DNA of 64,000 nucleotides from Rhodospirillaceae bacterium MC! (GTDB lineage: Bacteria; Pseudomonadota; Alphaproteobacteria; MC1): assembly GCA_002632265.1 (NCBI GenBank), contig NQOV01000006.1, positions 1 to 64,000 of the forward strand, read 5' to 3'. This document shows positions 1-64,000 of the stretch, in pieces (the stretch's first letter is position 1; each line of letters begins with the position of its first letter). Made by a program: the position numbers and the translations under genes. The notes under the pieces are model-generated. The model was given only the letters and a program-made list of their open reading frames with translations, made no database searches and was not told the DNA's origin.

Positions 1-67
1 ATTCTTTGTCAACTACTTTTTATTTTTTCTTTTCTCTTTATATGTAAGTGATTGTTTTAGTGCGTAT

Positions 68-1153
68 CTATTTTATATTTATTTCTACAATCTCGCTTTG
101 AGTTCCGATTCTAATTGGCGGGCCCCATGTACCGACTCCACTTGTAACATAAACTTGTAAAGGATTCGTTTTATTATTTTCTCTCACATAAGATCTTAAG
201 CCGTATGCTTGAGCATATTTCAAGCCTACTATCCATTTAAAAGGGATATACTGACCATTGTGAGTATGCCCAAATATAGCAAACTTAGCGGGAGTTTTAG
301 TTACGGCTTTGATGTCCGAACTTTGGGGATTGTGGGATAAATATATCAAAGGCAGGTTTGTTTTTCTCATTCCTAAGATATCATCTAATTTCTTTCTTTT
401 CCCATGAAAGGAATCACGCCCTAGAACCGATATTTGCTTATTAATATCCACCACATCATCAATAATTAACTTCACTCCTAAGGACTTAATATATTCCACT
501 GTGCTTTTATTATCGCCATAATATTCATGATTACCATTGATTCCATACACGCCATAAGTAGCCTTTAAGTTACGAATATACTCAAGATTCCCACTTTTTA
601 TGATAGGTTTAATTTTAGCGTCATCCACGATATCGCCTGCCAACAACACCACATCAGGAGATAGGGAATTTATTTGATCGACGATTCTATTTATGCGTTT
701 TTTATCGAAGTATCCATTAATATGAGTATCGGAAACCACCACCACTTTAAGGGGATGTTTTAAGTTAAAATCCAATGTTAGCGGGACGATTTTAGTATCT
801 TTAGCATGATACGTACCGTATATTCCAGCACATATCATAAAGATCACAATAACATAAGATGTGCATGTTAACAGGATTCGCTTTCTAAATAGGATCAAGA
901 TTATCAGATCTCGCAAAATAAATAATATACCTGCGATAGGAATAAAGAAAAATTCTAGATAGTTGGAAATTAACACTAATAATCCACTAGTATTTTCATC
1001 TTTAGCCATGAATATATACATGGAATATATGGAAAAAGCCACTACTAAGATAAATAATGATATCTTGTAAACTTTCCCCTTTACCATGTGAGTTAAATTA
1101 TAACTAGTATATAAAATCAGTAAAGATATGGGAATGAAAATAAATAGAAACAT
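68..1153 (-). CDS. Membrane-anchored metallophosphoesterase (YkuE/YaeI-like)
   Basis: Calcineurin-like phosphoesterase of 361 residues. The N-terminal third is hydrophobic with about four membrane segments, so the catalytic domain is probably held at the membrane. From about residue 133 the metal-site motifs appear in order: SDTH, GDIVDD, GNHE, SHNPQ and GHTHNGQ. This order fits the YkuE/YaeI group, some members of which hydrolyse UDP-diacylglucosamine or related envelope substrates; the substrate here cannot be read from the sequence. All metal ligands appear intact. The gene lies alone downstream of a small membrane protein gene on the same strand. Confidence 0.88.
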   Translation of the reverse strand: MFLFIFIPISLLILYTSYNLTHMVKGKVYKISLFILVVAFSIYSMYIFMAKDENTSGLLVLISNYLEFFFIPIAGILFILRDLIILILFRKRILLTCTSYVIVIFMICAGIYGTYHAKDTKIVPLTLDFNLKHPLKVVVVSDTHINGYFDKKRINRIVDQINSLSPDVVLLAGDIVDDAKIKPIIKSGNLEYIRNLKATYGVYGINGNHEYYGDNKSTVEYIKSLGVKLIIDDVVDINKQISVLGRDSFHGKRKKLDDILGMRKTNLPLIYLSHNPQSSDIKAVTKTPAKFAIFGHTHNGQYIPFKWIVGLKYAQAYGLRSYVRENNKTNPLQVYVTSGVGTWGPPIRIGTQSEIVEINIK

Positions 1154-1351
1154 AAGGAATCCTAAAAAATATGGTAAAAGTGAATGTATTAATGGAGCGT
1201 ATTAGTAAAGTGAGATGTTATAAGAATAATATCAAGATTCTTTAGTAATAGGGATCTTTTAATGTGTCTATTAATGCCCAACACAAGCCACCCAGTGCAA
1301 CTATAACCAATAAATCCACAACTATTATTCCTCGTTAAAAGAATAATATAG

Positions 1352-1627
1352 TTATTGGGCTCGAGAAAGAATATAGCCCACAACAGACACTGTACCAATT
1401 ATGACCACTAACATAAATATAAATATCCCTATCATTGCATATTTTTCTATGCGGATTGCGGTTTTCTGCTCATGGATTAATTTTCTTTTTAATTTTAGTT
1501 CTTCTTCGGTAAGTGTTTCATCAGGTGCTTTTTTTAGTCTTGATATAGAACCAAAAAAATAAATAGCAGTAATCACCGCCCCAACAAGACTTGCGATCGC
1601 ACCAGATAAGCTATGTGAATAAACCAT
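1352..1627 (-). CDS. Small two-helix membrane protein, unknown function
   Basis: A 91-residue protein I do not recognise. It has a hydrophobic segment near residues 8-28, a charged middle rich in Lys and Glu, and a second hydrophobic segment near residues 62-86. The start follows a plausible Shine-Dalgarno (AGGAG on the minus strand), and the gene lies 15 bp after the HNH-like gene, so it is probably co-transcribed with apt and that gene. The coding assignment rests on the ribosome-binding site, the operon position and the clean two-helix pattern. No function is inferred. Confidence 0.65.
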   Translation of the reverse strand: MVYSHSLSGAIASLVGAVITAIYFFGSISRLKKAPDETLTEEELKLKRKLIHEQKTAIRIEKYAMIGIFIFMLVVIIGTVSVVGYILSRAQ

Positions 1628-1642
1628 AATAAAATTCTCCTG

Positions 1643-2041
1643 TTAATTTTTATATATGCTCATGCGATGATATTCTAAATATTGAGATAGTTCTTGGACT
1701 TCTATTGATTTAGGATCATCTGGGGTTAAAAGTTTTGGCTCTTGTGCGTATTCTTGCGAATCTTCGAAGATAGATAAGGGCAGTAAATATCGCCATTGAT
1801 CCTCGGCTATTTTTTCCGAGAGAATCATCTGTAAGTTTTCATCAAAAGTTATGTATCCCTTAAGAAAAAGATGTGCTAAGTTGGGGATTAAGGGCAAAGC
1901 ATTATCATAATCATGACCTGCGTCCAATTGAATAAGAACCACTTGCAAGATATCCAATTGCTTACATCCAGTAACCGCACATTTTCCCCATATCTTTTTT
2001 ACTTCATCGTTGAAATCGTTCATGATATTAGAATTGCTCAC
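1643..2041 (-). CDS. Degenerate HNH-endonuclease-like protein
   Basis: A 132-residue protein starting at GTG directly after the apt stop codon; an in-frame ATG at 2024 is an alternative start. The segment CAVTGC, followed further on by DNALPLIPNLAHLFLKGYI, matches the C-terminal HNH domain common in proteobacteria (usually CxxTxC, ASHIKPW, DNGLLLSPNLDALFDKG). The ASHIKPW block with its key histidine is replaced here by VVLIQLDAGH, so nuclease activity is doubtful. It sits in an apparent operon with apt. I see it as a repurposed or decaying nuclease domain; the family call is by eye. Confidence 0.6.
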   Translation of the reverse strand: MSNSNIMNDFNDEVKKIWGKCAVTGCKQLDILQVVLIQLDAGHDYDNALPLIPNLAHLFLKGYITFDENLQMILSEKIAEDQWRYLLPLSIFEDSQEYAQEPKLLTPDDPKSIEVQELSQYLEYHRMSIYKN

Positions 2042-2563
2042 TTAATATAGTATCAAAGAACTATAGGGATTCTGCAGTTGATTTTTAGTATTAAGGCCAT
2101 CAAGTTCGATAATAAACATGTGAGATATTACTTTCGCTCCTGTTTTTTCCACTAAAGTTTCGGACGCACTGGCAGTCCCGCCTGTTGCTAGCAGATCATC
2201 TAATATAACAACCTTTTGCCCTTTTTTCAGGGAATTTTTTTTCACTTCTAGAGTATCACTGCCATATTCTAGATCGTAGGAATGGGATATAACTTCGCCA
2301 GGAAGTTTACCTTTTTTGCGAATCAAGATAAAAGGCATATTCAAACGATCCGCCAAGGGCGACGCCATAAGAAACCCACGAGAATCCACCCCTGCAAGAA
2401 TATCAGGCTTAAGCTCTTTTACTTTTTGTTCTAAGATATCAAGCATTTTATTCCATGCTGTGGGATTTTCAAGAATTGTTGTGATATCATAAAACAAAAT
2501 CCCTTCCTTAGGAAAATTCTCAACTTTGCCGATATACTGATCAATATTATATTCATCTCTCAT
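2042..2563 (-). CDS. apt: Adenine phosphoribosyltransferase
   Basis: A 173-residue protein, the usual length for the family. It converts adenine and PRPP to AMP in cytosolic purine salvage. It contains the N-terminal FPKEGILFYDITTILENP segment, the RGF loop in DSRGFLMASPLA, the KPGKLP-type loop as RKKGKLPGEVI, and the PRPP-binding motif VVILDDLLATGGTAS near residue 120. The stop codon abuts the GTG of the following HNH-like gene, indicating coupled translation. A long hairpin lies upstream between this gene and the EAL-like gene. Confidence 0.95.
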   Translation of the reverse strand: MRDEYNIDQYIGKVENFPKEGILFYDITTILENPTAWNKMLDILEQKVKELKPDILAGVDSRGFLMASPLADRLNMPFILIRKKGKLPGEVISHSYDLEYGSDTLEVKKNSLKKGQKVVILDDLLATGGTASASETLVEKTGAKVISHMFIIELDGLNTKNQLQNPYSSLILY

Positions 2564-2613
2564 ATTATAAATTCCTTAATTAGTATCTAATCTTTTATTA
2601 CGTTCCAAAATTC

Positions 2614-2739
2614 GTAGGAGTGGGGAAAAATACCCAGTAGGTGTCTTTAAGTATGGCGTACATGTATATGTATATGTAGTATATGTACTACCTAAGCCAT
2701 GCTTAAAGGCACATAATGGGTGTTTTTACACATTCCTAC
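2614..2739. repeat. Large intergenic hairpin, family member 1
   Basis: An imperfect inverted repeat with arms of about 44 nt (left arm from 2614, right arm ending at 2739). The arms run from GTAGGAGTGGGGAAAAATAC to its near complement, and the centre holds GTACATGTATATG-type palindromes. It starts at the stop codon of the EAL-like gene and lies before apt on the same strand. The outer and inner sequences closely resemble the units at 21623-22033. There is no long T-run, so it may end or protect transcripts by structure alone. Confidence 0.8.
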
Positions 2740-4754
2740 TATAAGTATACAGTTAGTAGGGCCTTACTGTCAAGTTCTAATTCACGGCCGGGGACATGTT
2801 GTCTTGTTGGTAGGCAGTATCCTGCTATCATGCTAAAGCCTGCACGGACTGCGGTGGCTACTTCTTCGGGATAGTCGGCGTCTAGGATGTAGACCCATAG
2901 TCCATTATCGGCACAGTTTATGGCTAACTGTTGTAATTCTTGCAAGCGTTTTCTTGGATGTAGGAAACCGAATCCGTTGGCGTCGATTCCTATTAGCATG
3001 ACTCCTTCGGCGTATATTTTTGCCAAATCTACTTCGACATTTTCGATTCTTACGGATATTTCTAGGGCTACATCTTTGGCGACTTCTACGAGCTTTTTAA
3101 GATTCCAATTGTCTTGATCTTCATTTTTTAAGCCTATTATTTCAATGGCGAGTTGGGATTTCATCTCGGGACCTAGATCCTTTAAGGGCTTTAGGATATC
3201 TTTAATATTTTTATTTTGCAAGGTTGTATAATGAATGGGACAAATTAAACGGAATGTACTAAACATACGTTTTAATCCCTTGGCTAGGGATGATGTGATC
3301 TGTAGTTGGTATCTGTCAACCTTTTCTATGTATTCTAGCGAGCTGGATTTTGGATAAAAGGCCACTCCTGAAAATACATCCTCATCCTTACGACGGCGAA
3401 CGGCGATAGAATAAGCGGAAACCATTTCCGTAGTAGCTGACCATAGGGGACAACAAGCAATTGTAAGATCTCTTTGTTCTGAATGTTTGAGATCTTTCAC
3501 ACTGGTTAGAAAGATCCATTCATCCATAGTATATTCTTTGGCTTCAACTAAGGATTTAGCGTCATCGGTGATACTTCCCATGTGGGCGATTTCGTTTGTA
3601 ACATCGGTGGGGGAAACTTGGGGGCGGTGCATTTGTTGAAAGCTTAGACCTGCGTCTATTTCTTCCTTTGTGAATTCTTTATTTTCTGTCCATGGGAGAT
3701 TATTAACCATTTTATCCGTTTGCTCTTTAAACCAACCTAGGGCAGATTTACCAACAGATAAACCACTTGGAATTTCAACGGTGGCTTTAATAACATCACG
3801 CTTATTAGGATCTGCATAATCGCCCAGGCTATCGCCTTTACTGCCACGTTTTTCGCTAAAAGTGAACATTCCTTTGGGTTCGGACGGCTTTACCATGATC
3901 TCCTTAAAGTTATTATCTAGGGATTCGTATCCCTTATTAACGACTTCTTGCCATTCTTTAGAGTCCTTATTTTTCTTGTGTGGGCTTTCACGATCCATAT
4001 TATCGGATTTAATTTTTCTGTTGATAGTTTTCCAATCTTTGGGGATTTGCTTTTGTTTTTCTTCGTCTTTACCTGGATCAATGGGAGCAAGCTCTTCCAT
4101 GACTTTCGGCTCAATGGCTACGGATCTTTGTTTGGCGATATTACTTAAGGTTTCATCATCGATTTTACCACCTTTCATGATTTCATCACTATTTAAGGAC
4201 GCAGTTTTTAATAGGGGCATGTCCGAACTATCGAACCTTGCTCCTAGGATTTTTCTACCGATCTCGCTGGCGATTTTTGCGGTATAATATTCCATTTCAT
4301 TTAAGGTTAAATGATCAAGAAACATCAAGATATAAGTGGTTTCTGTTCGGCGTGAGTGCCTAAAATTTAAGAGAACACTTTCGGTCATTAACACGGTTTC
4401 GGCAACCGAGCAAATACGTTTGGAAATACTATCCCAATCATCGGCGAAAATGTTCTTGAATTCTTCTAAGGAAAGAATATTCAAGGTAACCCCTGCCATA
4501 CCGCTCCCACTTTCTAACATATCTTCAATGGATACGTTAAGATCTTCATCTAGATTCGTTAAAATGCTAGATAGTTTTTTCTCTGTAGAGGGAGCTTTTT
4601 TCACAGGCTCAACTTTATCTTCCACTCCTAAAAACTTTTTCATTCCCTTAAAGAATCCTTGCTGTTTTCTCGGCTTTCTTTTGGGTTTGGGCTTGGGTTG
4701 TGGTTCTTCTTGTGATTCGTCTTCATCATCAAAATCGAAATAATCTTCTGCCAT
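2739..4754 (-). CDS. Protein with degenerate EAL-like C-terminal domain
   Basis: A 671-residue soluble protein. Residues 1-35 are acidic, then rich in Pro, Lys and Arg. Residues of about 70-170 might be a worn GGDEF-like fold, and the middle (about 190-370) is charged and probably disordered. The last 250 residues resemble an EAL-type barrel, with segments such as VMLIGIDANGFGFL and GFSMIAGYCLP, but no EAL signature or clear metal ligands are visible. It is likely a non-catalytic regulator or scaffold. It follows rplK-rplA on the same strand but lies beyond the rplA terminator. The domain call is tentative. Confidence 0.6.
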   Translation of the reverse strand: MAEDYFDFDDEDESQEEPQPKPKPKRKPRKQQGFFKGMKKFLGVEDKVEPVKKAPSTEKKLSSILTNLDEDLNVSIEDMLESGSGMAGVTLNILSLEEFKNIFADDWDSISKRICSVAETVLMTESVLLNFRHSRRTETTYILMFLDHLTLNEMEYYTAKIASEIGRKILGARFDSSDMPLLKTASLNSDEIMKGGKIDDETLSNIAKQRSVAIEPKVMEELAPIDPGKDEEKQKQIPKDWKTINRKIKSDNMDRESPHKKNKDSKEWQEVVNKGYESLDNNFKEIMVKPSEPKGMFTFSEKRGSKGDSLGDYADPNKRDVIKATVEIPSGLSVGKSALGWFKEQTDKMVNNLPWTENKEFTKEEIDAGLSFQQMHRPQVSPTDVTNEIAHMGSITDDAKSLVEAKEYTMDEWIFLTSVKDLKHSEQRDLTIACCPLWSATTEMVSAYSIAVRRRKDEDVFSGVAFYPKSSSLEYIEKVDRYQLQITSSLAKGLKRMFSTFRLICPIHYTTLQNKNIKDILKPLKDLGPEMKSQLAIEIIGLKNEDQDNWNLKKLVEVAKDVALEISVRIENVEVDLAKIYAEGVMLIGIDANGFGFLHPRKRLQELQQLAINCADNGLWVYILDADYPEEVATAVRAGFSMIAGYCLPTRQHVPGRELELDSKALLTVYL

Positions 4755-4832
4755 GTTTTTTTCACTTTACTTTATATGTTACAAAACTTTTTACAAGTAT
4801 AATCTAAAAGTAATAACAATAAATTAAAATAA

Positions 4833-4868
4833 AAAAGCTTATTTCTAAATTAATAGAAATAAGCTTTT
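4833..4868 (-). terminator. Intrinsic terminator after rplA
   Basis: A perfect 15-bp inverted repeat (4833-4847 and 4854-4868) with a 6-nt loop lies just past the rplA stop. A-rich DNA on the left flank gives a U-run in the minus-strand transcript. It should end the rplK-rplA transcript before the EAL-like gene. Confidence 0.8.
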
Positions 4869-4898
4869 AATTGTATTAAAATCTTAAGATAGAATGTA

Positions 4899-5582
4899 CT
4901 ACTCTGCTTCGATTTTTATACCGATACCCATTGTTGAAGCTAGAGAAATAGCTTTCAAATAAGTACCTTTTGAGCCTGTTGGCTTTGCTTGTTGGATAGC
5001 ACTAATGAAAGCTTTTAGGTTTTCCACCAATTGAGCTTCGGAAAAAGACGCTTTACCCATACCTGCATGTACGATACCAGATTTTTCAACACGATATTGA
5101 ACTTGTCCAGCTTTGGCATCCTTAACGGCATCACCCACATTTGGAGTTACAGTACCTAATTTAGGATTGGGCATTAAGCCTTTAGGTCCTAGAACCTTAC
5201 CAAGACGTCCTACAATACCCATCATATCAGGAGTAGCAATAATACGATCGAAATCGAAATTGCCCTGTTGGATAGATTCCATAAGATCTTCAGCACCAAC
5301 GATATCCGCTCCTGCAGATTTAGCCTCATCGGCTTTCGCATCACGAGCGAATACTGCCACACGTAAAGTTTTACCTGTACCATGTGGTAATGAGATCACA
5401 CCACGCACCATTTGATCTGCATGACGTGGGTCAACACCTAAATTAAATGAAACTTCGATTGTTTCATCAAACTTAGCTTTTGCACCTCTTTTTACGAACT
5501 TAACTGCGTCTTCAACAGAATAAGCTTTTTTAAAGTCGATACCTTCACGGGCCGCTTTAAGACGTTTACATAATTTAGCCAT
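4899..5582 (-). CDS. rplA: 50S ribosomal protein L1
   Basis: A 227-residue protein matching L1 throughout. It begins [14 protein letters not shown] and contains the signature [20 protein letters not shown] near residues 130-150. It binds 23S rRNA at the L1 stalk and in many bacteria represses its own operon. The start ATG overlaps the rplK stop by one base (TAATG), so translation is coupled. In most bacteria rplJ and rplL follow; here a terminator and an unrelated gene follow instead. Confidence 0.98.
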
Positions 5583-6010
5583 TATTTAACCACCTCAATA
5601 CCCATAGAACGAGCTGAACCTTCAACCATTCTCATTGCTGATTCCACTGCGAAAGCGTTCATGTCTGGCATTTTCGCTTCGGCAATTTCTTTAACTTGTG
5701 CAGAAGTAATCTTGCCGACAATTTCTGTACCGATCACACTAGCACCTTTTTTAACGCCTGCAGCTTTCTTAATGTAGTAGCTTACAGGTGGTAATTTAGT
5801 GATAAATGTAAATGAACGATCTTGATATACTGTAATCACAACAGGAGTCGGAGTACCTGGATCCATTTTTTGTGTTTTCGCATTGAATGCTTTACAGAAT
5901 TCCATAATGTTTACACCAGCTTGACCCAAAGCCGGGCCCACAGGTGGTGATGGATTTGCTTGCCCTGCAGGAATCTGCAGTTTAACAAAACCAGTAATTT
6001 TTTTAGCCAT
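5582..6010 (-). CDS. rplK: 50S ribosomal protein L11
   Basis: L11 binds the GTPase-associated region of 23S rRNA and takes part in factor binding and the stringent response. The protein begins [18 protein letters not shown] and holds the typical [20 protein letters not shown] region. I place the start at 6010, since the four residues upstream in the open frame are not part of L11 and GAGG lies correctly before this ATG. A promoter (TTGACT, 17 bp, TATATT) sits at 6097-6125. nusG and secE, its usual upstream neighbours, are absent. Confidence 0.97.
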
Positions 6011-6096
6011 TGTTAACCTCAATAGAATATATTAAAAAATATTATAAGGTGTACGGTACGCCCAATATGCTTAAAAGCTCCCATACATCAAAAGAT

Positions 6097-6125
6097 AATA
6101 TACATCTTTATATATATTAAGTCAA
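6097..6125 (-). promoter_or_regulatory. Probable sigma-70 promoter of rplK-rplA
   Basis: On the minus strand, TTGACT (6120-6125) and TATATT (6097-6102) are separated by exactly 17 bp. The predicted transcript starts about 80 nt before the rplK ATG. The space to yajC (6126-6347) is AT-rich and shows no gene. Confidence 0.6.
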
Positions 6126-6347
6126 GTAAATAATAAATTTTCTTTAAGAGTCGAAAAAACAACCTAATGCACAACTTAAATAATAGGAAAAATCTCAATA
6201 TATACAGATCCTTACAAAGTATAAACAATCAGACTATATTAATATTTTTATAAAATCTATAATTACTTCTTGATTTTAACATGGAAAAATACTATTATAT
6301 GTTATCAGTTTACATTTTTACATAAAACATATCGGAGAAAACATTAG

Positions 6348-6815
6348 ATGTTATTAATTTCAGATGCTTTAGCAGCAGCACCAGCAGGTGGTTTATTGGG
6401 TGGTGGTCTTCAAGAATTAGCTTTATCATTAATCTTACTAGTTGTATTCTACTTTTTACTAATTCGTCCACAACAAAAAAGAGCGAAAGCCCAAAAACTT
6501 TTACTAAATTCTGTAGAGCGTGGCGATAGGGTTATCATGAACAGTGGAATTATCGGTATTATTGCTAAACCAGTAAACGACGAAGACACAGAAGTTAGCG
6601 TAGAAATTGCTCAAGGCGTGATAGTTGTTATCAAACGTACTGCAATTGGTGGCGTAGAAAAGAAAAATGCAGATAAAAACGCAGGTAAAGAAAAACTAGA
6701 AAAAAAATCTAAAAAGGAAAGAAAAGAAGAGGCGAAAGCTGATTCTTCTACCGACACAGATGAAAGCAATGAAAACACTTCTGACGCTGATTCAGATACA
6801 GAAGATAACAAATAA
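6348..6815 (+). CDS. yajC: Preprotein translocase subunit YajC with charged tail
   Basis: A 155-residue protein. It has one membrane helix (residues about 22-42, ALSLILLVVFYFLLIRPQQK) followed by the YajC core RAKAQKLLLNSVERGDRVIMNSGIIGII. YajC associates with SecDF at the translocon. From residue 105 to the end the protein is an unusual Lys/Glu-rich then Ser/Asp/Glu-rich tail that extends it beyond the usual 90-120 residues. GGAGAA precedes the ATG. A strong hairpin follows, so it appears transcriptionally separate from secD. Confidence 0.92.
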   Translation: MLLISDALAAAPAGGLLGGGLQELALSLILLVVFYFLLIRPQQKRAKAQKLLLNSVERGDRVIMNSGIIGIIAKPVNDEDTEVSVEIAQGVIVVIKRTAIGGVEKKNADKNAGKEKLEKKSKKERKEEAKADSSTDTDESNENTSDADSDTEDNK

Positions 6816-6830
6816 TTTCTTAAAATTGAG

Positions 6831-6857
6831 TATCCTTTAATATTAATTTAAAGGATA
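6831..6857 (+). terminator. Hairpin terminator between yajC and secD
   Basis: A perfect 10-bp stem, TATCCTTTAA paired with TTAAAGGATA (6831-6840 and 6848-6857), with a 7-nt loop and followed by TTCTTT. It lies 16 bp after the yajC stop. The T-run is weak, so termination may be partial. Confidence 0.6.
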
Positions 6858-6915
6858 TTCTTTAAAAAAGAGAATTAGCAATGTAATAAATTTACATAAA
6901 AGGGAGCTTCAATTG

Positions 6916-6944
6916 TTGAGTGTTCCCATTTAGTGTACTATATG
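6916..6944 (+). promoter_or_regulatory. Probable promoter of secD-secF
   Basis: TTGAGT (6916-6921) and TATATG (6939-6944) are separated by 17 bp. The predicted transcript begins near 6951, which rules out in-frame starts at 6933 and 6942 and supports the secD start at 6966. Confidence 0.5.
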
Positions 6945-6965
6945 AATTTAAAAGGCTGTGTACAT

Positions 6966-8528
6966 ATGATTCATTATCCCCGTTGGAAAGTATTAGTTAC
7001 TATTTTAATTGTACTATTAGGATTACTTTTCGCCTCTCCGAACATTTCACAAATTCGTAATATTATGCCCTCATGGTTACCCCATGAAAAGGTAAATCTA
7101 GGTTTAGATTTACGTGGTGGATCTTACATTTTATTAAAAGTGGATACCAAATCCATAATCGCCGAAAGATTCCAAGGCACTAAAGATGAAATCAGAACCG
7201 ATCTTTTAACCGCTAAGCTAGACGGTAAATCTAAGCGTATCGGCTTTATTGGTGGGGTTGTTTCCAACTCTTCGGGTATTAATGTTAAAATCGCTAAAGA
7301 AGAAGATCTAGATAGAGCAGTAGATATCATCAAAAAAGATTCTAAAGATATGGATGTGGAAGTTGTTAAAGATACTACAATCCATGTATCATTAGGCGAT
7401 GTTCTAAAGAAAAAGATCCAAAAACAAACCGTTGATCAATCAATTGAAATCATCCGCCGTCGTATTGATCCCAACGGTACACTAGAGCCGATCATTCAAC
7501 AGGTGGGTAATGATCGCATTAACTTACAAATTCCAGGGGAAACCGATCCCGCACGCATTAAGAATCTTTTAGGTAAAACCGCCAAGCTTACCTTTCATCT
7601 TGTGAACACAAATGTAAGTGCCAGCGGAATTATCCCCCCTGATTCTATGTTGCTAGATGACGCAGATACAGGAACTAAAACCGTAGTATATAGAAAGGTC
7701 GAAGTATCAGGAGCGAATCTTGTTAAAGCCGAACCGTCAATGCAACAAAACGCCCCAGTGGTGGCTTTCGAGTTCGATAGCCTAGGAGCTAAGAAATTCT
7801 ACAACATTACCGCCCAAAATATCGGACACAGATTGGCGATAGTACTAGATAATAAGGTTATCTCTTCTCCTAACATCAACGGAGCGATTAACGGTAGCGG
7901 AATCATTCAAGGCCACTTTACCGTAGAAAGTGCTAACAATCTTTCCATTTTATTACGTGCTGGTGCTTTACCTGCTCCCCTTGATATCTTAGATGAACGA
8001 ACCGTCGGTCCATCATTGGGGCAAGATTCCATTGTCGCAGGAGCTATCGCCAGCCTAGTAGGTTTTGGAGCAGTTATCGTCTTCATGCTTATAACTTATG
8101 GCTTATTTGGTTTATATGCCAATGTTGCCTTGATCGTAAATATCGTACTAATTTTAGGCGTACTTTCCATGTTACAAGCTACCTTAACCTTACCAGGGAT
8201 TGCAGGAATCGTCCTAACTATCGGTATGGCCGTTGATGCTAACGTGCTAATATACGAACGCATACGAGAAGAAATAAAAGAAGGGCAGAAACCATATCTA
8301 GCCATTAAGCTCGGCTATGAACACGCTTTCACAACCATTTTAGATGCCAACTTAACCACTTTGATCGCCACCTTATTATTATATAATTTCGGCTCTGGTG
8401 CGGTGCGTGGTTTTGCGGTTACCCTTTCCATTGGTGTAGTAACATCCATGTTTGCGGCTCTTATGGTTACTCGCTTGATTGTCTATAAGATCATCAATGC
8501 CACCAAACCAACTAAGATCAATTTATAA
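6966..8528 (+). CDS. secD: Protein translocase subunit SecD
   Basis: About 520 residues. SecD with SecF uses the proton gradient to help pull proteins through SecYEG. An N-terminal membrane helix follows MIHYPRWKVLVTILIV, then comes NLGLDLRGGSYILLKVD (the D1 motif), a large periplasmic domain, and a C-terminal RND-type bundle with TIGMAVDANVLIYERIREE. I chose ATG 6966 because it matches the family's N-terminus (RWK) and lies downstream of the predicted promoter; AAGG stands 9 nt before it. secF follows after 20 bp. Confidence 0.96.
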   Translation: MIHYPRWKVLVTILIVLLGLLFASPNISQIRNIMPSWLPHEKVNLGLDLRGGSYILLKVDTKSIIAERFQGTKDEIRTDLLTAKLDGKSKRIGFIGGVVSNSSGINVKIAKEEDLDRAVDIIKKDSKDMDVEVVKDTTIHVSLGDVLKKKIQKQTVDQSIEIIRRRIDPNGTLEPIIQQVGNDRINLQIPGETDPARIKNLLGKTAKLTFHLVNTNVSASGIIPPDSMLLDDADTGTKTVVYRKVEVSGANLVKAEPSMQQNAPVVAFEFDSLGAKKFYNITAQNIGHRLAIVLDNKVISSPNINGAINGSGIIQGHFTVESANNLSILLRAGALPAPLDILDERTVGPSLGQDSIVAGAIASLVGFGAVIVFMLITYGLFGLYANVALIVNIVLILGVLSMLQATLTLPGIAGIVLTIGMAVDANVLIYERIREEIKEGQKPYLAIKLGYEHAFTTILDANLTTLIATLLLYNFGSGAVRGFAVTLSIGVVTSMFAALMVTRLIVYKIINATKPTKINL

Positions 8529-8548
8529 ATCCTAAGGAGATTAATATT

Positions 8549-9523
8549 ATGAAATTTTTAGCCCTGAATAGACTTTTTGACAATTCAAAAATCCCATTCA
8601 CTAAAATGAGATTCGGATACTTTATCTTCTCATTAATTATTATCCTAGCGTCTATATTTTGTATTAGCACTAAGGGCATGAACTTCGGTCTTGATTTTAA
8701 AGGCGGTATTTTATTGGAAATCAAAACCCATAAGGTGGCGAATCTTCACAATATCCGTACAGATCTTTCCACTTTAGGATTGGATGGCTCAATTAACGTC
8801 CAACAATTTAGTGCTCCTGATGATATCCTAATCCGTTTACAAAATCAAAACGGTGGCGAAAAAGCTCAACAAATAGCCATAGCCAAAGTTAAAGAAAAGC
8901 TTTCTCCCATTGTTTCCCAATATCGTCGTGTGGAGGCCATTGGTGCTACAGTAAGTAGCGAGCTTTTAAGAAACGGTATTGAAGCGGTATCCTTGGCCTT
9001 GGTGGCGATTCTCATATATGTATGGGTGCGTTTCGAATGGCAATTCGCCGTGGCGGCGATCATCGCTTTATGTCATGATGTCATTACTACTCTTGGCTTA
9101 TTTTCCATAACTGGCTTAGAATTCAACCTAACCACCGTGGCCGCTGTCCTTACCATTGCAGGATATTCCATAAATGATACAGTGGTTGTTTTCGACCGTG
9201 TGCGTGAAGATCTAAGAAAATACAAAAAAATGCCAATCCCCGATTTACTCGATCTTTCAATCAACCAAACCCTAAGCCGTACAATCATCACCGCCCTAAC
9301 CACATTCATCGCCGTATTTGCTTTGTTAGTTCTAGGTGGCGATTTAATTCACGGATTCTCCGTTGCTATGGTATGGGGCTTAATCATCGGTACTTACTCG
9401 TCAATATGCGTAGCCGTACCATTACTAATCCAAATGAAACTCCGCCACAAAGACCCCAAAAAAGAAAAAGAAAAAGAAAAAGACTACTCCGCCGAAGAAA
9501 CTTTCGCCAACCGCCATAAGTAG
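8549..9523 (+). CDS. secF: Protein translocase subunit SecF
   Basis: A 324-residue partner of SecD with six membrane helices. GLDFKGGILLEIKT near residue 45 is the SecF D1 motif, and TIAGYSINDTVVVFDRVRED near residue 200 is the conserved helix 4 region. A strong AAGGAG precedes the ATG. The C-terminal tail is rich in Lys and Glu. A terminator at 9538-9575 ends the unit. In related genomes an Mth938-type gene often comes next; here a restriction-type gene is interposed. Confidence 0.97.
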   Translation: MKFLALNRLFDNSKIPFTKMRFGYFIFSLIIILASIFCISTKGMNFGLDFKGGILLEIKTHKVANLHNIRTDLSTLGLDGSINVQQFSAPDDILIRLQNQNGGEKAQQIAIAKVKEKLSPIVSQYRRVEAIGATVSSELLRNGIEAVSLALVAILIYVWVRFEWQFAVAAIIALCHDVITTLGLFSITGLEFNLTTVAAVLTIAGYSINDTVVVFDRVREDLRKYKKMPIPDLLDLSINQTLSRTIITALTTFIAVFALLVLGGDLIHGFSVAMVWGLIIGTYSSICVAVPLLIQMKLRHKDPKKEKEKEKDYSAEETFANRHK

Positions 9524-9537
9524 ATTTCTATTATGAG

Positions 9538-9575
9538 AAAAGTACATATAAGTTTTAATATTTATATGTACTTTT
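9538..9575 (+). terminator. Intrinsic terminator after secF
   Basis: A perfect 14-bp stem (9538-9551 with 9562-9575) and 10-nt loop, followed by more T residues. It lies 15 bp past the secF stop. The DNA from here to 9760 holds a small inverted repeat (CGAAC/GTTCG near 9596-9612) and AT-rich sequence, with no gene seen. Confidence 0.85.
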
Positions 9576-9760
9576 TTTGTCTTGCCAGACGGGCCGAACA
9601 AAGCTGTTCGATCGCATATAGGGGGAATATGTAACAAGTTTAGACTTTCGATATTATTATTTTGCTTGTATTTACATCTTTATTATTATATTATATAAAT
9701 AATACCTTTTACTATATTCAAAAGGTGTACTATTAAACAATTAAAATAAAGGTTAACAAA

Positions 9761-10720
9761 ATGAAATACATATTTTTTAGAGTTCTTAATGACAGTGATT
9801 ATATACAAGGGGAACTAAAAAAAGGAATCCTAAGACAAGGTTGGGGCAATAGTACATCACAAATCAGAGATGAGAACGGCAATGATAAACCGTATGAAGA
9901 TTGGAGACTTGAAGATTCCAATAGAAAAAAAACTAAATTTAACAATATAAGAAAGCTATTAGAGATTAATAAAGGTGATATAATTGTTATACCAAAAGTC
10001 CCACATCATGATACTTTTACCATTTGTCAAGCTAATGGCGATTATTATTTTGATTTAAATCATGACATTGATGACTTTGGTCATTGTATTCCCATTGATG
10101 TAACAACATTGAAAGAATTTTCATACCATACAAATCGCCATGCCGAGATCGTTCATTCAAAATTAAGAGCGTATCAACGTTCTATAAATTTTGTTGGCGA
10201 GTATCAGGAAGACTTAATCAATGCAATGAATGAATTACTTTCTCACGATACAAATTTTAAAAATGAAACAGCATCAGATTTAATAAAAATCACATTAAAA
10301 GAAAATCTTATTCATGAATTTTCAAACTACAGCCCACATCGTATTGAAGACGTGGTTAAAGATATATTCCAAAATGCAGGCTATATGTTCATGAGAAAAA
10401 ACAAATTCGATAAAAAAGGTGGCGACGCAGATTTAATATTCTCCAAACCAATTGAGATACTAGGCAATAATGATGAAAGTTATACAATCTATGTACAAGT
10501 TAAAAATAAAAAAGGTAATATAGATTATAATGAATTAGAAGGCTTAAACCAATTGGATCAAATTGTAGAATCTGATGAAATCGATAAGGATTATAAAAAA
10601 ATACTTATTTCTACAATTCATGATTTCCAAGACAATACTAAAATAGAAGCACAAAATAGAGACATTACCTTAATCAACGGCAATCAATTCGCAGAATTAA
10701 TTATGAAGTATCTATATTAA
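9761..10720 (+). CDS. Probable Mrr-type modification-dependent restriction endonuclease
   Basis: A 319-residue protein. Residues of about 1-110 (IFFRVLNDSDYIQGELKKG, LRQGWGN, KGDIIVIPKVP) look like a PUA/EVE-type reader domain as found before nuclease domains in type IV enzymes. Residues of about 195-315 look like an Mrr-like PD-(D/E)xK nuclease: IEDVVKDIFQNAGY, then KKGGDADLIF with the first acidic residue, then YVQVKNKKG as the QxK motif. No methyltransferase is adjacent, which fits an enzyme that cuts modified foreign DNA. The gene sits between secF and the Mth938 gene. Domain calls are by eye; substrate specificity is unknown. Confidence 0.75.
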   Translation: MKYIFFRVLNDSDYIQGELKKGILRQGWGNSTSQIRDENGNDKPYEDWRLEDSNRKKTKFNNIRKLLEINKGDIIVIPKVPHHDTFTICQANGDYYFDLNHDIDDFGHCIPIDVTTLKEFSYHTNRHAEIVHSKLRAYQRSINFVGEYQEDLINAMNELLSHDTNFKNETASDLIKITLKENLIHEFSNYSPHRIEDVVKDIFQNAGYMFMRKNKFDKKGGDADLIFSKPIEILGNNDESYTIYVQVKNKKGNIDYNELEGLNQLDQIVESDEIDKDYKKILISTIHDFQDNTKIEAQNRDITLINGNQFAELIMKYLY

Positions 10721-10820
10721 AAAAGTCCATTTGCTTTTTCATACAAAATATGCTATATATATCTTATCGTGGTACGAGAAAAATGTCAGAAGATTAAAGT
10801 GGGGAAGTATTAGAGAATAA

Positions 10821-11222
10821 ATGTCAAATTCGGATTATCAAGCAAGTTTTACCCATGAAGAGAGTACGATTGAGCATGTGAAAGTTCAACGTATTCTTGA
10901 AAATGGCTTTATGATAGATGATAAAGAGTATCATGGCACAGTATTTATCAATGAAAACGAAGTAATTCAACTAGATAATATAACATCCCATGAAGATCTT
11001 AGCATTGAGAATATTAACCATATTTTAGCTCATACTAAACAATCAGATATGTTATTAATTGGTTGTGGTCAATCTTTTAAGATGTGGCAAAAGGGAATTG
11101 ATGTTCACATAAGAAAGCACGGTCTGGCTTTTGAGTATATGAATACAAGATCAGCCATTGATTCTTTAACCATATTACAAGCAGAAGACCGCCACGTATC
11201 AGCAATTTTATTACCAATCTAA
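10821..11222 (+). CDS. Mth938-like domain protein (DUF498)
   Basis: A 133-residue protein of the Mth938/DUF498 family. The segment MLLIGCGQSFKMW and the following helix (a region that normally reads GIGVEVMDTGAACRTYN) are recognisable, with GLAFEYMNTRSAIDSLTIL as the counterpart here. Members include the respiratory assembly factor NDUFAF3 in eukaryotes; in alphaproteobacteria the gene is commonly found after secDF. The molecular role in bacteria is not settled. It is followed after 25 bp by two zinc-ribbon genes with strong ribosome-binding sites, probably in one transcript. Confidence 0.85.
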   Translation: MSNSDYQASFTHEESTIEHVKVQRILENGFMIDDKEYHGTVFINENEVIQLDNITSHEDLSIENINHILAHTKQSDMLLIGCGQSFKMWQKGIDVHIRKHGLAFEYMNTRSAIDSLTILQAEDRHVSAILLPI

Positions 11223-11247
11223 CATTCTTTTAAAAGGAGAAACTCAC

Positions 11248-11436
11248 ATGGAAAAACATAAATGCCCAGCATGTAACAATCAAGGATTATCAAAGGAGAT
11301 CGAGCAGGATCAATCCGAGTATGGAGCTTTATCGGCCTTTGCCAGTTCGGCTACTAAGGAAGTTTTTTATAAATGTTCCTATTGTAATCTTGCGATTCCT
11401 GAAGTATCATTTAAGAAATATGTAGAAAACAAATAA
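11248..11436 (+). CDS. Small zinc-ribbon protein A
   Basis: A 62-residue protein with two CxxC knuckles: CPACNN at residues 6-11 and CSYCN near residue 47. This is a typical zinc ribbon of the kind used for binding nucleic acid or protein. AAAGGAGA lies before the ATG. It resembles the next gene (MExKxxKCPxC start, similar spacing, IPxxS before the C-terminus), so the two are probably tandem paralogues. Function unknown. Confidence 0.72.
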   Translation: MEKHKCPACNNQGLSKEIEQDQSEYGALSAFASSATKEVFYKCSYCNLAIPEVSFKKYVENK

Positions 11437-11458
11437 CCAAAGTATAGGAGATAAACTT

Positions 11459-11683
11459 ATGGAAGATAAACAATATAAATGCCCAGTATGTGATTCACTT
11501 TCCCTACTATCGGCAATTGATGAAGATCAAGCTACTCACATCAACACAGAAGAGGGCGAATCCCTATTAAATGCCTGTTGTGGTATAGATAAAACCGCCA
11601 ATAATAAACTAGTTTGCATTACTTGCGGATCGCATTTACCTGCCATTAGTTATTTTAGATATTGCCGAGATCTCAATGAGTAA
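11459..11683 (+). CDS. Small zinc-ribbon protein B
   Basis: A 74-residue paralogue of the preceding gene, with CPVCDS near residue 8 and CITCGS near residue 53. It differs by an inserted segment, ESLLNACCGIDKTANNK, holding two more cysteines. GGAGATAA precedes the ATG. Both share the sequence Glu/Asp-Asp-Gln between the knuckles. Function unknown. About 240 bp of AT-rich DNA with no evident gene follow before parE. Confidence 0.72.
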   Translation: MEDKQYKCPVCDSLSLLSAIDEDQATHINTEEGESLLNACCGIDKTANNKLVCITCGSHLPAISYFRYCRDLNE

Positions 11684-11922
11684 AAAACAAAATAAGAACA
11701 AAAAAATAAATCTTTTCTTGCAAATATGAAAAGAATAGTGTACTATCTGTATTTATAACAAAATAAATATGATAGTATATTTTTTATATCTTGTAAGACT
11801 GGACTTTAGGATCACTAAAAACACTCTTACAATAGATAAAAAAATACGTATGAACAAATACTTATGATTAACTTTTTAACAACTTACATAAATGGGATAT
11901 GCGATTCGCATTGGATATTAAA

Positions 11923-13971
11923 ATGAACAGTTTATTTGAAAACGATAAAGATACTAAAGACGCTAAAAATAAGAGCAAAGCAAAAGTAATAAAAACCACG
12001 ACTCCCACATCCGATTATTCTGCCAGTGATATCAAAGTCCTAGAGGGTCTTGAGCCTGTACGTTTACGTCCTGGTATGTACATCGGCAGTACGGATAATG
12101 CTGGTTTACATCACTTAGTAGCGGAAATCCTAGATAATTCCATGGATGAGGCCGTGGCAGGATTCGCAAGTGAAATAAAAGTAAACTTCACTCACGATAA
12201 TGTAATTATCATTGAAGATGATGGGCGTGGTATCCCTGTGGATGAACATCCCCAATATCCAGGTAAATCCGCTTTAGAAGTTATCTTTACCACCCTACAT
12301 TCAGGCGGTAAATTCGCCCAAGGAGCGTATAGTACATCAGGCGGATTGCATGGTGTAGGTGTTTCGGTTGTTAACGCTTTATCCGAATATACTATCGTTG
12401 AAGTATTTAAGGACGGTAAAAAATATAAAATTGAATTCAATCGTGGCGAAACCAACGGCACACTTCAAGAGATCCCAGGGGAAGGACGTAAGAATAATGG
12501 TAGTCGTATCACATTCAAACCCGATTCGCAGATCTTTGAAAATGCAAGTTTCAATGCTAAAACCCTATTTACTATGTGTCGTTCTAAAGCCTATTTACAC
12601 AAGGGAATTACCATAGAATGGCAAACCGAAGAAGAACTAATTAAAGAAAACGATAATATACCACAAGCCACTACCTTACACTATCCCAAGGGCCTAGTGG
12701 ATTTCCTAGAAGCAGAAACTCAAAACAAAGAGCTAGTAACTAGTATCTTTGCAGGCGAAAGCGAATTCCCCCAATCTCAAGGGAAAGTTGAATGGGCGAT
12801 TCTCTGGCTTGATATGAATGATGGCTTTAGTAAAACATTCTGTAATACCATTCCTACGCCCCTAGGTGGCACGCACGATACAGGATTACGCTACGCCCTA
12901 CTAAAGGCCTTGCGTGCCTACGGCGAACTTCTTGGCAATAAAGCCATAAGCAAAGTTACTGCTGATGATGTTATCGGTAGTGCTTGCATTGTTCTTTCGG
13001 CTTTTATTCCAGATCCACAATTCCAAGGACAGACTAAAGAAAAACTCGGTACAGGCTCGGCAACTCGTTTAGTGGAAAATGCCATGCGTGATGCCTTTGA
13101 TAACTGGTTAATTACCAATAAAGAAAACTCTCAAGAATTATTAAATCTTGTCATTGAACGTGCAGAATCTCGCTTGCGTAGAAGAGATCAACGTGCCATT
13201 AAGCGTCAAAGTGCCACACGTCGCTTACGTTTACCTGGTAAGTTAGCGGATTGCTCTTCCAATTCCAATATTAACACGGAAATATTCATAGTCGAGGGTG
13301 ATTCTGCGGGCGGATCTGCCAAGCAGGCTAGAGATCGTAAACTCCAAGCCATTTTACCCTTAAGAGGTAAGATCTTAAATGTGGCGTCAGCTAGTAACGA
13401 TAAAAAAACCGCCAACCAAATCATAAACGATATTTCCGAGGCCTTAGGCTGTAATCGTGGCGAATTTTTCGACATTAAAAATCTTCGCTACGAACGTATC
13501 ATCATCATGACCGATGCCGATGTGGATGGTGCACATATCGCCTCGTTACTTCTAACATTCTTCTATACAGAAATGAAAGGGATTCTTGAGGCAGGACGTT
13601 TATATCTCGCACAACCGCCCTTATATCGCATTACCGCAGGAACAAAAAGCCTATATGCTCGTGATGATGAACATAAGGATGAACTTTTAGCCAAAGAATT
13701 CAAAAATCGCAAAGTAGATATCAGCCGATTCAAAGGCTTAGGAGAAATGCCCCCTGCCCAACTAAAATCGACCACCATGTCCCAAGCCAATCGTACACTA
13801 ATTAAATTACAATTGGTAAAACCAGAACACACCTACAACGAAGAAACTCAACAATCTTCTTTATTTGACGAAAACGCAGATATTATCTATCGTCTAATGG
13901 GCAACAAGCCAGAATACCGCATGCAGTTCATAGAAGAAAATGCCAAATTCGCCGAAAATCTCGATATTTAA
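11923..13971 (+). CDS. parE: DNA topoisomerase IV subunit B
   Basis: About 682 residues. It forms the ATPase half of topoisomerase IV, which unlinks daughter chromosomes. GHKL ATPase motifs are present: EILDNSMDEAVAG, EDDGRGIPVDEHP and GGLHGVGVSVVNALS. The TOPRIM domain has EGDSAGGSAKQARDR and IMTDADVDGAHIASLLL. QTKEKLG and the C-terminal RFKGLGEMPP complete the family signature. Length and N-terminus favour ParE over GyrB. The start at 11923 is chosen over 11899 because GGAT precedes it and the protein then starts MNSLFEND like its relatives. Confidence 0.93.
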   Translation: MNSLFENDKDTKDAKNKSKAKVIKTTTPTSDYSASDIKVLEGLEPVRLRPGMYIGSTDNAGLHHLVAEILDNSMDEAVAGFASEIKVNFTHDNVIIIEDDGRGIPVDEHPQYPGKSALEVIFTTLHSGGKFAQGAYSTSGGLHGVGVSVVNALSEYTIVEVFKDGKKYKIEFNRGETNGTLQEIPGEGRKNNGSRITFKPDSQIFENASFNAKTLFTMCRSKAYLHKGITIEWQTEEELIKENDNIPQATTLHYPKGLVDFLEAETQNKELVTSIFAGESEFPQSQGKVEWAILWLDMNDGFSKTFCNTIPTPLGGTHDTGLRYALLKALRAYGELLGNKAISKVTADDVIGSACIVLSAFIPDPQFQGQTKEKLGTGSATRLVENAMRDAFDNWLITNKENSQELLNLVIERAESRLRRRDQRAIKRQSATRRLRLPGKLADCSSNSNINTEIFIVEGDSAGGSAKQARDRKLQAILPLRGKILNVASASNDKKTANQIINDISEALGCNRGEFFDIKNLRYERIIIMTDADVDGAHIASLLLTFFYTEMKGILEAGRLYLAQPPLYRITAGTKSLYARDDEHKDELLAKEFKNRKVDISRFKGLGEMPPAQLKSTTMSQANRTLIKLQLVKPEHTYNEETQQSSLFDENADIIYRLMGNKPEYRMQFIEENAKFAENLDI

Positions 13972-14173
13972 GCTTTGCTTTCATCTTAAAACCACACATC
14001 ACAAACACAATCTAGATAAACACAACCATTTTTATTTAGGATCTGGCATATTTATACATAGCTAATAATTATTTTATTTGCACTAAAAAATATAATATGG
14101 TAAACTATTAACAATTATTACTTTTCTTAATATTATGAATAGCTAAATATATTCATATCGCAAGGTGCATTTA

Positions 14174-15736
14174 ATGGAACAAGAATTTTGGACGTCAAGA
14201 ACTAAAACAATAACAGCCTTTTTAGGCTCGTCTATTGGCTTAGGTAATATGTGGAATATGCCATCACAAATCATAAATGACGGTGGTTTTATCTATTTAA
14301 TATTTTACATATGTGCTTCAGCAGTGATTACATTTTCCTTTTTCCTTGGTCTCTTAGGATTAGGGAGAATGTCTCGTGGGAGCGTGCTATCCATGTTTAA
14401 TGGCGGTGCATTAGCTTGGAAGTGCTTAGGATATTTAATTCTAATTGTAGCCCTATTAATTACCAGTAACTATATCGTTTCTGTAGGAACGGTACTACGC
14501 TACGTATTTTGGACGCTCACTGGTCTATATAATGCTCCTGATACCGTATCTTTCACTTCGGCAACTAGCTTTTATGATTATTGGAATCATATTAACGCTC
14601 TAAACGGTAAACATTTAAGCGGTATAAGTTACATATGGGACAAAATAGATTCATTCTTACCCTTTCATTCCGTAACTAAAATCTTAAGTTACGCCCTATA
14701 TCGCATTAACAATCTTTATTCCACTACTCATAGTATGACATTAAATGATTTTCATCATCATTATAATAATTATATTTCCAGTAAATCCACCAGTATTTTT
14801 TCTATTCCTGTAACCTATACAATCTTAATTCTTATTGCTTGTTTTTTATTACTACAAAATAAGATTCATATTGTCTTGGAAAAATTTCTTCTGTATAGTG
14901 TGATTATATCATTGTTATATATAGTAATATTAATTATCCACTCATTTATTACTCCCAACTATTATCAAGGATTACATGAATTCTTAAAACCTAAAGCCTT
15001 AAATTTAACCTCTTTTGCCCAAATGATTAAAAACACCATAGTTAAATCATTCTTTTCCCTATCTTTAGGCTTTGGTATTACGCTAACATACGGTAGTTAC
15101 ATAAGAAAAGATTCAAATCTTTTTAAAATTTCCCTATGGGTTGTTTCTGTTGATACTCTTGTATCCATATGTATGGTCTTTTTAATTCTGCCGATTATCC
15201 ATAAATTAAACCTAGAAAATTACAATCATCAAGACGCATTATTCATTGTCCTACCCATGTTATTCGCTCATATTCATAACGGAATTCTATGGAGTGAAAT
15301 CTTTTTTATCATAATATTACTGGTAACACTCACTTCAATTTTATCATGTTTAGAAGTAATCATCTCGGTACTAAAAGAAAGAACCGCCCTAGGTCGCCGA
15401 TTCTCTGTGCTTTTAGCTTGTACTTTAATGGGTCTCTTAAGCATTCACATCGATTTATCACACGGTCCTTTATCTTTACTACAAATACATGGCAGTCATA
15501 TCTATTCATTTATTGAAATAATATCACAAGAAATCGGAATCCCTCTAGTTAGCTTGCTCCTATCCATATACATGGGTTGGGTCGTAAGAATAGACGTATT
15601 TAAAGAAATAACCACAATCGGAAAAGTAATAACCCACATCCCTTTTACCAGAGTTTGGAAAATTCTCATTAAATACCTAATACCATTCTTCTGTTTGTAC
15701 ATCCTACTAGGAAATATCTATAACCTACTCTACTAA
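14174..15736 (+). CDS. Sodium-dependent symporter, SNF family
   Basis: About 520 residues and roughly 12 membrane helices. The first helix, FLGSSIGLGNMWNMPSQI, is the sodium and substrate site of the neurotransmitter:sodium symporter family (consensus GxxIGLGNxWRFPY), with Trp-Asn replacing the usual Trp-Arg. Members import amino acids or related small molecules with sodium; the substrate cannot be deduced. ATG 14174 is preferred to GTG 14165 because AAGGTG stands 6 nt before it. A long poorly conserved loop lies at residues of about 120-200. Confidence 0.82.
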   Translation: MEQEFWTSRTKTITAFLGSSIGLGNMWNMPSQIINDGGFIYLIFYICASAVITFSFFLGLLGLGRMSRGSVLSMFNGGALAWKCLGYLILIVALLITSNYIVSVGTVLRYVFWTLTGLYNAPDTVSFTSATSFYDYWNHINALNGKHLSGISYIWDKIDSFLPFHSVTKILSYALYRINNLYSTTHSMTLNDFHHHYNNYISSKSTSIFSIPVTYTILILIACFLLLQNKIHIVLEKFLLYSVIISLLYIVILIIHSFITPNYYQGLHEFLKPKALNLTSFAQMIKNTIVKSFFSLSLGFGITLTYGSYIRKDSNLFKISLWVVSVDTLVSICMVFLILPIIHKLNLENYNHQDALFIVLPMLFAHIHNGILWSEIFFIIILLVTLTSILSCLEVIISVLKERTALGRRFSVLLACTLMGLLSIHIDLSHGPLSLLQIHGSHIYSFIEIISQEIGIPLVSLLLSIYMGWVVRIDVFKEITTIGKVITHIPFTRVWKILIKYLIPFFCLYILLGNIYNLLY

Positions 15737-15810
15737 ACCTAACATAAAGACCCCTAACACACTAACTTTATCTACACCCTACCCACCTTAACAGATACTC
15801 GCAATCTTTG

Positions 15811-15926
15811 AATATTCTCTATTCCATATAATAACAAAACATGACATATAAAAATAGTTGTTGTATATTGAGCTTGTTATTATATTTTCTTTATGATGTT
15901 CTGTTATAATATGGAATAGAGAATAA
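15811..15926. repeat. Long inverted repeat between symporter gene and rho
   Basis: Arms 15811-15842 and about 15894-15926 are imperfect complements over some 30 nt (TATTCTCTATTCCATAT against ATATGGAATAGAGAATA), with a loop of about 50 nt. It could be a cruciform, a small non-autonomous element or a terminator region for the symporter gene. No transposase is present. Confidence 0.6.
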
Positions 15927-15960
15927 TATCGCTATGTTTAATATGCCAATATTTTATATT

Positions 15961-15999
15961 TTGTGTGTGCTGGCCTATATATTAGGCCAGCACACACAA
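15961..15999. repeat. Perfect hairpin with GTGCTGGCCTA core
   Basis: A 17-bp perfect stem (15961-15977 and 15983-15999) with a 5-nt loop. The core GTGCTGGCCTA is shared with the hairpin at 29779-29821. The rest of the stretch 16000-16256 is an A- and C-rich, G-poor sequence with ACAC-type low complexity and no convincing gene. Confidence 0.8.
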
Positions 16000-16256
16000 A
16001 TAACCTAATAACACAAAAGAGAATACGACACAATACAATACGACGCAACGCAACATTACAGGAAACACAACACACTAAGCTAAGCACACTAAACACAAGA
16101 TACAAGACAATGTACAGTAAACACACAACAGTATACAGATCAAACAATCTTTATACTGCCATGTCAACCAAATAAAAAGCCATAAATAAAGCAGAAACTT
16201 TTATTTAGGATCTATTCTCACAAGTAAGCCAAACCAAACAGACAGGCAATTATACT

Positions 16257-17522
16257 TTACTTACTCATAGATCGGAAAAATGCTTCGTTGGTTTCGGTGT
16301 GTTCTAGTTTTTCTAGTAGGAATTCCATAGATTCAACAGAAGTCATAGGGCTTAGGATTCGTCTTAGAACCCAAGTTTTATTTAGATCTTCTTTGCTGAT
16401 AAGTAGGTCGTCTTTACGTGTGCCAGATCCTTTAATATCTATGGCTGGATAAATACGCTTGTTGGCAATTTTACGTTCTAGGACAATTTCGCTGTTACCT
16501 GTGCCTTTAAATTCTTCGAAGATAACTTCATCCATACGGCTACCTGTATCGATTAAGGCGGTGGATATAATGGTTAAACTTCCGCCTTCTTCAACGTTAC
16601 GAGCAGCACCGAAAAAGCGTTTAGGACGTTGTAAGGCTTGGGCATCCACCCCACCAGTTAGCACTTTACCACTTGATGGAATCACGGTGTTATAAGCTCG
16701 AGCCAAACGTGTTATCGAATCCAGTAAGATAACCACATCTTTTTTATGTTCCACTAATCTTTTAGCTTTTTCAATAACCATTTCCGCAACTTTCACATGG
16801 CGAGACGCAGGCTCATCAAAGGTTGAAGATATAACCTCACCTTTTACACTGCGTTGCATATCTGTAACTTCTTCAGGACGTTCATCAATAAGTAATACCA
16901 TAAGATGTGCTTCAGGATGATTATTGGCGATAGAATTGGCAATTGTTTGTAACATCATTGTTTTACCTGTTCTAGGTGGAGCAACAATTAAGGATCTTTG
17001 TCCTTTACCGATAGGAGTAATTAAATCAATGGCACGTTTAGTATTTGCTGATTTGGATTTTTTAGCATTTTTTTCTTCCATAATCAAGCGTTCTTGCGGA
17101 TAAAGTGGAGTTAAATTCTCAAAGGGAACACGAGTTTTAGCCACTTCTGGATCTTGGTTGTTAATTAGTTCGATATCATTTAATCCTAAATAACGTTCGT
17201 GGATATTCGGCATACGAATTGTACCATATACAAGATCGCCAGTGCGTAAAGAATGGGAACGAATCAAAGTAGGAGAGACATAAATATCATCAGCTTCAGG
17301 CAGATAATTCGATTGGACACTACGCAAAAATCCAAAACCGTCGGACATTATTTCAATAACCCCTTCAGCTTGGATCTGTTCATCTTTATTTTCTAATTTT
17401 GTTTTCAAAATAGTAAATAATAATTCTTGACGACGCATGGTCGACGCATGCTCAATGCCTAAATCGTTAGCCATAGCCAATAATTCAGCAGGAGTTCTCT
17501 TTTTTTTCTCGTTTAAATTCAT
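16257..17522 (-). CDS. rho: Transcription termination factor Rho
   Basis: 421 residues, full family length. Rho is a hexameric RNA helicase that ends transcription. It has the N-terminal helical domain ([12 protein letters not shown]), the cold-shock-like RNA-binding domain ([23 protein letters not shown]), the Walker A motif [14 protein letters not shown] and the Walker B region [15 protein letters not shown], then the Q- and R-loop regions. It appears intact. About 800 bp of non-coding DNA separate it from priA. Confidence 0.98.
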
Positions 17523-17904
17523 GATTTCCCTAGTATGGAAGTAAGTAGTTATAATTATTATACTCTAAATCATAGCTATGTTAATGGGTAATAACATATG
17601 TATATATTAACTTTAAGCATATAAATATAGACTATCGTTGTATTTTCTATGAAATTCAGATCATAAAGAACATATGATCCTATCAAATGTATGTATTTAC
17701 TTATTACAATAAAACATATACCTAACAAAATTATTGTAAATGAATAAACTCTTAAACGATTTACAATATTTTAGGTTTTTATAAGTTAATAATGCCTTAA
17801 CTAGCCCAAAAAGTCAATCTTTTAATTAATACAACAAAATAATCCAACTAAATTAACAACTTACCCACAAACATTTTCAAAAAATAATCCACCCCCCACC
17901 ACCA

Positions 17905-18350
17905 ACTTACCACAATCCGCAGGATTGGGAAAAAGCTCATACTATGCACTTAATAAATAGGGCGACATGTACTCACATCCACATAACCCCTAATCTAAAG
18001 TACAATTAACCCACTTACCGCAAGCCTTAGGATTGGGAGAAATGGGATAAGATGTGCTTATAAATAGAGCGACATGTACTCACATCCACATAACCCCTAA
18101 TCTAAAGTACAGATCAGCCCACTTACCGCAAGCCTTAGGATTGGGAGAAATGGGATAAGATGTGCTTATAAATAGAGCGACATGTACTCACATCTACATA
18201 ACCCCTAATCTAAAGTACAATTAACCCACTTACCGCAAGCCTTAGGATTGGGAGAAATGGGCTAAGATGTGCTTGTAAATAGGGCGACGTGTACTCACGT
18301 CTACATAAGCCCTAAGGTAAGGTGCAGATTAGCCCATTTATCACAATCCT
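17905..18350. repeat. Tandem hairpin array, about 107-bp units, after priA
   Basis: Four copies of a 107-108 bp unit. The segment GCGACATGTACTCAC begins at 17962, 18069 and 18177, and in altered form (GCGACGTGTACTCAC) at 18284. Each unit folds on itself: GATGTG pairs with CACATC, and in the last unit AGGGC..GCCCT and GACGTG..CACGTC pair. The array ends at the priA stop codon. The DNA from 17523 to 17904 is AT-rich and partly G-poor, with no gene seen. Confidence 0.82.
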
Positions 18351-20592
18351 AAAAAGTGATGGGGTCGATGTCTATGGTAATACTTATGGATCTAGGGATC
18401 TCGATCCTTTTTAGCCATTCTTTCATATAGACTTGAATTTTTAGGGATTTAGTGGCTTGGACTAGTACTCTACGGCGGTGGTTGTTTCTTACCATGGATA
18501 GGGCTGGTTTGGAAGGGCCCCATAGGGCTATTCTTTGCTTATCATTTTTTATGAAATCTTTGGTATTTGGTGCGACTTTCATGAGATAGTTTACAACTTT
18601 GACTACGAGATCTTCATTTTTTCCGCTGATGTAGATGGCTACTAGACGACTATAGGGGGGCATACCTGCCATGTGGCGGGATTGTTTTTCTATTTCTAGA
18701 AAGCGTTGACGTTTGCCGTTTGCTAGGGTTTGCATTACTGCATGATTGGGGTCATAGGTTTGTAAGATAACCAAACCTTTTTTATCGCTTCGTCCTGCTC
18801 GTCCTGATACTTGATACAGTAATTGCCATGATTTTTCTCCTGCTCTTGGATCTTCTCCCATTAGACCCACATCGGCATCTATTACTCCTACTAAGGTCAG
18901 ATTGGGAAAGTGGTAACCCTTTGCCATCATTTGGGTGGCGATTAAAATATCGGTTTTGCCATTTTCCATATTACGCACTAATTCTTCTGCTTGGTTGTGA
19001 TTATTGATGTTATCTGATGAGGCGATCTGCATATTATATTCGCCCAGATATTCCTTAACCTCTTCTGCTAAACGTTCCACCCCTGGCCCGCACGCCACAA
19101 AGGAATCTTGATCATCACAGGATGGGCAGGATTTAGGCTTTAGAATTGAGTATCCGCAATGATGACATTCTAAACGCTTGGATGTTTTATGATCCACCAA
19201 CCACGCTGTACAGTGAGGACACTGCAAACGATGTCCACAAGTACGGCACAGAGTTAAAGGAGCGTATCCTCTACGATTGAGAAATAACATTACTTGTTCT
19301 TTACGAGAAATGGTTTCTTTTATTTCATGCTCTAAGGCGGGGGAAATAAAGCGACCTTTAGCGGGTTTGTATGCTTTCAGATCCAACAACTTCACATCGG
19401 GCATGATCGCTTTCCCCCCTGCTCTGGCTTGCATTTGGATATGCGAATATTTTCCACTTTCCGCATTTACGATACTTTCAAGGGACGGAGTGGCCGAGGC
19501 TAAAACAATGGGGATATCTTCAAACTTCGCTCGTACAATGGCGATATCACGAGCATTATATAGGGGGTTTTCTTCTTGCTTAAAACTGTTGTCGTGTTCT
19601 TCATCGACGATAATTAAGCCTAAATTGGCAAAGGGTAAAAATAACGCAGATCTTGCCCCAACGATAATAGGTGCTTGATTGTTCAAGATATCATTCCATA
19701 TCTTTTTCTTTTTTCCTGTGGAAATATTCGAATGCCACACATGGGGATCACAGGCGAATCTTTCCTTAAAACGTAGAAACCATTGGGATGTTAGGGCAAT
19801 TTCTGGCAACATAACCAGTACTTGCTTTTGCATGGAAAAAGCTTTCTCTATGGCCTCGAAATATATTTCGGTTTTTCCTGATCCTGGCACACCCTCGAGC
19901 AAGCAACATTCGAATACATTCTTAGTGATTTTGGGGATGATCTCTTTTACTGCTTGTTTCTGCTCTTCACTAAAAACAATGGTCGGCACACCTGCCATGG
20001 CAGAAAAAGGATCTTGATCTTGAGCGTTATGATTATAATTTGGGATTTTATCTGTAGAAGTTAAAGCTCCTGTTTTTAGGAAGTTACGAATTACAGTAGT
20101 ACTAGCTCTTGAGTGCATGGCTAAATCTTCTTCATTAAGTTCGCCATGATCTTTTAAGCTTTTAATAATCATTCTACGTGCTGAAGATAGCTTGATATTT
20201 TTAAGAACGCTATCACTATCACGATTCATAGTATAATAGCGTATGGGCTTGGGCGGGAGATAAGCGTCTTTTACGCTCAAAACCATTTTCAAGATTATCC
20301 CCCTAAAGGCCATAGTATAATCTGCCGACCAATCAACTAACTTGCATATTTCTTGGGATAAGGGCGGAATGTGATTAAAGACATCCGTAATATGTTTGAT
20401 CTTTTTTTCATCGAGCTTAAGATCTGGCTCTTCATTCCAAACAACGCCGATAACTTCACGATTACGAAAATTCACTGCGACAATCGTTCCGTATGCCAAG
20501 GGCTTTTCACTATCGTATAAATCACTATCGTATAAATAAGTATAACATACATTAAAGGGCAATGTTAATAGTACAGAAATTTTTTTTCTCAT
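18349..20592 (-). CDS. priA: Primosomal protein N', replication restart helicase
   Basis: 747 residues. PriA reloads the replisome at stalled forks. It has an N-terminal DNA-binding region, Walker A GVPGSGKTEIYFEAIEKA, the helicase box LIIVDEEHDNSFKQE, SATPSLES, and a zinc region with four CxxC-type pairs (CRTCGHRLQCPHC, CHHCGY, CPSC) near residues 445-490. The C-terminal helicase motif QVSGRAGR is intact. The stop codon borders the tandem hairpin array. A J-domain gene lies 13 bp upstream on the same strand. Confidence 0.96.
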   Translation of the reverse strand: MRKKISVLLTLPFNVCYTYLYDSDLYDSEKPLAYGTIVAVNFRNREVIGVVWNEEPDLKLDEKKIKHITDVFNHIPPLSQEICKLVDWSADYTMAFRGIILKMVLSVKDAYLPPKPIRYYTMNRDSDSVLKNIKLSSARRMIIKSLKDHGELNEEDLAMHSRASTTVIRNFLKTGALTSTDKIPNYNHNAQDQDPFSAMAGVPTIVFSEEQKQAVKEIIPKITKNVFECCLLEGVPGSGKTEIYFEAIEKAFSMQKQVLVMLPEIALTSQWFLRFKERFACDPHVWHSNISTGKKKKIWNDILNNQAPIIVGARSALFLPFANLGLIIVDEEHDNSFKQEENPLYNARDIAIVRAKFEDIPIVLASATPSLESIVNAESGKYSHIQMQARAGGKAIMPDVKLLDLKAYKPAKGRFISPALEHEIKETISRKEQVMLFLNRRGYAPLTLCRTCGHRLQCPHCTAWLVDHKTSKRLECHHCGYSILKPKSCPSCDDQDSFVACGPGVERLAEEVKEYLGEYNMQIASSDNINNHNQAEELVRNMENGKTDILIATQMMAKGYHFPNLTLVGVIDADVGLMGEDPRAGEKSWQLLYQVSGRAGRSDKKGLVILQTYDPNHAVMQTLANGKRQRFLEIEKQSRHMAGMPPYSRLVAIYISGKNEDLVVKVVNYLMKVAPNTKDFIKNDKQRIALWGPSKPALSMVRNNHRRRVLVQATKSLKIQVYMKEWLKRIEIPRSISITIDIDPITF

Positions 20593-20605
20593 TCATTTAC
20601 GGCTT

Positions 20606-21382
20606 TTATTTATAGGTGTGCTTAAGATATGCAAAAGCGTCATTTAATATGGCCATCTTTTCGGTGCTACCGTAAGGAGAATCTGGATGATGAATTCTTG
20701 AAAGTAGGCGGTAACGATCCTTAATATCTTTAAATATATGTTTAATATCAGGAGTTAAACACATTACATGTAAAGCTTGGTTTTTTGTTTTGATACCTGT
20801 TTCAATGGATTCGAACGTTAAAATATTCACAATCATACTTAAACGATCAAGCTCCGAATAGGCTTTTTTTAGCTCGTCTTTACTATCAACTTCATTTGTA
20901 GTATTGTTTTTAGCTTGCTCTTTTTCAAGATCCATTTGTTCATGCTTAAGCTTGAGTTTTTCCTTTAAACTCAAGTATTCCGCTTGAATGTTTTGGATGT
21001 TGGTCTTTTGTTGCTTGCTTAGAAGTTCCACATCCATATTCCCATGAGCCATATGTAGGGCGATGTTTAACGCCTTACGGATCATTACAGAATCGTAACC
21101 GTCCCCTAAACGCACTTGAATACGTGGTTTTCTCATCCATGTTTTTTTCGTACCGTCCGTATTAATCGACGTAACCGAATCACGGTCTCCCACCTCCGCA
21201 TCTCCAGGATCTGCATAAGCCTGTATGGTATTTTTGGGGAGCATAATCACAACCGAGCGAGCAATATCAGCGATATTCACTCCCTTTTCCTCTGCCAAAT
21301 CCGATATTTTCTGCCTAAATTCTGAAGAGCATGAAATTGTATATGATTTTTTATGTTTTTTCTTCTCTATAGTCATAGTCAT
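20606..21382 (-). CDS. J-domain protein with ribbon-helix-helix-like N-terminus
   Basis: 258 residues. The C-terminus carries a J-domain core (DIKDRYRLLSRIHHPDSPYG, with the HPD tripeptide that stimulates DnaK, then MAILNDAFAYLK). Residues of about 10-50 (KKSYTISCSSEFRQKISDL, VNIADIARSVV) resemble a ribbon-helix-helix fold. The middle is a charged coiled coil. It would be a DnaK co-chaperone with its J-domain at the C-terminus, possibly bound to DNA. It is 13 bp upstream of priA and probably co-transcribed. The N-terminal assignment is tentative. Confidence 0.72.
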   Translation of the reverse strand: MTMTIEKKKHKKSYTISCSSEFRQKISDLAEEKGVNIADIARSVVIMLPKNTIQAYADPGDAEVGDRDSVTSINTDGTKKTWMRKPRIQVRLGDGYDSVMIRKALNIALHMAHGNMDVELLSKQQKTNIQNIQAEYLSLKEKLKLKHEQMDLEKEQAKNNTTNEVDSKDELKKAYSELDRLSMIVNILTFESIETGIKTKNQALHVMCLTPDIKHIFKDIKDRYRLLSRIHHPDSPYGSTEKMAILNDAFAYLKHTYK

Positions 21383-21622
21383 ATGTAAATTACCCTAATC
21401 TATTGAACATAAATCTAATTATAAAAATTAAACATCATTTGTAGTAGTTATCCATTCTAATACATAAACATTAAAAAAACCTTTACTTTTTCCACAAATT
21501 TCCCAAACCCCCTACTACAAACGAATCCAAACCATTCCGAATGCGTAACATCCAAAAAAGAATCCAACAAACCATCCTTATCCATTACGCCCCAACATAA
21601 TGCCACCCAAAGCCCAAATTGT

Positions 21623-22033
21623 GGGAAAAAGTGCCCCTTAGGTGTTACTACCTAAGCCATGACTAAAGACATATGAAGAGTGCTATTTCACGCAATTTAC
21701 CAAATTCTGGGAAAAAGTACCCCTTAGATGTTTTTAGGCGATACGTACATGTATATGTACTACCTAAGCCATGATTAAAGACATATAAAGAGTGCTTTCT
21801 CACGCAATTTACCAAATTGTGGGAAAAAGTGCCCCTTAGGTGTTTTTAATCATGGCGTACATGTATATGTACTACCTAAGCCATGATTAAAGACATCTAA
21901 AGAGTGCTATTTCACGCAATTTACTAAATTGTGGGAAAAAGTACCCCTTAGATGTTTTTAGGCGATACGTACATGTATATGTACTACCTAAGTATCGGCT
22001 AAAGACATATAAGGGGTGCTTTTTCCCACAATT
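21623..22033. repeat. Tandem array of four large hairpins after the LpxL-type gene
   Basis: Units begin with GGGAAAAAGT at 21623, 21709, 21821 and 21933 (spacings 86, 112 and 112 bp). Each folds into a long stem capped by GTACATGTATATGTAC, except the first, which lacks this centre. Unit 3 has the arm pair AATCATGG/CCATGATT, unit 4 has GATAC/GTATC, and unit 2 mixes the two. The array ends at the stop codon of the acyltransferase gene. The stretch 21383-21622 is G-poor and shows no gene. Confidence 0.85.
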
Positions 22034-22969
22034 TTAGGGTTTCCAGCGGTTGTGGTACCATAACCATTGTTCAGGATCATTTCTGATCCACTCTTCGAAC
22101 ACTACGTATAAACGTTTGATGTTATGTAGGGTGTCTTCTCTTAGGTTGTTGTGAACTCGCTCTAGGGGGAATTCTTCGATTAGTACTTCGAATTTTGTTG
22201 GATCGTCTAAACGTCTTAAACCTGTTGAGAGTAGAATTGTTTTGTTATATTTTAGGGCGGAACGAATGGCGGTTATGGGTACCCATGCCTCTTTGCCGAA
22301 AAAGGGGATTTGGATTCCTTCTTTTAGGCGATGATCCATTAGAATCCCGTAGGATACTTTTTTTAACATTCTTGCTAGATACATACTGCCATCACGTCCT
22401 TTAGGGAGCATATATTCACGTTTTGGAGCGTTTTGGGTATTGATCCATTCCATATAGGGGTTATTTTGCTTTCTGTAGATTCCGTATAATTCGATGTCGA
22501 AGAATTGCCATGCGGTTTGAAGTAGCAATTCCCAATTTCCCAAGTGGGCTGATACATATACCGCTCCGTTGGGATTGGCTTTGGCTATCTCTATGGCTTT
22601 TTTACTTTCTTCTGGCACGTAGATAAATGATTTTTCTTTACAATCCTTATCATCTGTTATTAGGGCGTTACTTGAGTTAATGATTTCCAAGATCACACGT
22701 GAAAAGTTCTTCCATGATTCCAACATGATACGCTCTTTTTCTTCCTGTGGCATCTCTGGGAAAGCCAGATCAAGACCGATTTGAGCATATTTCTTTTTTC
22801 TTTTAGCAAAAGGCGTCTTATACAAAACACCCCCCAACCACGCACCGAAATTCGAAGAGGCATGAAAGGATGTTTTTCTTATTATTCCATTAATCACAAT
22901 ACGAGCTAGGATATTTTGAGTCTGATAACTTATTAGTTTATGTAATGGAAGATTATGCTTATTGAACAT
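22034..22969 (-). CDS. LpxL/HtrB-type lipid A acyltransferase
   Basis: 311 residues of the lysophospholipid acyltransferase family. It transfers a secondary acyl chain to lipid A at the inner membrane. The catalytic HxxxxE motif is HLGNWE near residue 142, preceded by GAVYVSA; later blocks (GILMDHRLKEGIQIPFFG) and the C-terminal PEQWLWYHNRWKP are typical. Which acyl position it modifies cannot be told. The stop codon touches the hairpin array at 21623-22033. Confidence 0.9.
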   Translation of the reverse strand: MFNKHNLPLHKLISYQTQNILARIVINGIIRKTSFHASSNFGAWLGGVLYKTPFAKRKKKYAQIGLDLAFPEMPQEEKERIMLESWKNFSRVILEIINSSNALITDDKDCKEKSFIYVPEESKKAIEIAKANPNGAVYVSAHLGNWELLLQTAWQFFDIELYGIYRKQNNPYMEWINTQNAPKREYMLPKGRDGSMYLARMLKKVSYGILMDHRLKEGIQIPFFGKEAWVPITAIRSALKYNKTILLSTGLRRLDDPTKFEVLIEEFPLERVHNNLREDTLHNIKRLYVVFEEWIRNDPEQWLWYHNRWKP

Positions 22970-23129
22970 GTGTAAGATACCTTATTATATGAATATTTTT
23001 TTACTAGTATCACATTATACTACATTTTTATATTATATGCTAGAATTATAATTATAAAAAATCCTTATTTATCATATGGGAATATTTCATTCTTTAATCA
23101 AGATCTTATGAATGCTTATTCAAACTTTT

Positions 23130-23204
23130 ATTGTTGACAACTGTTTAATTATGTGTAATAATCCTTATCATATTTACCAACTTAACATAAGGAAATTAAA
23201 AAAT
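23130..23204 (+). promoter_or_regulatory. Promoter and leader copied in tandem (copy 1)
   Basis: This 75-bp segment occurs again, identical, at 24144-24218. It contains TTGACA (23134-23139), a 17-bp spacer and AATAAT (23157-23162), then the leader and a ribosome-binding site (ATAAGGA) ending at the start of the 276-residue membrane protein gene. Confidence 0.75.
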
Positions 23205-24033
23205 GATGATGATGGCCTTTTATAAAGAACTTGCTATTGTAAGTGTGTGTGCTTTTTTATTATTGCTTGTGTATTTTGGATTATCATTCAAAATCAAATC
23301 CTTACAAGATAAATCATTAATGGCCACCACCGTATTATTAATTACGATGGAATTTTTACATTATTATACCTTCTTGCCCATCATATGTGGCTCGCTGATA
23401 GCAGGGATAATAGGGCAAATATACAAGAACCATTTAATCAATAAAGCTAAGATCAAAACAAACCAACCAAAAAGCATACCTTATGCTATCATCGTTCATG
23501 TTGTGTTATTGATCTTATTTACTAGAGAGCTTATTGTATTTGAGAGTATAATAATAAAAATATATGGTTCAAGATTAACTACATTCCAAAACTTATTAAG
23601 TGGTGGGCAAATTTTTCTACTTTATTCATTATGTATCTATATCTTAGGTATGGCCATAGCCACAGGATCAGCAGATAAACATTTAATAATAATATTCATA
23701 ATTCTTGCTATCGAAGATATAGCAGGATATGTTGCAGAATTCATAGCACATCTTATGTTAATGCCATATTTACCCCAAAAACCCCTAACAATTACGACGT
23801 TGATATTTATCATTGCAATATTCATAATCTCCATATACGCCACCCAAAAAAAATTAAAAGATTTTAGCAAAACCTATATGAAAAATATTACAGATCTACA
23901 ACCCCTTAAAGCAGATATTTCCACCTTACCACATCCCACCTTACCTTTTAACTTAGTTACTACCATGATAATACTAGGAACATGCTTAACTTTTTTAGCA
24001 GAGGGGATTCTCTTAGCAATTCAAGGACTATAA
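23203..24033 (+). CDS. Polytopic membrane protein, unknown function
   Basis: 276 residues with about eight hydrophobic segments and very few charged residues in them. I do not recognise the family. Motif-like stretches are IATGSADKHLI near residue 150 and KLKDFSKTYMKNITD near residue 225, both found in altered form in the downstream pseudogene. The gene starts with four ATG codons in a row, with AAGGA ten bases upstream, behind a good sigma-70 promoter. Confidence 0.75.
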   Translation: MMMMAFYKELAIVSVCAFLLLLVYFGLSFKIKSLQDKSLMATTVLLITMEFLHYYTFLPIICGSLIAGIIGQIYKNHLINKAKIKTNQPKSIPYAIIVHVVLLILFTRELIVFESIIIKIYGSRLTTFQNLLSGGQIFLLYSLCIYILGMAIATGSADKHLIIIFIILAIEDIAGYVAEFIAHLMLMPYLPQKPLTITTLIFIIAIFIISIYATQKKLKDFSKTYMKNITDLQPLKADISTLPHPTLPFNLVTTMIILGTCLTFLAEGILLAIQGL

Positions 24034-24143
24034 AAAAATTTAAAAGGCTAAATTACTTACATATAGTAGATCCTAAATAAAAGTTGGTCAGAAGTTGTAA
24101 GATATTTAAATTATTCATGTAATTTAAATATCTGACAACTTTC

Positions 24144-24218
24144 ATTGTTGACAACTGTTTAATTATGTGTAATAATCCTTATCATATTTACCAACTTAAC
24201 ATAAGGAAATTAAAAAAT
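24144..24218 (+). repeat. Promoter and leader copied in tandem (copy 2)
   Basis: Identical over 75 bp to 23130-23204, including the promoter and ribosome-binding site. The base after the repeat changes the start codon: copy 1 reads ATGATG, this copy reads ATAGAT. The promoter here may still be active. Confidence 0.85.
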
Positions 24219-25119
24219 AGATCTTGATAACATCTTACACACATTAGAGATTTCTATATTATTTTTAAAAGCGTGTATATTTATATTCTTATTCTTATTC
24301 TTATTCTTATGCTTATATTTAAAATTATCAAAATCCAAACAGCCCTTACTAGATAAATATTAAGTAATTATTTTGGGATTTATTGCCCTTTCATTTCCCA
24401 TAGAACTTTTCTCATTTCCCATATGGAGAGAAAATTCTACAATACAAGTATCTTTTCCTATACTTTTCAGAATCATCAGCAGTGCACTTCTAGCAGTGAT
24501 TATATTACAAATATGTAAGGTCAGTTTATTTAATAAGGCAAAACTCAAAACAGGGCAAGCCATAACTCGAAATTACACTGTCATAATTCATATTTTATTC
24601 TTTATTGGCTTTACTATCGTGTTTATTGGCTTTAAGAGTGTAAACATAATAAATTCTTACACTCTTAGATATGCAAGTGGCGATGTATTTTTCATGTCTA
24701 TAACCATAGAACACATAGCCATAATGATTTTATTATTTTTCTATCTGTTAATTAAAACAATAGCCTCAAGATCAATAGATAAGCATTTAATAGGAATATT
24801 TATACTTGTTATACTTGAGTTTGTAGCATCGCTGTTCGTTTATTCCATAAGAAAAGAAAAAGAAATAATAGGCTCAATGACAATAGACGTACCAACATTA
24901 AGAGCCGTTACACTTCTCATATTTATAGCTATAATCTTCCTAAGCTTAATATATGCTAGCAAAATAAAACTAAAGAATTTTCGCAATCAATATATGGCAC
25001 AGATTACAGATCAAGCCCTAAGACCTAAACCGTCCCTTAATTTGGTGGTTACTCTGATCTTACTAGGAACATTTGGAAGCTTTGCAATAGATGGAATTAT
25101 CGTGTTAATTCTATCGTAG
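24217..25119 (+). pseudogene. Dead tandem paralogue of the upstream membrane protein
   Basis: The frame aligned with the upstream gene begins at ATA (24217) where the ATG should be. It reads through LCLYLKLSKSKQPLLDKY, is broken by TAA at 24361-24363, then stays open to 25119. The downstream part keeps family features (ASRSIDKHLIGIFIL, KLKNFRNQYMAQITD). Two lesions, a lost start and an in-frame stop, point to a pseudogene. A start at TTG 24373 is possible but has no visible ribosome-binding site. The end overlaps lpxK tail to tail by 23 bp. Confidence 0.8.
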
Positions 25120-26152
25120 GCTTTATAAGATTTAAAAGTTGAGCTTTATTCTGCTCATCAAAACTCAACTCTATTTCAAGAATTAAGGGCTTATGTTCCT
25201 TAATAAATTCTTGGGGTAAGCGTGCGTAATCCTTTGATGTGGTTAGTAATTTAGCTTTATATTTTTTGCTCATGCTCACTAAATGATCAAGATCAGCTTG
25301 AGTATAATTATAATGATCGCCATAGGATAGGCTGTGCATTATCTCATATCCTGCCTGCTTGGCGGTGGCGAAGACCTTATCAGGCATGCCGATACCTGCA
25401 AAGACTACCACCGCTTTATAATCATCATCAACCACAACAGGCTTGATATGTGCTTGAAGAATTAACGGATCGGCTATTGTTTCACATATTAGATCTCTCG
25501 TATGGCTAGAATCTTCGCCTATTATGATAAATGCTGATGATCGAAACTGGGCAGATCTTAAGCTCTCTCTTAAGGGGCCAGCAGGGAATAAGCGATTATT
25601 TCCTAGTCCGAACTTACCGTCAATTATAACAAGTGTGATATCCTTTTGTAAAGTGGGATTTTGCATGCCGTCATCTAAGATAATAACGTCGGTTTTTAGC
25701 TCGTTATCGTTATCGTTATCATGATTATTTTCATGATTGTTTTCATTATCATTTTCAATTAACATCGCTCCCCTACCACGATCAGGGCTGATATAAGTGG
25801 GCGATGTTTTAGCAAGTAAGAGCGGTTCATCTCCGCACTCGCTCGCTTGATGAGTGGGTAAGATTCTTGTGGGTTCTGTGATAGATCCGCCATATCCACG
25901 AGTTAAAAAGGCTACATTCTTATGAAATTCATCCTTTAGGATTTTCGCCAAAGCCAAAGCGGTGGGAGTTTTTCCCGTACCGCCCATGGTAATATTGCCT
26001 ACGCAGATAACAGGTAATTTACTTTTATAGCCGTTTTGTTTGTTGGCTCGATGTGTGGTAATTGCTCCATATATCAATCCTACAGGCTTTAAGGATACCG
26101 CCCACAAGAAAGAATCATTTTCTTTATACCAAAATTTAGGAATCTTTAGCAT
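25097..26152 (-). CDS. lpxK: Tetraacyldisaccharide 4'-kinase
   Basis: 351 residues. It phosphorylates the lipid A precursor at the 4' position on the inner membrane. The Walker A motif is GNITMGGTGKTPTALALAK (residues 52-70), followed by TRGYGG and the DDGMQN motif near residue 160. Between residues of about 133 and 152 there is a low-complexity Asn/Asp/Glu/His insertion encoded by short repeats, not normal for the family but outside the catalytic motifs. It follows the TPR lipoprotein gene by 12 bp. Confidence 0.95.
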   Translation of the reverse strand: MLKIPKFWYKENDSFLWAVSLKPVGLIYGAITTHRANKQNGYKSKLPVICVGNITMGGTGKTPTALALAKILKDEFHKNVAFLTRGYGGSITEPTRILPTHQASECGDEPLLLAKTSPTYISPDRGRGAMLIENDNENNHENNHDNDNDNELKTDVIILDDGMQNPTLQKDITLVIIDGKFGLGNNRLFPAGPLRESLRSAQFRSSAFIIIGEDSSHTRDLICETIADPLILQAHIKPVVVDDDYKAVVVFAGIGMPDKVFATAKQAGYEIMHSLSYGDHYNYTQADLDHLVSMSKKYKAKLLTTSKDYARLPQEFIKEHKPLILEIELSFDEQNKAQLLNLIKPTIELTR

Positions 26153-26164
26153 GATATTAAATGT

Positions 26165-28087
26165 TTATTTTAAGCCGTTGGCGATTTTATCATTAATGCT
26201 TTTAAGATCCACAGTAAGCAGGGCTTTTTCTTCTGCTGGTAAACTTGCCAAGCCCAACTTAGATCTTTTCCAATACATTCTTGCCTTATCATGATGACCA
26301 ATTTGATAATAGGAATCCCCCAAATGATTTAAAATCTCTGGTTGGTTAGGATCTGTTATGCGAGCCACTTCAAGGAGTTTGATAGCCTTTTGATAGTTGC
26401 CGATTTTATAGTATCCCCATGCTAGACTATCCATATAGTATACGCTACTTGGTAAGATCTTCAAGGCTTTTTGTACATATTTAATTCCGCCTTGCACATC
26501 TTTCTCGCTATCAATTAGAGTATATCCTAAAAAGTTATATGCCTCGCTTGATGTGGGATTAAAATCAATGGCGATTTTCATATATTTAATAGCGTTATCA
26601 GTATCCTTTTTCATACCATACAGCGTGCCGATAGTAAAAGCATAATACGAAGACGCAACCTTATTCGCTGGTTGGGATTTCTGCAATGCTTTATCTTCTA
26701 GCAGATATTTAAAGATCGCAATTGTCTTATCATGATTTTTAAGATTTTTATAAATAGTCCCTTCGATTTCCTTGGTGGTTCTTTTGGGAGTATTTTTTTC
26801 TTCTTTAACCATTTGATCAATAATAAGTTTACCGTCATTATATTTATGATTGGCAACCGAACTTACAATTGCTTTAGTGCGTGATGTTTTATAACAATAA
26901 CTTTCCTTTTCCACACTTGCCAAAAGATTCTTTTGAAGTGTGTAGAATCCTTTGCCTGTTTCAAGATTATCGGCAAACATTAGCTTAGGTAAGCAATAAT
27001 GTTCGTTGGCTAACCATGTTGCTTGAGCCAATAGAATGTTAGAGCCAAAGTTGAATTTAATTTCCTTTAAGAGCGTAGCTTGGTGCATATAAACCATGAA
27101 TACTAAATCAGAAAACGCAACCTTTTTTTGCTTTTTACTAAAGGCCATACCCTTGGTTAGATAGGATTTATCTGTGATAAATGAAGAGTATCGCCAATTG
27201 TTGTAGTATTTAGTAGTCTGTTGATGTACTGGTTTTTTAAGAATTTTATCTACGGTTTTTTGATCTCCCATAACATAGGCAAAACGCAATTGCCATAAAT
27301 CTGCTTGTAACGTTCTCAATAATTGCGGATCTCTTGATTGAACAAATGTACTTTCCGCAAGTTCTGGATGACCATCAAGCGTGTGAATCAGTCCTTTATA
27401 TATGTAAGCATTGGAAAGTAAAGCTCCGTACTGGGTTAAGCCTGTGAAATACTTCAAAGCTTGATCCTTGCCTTGTTGCTCATATAAGCACCAACCATGA
27501 ATATAATTTATAGTATTTTGATACATATAATCTTGCAATTGATAGGGCGAATGAAACATCCCCTTTTGTGTTTTTTGTGGGGTGTTCTTTAAAGCGTTGG
27601 CGATCTTACATGAATTTTCCAAACTCTTCTTACTTGATAAACCATGATTAAGATTTAACAAAGATATAATAGTAAGATTTGCCAATAAAGAATGTGGCGA
27701 TTTTTTAAGAATCACTACTGCCATTTTATGAGCTGCCACGGCGTTACCTGTATATAAAAATGTTGTTAGCATTTCATTTTCTAAGGATAAGGGCAGAAGA
27801 TTACTACTATCAATTAACTTTTGATAGGCTTGAGATGCGTCATTTAAGCGACCATTTTTAAATAATTCCTTAGCCACTAAAACAATCCCTGATGTGGGTA
27901 CAAACTTTTTCTTGTTATCTTTGTTTTTAAGATTACTAGTTACTTGATTCTTTAAGAGCGTAGTGGTTGATGTTGGTTGAGTCTTTTCGTCATTATTTTG
28001 TTTAGATCCCGAAGGATTATTCGAACAAGATGATAAAAGCAAAGAAACTGAAATACTAAATATGCAAAGTGTACTTTTTAAGTTCAT
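26165..28087 (-). CDS. TPR-repeat lipoprotein
   Basis: About 640 residues. I set the start at 28087 since the protein then begins MNLKSTLCIFSISVSLLLSS followed by Cys, a lipoprotein signal with lipobox LSSC. Tetratricopeptide repeats are clear in the last 200 residues (AYNFLGYTLIDSEKD, YYMDSLAWGYYKIGNYQKAI, PEILNHLGDSYYQIGHHDKA), with weaker repeats before. It is likely an outer-membrane or periplasmic scaffold. It is followed 12 bp later by lpxK. Confidence 0.88.
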   Translation of the reverse strand: MNLKSTLCIFSISVSLLLSSCSNNPSGSKQNNDEKTQPTSTTTLLKNQVTSNLKNKDNKKKFVPTSGIVLVAKELFKNGRLNDASQAYQKLIDSSNLLPLSLENEMLTTFLYTGNAVAAHKMAVVILKKSPHSLLANLTIISLLNLNHGLSSKKSLENSCKIANALKNTPQKTQKGMFHSPYQLQDYMYQNTINYIHGWCLYEQQGKDQALKYFTGLTQYGALLSNAYIYKGLIHTLDGHPELAESTFVQSRDPQLLRTLQADLWQLRFAYVMGDQKTVDKILKKPVHQQTTKYYNNWRYSSFITDKSYLTKGMAFSKKQKKVAFSDLVFMVYMHQATLLKEIKFNFGSNILLAQATWLANEHYCLPKLMFADNLETGKGFYTLQKNLLASVEKESYCYKTSRTKAIVSSVANHKYNDGKLIIDQMVKEEKNTPKRTTKEIEGTIYKNLKNHDKTIAIFKYLLEDKALQKSQPANKVASSYYAFTIGTLYGMKKDTDNAIKYMKIAIDFNPTSSEAYNFLGYTLIDSEKDVQGGIKYVQKALKILPSSVYYMDSLAWGYYKIGNYQKAIKLLEVARITDPNQPEILNHLGDSYYQIGHHDKARMYWKRSKLGLASLPAEEKALLTVDLKSINDKIANGLK

Positions 28088-28303
28088 AGAATTAAGCCTG
28101 ATAATTTTATTTTTAATAGTGATGTCAAAGTATATCATAAAATCTTTACTTATGAAATACTTTTATAAAATAAATTCCATAAGAATTTTTTTATTGCTAC
28201 TTTTAACCCTTTAAAATGATCTGATTATATTAGGATTTACATGGATAAAAAAATCGCCATTGGAGAAGAAAATAAAATTTTTTCTATCAAAAGCCTTGTA
28301 TTG

Positions 28304-28323
28304 TATAGGAATATATTCTATAC
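28304..28323. promoter_or_regulatory. Candidate operator upstream of marR-type gene
   Basis: TATAGGAATATATTCTATAC contains the perfect 10-bp palindrome GAATATATTC (28309-28318) with TATA-type flanks. A TATAAT follows at 28331-28336, and the gene starts at 28374. MarR proteins commonly bind such palindromes over their own promoters; this is an inference. Confidence 0.4.
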
Positions 28324-28373
28324 TTAGTTATATAATCTAGATCTTAATTTATGAAAATAAAAGGGCGTGTAAT

Positions 28374-28814
28374 ATGACTAATGATGAAAATATTTTAGGG
28401 AAGTGTATGTATTTCACTACTGGTTCTTTATCGAGATGTGTGAACGATGTCGCAAATATTCACTTTGAAGATCTCGGAATCTCGCCGAGCCATGCCTTTT
28501 TGTTGGTGGTAATCGATAAAAAAGATAAAGCAAACATCAAAGACCTAGCCTCTGAACTCAATCTTGCCCATTCTACAGTATCAAGAAATCTAGAACTGCA
28601 CATAAAAAAAGGCTACCTAATAAAAACCACAGAAAGCCGAAGTACCTTTGTCCACCTTACCGAATCAGGACAAGAAATCCTACAACAAATCCACCACCGC
28701 TGGCAAAAAATCCACGCCGACTTCCTCGACGCCTTCGACGGCAATGAAGAAGAATACATAAAATTCAACCGCCAAGCCCTATCCATCTTCGAAAAACTCC
28801 ATAAAAAATTATAG
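28374..28814 (+). CDS. MarR-family transcriptional regulator
   Basis: 146 residues with the winged-helix pattern of MarR: ANIKDLASELNLAHSTVSRN as the DNA-reading helix region, followed by the wing (GYLIKTTESRSTFVHLTESG) and a C-terminal dimerisation helix. Ligand unknown. The last third of the gene is notably C-rich in synonymous positions compared with the first part. The 34-bp repeat array starts 35 bp after its stop. Confidence 0.88.
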   Translation: MTNDENILGKCMYFTTGSLSRCVNDVANIHFEDLGISPSHAFLLVVIDKKDKANIKDLASELNLAHSTVSRNLELHIKKGYLIKTTESRSTFVHLTESGQEILQQIHHRWQKIHADFLDAFDGNEEEYIKFNRQALSIFEKLHKKL

Positions 28815-28848
28815 AATGGTTTTATATCTCGCTCTTTGTGGCTGACGT

Positions 28849-29745
28849 CTTAACAGGCGATCCCCCTATCCGACCCATGCAACCTTAACAGACGATCCCC
28901 CTATCCGACCATGTAATCTTGGTAGGTGTTCGATCTATACGAGCAAGTAGTCTTGACAGGCGGTCGCCCTATCCGAGTAAGTAATCTTGACAGGTGGTCG
29001 ATCTATCCGAGTAAGTAATCTTGACAGGTGGTCGCCCTATACGAGCATGTAGTCTTGGTAGGTGGTCGATCTATACGAGCATGTAATCTTGACAGGTGGT
29101 CGCCCTATACGAGCATGTATCCTTTATAGGCGATCCCCCTATACGAGCATGCAACCTTGACAGGCGATCCCCCTATCCGAGCAAGTAGTCTTGACAGGCG
29201 TTCGATCTATCCGAGCATGTAGTCTTAACAGGCGGCCGCCCTATCCGACCATGTAATCTTGACAGGTGGTCGCTCTATCCGAGCATGTAGTCTTGACATG
29301 CGATCGCCTTATCCGAGCAAGTAGTCTTGACAGGCGATCGCCCTATCCGAGAAAGTAATCTTGACTAGCGGTCGATCTATCCGACCATGCAACCTTGACA
29401 GGTGGTCGCCCTATCCGAGCATGTAGTCTTGACAGGCGGTCGCCCTATCCGAACATGTAATCTTGACAGGCGATCCCCCTATCCGAGCATGTAATCTTGA
29501 CAGGTGGTCGCTCTATACGAGCATGTAGTCTTGACAGGCGGACGCCATATCCGAGTAAGTAATCTTGACAGACGTTCGCCCTATCCGAGCATGTAATCTT
29601 GACAGGTGGTCGCCCTATCCGAATAAGTAGTCTTGACATGCGATCGCCTTATCCGAGCAAGTAGTCTTGGTAGGCGTTCGCCCTATCCGAGCATGCAGTC
29701 TTGACAGGCGGCCGCCCTATCCGAGCATGTATCCTTGGTAGGTGG
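28849..29745. repeat. Array of 26 diverged 34-bp repeats
   Basis: Twenty-six consecutive units (one of 35 bp, the rest 34 bp) and a partial 27th at 29734. A typical unit reads CTTGACAGG, a variable core, CTATCCGAGCATGTAAT. TTGACA occurs in 18 of the 26. The cores vary around the palindrome GGCGNNCGCC. Only units 14 and 24 are identical. G+C is about half, far above the surroundings. There are no identical repeats with unique spacers, so it is not CRISPR. No open frame runs through it convincingly. Confidence 0.92.
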
Positions 29746-29778
29746 GTTGAACGGGGTTTGTTTAGTTGGGTGTGGGTT

Positions 29779-29821
29779 ATTTTGTTGTGCTGGCCTAATA
29801 TTTAGGCCAGCACAACAAAAT
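29779..29821. repeat. Perfect hairpin with GTGCTGGCCTA core, copy 2
   Basis: A 20-bp perfect stem (29779-29798 with 29802-29821) around a 3-nt loop, at the right edge of the 34-bp array. The core matches the hairpin at 15961-15999. A run of short TAATCAT-type repeats (29850-29890) and a 10-bp inverted repeat (29889-29898 with 29913-29922) follow. The rest, to 30066, shows no gene. Confidence 0.85.
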
Positions 29822-30066
29822 AATAATAGAATAGAATGCAAGCTCTATAATCATCTATAATCATTGATAATCATTGATAATCATATATAGTTATCTATCA
29901 TAATATATCATTATAGATAACTAATTGTTACGCATTAGAAGTATATGTGATTAAGCATGCTTAAGGGGTTTAGGGGAGTAAGGTAAAAAATAAAATATGA
30001 TTTTTTATAGATGTTAGTTTTCTAATGTGTGGAATTGTGGAGCATTGATGTGTTTGGCGAAAGGGT

Positions 30067-30102
30067 AAAAGGTTATTCTTTCAAATGAAAGAATAACCTT
30101 TT
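30067..30102 (-). terminator. Terminator after the flagellin gene
   Basis: A perfect 16-bp stem (30067-30082 with 30087-30102) and a 4-nt loop. The stem ends are AAAA and TTTT, so it can act in either direction. It lies 30 bp past the flagellin stop codon on the minus strand. Confidence 0.85.
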
Positions 30103-30132
30103 GTATATTAGTGTGGGAGATAATGCTAGGGA

Positions 30133-31002
30133 TTAATTAGCGTTATTGCCGTTACCTGTGCTAGTTACTAGATCTAGTACGAATGCACCTTGTTTAGCTG
30201 ATAAGGCTAGAGTGCTTTGGGCTAGTTTGTTTTGGACGTTGGATGCGGTTAGTTCAGTGGCATTTTTTAGTTGGTCCACATCGGTTTCGCTATCGGCACT
30301 GTCTTTCATGAAAGTACTATACTTTTCATTGAAATCCTTACGAGAATCCAACAGGCTAGTTTTTGCACTTACTTCGATGTTGCTAGCTTTTAAAGTAGCG
30401 GTAGCTTGATCCAATAAGCTTTTCGCCCCTTCAAGACCAGCACCGCCAGAACTGGCTTGAGCAACCGCACCGTTAATATTGATATTCGGATTGTTTGAAG
30501 AAACGTCAAGGGCTTGTAATTTAATGGCGTGATCAGGATTTGGCCCCACTTGAATGGTTGAAGAGCTTTGATCATTGTCAAGAAGAGATTTGCCGTTATA
30601 TTTAGCGTCGCTTACCATGTCATCATATTGGGATGCGGTTTCGCTTAAAGCACCTTGAAGAGCGTTGAAATCTTCGCCACTGTCGGCATTTTGCATACCG
30701 CTTACATATGCTTGCATCATACCTACCATACCCTCGGCACTTTCGATACCTGTTGACATAGTTTTTACAGCGTCGATCCCTTGAGTAAGGCCTTCTTTAG
30801 TTTTGTCGAAAGTAGAAGCACGATCATATACTTCAGTTGAGTGAATTAAAGTAACCGAATCTTCATTATGAGCGGCCATACCACCGCCGATTTTACTACC
30901 TGTAGAAAGTTTACCGTTAGTTGAATCAACATTTCTTTGAGCAGATTTCACACCATATAAATTTGTTCTTACTTGTGAATTTAAATTGATAGAATTTACC
31001 AT
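30133..31002 (-). CDS. Short flagellin-like protein
   Basis: 289 residues from the internal ATG at 31002, which has AAGGA upstream and gives the expected MVNSINLNSQ start; an in-frame start at 31062 would add an atypical leader. The N-terminal D0/D1 region (VRTNLYGVKSAQRNV, NGKLSTGSKI, then GIDAVKTMSTGIESAEGM) and the C-terminal coiled region (TASNVQNKLAQSTLALSAKQ) are flagellin-type, with almost no variable central domain. There are no other flagellar genes in the window. It could form a filament or be a secreted relative. Confidence 0.82.
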   Translation of the reverse strand: MVNSINLNSQVRTNLYGVKSAQRNVDSTNGKLSTGSKIGGGMAAHNEDSVTLIHSTEVYDRASTFDKTKEGLTQGIDAVKTMSTGIESAEGMVGMMQAYVSGMQNADSGEDFNALQGALSETASQYDDMVSDAKYNGKSLLDNDQSSSTIQVGPNPDHAIKLQALDVSSNNPNININGAVAQASSGGAGLEGAKSLLDQATATLKASNIEVSAKTSLLDSRKDFNEKYSTFMKDSADSETDVDQLKNATELTASNVQNKLAQSTLALSAKQGAFVLDLVTSTGNGNNAN

Positions 31003-31329
31003 GTTTTGATATTCCTTATTTCTTAAGTTAAATATGCCAAGGTGGGAAAATACAATTACCATTACTTGATATTACTATCCTAACATTTTATTAACTAAAA
31101 AGCAACAAAAATTTTTAAAATATTATTTTTCTGGATAGAAACTGGCTCTTTCCCTTAACTTCTAGCATAAATATAAAATCCATTGTTAACACATTCTTAA
31201 CAATATCCCTAAAAGTAGCCCTAAAAAAATCCCAAAGAATCCCCTAAAAATCTCTCATAAAGTTAACAATAAAATATAACCTACATTAGTATCGTTTCCC
31301 AATGCAGATTAGCCCCGTTATCACCCCCC

Positions 31330-32619
31330 TTAAGAGAATGGTTTTTCTCGGATTATGGTATCATTACGTTCTGGGGATGTGGAAATTAGGGAAGCTTTTA
31401 CTCCTATTAGCTCTTCGATTCGTTTGATGTAGTTACGGGCTTGTATGGGAAGTTTTTCTTCGGTTGTTATGCCGTAGGTGGTGGATTTCCAACCTGGTAG
31501 AGTTTCGTAGATTGGGATTATATTTTCTTGATCTTTAATGGATGCTGGAACATAATTGATCACTTCGCCGTTGAGTTTATAACCTGTACAGATTTTTAGC
31601 TCTTCCATTTCGTCTAAGACGTCGATTTTAGTTAGAACTACCGAAGTACAACCGTTTAGGGCTACGGATTGGGCTACCATTACCGAATCAAACCAGCCAC
31701 AACGGCGTGGACGGTTGGTTACTGTGCCGAATTCGTGGCCTTTTTCTGCTAAGTGTTCGCCTATATTGTTTGTTAATTCTGTAACGAACGGACCTTCGCC
31801 GACTCTTGTTGTGTATGCTTTTACTATTCCTAAGACCTTATGAGCGAATCCTGATCCCATTCCTGTCCCTGCACTGGCGTTTCCTGCTACTGTGTTCGAT
31901 GATGTTACATAGGGATAAGTACCATGATCAATATCTAAATACGTACCTTGGGCCCCTTCGAATAGGATATTCTTAGATTCTTTTTTTGCTTGATCAAGAA
32001 TCTTCCATACGGGTTTTACATATGGCAATATTTTTTTGCCTATGGCTTTTATATCTGCAAATAATTTTTCTTCATTGATTTTTTCTGCTCCTAGGGCCTG
32101 ACGTTGTACATTATGATGAGCCACCAATAAAGATAGTCTTTGTTTTAGATAATCCTCATGAGCTAGATCACATAAGCGGATTGCTCTTCTGCCTACTTTA
32201 TCTTCATAAGCTGGGCCTATGCCTGATTTTGTTGTGCCGATTTTGTTTTCTTGGGCATGTTCTTCTCTTAGAGCGTCTAATTCCATATGGATAGGTAATA
32301 GAAGTGTGGTATTTTCAGCAATCATTAAGTTATTGGGATTGATGTCTCGCCCTTGAGATTCTATCTGTTGGACTTCTTCAAAGAATCCCCACGGATTAAA
32401 AACAACCCCATTTCCGATAATTGAAGTAACTCCATCACGCACCACGCCAGACGGTAACAAACGCAATTTATAGACTTTACCGTCGACTACTAGGGTATGC
32501 CCTGCATTGTTTCCCCCTTGGAAACGCACCACGAAATCGGCTTTATCTGCCAGCATGTCAACAAACTTGCCTTTGCCTTCGTCGCCCCATTGAATTCCTG
32601 TTATTACAACACCTGTCAT
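31330..32619 (-). CDS. purA: Adenylosuccinate synthetase
   Basis: 429 residues, the standard length. It makes adenylosuccinate from IMP, aspartate and GTP in AMP synthesis. The N-terminal P-loop-like GIQWGDEGKGKFVDML, then GNNAGHTL, IGTTKSGIGPAYEDK, FEGAQGT and TTRVGEGPFVTEL are all intact. It stands alone. The 270 bp between it and the flagellin gene are AT-rich and partly G-poor, with no gene seen. Confidence 0.97.
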   Translation of the reverse strand: MTGVVITGIQWGDEGKGKFVDMLADKADFVVRFQGGNNAGHTLVVDGKVYKLRLLPSGVVRDGVTSIIGNGVVFNPWGFFEEVQQIESQGRDINPNNLMIAENTTLLLPIHMELDALREEHAQENKIGTTKSGIGPAYEDKVGRRAIRLCDLAHEDYLKQRLSLLVAHHNVQRQALGAEKINEEKLFADIKAIGKKILPYVKPVWKILDQAKKESKNILFEGAQGTYLDIDHGTYPYVTSSNTVAGNASAGTGMGSGFAHKVLGIVKAYTTRVGEGPFVTELTNNIGEHLAEKGHEFGTVTNRPRRCGWFDSVMVAQSVALNGCTSVVLTKIDVLDEMEELKICTGYKLNGEVINYVPASIKDQENIIPIYETLPGWKSTTYGITTEEKLPIQARNYIKRIEELIGVKASLISTSPERNDTIIREKPFS

Positions 32620-32775
32620 AGTTCACTCCATTAATTGAGATTGCACGACCAACCCCTAAAATACACATAATTACATGAAACTATATCACAAACCACTCCT
32701 ATTTTGCAATATATATTTATTTTTTCTTAAATTTAGGAATATAAATCCCATAGGGATACCAGAGCAGAGCAATTT

Positions 32776-34011
32776 TTACGTACTTTTTATCACAACTCGA
32801 GCGATTAGATCGCCCATGGAAAAACAAGCAGTTAGTAAATATCCGCCTGTTATGGCGTTCCAGTTGAGCATTTCGCCACCTAGATATAAATTATGATAAT
32901 TTTTCACTTCTAGATTAGAATTAAGTTCCGTAAGATTAACCCCACCAGAAGAGGAAATTGACTTATTAGTCTCATGTAATCCCCCATGGTTAAGGGGGAG
33001 ATTCTTAATGAGATGAGCTATTTCTTTTACGTCTTTAGGTAATTTATCTTTATGGAACTGCTTAAGGAGGAAAAAGGCTTCTCTTTTGAGCTTGATTCCC
33101 TTACGTATGCGATTGCTCATGCTATTCTTAGTGCTGATATTATTGATCTTTCTCACTATATCCTCTTCAGATAAATCGGCTTTAAGATCAATGTAAACTT
33201 TTTGCTTATTCATGATGTCTTGATTAATGGCATATATGGGCATCCCCTCCAAGCCGTAGGATGTGATTACCATATCGCCCTTAATATACTTTCCTGCTTT
33301 GCCCCCATGTAATGCTATGGATTTTAAATGCTTGCCTGACATATCTTCCCCATGATTCTCCCCATGATCTTCCCCATTATTTTTCATATTATCCCATGCA
33401 ACATCTACCCCCACGTTAAAGGGTTGAAATTCTGTATAAGATATCCCTAGCTTACGATCCAAAAGCTTAATCACATCATGATTACCGCCAAGCTTTTCAT
33501 AACTTGCTCCACCTGTGGCGATTATGACAGTTTTGGCAATTATTTCCGCTCCATTCTTAAAGGAAATTTTATACATACCATTAGTTAATCTTTGGATGTC
33601 ATCCATGATATGATTATAATGAGTTTCTATATTATGGCTGGCAATATATCTTAAGATCGCACGAACAAAGGGCGTAGCTTTTAAGCCTTTGGGAAAAATT
33701 TTGTTTCCTGCTCCCATAAAGGTAGATATACCCAACTCATTCACCCACGATATCAGATCTTGCGAGTTAAACTCGTTGATATAAGTACGCATAAAGCTTG
33801 CATGCTCGCCATACCCCTTAAGAAATTCCGCTGTATGGATGTCTTTTGTTAAATTCAAACCGCCGATCCCTGCCATGAGAATCTTGCGGGCAGGGGTGGA
33901 TTTCGCTTCGTACATACATATCTTATGAGTGTGAGAGACTCCACTTTCAGCCAACACATACGCCGATCTTAAAGATAACGCTCCCATACCTATAAAAGCC
34001 ACATCTATCAT
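32776..34011 (-). CDS. HI0933/YhiN-family flavoprotein
   Basis: 411 residues. The C-terminal motif WNAITGGYLLTACFSMG and the internal GASYEKLG-type motif (TGGASYEKLGGNHDVIKLL) identify the HI0933-like FAD-binding oxidoreductases, whose physiological role is mostly unknown. The N-terminal nucleotide motif reads IGMGALSLRSA, so the third glycine of GxGxxG is replaced by serine. A small His/Glu/Asn-rich insertion (GEDHGENHGEDMSG) lies near residue 220. The next gene on this strand ends 6 bp upstream. Confidence 0.85.
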   Translation of the reverse strand: MIDVAFIGMGALSLRSAYVLAESGVSHTHKICMYEAKSTPARKILMAGIGGLNLTKDIHTAEFLKGYGEHASFMRTYINEFNSQDLISWVNELGISTFMGAGNKIFPKGLKATPFVRAILRYIASHNIETHYNHIMDDIQRLTNGMYKISFKNGAEIIAKTVIIATGGASYEKLGGNHDVIKLLDRKLGISYTEFQPFNVGVDVAWDNMKNNGEDHGENHGEDMSGKHLKSIALHGGKAGKYIKGDMVITSYGLEGMPIYAINQDIMNKQKVYIDLKADLSEEDIVRKINNISTKNSMSNRIRKGIKLKREAFFLLKQFHKDKLPKDVKEIAHLIKNLPLNHGGLHETNKSISSSGGVNLTELNSNLEVKNYHNLYLGGEMLNWNAITGGYLLTACFSMGDLIARVVIKST

Positions 34012-34017
34012 GAATAA

Positions 34018-35214
34018 CTACTTATCTTTATCTTCTGATGTTAATATGGGAATAAGCGTTGGTTTATCGTTCTTAGTTTGTTGCTTTTTAGAATCCTTAT
34101 CTTTAGAGTTCTTATCTTTAGAATCTTTATCTTTAGAGTTCTTATCTTTAGAATCTTTATCTTTAGAGTTCTTATCTTTAGAATCCTTATCTTTAGAATC
34201 TTTGTCTTTAGAATTCTTGTCATCAGGTTCGAAGTTCTTCGGTGTATCTATGGGCATTCTAAAGTTCTTTAGCTCATTTTCCTTTACTGGCAAAGGAGCA
34301 TTCGCCAATATTAAGGATGGCTTAGAGATTCTATTTGAGCCTAAACTAAAAAAAGCTGTAGTATGAAAGTATCCGTAAAGATCTTGTTTTTGTTGGAAAA
34401 AATTATCTAAAGCGAGCTTAACCGCTGGTTGATACTTACTATCATACATCTTAAATGTTCTAAGATTTTCACTAAGATACGCAGTATTTAATTTATCCAT
34501 ATTTAAGCCTGCGATATTCTTATTAACCAGATGAAACTTAACGAAATATATTTGGCTCGCAATTTTTAAGATATCTAACTTATTTTGTGGAATTACTAGA
34601 TTATTCACATCAACGGAACTATCCGAGCTTAAGCTATAATTGGGATTATCGATACTTAGGTGGATTGTGGTAGGTTTTTTGTTCACTTTAGATAGTGCTA
34701 TCTTGATGTTATTTAAGGCAAAAACAATATCAGAACTCGCCGTTATATTGCCATTATCAGATAAAATTACCACAGGATTACTGACCTTCAATTCTCCTAG
34801 ATTTAGAATCTTAATCTTTAAGTTATCTGCTGTTATCTTCTTGCTATTTTTCTCTTTTCCTTTAAGGATATGAAAGAAATCCGCATTTAATGTCCCATGG
34901 GAATCTATAAGTTTAACATGAGCTATCTGGGATAAACTACCACCAAATATCTTATATTTTAAGGATTGAATGCTAATTTTACTCTTCTTAGATGTGGCAG
35001 GAAGTTGGATATTAGCTGTAAAATCGGAAATATTATAACTAAAGTCAGTTAAGGAAATACTTCCACTAAAATCAATCTCTGCGTTTTTATCGAGATTTTT
35101 AACAAGGTTAATAACTTTGCTTTTAATATACGCCTCAACCCCTAAGACCGCCACAAACCCCAAAGCAGATAGAATAACTAAACCCCAAAAGTATCTTTTT
35201 ATTTTTAATGACAT
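34018..35214 (-). CDS. Membrane-anchored protein with Lys/Asp/Ser repeat tail
   Basis: About 398 residues. ATG 35214 is chosen because AAGGTG lies 7 nt before it. One N-terminal membrane helix (residues about 7-28) is followed by a beta-rich region with AsmA-like character (SISLTDFSYNISDFTANI). From about residue 335 the tail repeats SKDKD and SKDKN, encoded by 15-bp units in 30-bp pairs (34091-34222). I do not recognise a precise family. The repeats can change the length of the tail without shifting the frame. Confidence 0.75.
   Translation of the reverse strand: MSLKIKRYFWGLVILSALGFVAVLGVEAYIKSKVINLVKNLDKNAEIDFSGSISLTDFSYNISDFTANIQLPATSKKSKISIQSLKYKIFGGSLSQIAHVKLIDSHGTLNADFFHILKGKEKNSKKITADNLKIKILNLGELKVSNPVVILSDNGNITASSDIVFALNNIKIALSKVNKKPTTIHLSIDNPNYSLSSDSSVDVNNLVIPQNKLDILKIASQIYFVKFHLVNKNIAGLNMDKLNTAYLSENLRTFKMYDSKYQPAVKLALDNFFQQKQDLYGYFHTTAFFSLGSNRISKPSLILANAPLPVKENELKNFRMPIDTPKNFEPDDKNSKDKDSKDKDSKDKNSKDKDSKDKNSKDKDSKDKNSKDKDSKKQQTKNDKPTLIPILTSEDKDK
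34091..34222. repeat. In-frame 15/30-bp tandem repeat inside a gene
   Basis: Alternating 15-bp units (TCTTTATCTTTAGAG and TTCTTATCTTTAGAA, with variants) encode the SKDKD/SKDKN tail of the membrane-anchored protein. The unit is a multiple of three, so slippage changes protein length rather than switching the gene off. Confidence 0.85.
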
Positions 35215-35291
35215 CAACAAACACCTTAATATAGATTGAGATAAAAAAAAGTAACTGCCGAATTCAACAATTACTTTCTAATTAGTATTTA

Positions 35292-35368
35292 TGGTGGGTC
35301 CAGTAGGACTCGAACCTACGACCGGGCGGTTATGAGCCGCCAGCTCTAACCAACTGAGCTATGGACCC
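35292..35368 (-). tRNA. tRNA with CAT anticodon (probably Ile2, possibly Met)
   Basis: A 77-nt cloverleaf on the minus strand: 7-bp acceptor stem (GGGTCCA/TGGACCC), D-arm, anticodon stem GGCGG/CCGCC with loop CTCATAA, T-arm GTAGG TTCGAGT CCTAC, discriminator A and an encoded CCA. The anticodon is CAT. The body resembles the minor isoleucine tRNA whose C34 is changed to lysidine, but elongator methionine cannot be excluded by eye. Confidence 0.95.
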
Positions 35369-35382
35369 TTAAATCAATAGAT

Positions 35383-35410
35383 ATTTTATCATAAATAAAA
35401 CTTATGTCAA
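35383..35410 (-). promoter_or_regulatory. Promoter of the tRNA gene
   Basis: TTGACA (35405-35410) and TAAAAT (35383-35388) on the minus strand with a 16-bp spacer. Transcription would begin about 8 nt before the mature 5' end of the tRNA. Confidence 0.6.
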
Positions 35411-35489
35411 TATTTTTTTTATATTTCCGTATATGTATTTGAAATGGATATACTTTAATGATTTTTACAATCCTTACACATAAATTAGG

Positions 35490-35517
35490 TTGATATTTAA
35501 ATTAAATGTATTATAAT
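35490..35517 (+). promoter_or_regulatory. Promoter of ptsN-bolA
   Basis: TTGATA (35490-35495) and a perfect TATAAT (35512-35517) with a 16-bp spacer. The predicted transcription start near 35524 lies after the first in-frame ATG (35506), which decides in favour of a later ptsN start. Confidence 0.6.
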
Positions 35518-35559
35518 GGATATAATGTATGTACTATTATTAGCTATCAGGATACGCAC

Positions 35560-36075
35560 GTGGATAAAGATATATTTAATATTATTAGTTTAGATAACAT
35601 CATATTTAAATTAAATGTAGAAAGTAGAAAAAGAGTCTTGGAAAATGCCATTGAGTTATTTCAGTCTAACACTGGTATTAGTACGTTCGATTTGTTATAT
35701 TTATTCCACGAGAGGGAACAAATGGGATCTACTAGGTTAAAGACTAGAAGTGCCATTCCCCATGCTTTTATTGCTCATACAGGAGCTAAAGTCAAAACCA
35801 ATCCAAAAAACGCCCATGGTGCTGATATTAATATGAATGATGTTTTCATAATATTGGTGGTCTTGGAAAAAACCGTTGATTGGGAAGGTGCAGATTGTAG
35901 CGATCATCCTGTGGATGTGGTAGCAGTATGTTTTAGTAGAAGTAAACGTGTATGTCTAAATTATGTTACTATTTTAAATTCTTTTATGTCTGATTCGAAG
36001 ATAATTGAGCAGATTAAGAATGCCGATAGTAAACAGAGTGTTTATAACATCATAACCAACGAATTAAAAGGATAA
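35560..36075 (+). CDS. ptsN: PTS IIA-like nitrogen regulatory protein
   Basis: About 171 residues from GTG 35560 (reads MDKDIFNIISLDNI). This is an EIIA(Ntr) domain: REQMGSTRLKTRSAIPHAFI contains the phospho-acceptor histidine in IPHA, and VDWEGADCSDHPVDVVAVCF follows as in the family. It receives phosphate from the PTS(Ntr) chain and regulates rather than transports. The ATG at 35506 falls inside the predicted promoter. bolA follows after 7 bp, so they form one unit. Confidence 0.82.
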   Translation: MDKDIFNIISLDNIIFKLNVESRKRVLENAIELFQSNTGISTFDLLYLFHEREQMGSTRLKTRSAIPHAFIAHTGAKVKTNPKNAHGADINMNDVFIILVVLEKTVDWEGADCSDHPVDVVAVCFSRSKRVCLNYVTILNSFMSDSKIIEQIKNADSKQSVYNIITNELKG

Positions 36076-36082
36076 TCATATC

Positions 36083-36316
36083 ATGAGCATAGAGCATAAA
36101 AAGCTTTTAAGCGTACTTGTAAACGCATTCCCCAACGCCGAAATAGATCTCCAAGATACCGTAGGCGATCAAAACCATTACGCCGTTGCCATTAAAGACG
36201 CACAATTCCACGGATTATCAAGAATCAAATCCCATAAGATTGTAAACGCATCTTTAAAGGAATTACTTGATAGTGGCGAACTCCACGCAATTTCCGTAAC
36301 AACATCTTCCCCTTAA
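36083..36316 (+). CDS. BolA-family protein
   Basis: 77 residues, complete BolA fold. FPNAEIDLQDTVGDQNHYAV, then FHGLSRIKSHKIVNASLK with the conserved histidine and the signature RxxxHxxVxxxL, and a C-terminal LHAISVTT strand. BolA/IbaG proteins work with monothiol glutaredoxins in iron-sulfur handling or act as regulators. No glutaredoxin is adjacent. It directly follows ptsN and is preceded by GGAT. Confidence 0.88.
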   Translation: MSIEHKKLLSVLVNAFPNAEIDLQDTVGDQNHYAVAIKDAQFHGLSRIKSHKIVNASLKELLDSGELHAISVTTSSP

Positions 36317-36426
36317 AGATAAACAATATTTCATGATGTTTGTTAAAATTATTTTAGAATTTATGCAAGATAATAATAATATTTTAACACAAATCATGTA
36401 TAATATACATTATTATATATAACATA

Positions 36427-36440
36427 TTGATATACATCAA
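36427..36440 (+). promoter_or_regulatory. FNR/CRP-type site upstream of the cyclase
   Basis: TTGATATACATCAA fits the FNR consensus TTGAT-N4-ATCAA perfectly and lies inside a longer palindrome (ATATTGAT..ATCAATAT). Its centre is 71 bp before the cyclase ATG, which leaves room for a promoter with a start near 36475. No clear extended -10 is visible, so activation by the factor would be expected. Confidence 0.6.
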
Positions 36441-36504
36441 TATTATAACTAGCAACCAACAACTAAGAATTAAGAATTAATTGATAATAAGGAAATAAGA
36501 AACT

Positions 36505-37239
36505 ATGAATCGTTATGACTATCAAGCAGGAAAAAAAAGAATTGTACAGATCTTAACAGAATCTAACGAAATCGCTCAAGTGGAGAAGCTACCCAAAGAA
36601 ATCACAGATGAAGATACAAATGGTTATTTTAGCTTTGTCAGTGCTGTATTTGTCGATATTAGAAAATCATCGGCTATTTTTGAAAATACTAACTCGGCAA
36701 CAGTGGCAAAGATCTTGCGAAGTTTCACTTCCGAAGTGATCGAAATCCTAACAGGCGATGACAATGAAGACCTAGTGAGAGAAATCGGCATAAGAGACGG
36801 CTCAAGCATCTATGTGGTTTACACCACCCCATCCAAGCCGAACATTCAAAGTGTGATAGAACGTGCAATCTCCATTAATACTTATATGGATATGTTAAAT
36901 AAATTATTGTTAGAATATGAAATAACACATCAATTAAAAATTGGTATCGGCATGGCTACATCTCAAGAATTAATGGTTAAAGCAAGTAAAAAAGGCACAA
37001 AAGTTACCCATTCTCTATGGATAGGAAAAGCCTTAGAAGACGCATCAAGATACGCAAAAGTAGCAGGCAAAGACGGTATACACCCAATTACAATAGCAAA
37101 TATGACCCATGCCAACCTACCAATAACACACCAAGAAGCTTTTACATTCATTCACAGTAAAAACGAAGGATACCTTTATCATTGTAATTCCATACATAGT
37201 AATATGTACAAATGGATCAAAGAAGGCATGCCCGACTAA
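36505..37239 (+). CDS. Class III nucleotide cyclase of the Pycsar (PycC) type
   Basis: 244 residues, one cyclase domain. It begins YDYQAGKKRIVQILTES, then has AVFVDIRKSSAIF with the first metal-binding Asp, LRSFTSEVIEIL, LVREIGIRDGSSIYVVYTTP, and WIGKALEDASRYAKVAGKDG near the C-terminus. This layout is that of the short PycC cyclases which make cCMP or cUMP in Pycsar anti-phage systems. Relatives usually read GIRGDCVYA; here the Asp is one position earlier and a residue is added. No effector gene (membrane, TIR) is adjacent; bolA precedes and amtB converges. Confidence 0.72.
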   Translation: MNRYDYQAGKKRIVQILTESNEIAQVEKLPKEITDEDTNGYFSFVSAVFVDIRKSSAIFENTNSATVAKILRSFTSEVIEILTGDDNEDLVREIGIRDGSSIYVVYTTPSKPNIQSVIERAISINTYMDMLNKLLLEYEITHQLKIGIGMATSQELMVKASKKGTKVTHSLWIGKALEDASRYAKVAGKDGIHPITIANMTHANLPITHQEAFTFIHSKNEGYLYHCNSIHSNMYKWIKEGMPD

Positions 37240-37307
37240 ATTAAATAAGGGACTCTAATCCACATCTTACCTTAGGGCTTATGTTAGAGACTCCAATAAA
37301 CAAGAAG

Positions 37308-37345
37308 AAAAAAAGATACAATAAATTAATATTGTATCTTTTTTT
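37308..37345. terminator. Bidirectional terminator between cyclase and amtB
   Basis: A perfect 15-bp inverted repeat (37308-37322 with 37331-37345) with A7 and T7 ends, able to act for both converging genes. A further imperfect hairpin with GCCCGTAA/TTACGGGC lies at about 37363-37414, closer to the amtB stop. Confidence 0.85.
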
Positions 37346-37450
37346 ATAACTTAATATGGATGAAAGCCCGTAATATGTACTCTTCCCCACTTCTGCAAGC
37401 CCTTACGGGCAATGAGTGAGTACTTTTTAACAGCCTTAAACTTCACAGCC

Positions 37451-38701
37451 TTAAACTGATTTAGATCTCATTTTTTCATTACCATAGGCTTCTTCTTCGT
37501 GGAATGAGATATCTAAGCCGACTTTTTCGTCTCTTCTGTCAACTCTGATTCGCATAAATTGCTTGATCACGATAATAATAGCATAACTGCCTACCGCTAC
37601 AAAAAGAACTGTGCCTGTAACCGCTACAACATGATGAATGAATAGGGTTGTTTTACCATATAGTAGACCGTCTAAACCGTCGCTATTCACTTTAGTACTA
37701 GCAAAGATCCCAGTAGCGATCCCGCCCCAGATACCGCCTATACCATGTAAGCCGAAAGCGTCAAGACTATCATCATATTTTAATTTTTCTTTGATGTAGG
37801 ATGTTCCGAAGTAGCACACCACCGCACCAATACCACCAATTAATAACGATGAACTTAAAGTTACATAAGCACATCCTGGAGTAATGGCAACTAAGCCTGA
37901 TATTGCTCCGCTGATAGCTCCTAAGATTGAGAACTTTTTACCTTTTATGTATTCGCATGATATCCAAGCAATCGCCCCAATACAAGCTGATACATGAGTG
38001 TTAATTAGTACTAACATAGTAATTCTATTTAATGATAAATTACTCCCACAATTAAAGCCGAACCATCCTAAATACAACAGAACACCGCCTAAGATAGTTT
38101 GTGGAATGTGATGTGGTTTCGACTTACGGTAAAGTCTTCCACCCACCGCTAAAGCCAACACTAAACCCGCAACACCTGCAGAAATGTGAACAACGTTACC
38201 ACCTGCAAAATCTAACACTCTGTAACTTGTAGCGAATAAACCATCACTCGCCCAAAAGATATGAGCTAGCGGATCATAAATAAGAGTTGTCCATATGACA
38301 ATAAATATTATAAACGCTATTGTTTTCATTCTTTCAACGATCGAACCTGCTATGATAGATGTAGCTAAACAAGCAAATAACATTTGAAAGAACATAAATA
38401 AATTAAAAGGAATATCCGAACCATAATTCGAATCATTGGCATAAGTAACATTTTCCAATCCCACATACTGCATTAAGCCATTAAAAAACCCTGAAAAACT
38501 ATCAAAGCCATTAACCGCCCCAAAAGATATGGAAAATCCCACAAAAACCCATTGCAAACTAATAACAAACAAACATATATAACATTTAAATGTTGTATTT
38601 AAAGCATTATGACTTCTAACCATCCCCGCATAAAATAAAGCGATCCCTGGGAACATTAGTAAAACCATAAAAGAGAATAGTATCATTACGACTGTGTGCA
38701 T
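37451..38701 (-). CDS. amtB: Ammonium transporter
   Basis: 416 residues, eleven or so membrane helices. It moves ammonium across the inner membrane as a trimer. The twin-histidine pore residues lie in VVHISAGVAGLVLALAVG and DAFGLHGIGGIWGGIATGIF, and GMVRSHNALNTTFKCYICL is the family's N-terminal signature. A PII gene (glnK), often paired with amtB, is not next to it. A promoter at 38854-38882 predicts a leader of about 145 nt. Confidence 0.95.
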   Translation of the reverse strand: MHTVVMILFSFMVLLMFPGIALFYAGMVRSHNALNTTFKCYICLFVISLQWVFVGFSISFGAVNGFDSFSGFFNGLMQYVGLENVTYANDSNYGSDIPFNLFMFFQMLFACLATSIIAGSIVERMKTIAFIIFIVIWTTLIYDPLAHIFWASDGLFATSYRVLDFAGGNVVHISAGVAGLVLALAVGGRLYRKSKPHHIPQTILGGVLLYLGWFGFNCGSNLSLNRITMLVLINTHVSACIGAIAWISCEYIKGKKFSILGAISGAISGLVAITPGCAYVTLSSSLLIGGIGAVVCYFGTSYIKEKLKYDDSLDAFGLHGIGGIWGGIATGIFASTKVNSDGLDGLLYGKTTLFIHHVVAVTGTVLFVAVGSYAIIIVIKQFMRIRVDRRDEKVGLDISFHEEEAYGNEKMRSKSV

Positions 38702-38853
38702 ATTGTTTCCTTTCCATGCTCTGTCATTAAAAAGTTCATATCATTAGGAAGTATTATCTAATAATATTTTTACTATACTGGTAAAATATCACTTTTAAAA
38801 GTAAATATTTTTTATATTACTCATGAATTCAATCAATCTTAAATTCATAATAC

Positions 38854-38882
38854 ATCATAACACCTAAAAACCCCCATGTCAA
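38854..38882 (-). promoter_or_regulatory. Promoter of amtB
   Basis: TTGACA (38877-38882) and TATGAT (38854-38859) on the minus strand with exactly 17 bp between them. Confidence 0.65.
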
Positions 38883-39452
38883 GATATTTTAAGATAAAAC
38901 AGTATTTTTTTTCTTATTTCCTAAAAATATTAAATAATTATGATATATTTTCCCACCACCACCCCATAAACACCAAAAAACTCCCACCCCAGCATTCCCC
39001 CACCCCAAAAACTCCCACTTCCCCCAATCCACCAACCAACAAAATTAATTTAAACCATCCCCGCCACCCCTTTCTCCCACCTAATACGCCCCACCATCAT
39101 CCCACCAAAATAAAATACCCCACGACCTTAATAAGACAATACCCACACACACCCGAATCCCACCTCTCCCATAAACATCCCACAATTTATATATTATCTA
39201 TTATTTATCATTAATGGCCTAATATAAAACTTACTTAATATATTAGTATATCATATATAATCTAACTATTTTTATAGAAACTCGTATTGTTACTCCATAC
39301 TATAATAAAACATCGCAAATAAAAAGGGTTATTTTATATTGTATTTATTATTATATTTTCTGGCCTAATATAAGTATATAATAAACACTTCCGTATCTAC
39401 TTTAATATTATTTTTCTAGTTTATCATTGATTTTCTTTCTACTATTAATTTA
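38883..39452. other. Gene-free, strand-biased intergenic region
   Basis: No supported gene. From 38941 to 39180 the plus strand has only seven G in 240 bases and is very rich in A and C. An open frame across it gives a Pro/His/Thr-rich peptide with no family features, as expected of such base bias. The segment 39215-39452 is AT-rich and holds two TGGCCTAATATAA elements (39212 and 39361), halves of the GTGCTGGCCTA hairpins. Confidence 0.7.
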
Positions 39453-40049
39453 TTACTTGTCATATTGTATAATTTCTCCATTATGGTTAATTAAGTGTTT
39501 ATTTTCGGCCATGTCAAAAAGAGGCTTATCACTATAACTATCCGAATAGAAATTATTTACTTTACAGTTTGGCAAAATAGATTTTAACCTTATAACTTTT
39601 TCATTACCTTTACAATTCTCTCCCATAATTTGAAAATTATCTAAAGAATAATTTGTTGCAATTAATATATCTATATTTAATATTTGACACGGTATTTCTA
39701 GTAAAAATTCAGGAGAAGCCGAAATACATACTTTTTTCAACTTAGACACTTGTAAAGTTTCTATGATCTCTTGATTCATAAAGAGTAATTCGTGTTTCCA
39801 GAAATCATCCAATAAGTTTAATAACTCATGTTTTGTTATTCCTTTTACGAATAAGAAAAACATTTCTTTAAATTTTTTTGTTGAAGTTATATGAAGCTTT
39901 GCAAGAATTAAATATAAGATTTGTATTGGAAAATACTTGATAATAAATAGTTTTTTCTTTAAACAATACTTCCAAAATTCAAAACTAGCATCCTTTGAAT
40001 ATATTGTTTTATCAAAATCCCACACATCTATATTTACTTCATTTAACAT
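39453..40049 (-). CDS. HAD-superfamily phosphatase
   Basis: About 198 residues of the HAD-IB (SerB-like) group: catalytic VWDFDKTIYSKD, CISASPEFL as motif II, and DSYSDKPLF as the metal-binding end. ATG 40049 has GGAG 6 nt upstream. It overlaps the UbiA-type gene by 11 bp. In several bacteria a HAD phosphatase is fused or paired to this prenyltransferase, where it would remove the 5-phosphate from the polyprenyl-phosphoryl ribose product; that role is inferred from context. Confidence 0.82.
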   Translation of the reverse strand: MLNEVNIDVWDFDKTIYSKDASFEFWKYCLKKKLFIIKYFPIQILYLILAKLHITSTKKFKEMFFLFVKGITKHELLNLLDDFWKHELLFMNQEIIETLQVSKLKKVCISASPEFLLEIPCQILNIDILIATNYSLDNFQIMGENCKGNEKVIRLKSILPNCKVNNFYSDSYSDKPLFDMAENKHLINHNGEIIQYDK

Positions 40050-40893
40050 ATAGCACTCCAATTATCATTACACCGTATAGTAAAGAAACCACTTGAATTC
40101 CCCTATCTTTAAACAATATCTCAGTTGGATCTCCTTCTATATCTTTGTTATGAAGAATTAAATGGTATCTTAGAACACCATAAAATACTAATGGTAAGGT
40201 CAACCAAATGAATTTAAAAGAACTCTGATCGACATAAAGAGAATAAAAAACCAAGAATATTCCTGTAAATATATTCAAATAATTATCTAAAGATTTTACA
40301 TTATAGGCATGTAATACTTTTCTTGTACCCATTGTATTTACACTTAAAAGCTCATTTCTTCTTTTGCCAAATCCTAAGAACATTGCTAAAGAGCAAATTG
40401 TAAGAATAAGCCAATGAGAAATCTCTACATTAATTGCAGATCCTCCAACCAGCACTCTTAATAAAAAACCACATGCGATAATAATCACATCTATTATAGG
40501 ATATTGTTTTAACTTAAAAGAATAAAGCAAGTTAATAAAAAAATACATGCCAACATACACAACAGTTAGTTTGTTACTATAGTATATATCTACAATTAAA
40601 AGCACTAATAACAATAAAATTAGCTTAATTGCTTCGGTTATAGAAATATCCTTATTAGGTATCGGTCTACTTTTTTTACGCGGATGATTTTGATCTTTTT
40701 TTCTATCACAAATATCATTGATAATATAAACAAGAGAGCTACATAATGAAAATATAATAAAAGCATTTATAGATTGTAAAACACTCGTCAGGTCAAATAA
40801 TTTTAATGAAAAAAATAAAGGAACAAAAACAAAAATATTTTTTATCCAATGTTTTACACGCATTAATCGCAAACAAAATATTATTTTTTTCAT
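40039..40893 (-). CDS. UbiA-type polyprenyl-phosphate phosphoribosyltransferase
   Basis: 284 residues, eight or nine membrane helices. The aspartate-rich motif YIINDICDRKKDQNHPRKK (residues about 56-74) and the second motif YSFKLKQYPIIDVIII match the decaprenyl-phosphate phosphoribosyltransferase branch of the UbiA family. That enzyme joins phosphoribose from PRPP to a lipid carrier and is the first step to arabinofuranose or ribofuranose donors. It is the first gene of an overlapping pair with the HAD phosphatase. Confidence 0.85.
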   Translation of the reverse strand: MKKIIFCLRLMRVKHWIKNIFVFVPLFFSLKLFDLTSVLQSINAFIIFSLCSSLVYIINDICDRKKDQNHPRKKSRPIPNKDISITEAIKLILLLLVLLIVDIYYSNKLTVVYVGMYFFINLLYSFKLKQYPIIDVIIIACGFLLRVLVGGSAINVEISHWLILTICSLAMFLGFGKRRNELLSVNTMGTRKVLHAYNVKSLDNYLNIFTGIFLVFYSLYVDQSSFKFIWLTLPLVFYGVLRYHLILHNKDIEGDPTEILFKDRGIQVVSLLYGVMIIGVLYVK

Positions 40894-40936
40894 ACATTTA
40901 CCCTTTTAATATAGGAATCGTTTCAATATATGTCTT

Positions 40937-40966
40937 AGAGTAGTATATTTAACTATCACATGTCAA
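40937..40966 (-). promoter_or_regulatory. Weak promoter candidate of the UbiA-type gene
   Basis: TTGACA (40961-40966) and TACTCT (40937-40942) with an 18-bp spacer on the minus strand. The -35 is perfect, the -10 poor. Confidence 0.35.
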
Positions 40967-41081
40967 GTACTTTTTTTTGCATTTTCAATTGAACTGTGTT
41001 ATAAATATGTCATAAGGATTGATTCGTTTTTCTATTCTTGTTATAATTTTTTATTAATCTATTTTCCAATGCGAGCTAAAA

Positions 41082-42713
41082 ATGAACATAGCTAACCAAT
41101 TATATAAGCAAAATAAAACTGTATATATGTGGATATTTTTTATAAATATTTTATCATTTGGTTTTATGCTCACTCATACATACTATACTCATGATAGTAT
41201 GTGGTCAGAATCATATATTCCATCTACACAATTCTTAGGTGTTCAAGGTCGTGTTACAGGAATGCTGTTAAATAATATCCTATCTGATGGGGTACAATTA
41301 CCGTATTTAATGTTATTTCTTTCATTAATAGTCAATTGTATATCAGCTATATTATTATCAGATGTGCTTGATGTTAGTAAAGATATTAATAAGTTTATTA
41401 TTGGTTCAATTTATACTCTATTCCCATACTGGTCAGAAGTGTACGTCTATTATTTTTATGATTTTTCATATATAATAACATTTTTCTTACCATTAGTCGC
41501 TATTGCAATTTTAAAAAGACGTGTATCTTTTATTAGTATAATTCTATCAATATTTTTATACACATTTGCTACACTTGCTTATCAAGAAGTGTTGATGGTT
41601 GTCCCTACATTGCTTTTATCTATATTTATTTTACAATTACTAGATAATCAATATCAATATAAAAAAATCTTTATAAATTTAATTCAACATAGTGTAATTT
41701 TCTTATTAAGCATTCTTTTATATGTACTTGTTATAGACACAATGGAATATATAATTTATGGTAAAATAGTACCTATGACTTATGGAGGAGGGAGTAAATT
41801 TATTGTATTTGATAATATACAACATTTTATTCACAAAGCTTTATATTTTTATAGAAGTTTTACATTTTATAGCTCGCCAATAACCAAAGGATTGTTTATA
41901 CTATTATTTTTTATAACAGTAACTCTCATATTTATAAGAAAAATCAACATAATAAGTAAAATACTGTTGTTATCTGCATTTGTATTTTTATTATTCACAC
42001 CAGATATCATGGAATTAGTACACAGTAATGCACGTTATTATCATTTTACAATGTTTAGTTACTCAATTGTGTATATCACTATTTTTTTAGCGTTGCTGAA
42101 ATTAACGAAGTCTAAAACCGCTAATTTAATAATTACAATATGTATGGTAATTCCTGTATATACCTATGTCAAAAATAATATTTTTCTTCAATATAATGCA
42201 AATATAAATTATCTAAATGGGTATAACAAATATAACAAAATAATTGATAAAGCTCTAGAAGTAGTACACAATAATAATAAAACATATAATTTATATGTAG
42301 TGGTTGACACGCTAGAAAAAGATACATGCTTGAGATCAAAAAAATTGCAATTTCAAGATATTATTAATGCCCTAAGCTTAAAAAACTACAAACATAAATT
42401 TTGTGTTGATTTTAATATAGACATTGAAAAACATCGCTTAATTCTTGTTGAATATCTATCAACAAGCTATTTAAATAGTATAATTCAAAATAGAAAAATA
42501 CGATCATTAAAATTAGTATACCCTCCTTATAAATATAATGGTTTAATTAAAAAATTTGCATATTTACGAAACACTCCACTTTATAAACAATTGATGAAGA
42601 ATCCTGACTATCTAAAATTTATGAAATACGATCACTACTCTGAATATTCTTATAAATATATAATTATTGGAAATGACTTAATCTTCAAAACTCAAGAAAT
42701 GAATAATAACTAG
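41082..42713 (+). CDS. Polytopic membrane protein, GtrII-like glycosyltransferase
   Basis: 543 residues with about ten membrane helices in the first 360 and a soluble C-terminal part. The motif GRVTGMLLNNILSDG and the regular helix pattern resemble the GtrII group, which adds glucose to O-antigen from a lipid-linked donor. The gene runs opposite to the rest of the glycan cluster and is extremely AT-rich, a common sign of transferred surface-glycan genes. The family call is moderately secure; sugar and acceptor are unknown. Confidence 0.65.
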   Translation: MNIANQLYKQNKTVYMWIFFINILSFGFMLTHTYYTHDSMWSESYIPSTQFLGVQGRVTGMLLNNILSDGVQLPYLMLFLSLIVNCISAILLSDVLDVSKDINKFIIGSIYTLFPYWSEVYVYYFYDFSYIITFFLPLVAIAILKRRVSFISIILSIFLYTFATLAYQEVLMVVPTLLLSIFILQLLDNQYQYKKIFINLIQHSVIFLLSILLYVLVIDTMEYIIYGKIVPMTYGGGSKFIVFDNIQHFIHKALYFYRSFTFYSSPITKGLFILLFFITVTLIFIRKINIISKILLLSAFVFLLFTPDIMELVHSNARYYHFTMFSYSIVYITIFLALLKLTKSKTANLIITICMVIPVYTYVKNNIFLQYNANINYLNGYNKYNKIIDKALEVVHNNNKTYNLYVVVDTLEKDTCLRSKKLQFQDIINALSLKNYKHKFCVDFNIDIEKHRLILVEYLSTSYLNSIIQNRKIRSLKLVYPPYKYNGLIKKFAYLRNTPLYKQLMKNPDYLKFMKYDHYSEYSYKYIIIGNDLIFKTQEMNNN

Positions 42714-43013
42714 CACTATCCAGAAACCAACAATTTTCCTTTATGGACACATTGATCAAAGTATTTTCATTTCGATGATATTCCATAGATAACCCATAAG
42801 TGAATTCTAAATAGTTATGTTTAGTATTGTATAATTTTAAATATATACGATCAAACATGCTTTGTCTCATACTGTTGTATATAGCACATCTGGCAAGGCA
42901 TGCGTTGGCGGGGCAAATATAAGTGATTTTAGTTCTTATTGACTTTTTACAATCAAAATGCAGTCAAAAGCATGAGATATATATTATGATTTTTAAATAG
43001 ATTACTCCAATGA
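42714..43013. other. Gene-free convergent intergenic region
   Basis: About 300 bp between converging genes. It holds a short open frame on the minus strand (42685-42870) overlapping the GtrII-like gene, without a recognisable product, and a short GC-richer patch near 42890-42920. No clear terminator is seen. Confidence 0.5.
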
Positions 43014-44987
43014 TTACTTAAAGTTTTTTAAGTATTTAAGTGTGCGATACATTCTTCTTAACAAATGATAAGGCAGTTTAAGAATTTTAGCAATTATTGG
43101 ATGTTTTGTTAATAAATATCGTTTTACAGTAAATAACAGATTAAATCGATTACGAACACCTGCAGATTTAACAATACATTGTTGAAGGAAACATTCATAA
43201 AAAGGTGTTGTTTTAGCAACTTCCCACCAAATATTTAGTTCTTTGACATTAAGATCTACGGCAATCCATGGTTTTACAGATCCTGTATAATGAATAATTT
43301 TATGCTCATCAATAAAATTCTCTTTATACATTTTATATGGTACAGCACCATCAAAGATATCCTTAATGTCTGGAATAAGGGCTATAGTGGTAGGTTCTGT
43401 AGCATTCCAATATTGTGGTAAATAATTAATTTTTTTATTAAAAACAATATTGTAAGTATCTTGATCTAGAAGTGTAAAATATCTTTTTTGTATAATATCA
43501 AGAGAATTTTTTATAATACCATCTTCTTTTAACTTAGTATAATCCATTAGTAAAACACCTGTGTTAATATACTCTTTATAATTTATTTCTAAATATTCCT
43601 CTACATAATTAGTAATATTATAAGTAATAAAGCGTTTCTTTTTAGTGTCATAAACATCAAGATCCCATGGAGATTTTTCAATAGAAATACCCAGATCTCT
43701 AACTGCACCAACATATTTATCTTGTAAATCATAGTTATATAGCTCTTGTATATCCGTATTTACAATAAGATCAGAATCCAAGTATACTACTCTTTCCAAT
43801 TTTGGTAAGATAATTGGTATAAATAATCTAATATATGAACTAATGGTATGGTTTGAAGATGGGGGAACTTTGAACTTAATATTTTTATCTAATAAAAATT
43901 TAGTTACGTTTATAATTACTATTTTAACATTAGAGTATTGTTTTTCTAAATCTTCTAAGTATTTATATTGAGTACTCTTTCCTTGTGGGAAGTCTATAAA
44001 ACAAAAAATATTTATATTATAATTTGTTTTTCTATTCATAAGCAAAGATTTTATTGCTACATAAGAATACCCTATATAATTAGTTGAAAATGCCAAGCAA
44101 ATGTTAACATCTTCTTTATTAAAATCAAGCGTAGTCAACGTATAATTAAGAGTAAAGGATTCAAGAATACTACTTTGTTGTAATTCTTTTGTTTTAAACG
44201 CTTCCTTATTTTTATATATAAAAACTCCTAATAATAAATCCCCAATAAAAGCTATATATTGAATATTATTAATAGCTATATCTGTATTATCAACTTGCTT
44301 TTCTAGAGATGTCAGTATACTAAATAAAAATTCAGAATATTTCATAAATACTGATTTTTTCATAATAAACATACGTTTACTATAAAACAAGTTATCTTCT
44401 AAATATTCATCGAAAGCCGTAGCATAATCTGGATATAAATCTTGTATTATTTGACGTAACATTTTCTCTTTTACAATTTCAGAGTAAAGTTCTAGACTAT
44501 CTTTATTTGTCTCATCTTTAGAATTTTTAGAATTAGAAGATAGATTTTCAGCGAATGGCAATAACACATCGCATCCATTTAAAGATTGTTTAATATTATC
44601 CTCATCAATTGCAATGGAGTTCAAATAGGAATCTGTTATGTAATTTTGAATGAATATTTTTGTCTCATCCATTTTATCATTATGGTAATCAGAAAAAGCT
44701 TCATGTGTTGTTTGAGTTTTCCCAAAATTAAAGTGTCTTCTATGATCCATAAATCCTATATAATCATAATCGCTATCATTTTTCCATGCCCAGTATTGAG
44801 CGGTCAGCTCACCATACATGTAATTTTTCTCTGATATATTATCACCTGTATCATCGCCGATCATGGGCAATTTAACATCTGCAGTAGCTCTACCACATTG
44901 TATTGGTGTTATAATATCATTTTCAATAATATCCCATGGTTGAAGATATGATGTGAAAATTTTTACTTTTAATTCTGAAGTATTCAT
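43014..44987 (-). CDS. Two-domain glycosyltransferase, DUF4422 plus GT8 (copy A)
   Basis: 657 residues. The N-terminal domain is DUF4422 (VKIFTSYLQPWD, ELTAQYWAWKNDSDYDYIGF, then DHRRHFNF, where relatives have HYRR). From about residue 285 a GT8 domain follows, with the metal-binding DxD in VVYLDSDLIVNTDI and the late block DQDTYNIVFNKKINYLP, as in LPS galactosyl- or glucosyltransferases. It lies 22 bp after copy B. The first 85 residues and the last 35 are nearly the same as copy B, while the middle is very different. Confidence 0.85.
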   Translation of the reverse strand: MNTSELKVKIFTSYLQPWDIIENDIITPIQCGRATADVKLPMIGDDTGDNISEKNYMYGELTAQYWAWKNDSDYDYIGFMDHRRHFNFGKTQTTHEAFSDYHNDKMDETKIFIQNYITDSYLNSIAIDEDNIKQSLNGCDVLLPFAENLSSNSKNSKDETNKDSLELYSEIVKEKMLRQIIQDLYPDYATAFDEYLEDNLFYSKRMFIMKKSVFMKYSEFLFSILTSLEKQVDNTDIAINNIQYIAFIGDLLLGVFIYKNKEAFKTKELQQSSILESFTLNYTLTTLDFNKEDVNICLAFSTNYIGYSYVAIKSLLMNRKTNYNINIFCFIDFPQGKSTQYKYLEDLEKQYSNVKIVIINVTKFLLDKNIKFKVPPSSNHTISSYIRLFIPIILPKLERVVYLDSDLIVNTDIQELYNYDLQDKYVGAVRDLGISIEKSPWDLDVYDTKKKRFITYNITNYVEEYLEINYKEYINTGVLLMDYTKLKEDGIIKNSLDIIQKRYFTLLDQDTYNIVFNKKINYLPQYWNATEPTTIALIPDIKDIFDGAVPYKMYKENFIDEHKIIHYTGSVKPWIAVDLNVKELNIWWEVAKTTPFYECFLQQCIVKSAGVRNRFNLLFTVKRYLLTKHPIIAKILKLPYHLLRRMYRTLKYLKNFK

Positions 44988-45009
44988 AATAGTTTACTCT
45001 CCTGGAAAA

Positions 45010-46968
45010 TTACTTAAAGTTTTTAAAATATTGAATTGTATGATGTATTAGTCTTAACATACGGTAAGGTAATTTAAGAATTGTAGCAAGTATGGGATGA
45101 TTTAATAATAAATACTGTTTAATCGAAAATAAAGGGCTAACGGGATGATGAATCTCTGCAGGAAGATTAGAATTACTTGCCGAGAAATTCATACCCCTTT
45201 GAAGAAAATGTTCATAAAAAGGTGCTGTTTTAGCAACTTCCCACCAATATATCTCCAATTTTCTAAATGGCTTTAATTCATCGTATGGTTTGCGAGGACC
45301 TGGATAATGTATTACACCTGGTTTGTTTATAGCATTCTGCCAGTCACGGTAAACTTTTACAGATAGATTTTTCCTAAACCTTATCTCTTTTTGCTCTTCC
45401 ATAAAACCCGCCCAAATATTCCATCGAGTATCTATAATTTTAATTTTATCTTTAAAAGAAATATTTAAAATATCTTGATCCACAAATGGATGATACTTAT
45501 TTAGCATTTTAAACCATTGATGTTGGATTTTATTCTTTCTTATATAATCAAGATTTAATAATAAAACTCCTGCATTAAAGTATGTATCTGGATTAAGTTT
45601 ATTCTTATTAAAAAATTTATTGACAGTGTATAGTAGTTTACCGTCAAGTAGAATCTTATGATTATGACGTAACAAAACTTTCATCATTAATTCAGGTACT
45701 GCTCCGACAGCTAAATTTGTAAGATCTATATCATACATTTTTTTTAAATTATCACATACAATTACATCCCCATCTAAATAAATAATTTTTTCAACATTCG
45801 GTAAAATATCTGGTATAAACAATCTTGAAAAAGTATCTACAGTATAGTGTGTAATATCAGGCATAAGGAAAAGCAATGCTTTATAATTTGTTATATCTAG
45901 ACAAATAATTTTTAAATTAGGAAAACTTTTTTCTAAATCAATCATTATTTCAAGAATACTCATAGCATCATTATTTTGGCAATCTTGATCAATATTTCTA
46001 GTTAAACAATATATATTATATTGATCATTAGGGTTTGCATTATCCATTATAGACTTTATAATAACGCAATTGTGTGGTAAGTAATTTAAATTAAAACATA
46101 ATGCTATATTAATCGTATCATTATTATTTTGAATTAGCTCGTTATAATTATAATTCATAACAAGTGAGTTATTAATATACGTACGTTGTAAATACTTTAT
46201 TTTTTTATTATCATGATGTTTAATAAATAATTGCAATAACCTTTCCCCAATATATCCACAAGCTCTTGCTTGGTATTCTATCCGTAAATCTAAGTCTGCT
46301 ACAATTTCAAATTCGTGAAGTATTGTAAATAAAAAGTCAGAATATTCATTAAATAAATCCTTTTTCATTATAAACATATTAAAAGGCGATATCTTTTCAT
46401 CTTTTAGTAAAGATGAAAATTCCTTATAATATTCAGGATACTTATCTTGTATAATTTTTTTTATAATAGAAATATCCTTACTTTCATGAATACTGCTATA
46501 ATGTTTTAAAACATTAGGCAATGTCTCCTCTTGATTCGCAACAATAATATCAGCACTATCTATACATTTAGTGATATTTTCCATATTAATATTTTCTTTA
46601 TATGAATCATCGATGTAATAATTATGATATACCATACCTGCATCATCTAATGATGAACTTATATCGCCATTATATTCATCAACAGTCTTTAAAGCGTCTT
46701 CGCTAAAATTAAAGTGTCTTCTGTAGTGCATAAATCCTATATAATCATAATCACTGTCATTTTTCCATGCCCAATATTGAGCAGTTAACTCGCTATACAT
46801 GTAGTTTTTATCTGAAATATTATCACCTGTATCATCACCGATCATGGGTAATTTAACATCTGCGGTAGCTCTACCACATTGTATTGGTGTTATAATATCA
46901 TTTTCAATAATATCCCATGGTTTAAAATATGATGTGAAAATTTTTATTTTTGGTTCTGAAGTGTTCAT
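45010..46968 (-). CDS. Two-domain glycosyltransferase, DUF4422 plus GT8 (copy B)
   Basis: 652 residues, same domain order as copy A. DUF4422 has the usual GFMHYRRHFNF. The GT8 part has IIYLDGDVIVCDNLKK with DxD, TYFNAGVLLLNLDYI and FVDQDILNISFKDKI. Copy A lacks the His-Tyr of the HYRR motif, so this copy looks the more canonical. It follows the UDP-galactopyranose mutase gene after 6 bp, so both probably share one transcript and may use UDP-galactose-type donors. Confidence 0.87.
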   Translation of the reverse strand: MNTSEPKIKIFTSYFKPWDIIENDIITPIQCGRATADVKLPMIGDDTGDNISDKNYMYSELTAQYWAWKNDSDYDYIGFMHYRRHFNFSEDALKTVDEYNGDISSSLDDAGMVYHNYYIDDSYKENINMENITKCIDSADIIVANQEETLPNVLKHYSSIHESKDISIIKKIIQDKYPEYYKEFSSLLKDEKISPFNMFIMKKDLFNEYSDFLFTILHEFEIVADLDLRIEYQARACGYIGERLLQLFIKHHDNKKIKYLQRTYINNSLVMNYNYNELIQNNNDTINIALCFNLNYLPHNCVIIKSIMDNANPNDQYNIYCLTRNIDQDCQNNDAMSILEIMIDLEKSFPNLKIICLDITNYKALLFLMPDITHYTVDTFSRLFIPDILPNVEKIIYLDGDVIVCDNLKKMYDIDLTNLAVGAVPELMMKVLLRHNHKILLDGKLLYTVNKFFNKNKLNPDTYFNAGVLLLNLDYIRKNKIQHQWFKMLNKYHPFVDQDILNISFKDKIKIIDTRWNIWAGFMEEQKEIRFRKNLSVKVYRDWQNAINKPGVIHYPGPRKPYDELKPFRKLEIYWWEVAKTAPFYEHFLQRGMNFSASNSNLPAEIHHPVSPLFSIKQYLLLNHPILATILKLPYRMLRLIHHTIQYFKNFK

Positions 46969-46974
46969 AATAGT

Positions 46975-48126
46975 TTATCTTTCTTGCAAATTGTTTAAAA
47001 AGTCTAAAGCTTGTTTGATAGATTTATCCATATCTAAATATTCATATTGTGCTAGCCGACCTCCAAAGTGAATATTTTTAAGTTTTTTGGTTTCTTCTTT
47101 ATATTTATTTGCTAATGCTTGGTTTGTTTCATTGTTAATTGGGTAGAATGGATTGTTACCGTCGTCAAATTTAGAGAATTCCTTATAAACTACAGTTTGA
47201 TTATTAATAAATTCATCGCTATTCGGGTAAAAATGTTTTGGCTCGCATATCCTTGTATATGGGTATTGTTCTTCCACATAACTCATTAATATAGTACCTT
47301 GATAGTCTTGGACATTATGTAATTCTTTTTGAAATGTAACAGTTCTATATTCTAACTTACCAAGTTTATAATTGAAATAACGATCTATTGGCCCGGTATA
47401 TATTGTATAAACATCATCAGATAAAGAATCTCGCACTTCAAAGTAGTCGGTATTTAATTTAATAGTTATATTTTTATGGTCTAGAATATTTTTAAACATA
47501 TGAGCATAGCCATATTTTGGCATGGCTATATGTGTATCAAAATAATAACAAGAATTATAATTATTTCGCACTGGTAATCTTTTGATAATGGAAGCGGGCA
47601 AATCCTTTGGATCTTTTTCCCACTGTTTTGCCACGTATCCTTTAATAAACGCCTCATATAATGGTCGACCTATTAATGAAATACTCTGTTCTTCTAAATT
47701 TTTAGGATTTTCATAATATTCTTTTTTATGTTCTTTTGCCATAAATTTTTCTAATTCACAAGGTTTTAAATTTACATCGTAAAATTGATTTATAAGAGCC
47801 AAATTAAATGGCAATGGGTATATTTTATCTTTATATTGTGCCATATAATTAAATTGAAAGTCATTAAATTCTGTATATTGATTCACATATGCCCATACGT
47901 CTTCCATACTAGTATGAAAAATATGTGGTCCGTATCTATGAGTTAAGATATTAGTATCTTGATCTCTTTCATCAAAACAATTACCACCAATGTGATCTCT
48001 TTTTTCAATTATTGTTACTTTTTTATTATGTACTTCTGCTAATTCTCTAGCAATAATTGAACCATAAAGACCAGCACCAACAATAACAATTTCTTGAGAG
48101 CTTAGTATGCTTTTTTTAACTACCAT
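46975..48126 (-). CDS. glf: UDP-galactopyranose mutase
   Basis: 383 residues, the family length. This FAD enzyme converts UDP-galactopyranose to UDP-galactofuranose. The dinucleotide motif is VIVGAGLYGSIIARELAE, followed by the IGGNCFDERD and HRYGPHIFHTS blocks, and RYFNYKLGKLEYRTV in the substrate region. The C-terminal GGRLAQYEYLDMDKSIKQAL is typical. It starts 3 bp after the aldo/keto reductase stop on the same strand. Confidence 0.96.
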   Translation of the reverse strand: MVVKKSILSSQEIVIVGAGLYGSIIARELAEVHNKKVTIIEKRDHIGGNCFDERDQDTNILTHRYGPHIFHTSMEDVWAYVNQYTEFNDFQFNYMAQYKDKIYPLPFNLALINQFYDVNLKPCELEKFMAKEHKKEYYENPKNLEEQSISLIGRPLYEAFIKGYVAKQWEKDPKDLPASIIKRLPVRNNYNSCYYFDTHIAMPKYGYAHMFKNILDHKNITIKLNTDYFEVRDSLSDDVYTIYTGPIDRYFNYKLGKLEYRTVTFQKELHNVQDYQGTILMSYVEEQYPYTRICEPKHFYPNSDEFINNQTVVYKEFSKFDDGNNPFYPINNETNQALANKYKEETKKLKNIHFGGRLAQYEYLDMDKSIKQALDFLNNLQER

Positions 48127-48128
48127 AG

Positions 48129-49154
48129 TTATTTGTACCTATTATGAATAGCTTCAATTTCAAGTAGGGTTTCATCAGTTAATTCAATATTGACAGCATT
48201 TATATTATTTTTTAAGTGTTCAAGCTTTGTGCCTGCAACTATTGTACTTCCCATAAAACTACGGTGCATTACCCAAGAAAGAGCAAGTTCTGCAGGTGTA
48301 ATATTCAGGCTATTTGCAAGCTCCACATAATCTTTGATTAGAAAATTCCCAGAACCCTTCTCCGATATATAGTTATTTTTTTTATGTTTTGACCAATTAT
48401 CATAACGACTATCCTTTTGAGTCTTTAATAAATGCTTACCAGTTAACAACCCCCCAGCAAGAGGAGAAAATGCTAAAACAGGTGTATGTTCACGAATGGA
48501 AGCTTCAGCAATATCTGTATCAATTTTTCTAGTCAATAAATTATATTCATTTTGTACAGTTAGAGGTTTAATCAAATTTAGCTCCCTAGAAATAGCACAA
48601 AATTTTGTTATTCCCCAAGCTGTTTCATTACATAAACCGTATGCTTGTATTTTGCCTTCTTTAATTAAGTCATTACAGGTTTTTATAATATTAACCATCA
48701 CATCTTCATCTGCTTTAATGTCATCCGATGTAATTTTATCAGGATTTACAGAGCGAGTAGGATAATGAATTTGAAATATGCCCAATGAATTTAAGTGCAT
48801 TCTTTCTAGACTACCATTTACAGCATCGATTATGTTAGATGGAGTTTTCCCTAAACCTTCTCTTATCCAATTAGAAAATTGACCTGTAGCCATTTTAGTA
48901 GCTATTAAAACATCATCTTTTTTACTAGGATTCTCTTTAAAGTAGTTTCCTATAACCACCTCTGTAGAACCATATGTATCTTTATTAGCAGGAACTGTAT
49001 AAACTTCAGCGGTATCCCATAGATTGATTCCCAAGTCATTCGCTAAAGATATTTGATCAAACGCATCTTTTTGGCTAACCGTACCACCCCAAAGCATAGT
49101 TCCTAATGATACCTTACTTATTTCAGGACCATTGTTTAGTGTTGTATATTTCAT
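48129..49154 (-). CDS. Aldo/keto reductase
   Basis: 341 residues of the AKR family (Tas-like branch). A TIM barrel binding NADPH: it begins GPEISKVSLGTMLWGG, has the catalytic Asp and Tyr in NLWDTAEVYTVP, the Lys in VLIATKMATG and the His in FQIHYPTRS. Substrate unknown; as the first gene of the glycan operon it may act on a sugar, or be a general reductase. It has a sigma-70 promoter at 49246-49275. Confidence 0.9.
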   Translation of the reverse strand: MKYTTLNNGPEISKVSLGTMLWGGTVSQKDAFDQISLANDLGINLWDTAEVYTVPANKDTYGSTEVVIGNYFKENPSKKDDVLIATKMATGQFSNWIREGLGKTPSNIIDAVNGSLERMHLNSLGIFQIHYPTRSVNPDKITSDDIKADEDVMVNIIKTCNDLIKEGKIQAYGLCNETAWGITKFCAISRELNLIKPLTVQNEYNLLTRKIDTDIAEASIREHTPVLAFSPLAGGLLTGKHLLKTQKDSRYDNWSKHKKNNYISEKGSGNFLIKDYVELANSLNITPAELALSWVMHRSFMGSTIVAGTKLEHLKNNINAVNIELTDETLLEIEAIHNRYK

Positions 49155-49245
49155 AAAGTCTCAATTATTCCCATTTAAAGTAAAATTTGGTTCTTGACTG
49201 ATTTAGATAAAAAAGTTTACACGATGTCATCCACTATATTATGGC

Positions 49246-49275
49246 ATGATATCACAATTAAAGTCTATAAGTCAA
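49246..49275 (-). promoter_or_regulatory. Promoter of the reductase-glf-glycosyltransferase operon
   Basis: TTGACT (49270-49275) and TATCAT (49246-49251), 18-bp spacer, minus strand. The four genes downstream are spaced by 3 to 22 bp and probably share this promoter. The rest of the gap up to 49522 is AT-rich, with no gene seen. Confidence 0.5.
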
Positions 49276-49522
49276 GTATATTTTTTTGAGCTACTTCTCA
49301 CACATTTTTACTAGGATTTTTTGAAATAATTCTCAATCATAACAAAATTAATTTTAAATGTAGCGGATTCGTCATTCCCTACGAATCCATCTCACACACA
49401 CATCTTCATAAATGAAAAATTATTTGGCTCTTGACTTAGTTAAATAAAGCATGCTAAACTAGCCAGTAATAAGTTATATTTACACTATAATTTTTCACAT
49501 TTCAATTATTAGAGAATTCTCC

Positions 49523-50344
49523 ATGAATATGAATATAAAAAATAAAATACTATTTCCCTTTTGCTTATTGGCAGTTATTCCACTTTTTAGTTGTCTAGAT
49601 AAAGATTCACAAGAGGCACAAGAAAACCTTGAATTTAATCGCAAGTTAGCCACGACTTTAAGCACTATTATGGGTGATAGTATTAAGATATTCAATACTA
49701 CGCTTTCTCAAACTGAAAAGATGAATATTAATCCAGCCCTTGCACCAGACTATACAGGCCATAAATTATTTAAGTGGATACCCAATGAAAAAGATGTAAA
49801 AAATCCAGCAGTAGCCTTACATAAAATGTATGATGATATTATAAAAGCTCATCCAGGTATTAATATGATCACTGTGGGGTATGAAAATGATCATCTTTTA
49901 ATGAGTGGTACATTGGTGGCACTTAAAAATTTCTATCCAACAAAACGCCCATGGTATATTAAGGCGAAAGCTAACAAAAATAAACTTATTATATCAGATC
50001 CTTACACTACCAGACATACTAATGTAAGCCTTACTAAGCAATCGGCAGATGGAAAATTTGTTCTAACTATAGATGTGGATATATCAAAATTTGCGGGAAG
50101 TGTTAAGTATTATGATCCTTACACAGATAAAATATTTCTAATAGATAAATCAGATCATCATGTAGCATTTTCTAATGTTCGAGATATGATAGGAAAATAT
50201 AGCAAGCTCTATAAAAAGAAACCTAACATGAGGCATAATTCTAGCTATCAGGGATATTTCCTAAATAAAACCCCAATTGCCCATACAAACTGGGAATTAT
50301 ATACCATGATTGGACGAGAGGATATTTATAACACGTCCTACTAG
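49523..50344 (+). CDS. Lipoprotein with a single Cache sensor domain
   Basis: 273 residues. It begins with a lipoprotein signal ending FSC (Cys near residue 24). Residues of about 110-220 match a Cache ligand-binding domain as found in chemoreceptors: INMITVGYENDHLLMSG, then PTKRPWYIKAKANKNKLIIS, DPYTTR and VLTIDVDISKF. Chemoreceptors would continue into a membrane helix and signalling domain; here the protein ends after the sensor. It may be a truncated receptor or a free extracytoplasmic binding protein. Its end overlaps cysG by 48 bp, tail to tail. Confidence 0.75.
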   Translation: MNMNIKNKILFPFCLLAVIPLFSCLDKDSQEAQENLEFNRKLATTLSTIMGDSIKIFNTTLSQTEKMNINPALAPDYTGHKLFKWIPNEKDVKNPAVALHKMYDDIIKAHPGINMITVGYENDHLLMSGTLVALKNFYPTKRPWYIKAKANKNKLIISDPYTTRHTNVSLTKQSADGKFVLTIDVDISKFAGSVKYYDPYTDKIFLIDKSDHHVAFSNVRDMIGKYSKLYKKKPNMRHNSSYQGYFLNKTPIAHTNWELYTMIGREDIYNTSY

Positions 50345-51682
50345 GATTAAAGACGGATTTTTAAATTCATGGTTAGCGTAATCCTTATGGATATTTTCTA
50401 AGGTGCTGTAATACTCCCTATGTTCGGATGTTGTGCCGTTTTCGATTATGGCTATGGGAGTTGTTGGGGCGAAGTTCTGTTCTTGGAGTTTCTGCCCTAT
50501 GTTATGAAGATAGCGGATACTCATATAAAAAACTATTGTTTCATTGGGATCAAGATATTGCCATTTTTTATTATCGTTTATGTCATCCTTATAGATAGTC
50601 ATAACCTTAATACTTGAAGATACGCCTTTTAATGTTAGAGGAAATTTAGCTTGAGCCGTACATCCGCTCATGGCACTTATTCCTGGGATGAGTTCATAGG
50701 CGGTATTTGTTTCCTTTGCTATGTTGATCTCGTCGCCCACACGAGAAAACACCGCAGTATCGCCACCTTTTACTCGAGCTACGATTTTGTTATTAGCCAC
50801 ATGCTTACGTATGAGATCGTTGATGTTTTCTTGTTGCATGAGCTTATCGCCACGCTTTTTTCCCACGTATATTTTAAGGGCTTCTGATCTTGCATAGAAA
50901 TTTAAGATATCTTTGGGGATTAGGCGATCGTATAAGATTACATCGGCTTTAGCTATGGCGTGTATGGCTTTTAGCGTGATATTTTCAGGATCGCCACTAC
51001 CAACGCCGATCAAATATAATTTTGCTTGGGCGTGCTGGTTATTCATATATCCTTGCAAGCATTCATCCAATAGGCTTTGTAAGGATTGGGATTTTTTGCT
51101 TGCTGTTAACTCTAGGAAATCATACCAAAATAAACGGCGAGCTTGCGAATCCTTAAGCTTAGATTTCACAAGATCACGCTTATTTCCCATAAAATCTAGG
51201 AGATTATCATGGGAAAAATTCAAGATAGATTCCAACTTAGCTTTCAGCCAACGAGCAAATGCAGGCGATTTGCCATTGGTTGAGATAGAGACTTGGAGAT
51301 CATTTCTTTTAACAACCGCAGGTAAATGGAATGTGCTTAAACTACTATTATCGACAATATTTAACAGAATATTTGTGCCATATACTTGCTGATGAATATG
51401 CTTATTTAGCTGGTCATTATTACAAGCTACTACAACTATAAACCATTCTAATAATTTAGTTTTATCAGAAAAGAGATTGTTATAATCATCTTGAATATAC
51501 TTAACATTTTCCCGAGCAATCACTTCCTTAAACTCATGGATAACATCTTTGGCAACGATTGTAATATTCTGACTATAATCCTTAAAAAACATATACTTAG
51601 CCATAGCTATTTGCCCACCACCAACGATGAGTATCTTATGCCACGCTTGAATATTCAATGAAATTTGCGTTGTCTTTGTCAT
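50297..51682 (-). CDS. cysG: Siroheme synthase
   Basis: About 461 residues. Trifunctional enzyme: N-terminal precorrin-2 dehydrogenase/ferrochelatase (KILIVGGGQIAMAKYMFF) and C-terminal uroporphyrinogen III methyltransferase (YLIGVGSGDPENITLKAI, ADVILYDRLIP, ARVKGGDTAVFSRVGDE). It supplies siroheme for CysI, whose gene is directly upstream. ATG 51682 is chosen as it matches the short leader of relatives; GTG 51703 is an alternative. The methyltransferase GGDP(F/I)FGRG motif is altered to GGDTAVFSRV. Confidence 0.9.
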   Translation of the reverse strand: MTKTTQISLNIQAWHKILIVGGGQIAMAKYMFFKDYSQNITIVAKDVIHEFKEVIARENVKYIQDDYNNLFSDKTKLLEWFIVVVACNNDQLNKHIHQQVYGTNILLNIVDNSSLSTFHLPAVVKRNDLQVSISTNGKSPAFARWLKAKLESILNFSHDNLLDFMGNKRDLVKSKLKDSQARRLFWYDFLELTASKKSQSLQSLLDECLQGYMNNQHAQAKLYLIGVGSGDPENITLKAIHAIAKADVILYDRLIPKDILNFYARSEALKIYVGKKRGDKLMQQENINDLIRKHVANNKIVARVKGGDTAVFSRVGDEINIAKETNTAYELIPGISAMSGCTAQAKFPLTLKGVSSSIKVMTIYKDDINDNKKWQYLDPNETIVFYMSIRYLHNIGQKLQEQNFAPTTPIAIIENGTTSEHREYYSTLENIHKDYANHEFKNPSLILVGRVINILSSNHGI

Positions 51683-51731
51683 TACAGTATTTAGATTCCC
51701 CACTACTCACATTCTACCTTAGCATAGAGTT

Positions 51732-53390
51732 TTAATTTTCGAACATTAGGGTTTCGTGGCAATAATCTCCGAAAGAAAGCTTGTCTTTTTCTAGGCTGTA
51801 GTCTTTGAATAGGGATTGAAGTTCTTTTAAAACGTCATCTTCATGGATATTGCTTTTATAGAGTTTTCCCAATCTTGTCCCCTTATCATTTCCACCTAGC
51901 CATAGACTGTATATGTTAGGATAAACACCAGTTAAGCCTATTTCTGCACTATAGGTCCTAGCACAGGCATTGGGACAACCGCTGACTCTGATAGATAATT
52001 GTTTATCGCCGATATTGGTTTTTTCTTGAATTTCTTGGATATTCTTTACGAATGTAGACAAGAAACGACTTGATTCCGATAAAGCTAAAGGACAAGAAGG
52101 CAAGCCATTACAAGCTAAAGCGATTTGCTCATTTTGTGTAAAGTACTCATTTTTGACATTATATTTAGCTAATATTTCATCCACTTGTTTTTTATTATCT
52201 GGTAGGATTTCCACAATACGGATATTTTTTTGTCCAGTAACTCGAATGTTAGCCAATTTCAATTTGGTAATTTCCAATAAGGCACTAATGGCTTTATAAT
52301 CTTGATAATCTTCCAAATATCCCTTTTGTAAAAAGATAGTTTTAGACCATGTATTATTTGTATCCACCACCCATTCAAGATTATCGTTGCGTTCTGTTAG
52401 GTCAAACTCTTTGATTTCTTGTAATTCGAAATCAAGATTTTTCGCTACTTCGCTTTTAAAAGTGTTAAATCCCATATCTCGAATGGTATATTTAACACGA
52501 GCTTGGTTTCTATCGGAACGATTACCATTATCACGTTGAACTTTAGCAATTTCCATGACCGTTTGCAAGATCTGATCCTTTTCCACGTAGGCGAAAGGTT
52601 TTGCCAGTTGGGCATATGTGTCGATATTATCGTACATAACTCCCATACCGCCACCGATAAGAACATTATATCCCATAAGTTTTGAGTTAGTTTCATCACT
52701 ATGAACCGCAATAATGGCGATATCGTTGGTTAAAGCGTCCACTTCATTATGTGGCGGTATTGTGATAGCAATTTTTAATTTTCGTGGTAATAAATTAGTG
52801 CCGTAGAATTTATTATCTTCTGTGTTTTCAGACTTTTTATCTAGGAATATTTCGTTGTATGGACTGCTTTTATATTCAAACATATCCGCCATTTCATAAA
52901 CCATCTTGCTAATCTGATCGAATTCTTTAGAGCAACTTGAATAGGAACACAAAGCAATATTCGCCACCAGATCGCCACCAACACCTGATTTTATATTCAC
53001 AGTATCCAATAACTGGAGAGTTTTTTTCATGGTTGGTTTAGTGATTCCGTATATTTGGAATGTTTGACGGTTAGATATCTTAAGCCCAGCTAAAGAACTT
53101 GCAGATTGTAAATTAACAGCGTCAAATACAGTAGTGAATTCTTCAGCAGTAAAATAACCTGTAGGATGTACCAAACGAGCCTTATAATGATAGTCCATTT
53201 CTAGCTTTTTGTGTTCTCGAATTAGACGTCTGTCTCGGTTATCCTGCATATACAGACCGAAGTTTTTAGCTACGCTATAGCTTTCATTGTCCATGGTTTG
53301 AGTGATGCGATTTTCGATCTCATTGGCAATGTTTGATTTCAAACCGTTACTATTTTCTTTTGCGTGTTCTATGGGGGTTTTATTAGTCAT
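51732..53390 (-). CDS. cysI: Sulfite reductase hemoprotein subunit
   Basis: 552 residues. It reduces sulfite to sulfide at a siroheme/4Fe-4S centre. The four cluster cysteines are in CNGLPSC and SGCPNAC (CX5C and CX3C) near residues 428 and 475. The sulfite-binding arginine regions (HPTGYFTAEEF, RQTFQIYGI) are present. It starts 2 bp after the CysJ-like gene and is followed by cysG, giving a compact cysJ-cysI-cysG unit. Confidence 0.95.
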   Translation of the reverse strand: MTNKTPIEHAKENSNGLKSNIANEIENRITQTMDNESYSVAKNFGLYMQDNRDRRLIREHKKLEMDYHYKARLVHPTGYFTAEEFTTVFDAVNLQSASSLAGLKISNRQTFQIYGITKPTMKKTLQLLDTVNIKSGVGGDLVANIALCSYSSCSKEFDQISKMVYEMADMFEYKSSPYNEIFLDKKSENTEDNKFYGTNLLPRKLKIAITIPPHNEVDALTNDIAIIAVHSDETNSKLMGYNVLIGGGMGVMYDNIDTYAQLAKPFAYVEKDQILQTVMEIAKVQRDNGNRSDRNQARVKYTIRDMGFNTFKSEVAKNLDFELQEIKEFDLTERNDNLEWVVDTNNTWSKTIFLQKGYLEDYQDYKAISALLEITKLKLANIRVTGQKNIRIVEILPDNKKQVDEILAKYNVKNEYFTQNEQIALACNGLPSCPLALSESSRFLSTFVKNIQEIQEKTNIGDKQLSIRVSGCPNACARTYSAEIGLTGVYPNIYSLWLGGNDKGTRLGKLYKSNIHEDDVLKELQSLFKDYSLEKDKLSFGDYCHETLMFEN

Positions 53391-53392
53391 AA

Positions 53393-54775
53393 TTATAATA
53401 CATCCTTTTGCAATCTGCCTTCATCTAAGAAGTCAATTAATTTATCATTAGCCTGTTCTTTAGTGATATTATAGAATTCGGAAAAAATCTCCACAAGTGC
53501 TTTATGTATGAACTCATAGACTTTTGCCGAACCACATACATATATGCAAGCTCCATTTTCTATCCATTTCATGAATTCTGCTTTTTCTTCTAAAATACGA
53601 TCTTGAACGAAGATCAAAAGATCTTGATCATGAGACCATGCTAAGCTTATATTATGTAAATTATCACTTGCCTTAGCGTCGATCCATTCTTGTTGATACA
53701 AGAAATCGCAAGTCATATGCTCATTCCCAAATATCAGCCAGTTTTTGCCATTACCGTCGGTTTCAACGCGATCTTGTAAGAATCCACGCATGGGAGCAAT
53801 ACCCGTACCAATGGAAATCATAATGATATCAGTGTCTTTTTTCGGTAATCTAAACATGGTATTTTGACGGATAAAGCCATCCACTTCATCGCCAACCTTA
53901 AGATCATTCAGATAGTTAGAACATAAACCTTTAACAAGCTTACCATTTTCATCTTTATAGACCAATCTACCAACAGTAACATGAACTTCATTGGGATAAG
54001 CACGTTGTGAAGATGAAACAGAATATAAACGTGGATTTTTATCCTGATGAGGATTTCGCTTCTCATCCATGGGAGGCATAACACCAAAGGAATCCCCTGC
54101 CACATAGCTTAAGGATTCTGGCAAGGCAAAACTAATAAATCTTGTTTCCTTAGGCGACGGTTCGTCATGGAGATTGATAATTTCTTTTACCTTAAATTTT
54201 ACAGGCTCTTTGGAGCTGTATCCTAAACCGTCTTTAATGTCTTCGACTTCATCTTCGTCCTGATCGTCTCCCATGAGAGTACTAGCTTCGTAAGGGTTGG
54301 GATTTTTAGTATCGATAATAATATCTTCTGCTATTTTTTGAAATGTTTCATCCATGATACTATTAAAATCAACATTAAATTTCACATCTGGGGAAACTTT
54401 AGTAAAATTTAATCTCTCAAACTCATCGCCCAGCACATCCACAGAGTTACAAAATTTACTATAACTCTTGTCGCCTAAACCGACGATAGAATAGAAGATG
54501 TTTTTATTTCCCTCTATGGATTCCAAAAGGGATGTATAAAAGTTTTGTGCCATATCAGGCAACTGGCCCTCGCCAAAGGTGGAACTCACAAAGATATTAT
54601 ATTGACCTAAAGCACTCATGGAATACAATGTGTCCACATCTATTTTTAATATTGATTTAAATTTTACTCTTAAGCCATTTTGTTTAAGCTTTTTTTGCAA
54701 TGTTATGGCAACTGCTTTAGCATTACCGCTGGATGTTGCAAAAAATATATTGACAGTTTTTACACTAGGATTCAT
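53393..54775 (-). CDS. cysJ: Compact sulfite reductase flavoprotein (CysJ-like)
   Basis: About 460 residues, against about 600 in typical CysJ. The FMN domain (FFATSSGNAKAVA, STFGEGQLPD, GLGDKSY) is complete. The FAD domain runs from YVAGDSFGVMPP almost at once into RLYSVSSS; the helical connecting region of some 150 residues that normally lies between is missing. The NADPH domain (SIGTGIAPMRGFLQDR, YVCGSAKVY) is intact. ATG 54775 has GGGGG ahead. It should pass electrons from NADPH to CysI. It lies 173 bp after narI. Confidence 0.85.
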   Translation of the reverse strand: MNPSVKTVNIFFATSSGNAKAVAITLQKKLKQNGLRVKFKSILKIDVDTLYSMSALGQYNIFVSSTFGEGQLPDMAQNFYTSLLESIEGNKNIFYSIVGLGDKSYSKFCNSVDVLGDEFERLNFTKVSPDVKFNVDFNSIMDETFQKIAEDIIIDTKNPNPYEASTLMGDDQDEDEVEDIKDGLGYSSKEPVKFKVKEIINLHDEPSPKETRFISFALPESLSYVAGDSFGVMPPMDEKRNPHQDKNPRLYSVSSSQRAYPNEVHVTVGRLVYKDENGKLVKGLCSNYLNDLKVGDEVDGFIRQNTMFRLPKKDTDIIMISIGTGIAPMRGFLQDRVETDGNGKNWLIFGNEHMTCDFLYQQEWIDAKASDNLHNISLAWSHDQDLLIFVQDRILEEKAEFMKWIENGACIYVCGSAKVYEFIHKALVEIFSEFYNITKEQANDKLIDFLDEGRLQKDVL

Positions 54776-54963
54776 AATATTTACCCCCATTTATTTATTT
54801 TTTATGTTTTATGTTTTATTTTGTTTACGTATAGCTTACAGCAATTCATATTTCATTATATCACCTTTCCATTAAAATTATTTTAAAAAATTAATGGAAA
54901 GTGCAAAATAAAGAGTGAAAAATAAGTGCTTAAGAACGCTAATTTTTCACACCTCGCCCATAT

Positions 54964-55656
54964 TTATATGTTTTTACGCATAATTTGATGACCTTTTCTT
55001 GTAACGTATCCCACAGGCACAGACCATATATGAACAAGTCTTGAAAATGGGAATACCAAGAAGATAGTAAATCCAACAAGCACATGGGCTTTATAGATCC
55101 AATTTTCATTAATGATATACGAACCCGTATCAGATGAGAAAATAACCAAATGTTGTAGCCAGTTAGATAAGCTTACCATAGAAGTGGCACTTGCGTCATC
55201 GTGCATAGATACAGGAATAGTAGCTAAGCCCAATAGTAATTGCACTAATAATAAAAACAAGATAGCCATATCGCCAAAGCTTGTATTTGCTATTAATCTA
55301 GGATTTAACATACGACGTTGGATGAGAATTAACAAACCAATTAAGCAGATAATACCTGCAATACCGCCAACAGTCATCGCCATAACTTCCTTAGCACGAG
55401 CCATGATAAACGGACTGTAAAAAGCATGTGGAGTAAGTAAGCCGACAAAATGTCCAGCTAAAATCACGATGATCCCAATATGGAAAAAGTTTGAGCCAAT
55501 AAAGAACTTAAGGCCTTTCTTTTCCATAATTTGGGTTGAGCCTGCACGCCAGCCATAGGGTAAATGTTTAAGACGTAAGAACGAACCCAGTAAGAACACA
55601 GCCACAGCCACATAAGGGTAATATACAAATAGTATATTATTAAGATATATATTCAT
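54964..55656 (-). CDS. narI: Respiratory nitrate reductase gamma subunit
   Basis: 230 residues with five membrane helices. It oxidises quinol and feeds electrons through two b hemes to NarH. The heme ligands are in FHIGIIVILAGHFVG (two His ten apart) and HVLVGFTIFLVFPFSRLVH (two His eighteen apart), the spacing known for E. coli NarI. Last gene of the nar cluster, 31 bp after narJ. Confidence 0.96.
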   Translation of the reverse strand: MNIYLNNILFVYYPYVAVAVFLLGSFLRLKHLPYGWRAGSTQIMEKKGLKFFIGSNFFHIGIIVILAGHFVGLLTPHAFYSPFIMARAKEVMAMTVGGIAGIICLIGLLILIQRRMLNPRLIANTSFGDMAILFLLLVQLLLGLATIPVSMHDDASATSMVSLSNWLQHLVIFSSDTGSYIINENWIYKAHVLVGFTIFLVFPFSRLVHIWSVPVGYVTRKGHQIMRKNI

Positions 55657-55687
55657 TTTTTTTGACCTTAATATAATAAATTAAATT

Positions 55688-56407
55688 TTAAAGAGAAGAG
55701 CTAGGATTTGCTGATCCGCACTCATTATCTGCTTGCATAGAATTAAGTGCTTTCATCGAGGATGAAACATCAGAGGCCGGACAGGTTTGACAATCTGTCT
55801 CCGAGCCGAAGACTTGCGGTTCTTCCCATTCCTTATCCATATCATAATCTTCTTCATTAAGAGATATGGCTTTTTCCAAACGTTCTAAATTAGGCTTTAC
55901 GGATGTAAGATCTAAGATAGAATCAAAAATAACAGCATAGGGACTTTCTATTTTTTCAAGAGATGTTTTTAACATCATTAAAATATCAACAGTTTCGCCC
56001 AATTCTTCATCCATTGCCGATTTATCAAGTAAAGATATATACTCTAAAAACAGCGGTAAATAATCGGGCAGTTCGTTGGAATTCATATCCAGCCCTTTAG
56101 CATGATAGTTTTCCACAAGATCGATCATAGCTTGACCACGGAAACGAGAATCCCCATGAATATGTTCGAACAAGTGTAAACTATTTTTACGCCCACGATC
56201 AAAGGTTTTTGTATATTCACTTTGTAAAAGATAAATATCATGTTGATCATTGGTTAGATAATCAAAAAAACCATCGAGCTTTGTGAGAATACCAGCAGAT
56301 AGTAACTTCTCATCTTTTATAACATCTTTAATTTCACCCAAAGCAGAAATTACTTCTATTTCAGGATACATTAAGAGTAAAGATAAAGCTTTTGGAGTAT
56401 TAAACAT
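55688..56407 (-). CDS. narJ: Nitrate reductase assembly chaperone
   Basis: 239 residues. NarJ guides molybdenum cofactor insertion into NarG and is not part of the final enzyme. It has the typical YPEIEVISALGEIKD start, LQSEYTKTFDRGRKNSLHLF, the conserved HIHGDSRFRGQAM region, and PLFLEYISLL. The C-terminal part is acidic and ends in a Cys/Ser-rich tail. It lies 3 bp after narH. Confidence 0.93.
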   Translation of the reverse strand: MFNTPKALSLLLMYPEIEVISALGEIKDVIKDEKLLSAGILTKLDGFFDYLTNDQHDIYLLQSEYTKTFDRGRKNSLHLFEHIHGDSRFRGQAMIDLVENYHAKGLDMNSNELPDYLPLFLEYISLLDKSAMDEELGETVDILMMLKTSLEKIESPYAVIFDSILDLTSVKPNLERLEKAISLNEEDYDMDKEWEEPQVFGSETDCQTCPASDVSSSMKALNSMQADNECGSANPSSSL

Positions 56408-56410
56408 ATT

Positions 56411-57946
56411 TTAATTACCTCCAAATAGGTTTTTACGCTTAGGAGTAGCACCACCACACATACCACCAGATCCGCCGAATGTTTCATCACTGATAGAACA
56501 GTTGAAATCAAGGCCATTATCTGTGCGTTCGCCAAAGGCGTCATTCACGGCGTCAACATATTTGGTAGGAATAACGAATCTATCATCATAATGAGCTAAA
56601 GCTAGATAACGATACATTTCTTCAACTTCCACAGTTGTTAAACCTGCCTTATCTAGGATCTCTTTATTACGACGACCGAATATGGTTTTCTCTCTCATGT
56701 ACTGACGCATGGTCGCAATTTTACCCAGCACGCCTGCGATCACTTCCGTATCGCCTGCACTTAGTAAATTAGCCAGATACTTAAGTGGGATTTGCATATC
56801 TTCAATCTTAGGTAACAGACCGTTTAAGCCATCATTTGGCAATTCGCCTTTTTCCACTGATTTTTGTAAAGGACTCAATGGCGGAATATACCAAACCATT
56901 GGCAATGTTCTGTATTCAGGATGTAATGGTAATGCAATTTTCCATTCCACTGCCATTTTATATACAGGCGAAGCCATGGCCGCATCGATCCAAGTTTGAG
57001 AAATACCTGCCTTTAATGCTTGAGCTTGCACTTCTTCATCATGTGGATCTAGGAATACATCCAATTGACTTTTATAAAGATCTTGCTCATTATCCACCGA
57101 GCCAGCACTTGCGATTTTATCAGCGTCATACAAGATAACACCAAGATAGCGAATACGACCCACACAAGTTTCCGAACATACAGTCGGTTGACCTGCTTCC
57201 AAACGTGGATAACACATGATACATTTTTCCGATTTACCAGAACGCCAATTGAAGTAAACTTTCTTGTAAGGACATGATGAAACACACATTCTCCAGCCAC
57301 GGCATTTTTCTTGATCCACAAGAACCACGCCATCTTCTTCACGCTTATACATCGCTCCAGACGGACAAGAGGCAACACATGCAGGATTCAAACAATGTTC
57401 ACATAAACGAGGTAAATAGCTCATGAAAGTATTTTCAAATTCTTTATATACTTCCTTTTGCACACCGTCGAAATTTTTATCCTTACTACGTTTTGCGAAT
57501 TCTCCCCCTAGCATATCTTCCCAGTTAGCCGAAGATGTAATTTTATCCATGGGCTTTTTGGTAATGATAGAACGAGGTTTTGCAATTGGTTGGATGTTTG
57601 ATCTTGGAGCTTTAGTCAGATCCGTATAATCAAAGGTAAAAGGTTCGTAGTAATCATCAATACTTAGCATATTCTGATTAACAAAGATATTAGATAAAAG
57701 TCTAACCTTATTCCCTGCCTTAAGTTTTAGTTTACCATTTTTAAGAACCCAACCGCCCTTATAATGTTCTTGATCTTCCCAGTTATTGGGATAGCCAATA
57801 CCGGGTTTGGTTTCTACATTATTAAACCAAGCATATTCCACACCCTCACGAGATGTCCATACGTTTTTGCATGATACAGAACAAGTATGACAACCGATAC
57901 ATTTATCTAGGTTAAGAACCATGCCTATTTGTGCTTTAATGTTCAT
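56411..57946 (-). CDS. narH: Respiratory nitrate reductase beta subunit
   Basis: 511 residues. The electron-transfer subunit, with three 4Fe-4S clusters and one 3Fe-4S cluster on the cytoplasmic side. Cluster cysteines occur in CIGCHTCSVSC, CEHCLNPACVASC, CRGWRMCVSSC (Trp in place of one Cys marks the 3Fe-4S site) and CIMCYP..CSETC. The NFGG-type C-terminus (SCGGSGG-like) follows. A small stretch at the end is rich in Gly and Met. It lies 76 bp after narG. Confidence 0.97.
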   Translation of the reverse strand: MNIKAQIGMVLNLDKCIGCHTCSVSCKNVWTSREGVEYAWFNNVETKPGIGYPNNWEDQEHYKGGWVLKNGKLKLKAGNKVRLLSNIFVNQNMLSIDDYYEPFTFDYTDLTKAPRSNIQPIAKPRSIITKKPMDKITSSANWEDMLGGEFAKRSKDKNFDGVQKEVYKEFENTFMSYLPRLCEHCLNPACVASCPSGAMYKREEDGVVLVDQEKCRGWRMCVSSCPYKKVYFNWRSGKSEKCIMCYPRLEAGQPTVCSETCVGRIRYLGVILYDADKIASAGSVDNEQDLYKSQLDVFLDPHDEEVQAQALKAGISQTWIDAAMASPVYKMAVEWKIALPLHPEYRTLPMVWYIPPLSPLQKSVEKGELPNDGLNGLLPKIEDMQIPLKYLANLLSAGDTEVIAGVLGKIATMRQYMREKTIFGRRNKEILDKAGLTTVEVEEMYRYLALAHYDDRFVIPTKYVDAVNDAFGERTDNGLDFNCSISDETFGGSGGMCGGATPKRKNLFGGN

Positions 57947-58022
57947 ATTATTTTTCTTTCTTAGTTAATCTCTATTTTAGATTAAGAATCTTAAATAATA
58001 AAGATTATATTGTTACAAATAC

Positions 58023-61000
58023 TTATAAAGTAGCTTTTTTCATTTTGCGAATAACCACAAAGGCATCTCGGTTTGCACCAATTGTCCCGTAATAGTTAAA
58101 GCCATATGCAAGATGTGCATAACCACCGATCATATGAGTAGGTTTAAGAGTAACCTTACAAACAGAGTTATGAATACCGCTACGTTTTTTAGTAATTTCA
58201 CTAACAGGAAGATTTACAATTTTCTCTTGTGCGTGATACATGATAGTTAGACCATCGGGAATACGTTGAGAAACAATAGCACGAGCGGAAAGTGTTCCAT
58301 GAGCATTCCATGCTTCCACCCAATCGTTATCTTCGATATCTGCTCTTTTAGCGTCAGCCTCACTTAGCCAAATACAAGGGCCACCACGCCCTAAAGTAAG
58401 CATGATCAAGTTATCAGAGAACGTCGAGTGAATACCCCATTTTTGATGTGGAGTAATGAAATTAAGAGTAATCTTTTTATTATCATTATCATCTCCATTG
58501 GAAATATCTTGAACTTCTTGGCTTAGATCCTGCATATCTACAGGCGGTTTATAGCTCACAAGCCCCTCACCGAAATCTCTCATCCATTTATGATCTTGAT
58601 AGAGTTGTTGACGCCCTGTAATAGTTCTCCACGGAATATTCTCATGAACGTTGGTATAGTTCGAAGTATAAGATACATCATGGGATTCAACTCCGCTCCA
58701 AGTAGGCGAAGAAATAATCTTTTTAGGACTAGCTTGCAGATCCTTAAAGTGGATATTCACATGTTCAGAACCACTAGCTAAATGCGAATGATCAATCCCA
58801 GTAACTTCGCTTAAGGCTTTCCAAGCTTTAACCGCCACTTGTCCGTTAGTTTCAGGAGCTAGAGTTAAAATTACGTTAGCTGCGTCAATATCGGTTTCGA
58901 TTTTAGTTAGATTTTCGAACTCTGTACCTTCGTCTCTTAATTCAATACCATTTAGTTCTTTTAAGTGATGAAGTTCTTCTTTAGTTTTCCAACTAATACC
59001 TTTCCCGCCGTTACCTAATTTATCGATTTTATCGCCTAGAGTTGTGAAACGTTTATAGACATTAGTATAATCACGCTCTACCATCATAACCGACGGCATA
59101 GTCTTACCTGGAATCGGTTCACATTCGCCATTTTTCCAATCTATAGCATCGGCTTGGCCCAGCTCGTTAGGGGAATCATGTTGAATTGGTAACAATACGA
59201 TATCATCTTGTTTACCCAAATGACCTTTGGATAATTTAGAAAATTCCTTAGCGATACCCTTAAAGATATCCCAATCGGATCTACTTTCCCATACAGGATC
59301 AACCGCACGAGTTAGCGGATGAATGAATGGGTGCATATCCGAAGTATTCAGATCATTTTTCTCATACCACGAGGCTGTAGGCAATACGATATCAGAATAT
59401 ACACAAGTTGTCGACATTCTAAAATCTAGAGTTACAAGAAGATCAAGTTTACCCTCTGGAGCGTCTTCATGCCATTTAACTTCTGTAGGTTTTTTGAATT
59501 CGCTACCATGACCATAGTCATTTAGCACGCCATGATCTGTACCAAGAAGATGTTTAAGGAAGTATTCGTGTCCTTTTGATGAAGATCCAAGAATGTTAGA
59601 TCGCCATACAAACATATTACGTGGGTAGTTTTTCGGATTATCAGGATCTTCACTGGCAAAATTTAGCTCTTGAGATTTTAGATTCTTAGCCACATATTCG
59701 CCCGCTGACAAGCCTGATTCCTTAACAAGTTTAGCAACTTCCAAAGGATTCTGCTGTAATTGTGGAGCAGATGGCAACCAACCCATTCTTTCCGATTTCA
59801 CATTACAATCGATTAGAGAGTAATTTTCCCAATCTGATTTCTTCGCAAGTGGAGAAAGTAAGGCCGTAGTATTTAATGTTTCATAACGCCATTGATCCGT
59901 ATGAGCATAGAAGAACGAAGTGGAATTCATATGACGTGGAGGTCTATTCCAATCCAAACCGAATGCCAACGGAATCCAACCAGTTTGTGGGCGAAGTTTT
60001 TCTTGTCCCACATAGTGGCCCCAGCCACCGCCTGACTTACCGATACAACCACAGAACACAAGCATATTAATAATACTACGATAAATCATATCAGTATGGA
60101 ACCAGTGATTGACACCAGCCCCGATAATAACTAAAGATTTACCATTTGTATCATGAGCATTTTGAGCGAATTCACGAGCAATATTAATAACTGTTTGCGA
60201 ATCCACACCTGTAATTTGCTCTTGCCATTTAGGAGTATAAGGCACATCATCATTATATGATTTAGCACTATATTTATCTTCCAAACCACGATCAATACCA
60301 TAGTGAGCTAACATCAGATCATAAACCGTAACAACTTTAATTTTACCGTCTTTCGTAGATAAAGTACGAGTTGGTACGCTATGGGTTAAAATATCAGGAT
60401 GATTGGAACTTTTAAAGAAATCATGACCTTGATTGCCGTGGAATGGGAAAGCGATAGTTGAGATATCTGTATTATCTTCATCAAGTAAAGTAAGCATAGG
60501 CTTCATGGCCTTACCGTTTACATCTTCGTCTTTTAGATTCCACTGACCTTTTTCGCCCCAACGAGAACCGATTGTTCCCTTAGGAATGGTTAGCTCTTTG
60601 GTTAATTCATTATATAGAACAGGTTTCCAACTGGCATTATTTTCTTGCCCTAGATTATCATCCATATCACTGGCACGTAATAAGTTACCTGCAGTTAAGC
60701 CGTGTTCTGTTTCTTCTAGTTTGATCAAGAATGGCATATCAGAATATTTGCGGATGTAATCATCAAAGTACTGACTCTTTTTATTACCCACATGATATTC
60801 ATTTAAGATCACATGACCCATAGCCATAGCCATGGCAGCATCCGTACCCTGTTGTGGATTCAACCAGTTATCAGCAAAACGAGCCGCCTCATTATAATCA
60901 GGAGAAACTACCGAGACTTTAGTACCTTTATAGCGTACTTCTGTCATGAAGTGAGCGTCTGGCGTACGTGTTAAGGGTACATTTGAACCCCACATCATAA

Positions 61001-61745
61001 TATAGCCAGAATTATACCAATCAGCAGATTCAGGAACATCAGTTTGTTCGCCCCAAGTTTGTGGCGACGCAGGTGGCAGATCACAATACCAATCATAAAA
61101 GGACATACAAACACCGCCGATTAAAGATAAGTATCTAGAACCCGACGCATAGGAAACCATAGACATGGCAGGAATTGGCGAAAAGCCGATAATTCTATCA
61201 GGACCATAGGTTTTAGCAGTATAGATATTGGAAGAGGCGATAATCTCATTAACTTCTTTCCAGTTAGATCTCACATGTCCACCCATACCACGAGCTTTTT
61301 GATAGGATCTTACAAGCTCTTTATCTTCTTGAATACTTGCCCAAGCGTCCACAGGATCGGAATGAATCTTGCGAGCTTCACGCCATGCTTTAACCAATTC
61401 CCCACGAATTAGCGGATGTTTCACACGATTCGCACTATATAAATACCACGAATAACTAGCCCCACGTGGACAACCACGAGGTTCATGATTTGGCATATCG
61501 GGTCTTGTTTCTGGATAGTTGGTTTGTTGGGTTTCCCACGTTACAATACCTTTTTTAACATATACTTTCCAGCTACAAGAACCAGTACAGTTAACACCGT
61601 GAGTCGAACGGACAATTTTATCATAAGACCAACGCTTACGATATACATTCTCCCAATCACGATTTTCTTCAGTAACAATACCATGCCCATCAGAGTAAGT
61701 ATCAACTACTTTTTTAAAAAAAGAAAAATTTTTAAATATACTCAT
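58023..61745 (-). CDS. narG: Respiratory nitrate reductase alpha subunit
   Basis: 1240 residues, the standard length. The molybdenum bis-MGD catalytic subunit, which reduces nitrate to nitrite. The N-terminal 4Fe-4S site is THGVNCTGSCSW (His49, Cys53, Cys57) with Cys92 in GCPRG. The Mo-ligating aspartate lies in MMWGSNVPLTRTPD. No frame break or truncation is seen. There is no twin-arginine signal, so the site faces the cytoplasm. The 250 bp upstream hold a large hairpin at 61855-61958, between narK and narG. Confidence 0.97.
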   Translation of the reverse strand: MSIFKNFSFFKKVVDTYSDGHGIVTEENRDWENVYRKRWSYDKIVRSTHGVNCTGSCSWKVYVKKGIVTWETQQTNYPETRPDMPNHEPRGCPRGASYSWYLYSANRVKHPLIRGELVKAWREARKIHSDPVDAWASIQEDKELVRSYQKARGMGGHVRSNWKEVNEIIASSNIYTAKTYGPDRIIGFSPIPAMSMVSYASGSRYLSLIGGVCMSFYDWYCDLPPASPQTWGEQTDVPESADWYNSGYIMMWGSNVPLTRTPDAHFMTEVRYKGTKVSVVSPDYNEAARFADNWLNPQQGTDAAMAMAMGHVILNEYHVGNKKSQYFDDYIRKYSDMPFLIKLEETEHGLTAGNLLRASDMDDNLGQENNASWKPVLYNELTKELTIPKGTIGSRWGEKGQWNLKDEDVNGKAMKPMLTLLDEDNTDISTIAFPFHGNQGHDFFKSSNHPDILTHSVPTRTLSTKDGKIKVVTVYDLMLAHYGIDRGLEDKYSAKSYNDDVPYTPKWQEQITGVDSQTVINIAREFAQNAHDTNGKSLVIIGAGVNHWFHTDMIYRSIINMLVFCGCIGKSGGGWGHYVGQEKLRPQTGWIPLAFGLDWNRPPRHMNSTSFFYAHTDQWRYETLNTTALLSPLAKKSDWENYSLIDCNVKSERMGWLPSAPQLQQNPLEVAKLVKESGLSAGEYVAKNLKSQELNFASEDPDNPKNYPRNMFVWRSNILGSSSKGHEYFLKHLLGTDHGVLNDYGHGSEFKKPTEVKWHEDAPEGKLDLLVTLDFRMSTTCVYSDIVLPTASWYEKNDLNTSDMHPFIHPLTRAVDPVWESRSDWDIFKGIAKEFSKLSKGHLGKQDDIVLLPIQHDSPNELGQADAIDWKNGECEPIPGKTMPSVMMVERDYTNVYKRFTTLGDKIDKLGNGGKGISWKTKEELHHLKELNGIELRDEGTEFENLTKIETDIDAANVILTLAPETNGQVAVKAWKALSEVTGIDHSHLASGSEHVNIHFKDLQASPKKIISSPTWSGVESHDVSYTSNYTNVHENIPWRTITGRQQLYQDHKWMRDFGEGLVSYKPPVDMQDLSQEVQDISNGDDNDNKKITLNFITPHQKWGIHSTFSDNLIMLTLGRGGPCIWLSEADAKRADIEDNDWVEAWNAHGTLSARAIVSQRIPDGLTIMYHAQEKIVNLPVSEITKKRSGIHNSVCKVTLKPTHMIGGYAHLAYGFNYYGTIGANRDAFVVIRKMKKATL

Positions 61746-61854
61746 TTGTTATTTCCTAAAATAATAAGTTGTTTTTCGTTGTTTGTTTTAGAGTTTTAAA
61801 ATAAAAATTAATCCTATTGTAAAGAGATAATGCCTCTATAATCAATAAGAAGAT

Positions 61855-61958
61855 GGGGTGGGAAAAAGTGCTTAGCCAAGGTTCTTAAGGCATACGGGGT
61901 GTATACCCCATACATAAGTACGCCTTAAGAGCCTTGGATGAGTGCTTTTTCACACCCC
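61855..61958. repeat. Large hairpin between narK and narG
   Basis: Arms of 37 nt (from 61855, and ending at 61958) pair with about six mismatches around a centre containing GGGGTGTATACCCC. The outer part (GTGGGAAAAAGTG) is the same as in the units at 21623-22033. It lies 40 bp after the narK stop on the minus strand and could reduce or process the transcript before narG. A second ACACCCCTTAT copy follows at 61967-61978. Confidence 0.82.
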
Positions 61959-61998
61959 TTATTTTCACACCCCTTATAAGATTAATTTCATTTACAAA

Positions 61999-63606
61999 CT
62001 AAGCATTACGATATTTAACGCCTGGACGTAAATAGCATGCTATGATAATCACTAAACACACAGCATAGAATATCGCTAAACCGATCATCGCATGGCTTGG
62101 TGTACCTGCTTTAATTTGTGGGCCGATAACTTTCGGAATAATAAAAGCACCATAAGCCGCAATCGCTGCAATCCAACCAAGTAAAGGGCCTTTTTGTGGA
62201 CCTAGGAATATCACAGCCCCAGTTCTAAAGATCGAACCATTAGCCACACCAGTAGCAAAGAACAAGACCAAGAACAGAATAAAGAAAGGCATGAAATAAG
62301 TTTCAGGAGTCGGACTATAATAAGCCACTTGCATATAATGTCCTGCACCTAAGCAACAAATGATCATTAATACAGTCATAACCGCAGTAACTTTCGAACC
62401 GCCGATTTTATCAGCTAACATACCACCTACTGGACGAATTAACGCACCAATAAAAGCACCTAACCAAGCATACGATAACGCCGAAGGGGCATTCGGATTA
62501 ATCACAGCAGTAATAGAACCATCAGGATTTAAAGTATGGATAAAGCCAAACACAAATTTAATTGACAGACCAAAAGCACCAGCAAAACCAATAAACGAAC
62601 CAAAAGCCATAGTATAAATAATGGTTAAAGACCAAGTATGTGGATTTTTAAAGATCGCATATTGTTTATTTAAACTTTCGCCGATACCACCTGGTAATAT
62701 ACGTAAAACGCCCACAGTAACAATAACCACAATCGGCAATACATATACCCAAGAACAACCGCCCTCAAAGAAACCATTGTTCGCTTTAGGTAAAATAAAC
62801 ATAATACCAATCGCCGAAGTGATCAAACCAATTAAAGTCATACCAATGATTTTAGCGAATGAACTGGCAGTAGAACCCAAGTTAGGAGATACATTTTCAG
62901 TTACAATATTATTCATTCCAAACCATGCCGCAGCACACATAGGAACAAGTAAAGCAACCCATACTAAAGCACCGTTTTGAACGTAAACTTCAGTACCTTG
63001 AGCCAGTTTACCAATGATAGATCCACTGGTCTGTTGTAAAGCCAAAGAATGTCCAATAACGCCAATTCCTAAAACTAAAGGAACTAATACTTGCATAGTT
63101 GTAACACCAAAGTTACCAAGCCCTGCATTCATACCTAAAGAATAACCTTGCACTTTTTTCGGATAGAAAAAAGAAATGTTTGACATTGAAGATGAGAAAT
63201 TCCCACCACCGATACCACCAAGTAAAGCAAACACTTGGAATTGCCATAAAGGAGTATTAGGATTCATTAAACCGATACCAGCACCTAAAGCAGGGATAAT
63301 AAGGAAAAATGTTGTTAAAAAGATTGTATTTCTACCACCTGCAATACGCACAAAAAACGTACTAGGGATTCTCAAAGTAGCACCAGTAAAACCACCAATA
63401 GCTACTAAACTAGTTAATTGTAGTTGGGTGAAGTGAAAGCCTAAATTTACCATTTGCACAGTAATTACAGACCAATACATCCACACGCAAAAGCCTAATA
63501 GTAGGCATATAATGGAAATAAGAAGATTTCTATTGGCAATTTTTTTACCCGTTTCTTCCCAAAAGTTCTCGTCCTCGACGTCCCATTTTTCTAAATCAGC
63601 ACTCAT
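61999..63606 (-). CDS. narK: Nitrate/nitrite transporter
   Basis: 535 residues, twelve membrane helices, major facilitator superfamily. It imports nitrate and/or exports nitrite. Conserved GFTGATLRIPSTFFVRIAGG and GLGNFGVTTMQVLVPLVLG carry the NarK nitrate-signature glycines and the substrate-binding arginine. A cytoplasmic N-terminal extension (about 35 residues) and longer loops make it longer than E. coli NarK. First gene of the nar cluster; a 14-bp palindrome lies 250 bp upstream. Confidence 0.95.
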   Translation of the reverse strand: MSADLEKWDVEDENFWEETGKKIANRNLLISIICLLLGFCVWMYWSVITVQMVNLGFHFTQLQLTSLVAIGGFTGATLRIPSTFFVRIAGGRNTIFLTTFFLIIPALGAGIGLMNPNTPLWQFQVFALLGGIGGGNFSSSMSNISFFYPKKVQGYSLGMNAGLGNFGVTTMQVLVPLVLGIGVIGHSLALQQTSGSIIGKLAQGTEVYVQNGALVWVALLVPMCAAAWFGMNNIVTENVSPNLGSTASSFAKIIGMTLIGLITSAIGIMFILPKANNGFFEGGCSWVYVLPIVVIVTVGVLRILPGGIGESLNKQYAIFKNPHTWSLTIIYTMAFGSFIGFAGAFGLSIKFVFGFIHTLNPDGSITAVINPNAPSALSYAWLGAFIGALIRPVGGMLADKIGGSKVTAVMTVLMIICCLGAGHYMQVAYYSPTPETYFMPFFILFLVLFFATGVANGSIFRTGAVIFLGPQKGPLLGWIAAIAAYGAFIIPKVIGPQIKAGTPSHAMIGLAIFYAVCLVIIIACYLRPGVKYRNA

Positions 63607-63855
63607 TTTATAAAGTCTCCATAAAAAGAAATAAGTATTAGATACTAAAAATACATAAGATATAACTAATAATTTAATTTAAGTTATATTTTGCCTGTCA
63701 ATATACTTGTATAAGCCTTTGAAATTTGCTTTACAAACTTAATATCAACTCTAAATATATTCTAAAAAATAGTAAATAATAAATAATTAATAAAATACAC
63801 ATAAGAATATGTATTTACTCAATTTTCATGATATCATAGTAAACATAATATAACA

Positions 63856-63869
63856 TTGACAATTGTCAA
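63856..63869. promoter_or_regulatory. CRP/FNR-type palindrome upstream of narK
   Basis: TTGACAATTGTCAA is a perfect 14-bp palindrome of the form TTG-N8-CAA used by FNR, DNR and NnrR relatives. It lies 250 bp before the narK start, so it would need a long leader, or it may serve a gene beyond the window. A nearer TTGACA (63696-63701, minus strand) has only a poor -10 and may be the narK promoter. The rest of 63607-64000 shows no gene. Confidence 0.5.
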
Positions 63870-64000
63870 ATTCCCAATTTAAAGTTTTATTATATATTAT
63901 TTTCAACAACTTAACAAGGCGAATATTTTCCATATTTGATAAATAGCCGATTCTCACTCCCTAAAAAGAACTATTTCCCCACCCACAAACAACAAAAACA

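What the first reader, a model, noticed from the sequence alone, without database searches (positions are those of the whole stretch)
28849..29745. Mosaic array of 26 different 34-bp repeats
The array has an almost perfect 34-bp period, but nearly every unit is different: only units 14 and 24 are identical. Variation is limited to a few positions, each with two or three states, shuffled between units, which looks like recombination or selection rather than simple copying. The core approaches GGCGNNCGCC with a variable centre (AT, TT, GC, GA, GT), and 18 units contain TTGACA. The array is much richer in G+C than its surroundings and sits between convergent genes.
Basis: seen in the sequence. 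Interest (0 to 1): 0.72.

Follow-up and report, generated by a model that had tools for sequence, protein, structure and literature searches.

The report
Dispersed hairpin repeat with expanded array
The 26-unit repeat is one of the longest arrays in an apparently undescribed family of non-coding repeat elements scattered behind genes throughout this bacterium's genome; most copies end in a DNA hairpin whose two arms change together, which makes the family a good natural test of how repeats and palindromes copy-correct themselves.

Summary
The array is real: 26 units of 34 bp (the first 35 bp), 28848-29731, 52% G+C in a 35% G+C window, 18 TTGACA. Two pairs of units are identical (6=8, 14=24), not one. 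Variable sites are nearly unlinked and neighbours are no more alike than distant units. It is not unique. The same genome (an alphaproteobacterium, the only member of its order held here) carries about 30 clusters of related 31-35-bp units sharing the anchor TCTTGACAGACGGTC. In 23 of 31 clusters a palindrome around GGCCTAATATTTAGGCC follows, always on the 3' side (52 short copies genome-wide; at most 2 in any of 384 other alphaproteobacteria). The elements lie just after stop codons; no palindrome lies between divergent genes. Palindrome arms differ between copies yet pair almost perfectly (627 of 631 pairs, one G.T), and related copies differ only by double, matching arm changes. Best reading: a new lineage-specific family of modular, non-coding interspersed repeats, built like pneumococcal BOX elements, whose tandem module is reshuffled by unit-to-unit recombination and whose palindrome is kept perfect by template-switch correction. 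Mobility is inferred, not shown; a regulatory or protein-binding function is untested.

The parts
28848..29731 (+). Tandem array, 26 units of 34 bp (unit 1 35 bp), consensus TCTTGACAGGCGGTCGCCCTATCCGAGCATGTAA; non-coding (no frame runs through it)
29730..29776 (+). Exit module (degenerate here): GGTTGAAC...GTTTGTTTAGTT, counterpart of GGTCCGAACATAGC..TGTTCGATC found in 34 other places
   Evidence: alignment A1, covariation; the window copy itself is not found by model R1 at E<=0.01
29777..29823 (.). Perfect palindrome, 22-bp arms, 3-nt loop, core GGCCTAATATTTAGGCC
28374..28814 (+). Upstream gene, MarR-like regulator (by eye), ends 33 bp before the array
30133..31062 (-). Convergent flagellin-like gene (by eye)
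30067..30102 (.). Ordinary bidirectional terminator-like hairpin AAAAGGTTATTCTTTCA/TGAAAGAATAACCTTTT between palindrome and flagellin gene
15960..16000 (.). Second palindrome of the same family in the window (18-bp arms); degenerate unit CCTTAACAGATACTCGCAATCTTTGAAT at 15786 before it
9578..9624 (+). Solitary anchor plus exit hairpin of the same family (E=3.8e-9)
39216..39371 (+). Two degenerate GGCCTAATATAA half-sites (39216 and 39362) with family flanks

Best explanation
The array is the expanded tandem module of one copy of a lineage-specific family of modular, non-coding interspersed repeats. A complete copy reads: stop codon of the host gene, one to about 28 tandem 31-35-bp units beginning TCTTGACAGACGGTC, an exit hairpin, an AT-rich spacer, and a palindrome centred on GGCCTA-N5-TAGGCC (or a long form of it of about 110-145 bp). 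Shown: the family, its fixed order and orientation, its 3' location, its lack of coding. Inferred: copies spread in the past as a non-autonomous mobile or segmentally duplicated element and survive behind genes because they do least harm there. Units expand and contract locally and are reshuffled by unequal recombination or conversion between units, which gives the mosaic; short palindromes are kept perfect at the DNA level by hairpin template switching during replication, so arms change in matched pairs. Any effect on 3' mRNA ends (stabilising hairpins) would be secondary and is untested.
For: Related units in about 30 clusters of the same genome, 137 matches at E<1 against none in the reversed sequence. 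Palindrome 3' of the array in 23 of 23 clusters that have one within 600 bp (p=2e-7). Palindrome core 52 copies here, at most 2 in each of 384 other alphaproteobacterial genomes. Palindromes lie between convergent genes in 25/48 and divergent genes in 0/48 cases; background 38/139 and 22/139. Arms: 627 Watson-Crick, 1 G.T, 1 A.C, 2 other, while long forms with a loop of over 100 nt pair at only 105/156 against 555/600 over the first 12 positions (p=2e-14), as expected if a tight loop is needed for correction. Duplicates C5:46.1k and C14:0.5k (94% identical): both arm differences are double and matching; 12 array differences, 10 of them between states seen in other units, none in the last two units or exit hairpin. 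C1:40k against C1:49.7k: three arm differences, all double. Homology between several copies ends at the outer end of the palindrome (+29). Exit hairpin covariation. BOX elements are modular with variable boxB number, enriched between convergent genes and read as non-autonomous mobile repeats (PMC3049150); template switching can keep stems perfect (PMC8794818).
Against: Mobility is not shown: no empty site, no target-site duplication, no candidate transposase; the RAYT family Y1_Tnp is absent. The best duplicated pair also shares DNA beyond the palindrome, so it is a segmental duplication rather than a transposition. Eight of 31 clusters have no palindrome within 600 bp. The window's exit module is too degenerate to be recovered by the model. 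Unlinked sites could also come from hypermutable positions.
Confidence: 0.66

Rival explanations
1. A functional 3'-UTR RNA: units, exit hairpin and palindrome act in the transcript as a stabiliser or 3'-end processing signal, and the pairing is held by selection on the RNA.
For: Arrays begin shortly after the stop codon of a same-strand gene (29 of 31 clusters); the exit hairpin covaries (10 cells with double change, score 0.221 vs 0.147, 0/500 shuffles) and has more G.T than A.C cells (25 vs 7).
Against: Almost no G.U in 631 palindrome pairs; left arm T-rich and right arm A-rich, the reverse of an intrinsic terminator; 15 of the 25 G.T cells of the exit stem come from one column; the proposed hairpin inside each unit is not kept (outer pair A-C in 37 of 129 units); in convergent gaps the same-strand gene is given by geometry, so only 6 tandem cases against 1 test orientation.
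Confidence: 0.17
2. An array of binding sites for a protein (for example a nucleoid or DNA-topology factor acting between convergent genes), with the anchor TCTTGACAGACGGTC as the site.
For: The anchor is the most conserved part of the unit across all arrays; the location between convergent genes resembles gyrase-binding repeats (own knowledge).
Against: Conservation is also expected from common origin; unit number ranges from 1 to about 28 and some loci keep only a remnant; no candidate protein; not testable here.
Confidence: 0.08
3. A simple local minisatellite without wider meaning: slippage made it and drift diversified it.
For: Unit number differs widely among loci; edge units are degenerate.
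Against: The unit is shared with about 30 other loci in a fixed context with exit module and palindrome; neighbours are not more alike than distant units, unlike plain slippage.
Confidence: 0.05
4. CRISPR, type III toxin-antitoxin RNA repeats, or a coding repeat.
For: A unit length of 34 bp falls in the range of such repeats (own knowledge).
Against: No spacers; next gene is convergent, no toxin gene follows; no frame runs through the array; no Rfam match.
Confidence: 0.01

Closest known systems
BOX elements of Streptococcus pneumoniae and S. suis (PMC3049150)
   Same: Interspersed non-coding modular repeat; outer modules plus a variable number of a central tandem module; hairpins; enriched between convergent genes; no own transposase.
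   Different: Different phylum and no known sequence relation (not compared); here up to about 28 tandem units of 31-35 bp, a palindrome only on the 3' side whose arms vary but stay self-complementary; no terminal inverted repeats or target duplication shown.
Double-hairpin elements of fungal mitochondrial DNA (Paquin et al. 2000, as cited in PMC5910586)
   Same: Short intergenic hairpin repeats proposed to be mobile; arms vary between copies (last point from own knowledge).
   Different: Bacterial; a tandem array in front; a conserved GGCCTA core.
REP/BIME with RAYT transposase
   Same: Palindromic, 3' of genes, tens of copies or more (own knowledge).
   Different: No RAYT (Y1_Tnp) gene in the genome; different architecture.
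MIRU and other intergenic minisatellites of mycobacteria
   Same: Intergenic tandem repeats at many loci with variable unit number (own knowledge).
   Different: No exit hairpin and palindrome partner; here nearly all units differ.

Membership tests
BOX-type modular interspersed repeat (as a kind, not by homology) | Several modules in fixed order with a variable number of one tandem module | tested here: met
BOX-type modular interspersed repeat (as a kind, not by homology) | Enriched between convergent genes, not between divergent genes | tested here: met
BOX-type modular interspersed repeat (as a kind, not by homology) | Evidence of mobility: empty sites, target duplication | tested here: inconclusive
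   no relative held; the best duplicated pair is segmental
BOX of streptococci (homology) | Sequence match to boxA/B/C | not tested
   no BOX sequence was compared
REP/BIME-RAYT | Y1_Tnp gene of RAYT type in the genome | tested here: not met
   positive controls found
CRISPR array | Near-identical repeats separated by unique spacers | tested here: not met
   contiguous divergent units
Type III toxin-antitoxin RNA | Tandem repeat followed by a toxin gene on the same strand | tested here: not met
   next gene is convergent
Intrinsic terminator | GC-rich stem followed by a T-run | tested here: not met
   right arm A-rich, no T-run after the palindrome
Known RNA family (Rfam 15) | Match at gathering score | tested here: not met

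The most novel reading that the evidence does not exclude
The elements are a working 3'-end system of this lineage: tandem units and palindrome are actively maintained, unit reshuffling generates functional diversity (for example graded binding of an RNA- or DNA-binding factor), and the self-correcting palindrome is its fixed end.
Probability: 0.12. Interest if true: 0.75.

Novelty: new variant of a known kind. Interest (0 to 1): 0.47.

Why it matters
About 50 palindromes in one genome have different arms that nevertheless pair at 627 of 631 positions, next to long-loop versions that do not. This gives a natural test of whether hairpin template switching, rather than selection on RNA, keeps stems perfect. 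The arrays add several examples of near-complete reassortment between tandem units. Both can be tested directly by comparing close strains.

Tried and rejected
RAYT transposase as partner: none. Rfam: only tRNAs. Homologues in phages and plasmids: none; in up to 384 alphaproteobacterial genomes and 398 genomes of the phylum: none. Exact anchor and palindrome in viral contigs: 24 and 4 single hits in a collection of 2.9 million contigs, taken as chance and not followed. A hairpin inside each unit (RTCT-TGAC-AGRY): the window array shows some covariation of its outer pair (permutation p=0.006, one of 435 pairs), but other arrays break it, so it is rejected as a conserved structure. Sense-strand RNA asymmetry: mixed. 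Promoter reading of TTGACA: rejected, the location is 3' of genes. Naming the organism: purA hits reach at most 61%, so only the class is given. A first loose unit regex was discarded.

Full report
Observation. The window holds 26 contiguous units at 28848-29731, period 34, 81% match. Unit 1 has one extra base. G+C is 0.516 against 0.347 in the window; TTGACA occurs 18 times. Two pairs of units are identical, 6=8 and 14=24. Fourteen columns are invariant; among 18 informative ones 65 of 153 pairs show all four state combinations, distant pairs are barely more associated than chance, and neighbouring units are as different as shuffled ones. No reading frame runs through the array. So the mosaic character is real, with a small correction.

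The array is not alone. A search of the window's own genome (2.05 Mb, 19 contigs, 95.5% complete) gave 16 places. A profile of 101 units found 137 unit matches at E<1 in the fetched stretches and none in the same stretches reversed. Long arrays are 33 bp x about 21 (C7:69.2k), 34 bp x about 28 (C11:176.5k), 33 bp x about 15 (C6), 33 bp x about 10 (C11:264k), 35 bp x about 11 and 33 bp x 6 (C5), 35 bp x 8 (C18) and others. Most share the anchor TCTTGACAGACGGTC; the second half of the unit is locus-specific. The other long arrays are mosaic too; only two of those tested show closer similarity of neighbours.

Architecture. The last anchor of most arrays runs into an exit module, GGTCCGAACATAGC...TGTTCGATC, which forms a stem with covariation: ten cells with double change, twelve further pair types, none of 500 shuffles reaching the score, and slid controls at 30-42% paired against 88%. 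A covariance model finds 34 copies in the genome at E<=0.01; the window's own copy is too diverged to be among them. Beyond an AT-rich spacer follows a palindrome around GGCCTA-N5-TAGGCC, 52 copies in the genome and none for the reversed pattern. In roughly a dozen or more places the palindrome has a long form, GGCCTAA - about 110-145 bp in all - TTAGGCC. Of 31 array clusters, 23 have a palindrome within 600 bp, always on the 3' side. At C4:5.4k two clusters face each other across one long-form palindrome. Alignments between several pairs of copies end at the outer end of the palindrome arm.

Position. Clusters start shortly after a stop codon. Among palindromes 25 of 48 lie between convergent genes and none between divergent ones; the gaps of the same stretches give 38 and 22 of 139 (Fisher p 0.0025 and 0.0013; genes here are simple ORF calls, and the background includes the same gaps).

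What keeps the palindromes perfect. Arms differ strongly between copies, but 627 of 631 pairs are Watson-Crick and only one is G.T (the arms were followed with a penalty for mismatches, so their ends are where pairing stops). Selection on an RNA stem would be expected to leave G.U pairs. The long forms, with loops of over 100 bases, pair at only 105 of the first 156 positions (12 per copy) against 555 of 600 in the short forms, a comparison free of that end effect. In the 94%-identical pair C5:46.1k and C14:0.5k both arm differences are double and matching, and in C1:40k against C1:49.7k all three are. This is what replication template switching predicts (PMC8794818). The step from pattern to mechanism is inference.

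What makes the mosaic. In the C5/C14 pair the first three full units differ at 12 positions, and for 10 of these both states occur at the same position in other units; the last two units and the exit hairpin are identical. Such clustered swaps point to exchange between units rather than new mutation. One pair of loci is a small sample.

What it is not. Not CRISPR, not a type III toxin-antitoxin repeat, not coding, not an intrinsic terminator (arms have the wrong polarity), no Rfam family, no RAYT gene. Among 384 other alphaproteobacterial genomes none has more than two palindrome cores and none has the array; none of 371 has the exit module, and none of 398 other genomes of the phylum matches a whole element. 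The genome is the only one of its order held, so its history by descent could not be tested.

Comparison. The nearest published kind is the BOX element: modular, with a variable number of boxB, enriched between convergent genes and read as a non-autonomous mobile repeat (PMC3049150). The present family matches in design and position; mobility is not shown, and it differs in its large tandem expansion and its one-sided self-correcting palindrome. I file it as a new variant of modular interspersed repeats, lineage-specific as far as sampled. The literature searches found no description of it, but they cover open-licence papers only.

Noticed in passing
window 17953-18315 and 21646-22034; L146 1408-1950, L149 1346-1866, L160 306-652 and 7680-7992, L170 3592-3923 and 6775-7076: A second set of genome-wide tandem repeats, 105-112 bp per unit, units folding into long stems (for example -48 kcal/mol, L160 7680) with different sequence at different loci.
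   Followed up: partly
L161 3052-3194, L173 2087-2230, L166 1349-1491 and others: Long form of the palindrome: about 144 bp with imperfect inverted repeats and GGCCTAA ends, resembling a MITE; no target duplication recognised.
   Followed up: partly
window 15814-15925: Another inverted repeat (ATTCTCTATTCCATATAATAACA / TGTTATAATATGGAATAGAGAAT) nested between a degenerate unit and the palindrome at 15960.
   Followed up: no
window 34087-34218: 15/30-bp tandem repeat inside the 3' part of a gene on the minus strand (34018-35220), encoding a KDKDSKDKNSKDKDS repeat.
   Followed up: no
L145 2302-2940: 36-bp tandem repeat, 17.7 copies, period divisible by three, lying within a long open frame.
   Followed up: no
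G000 C5 end and C14 start (L155 14280-14800, L177 190-710): Two contigs end in the same 94%-identical stretch holding an element; the shared stretch begins inside the first array unit, after different upstream genes, so an array may have been a recombination breakpoint.
   Followed up: partly
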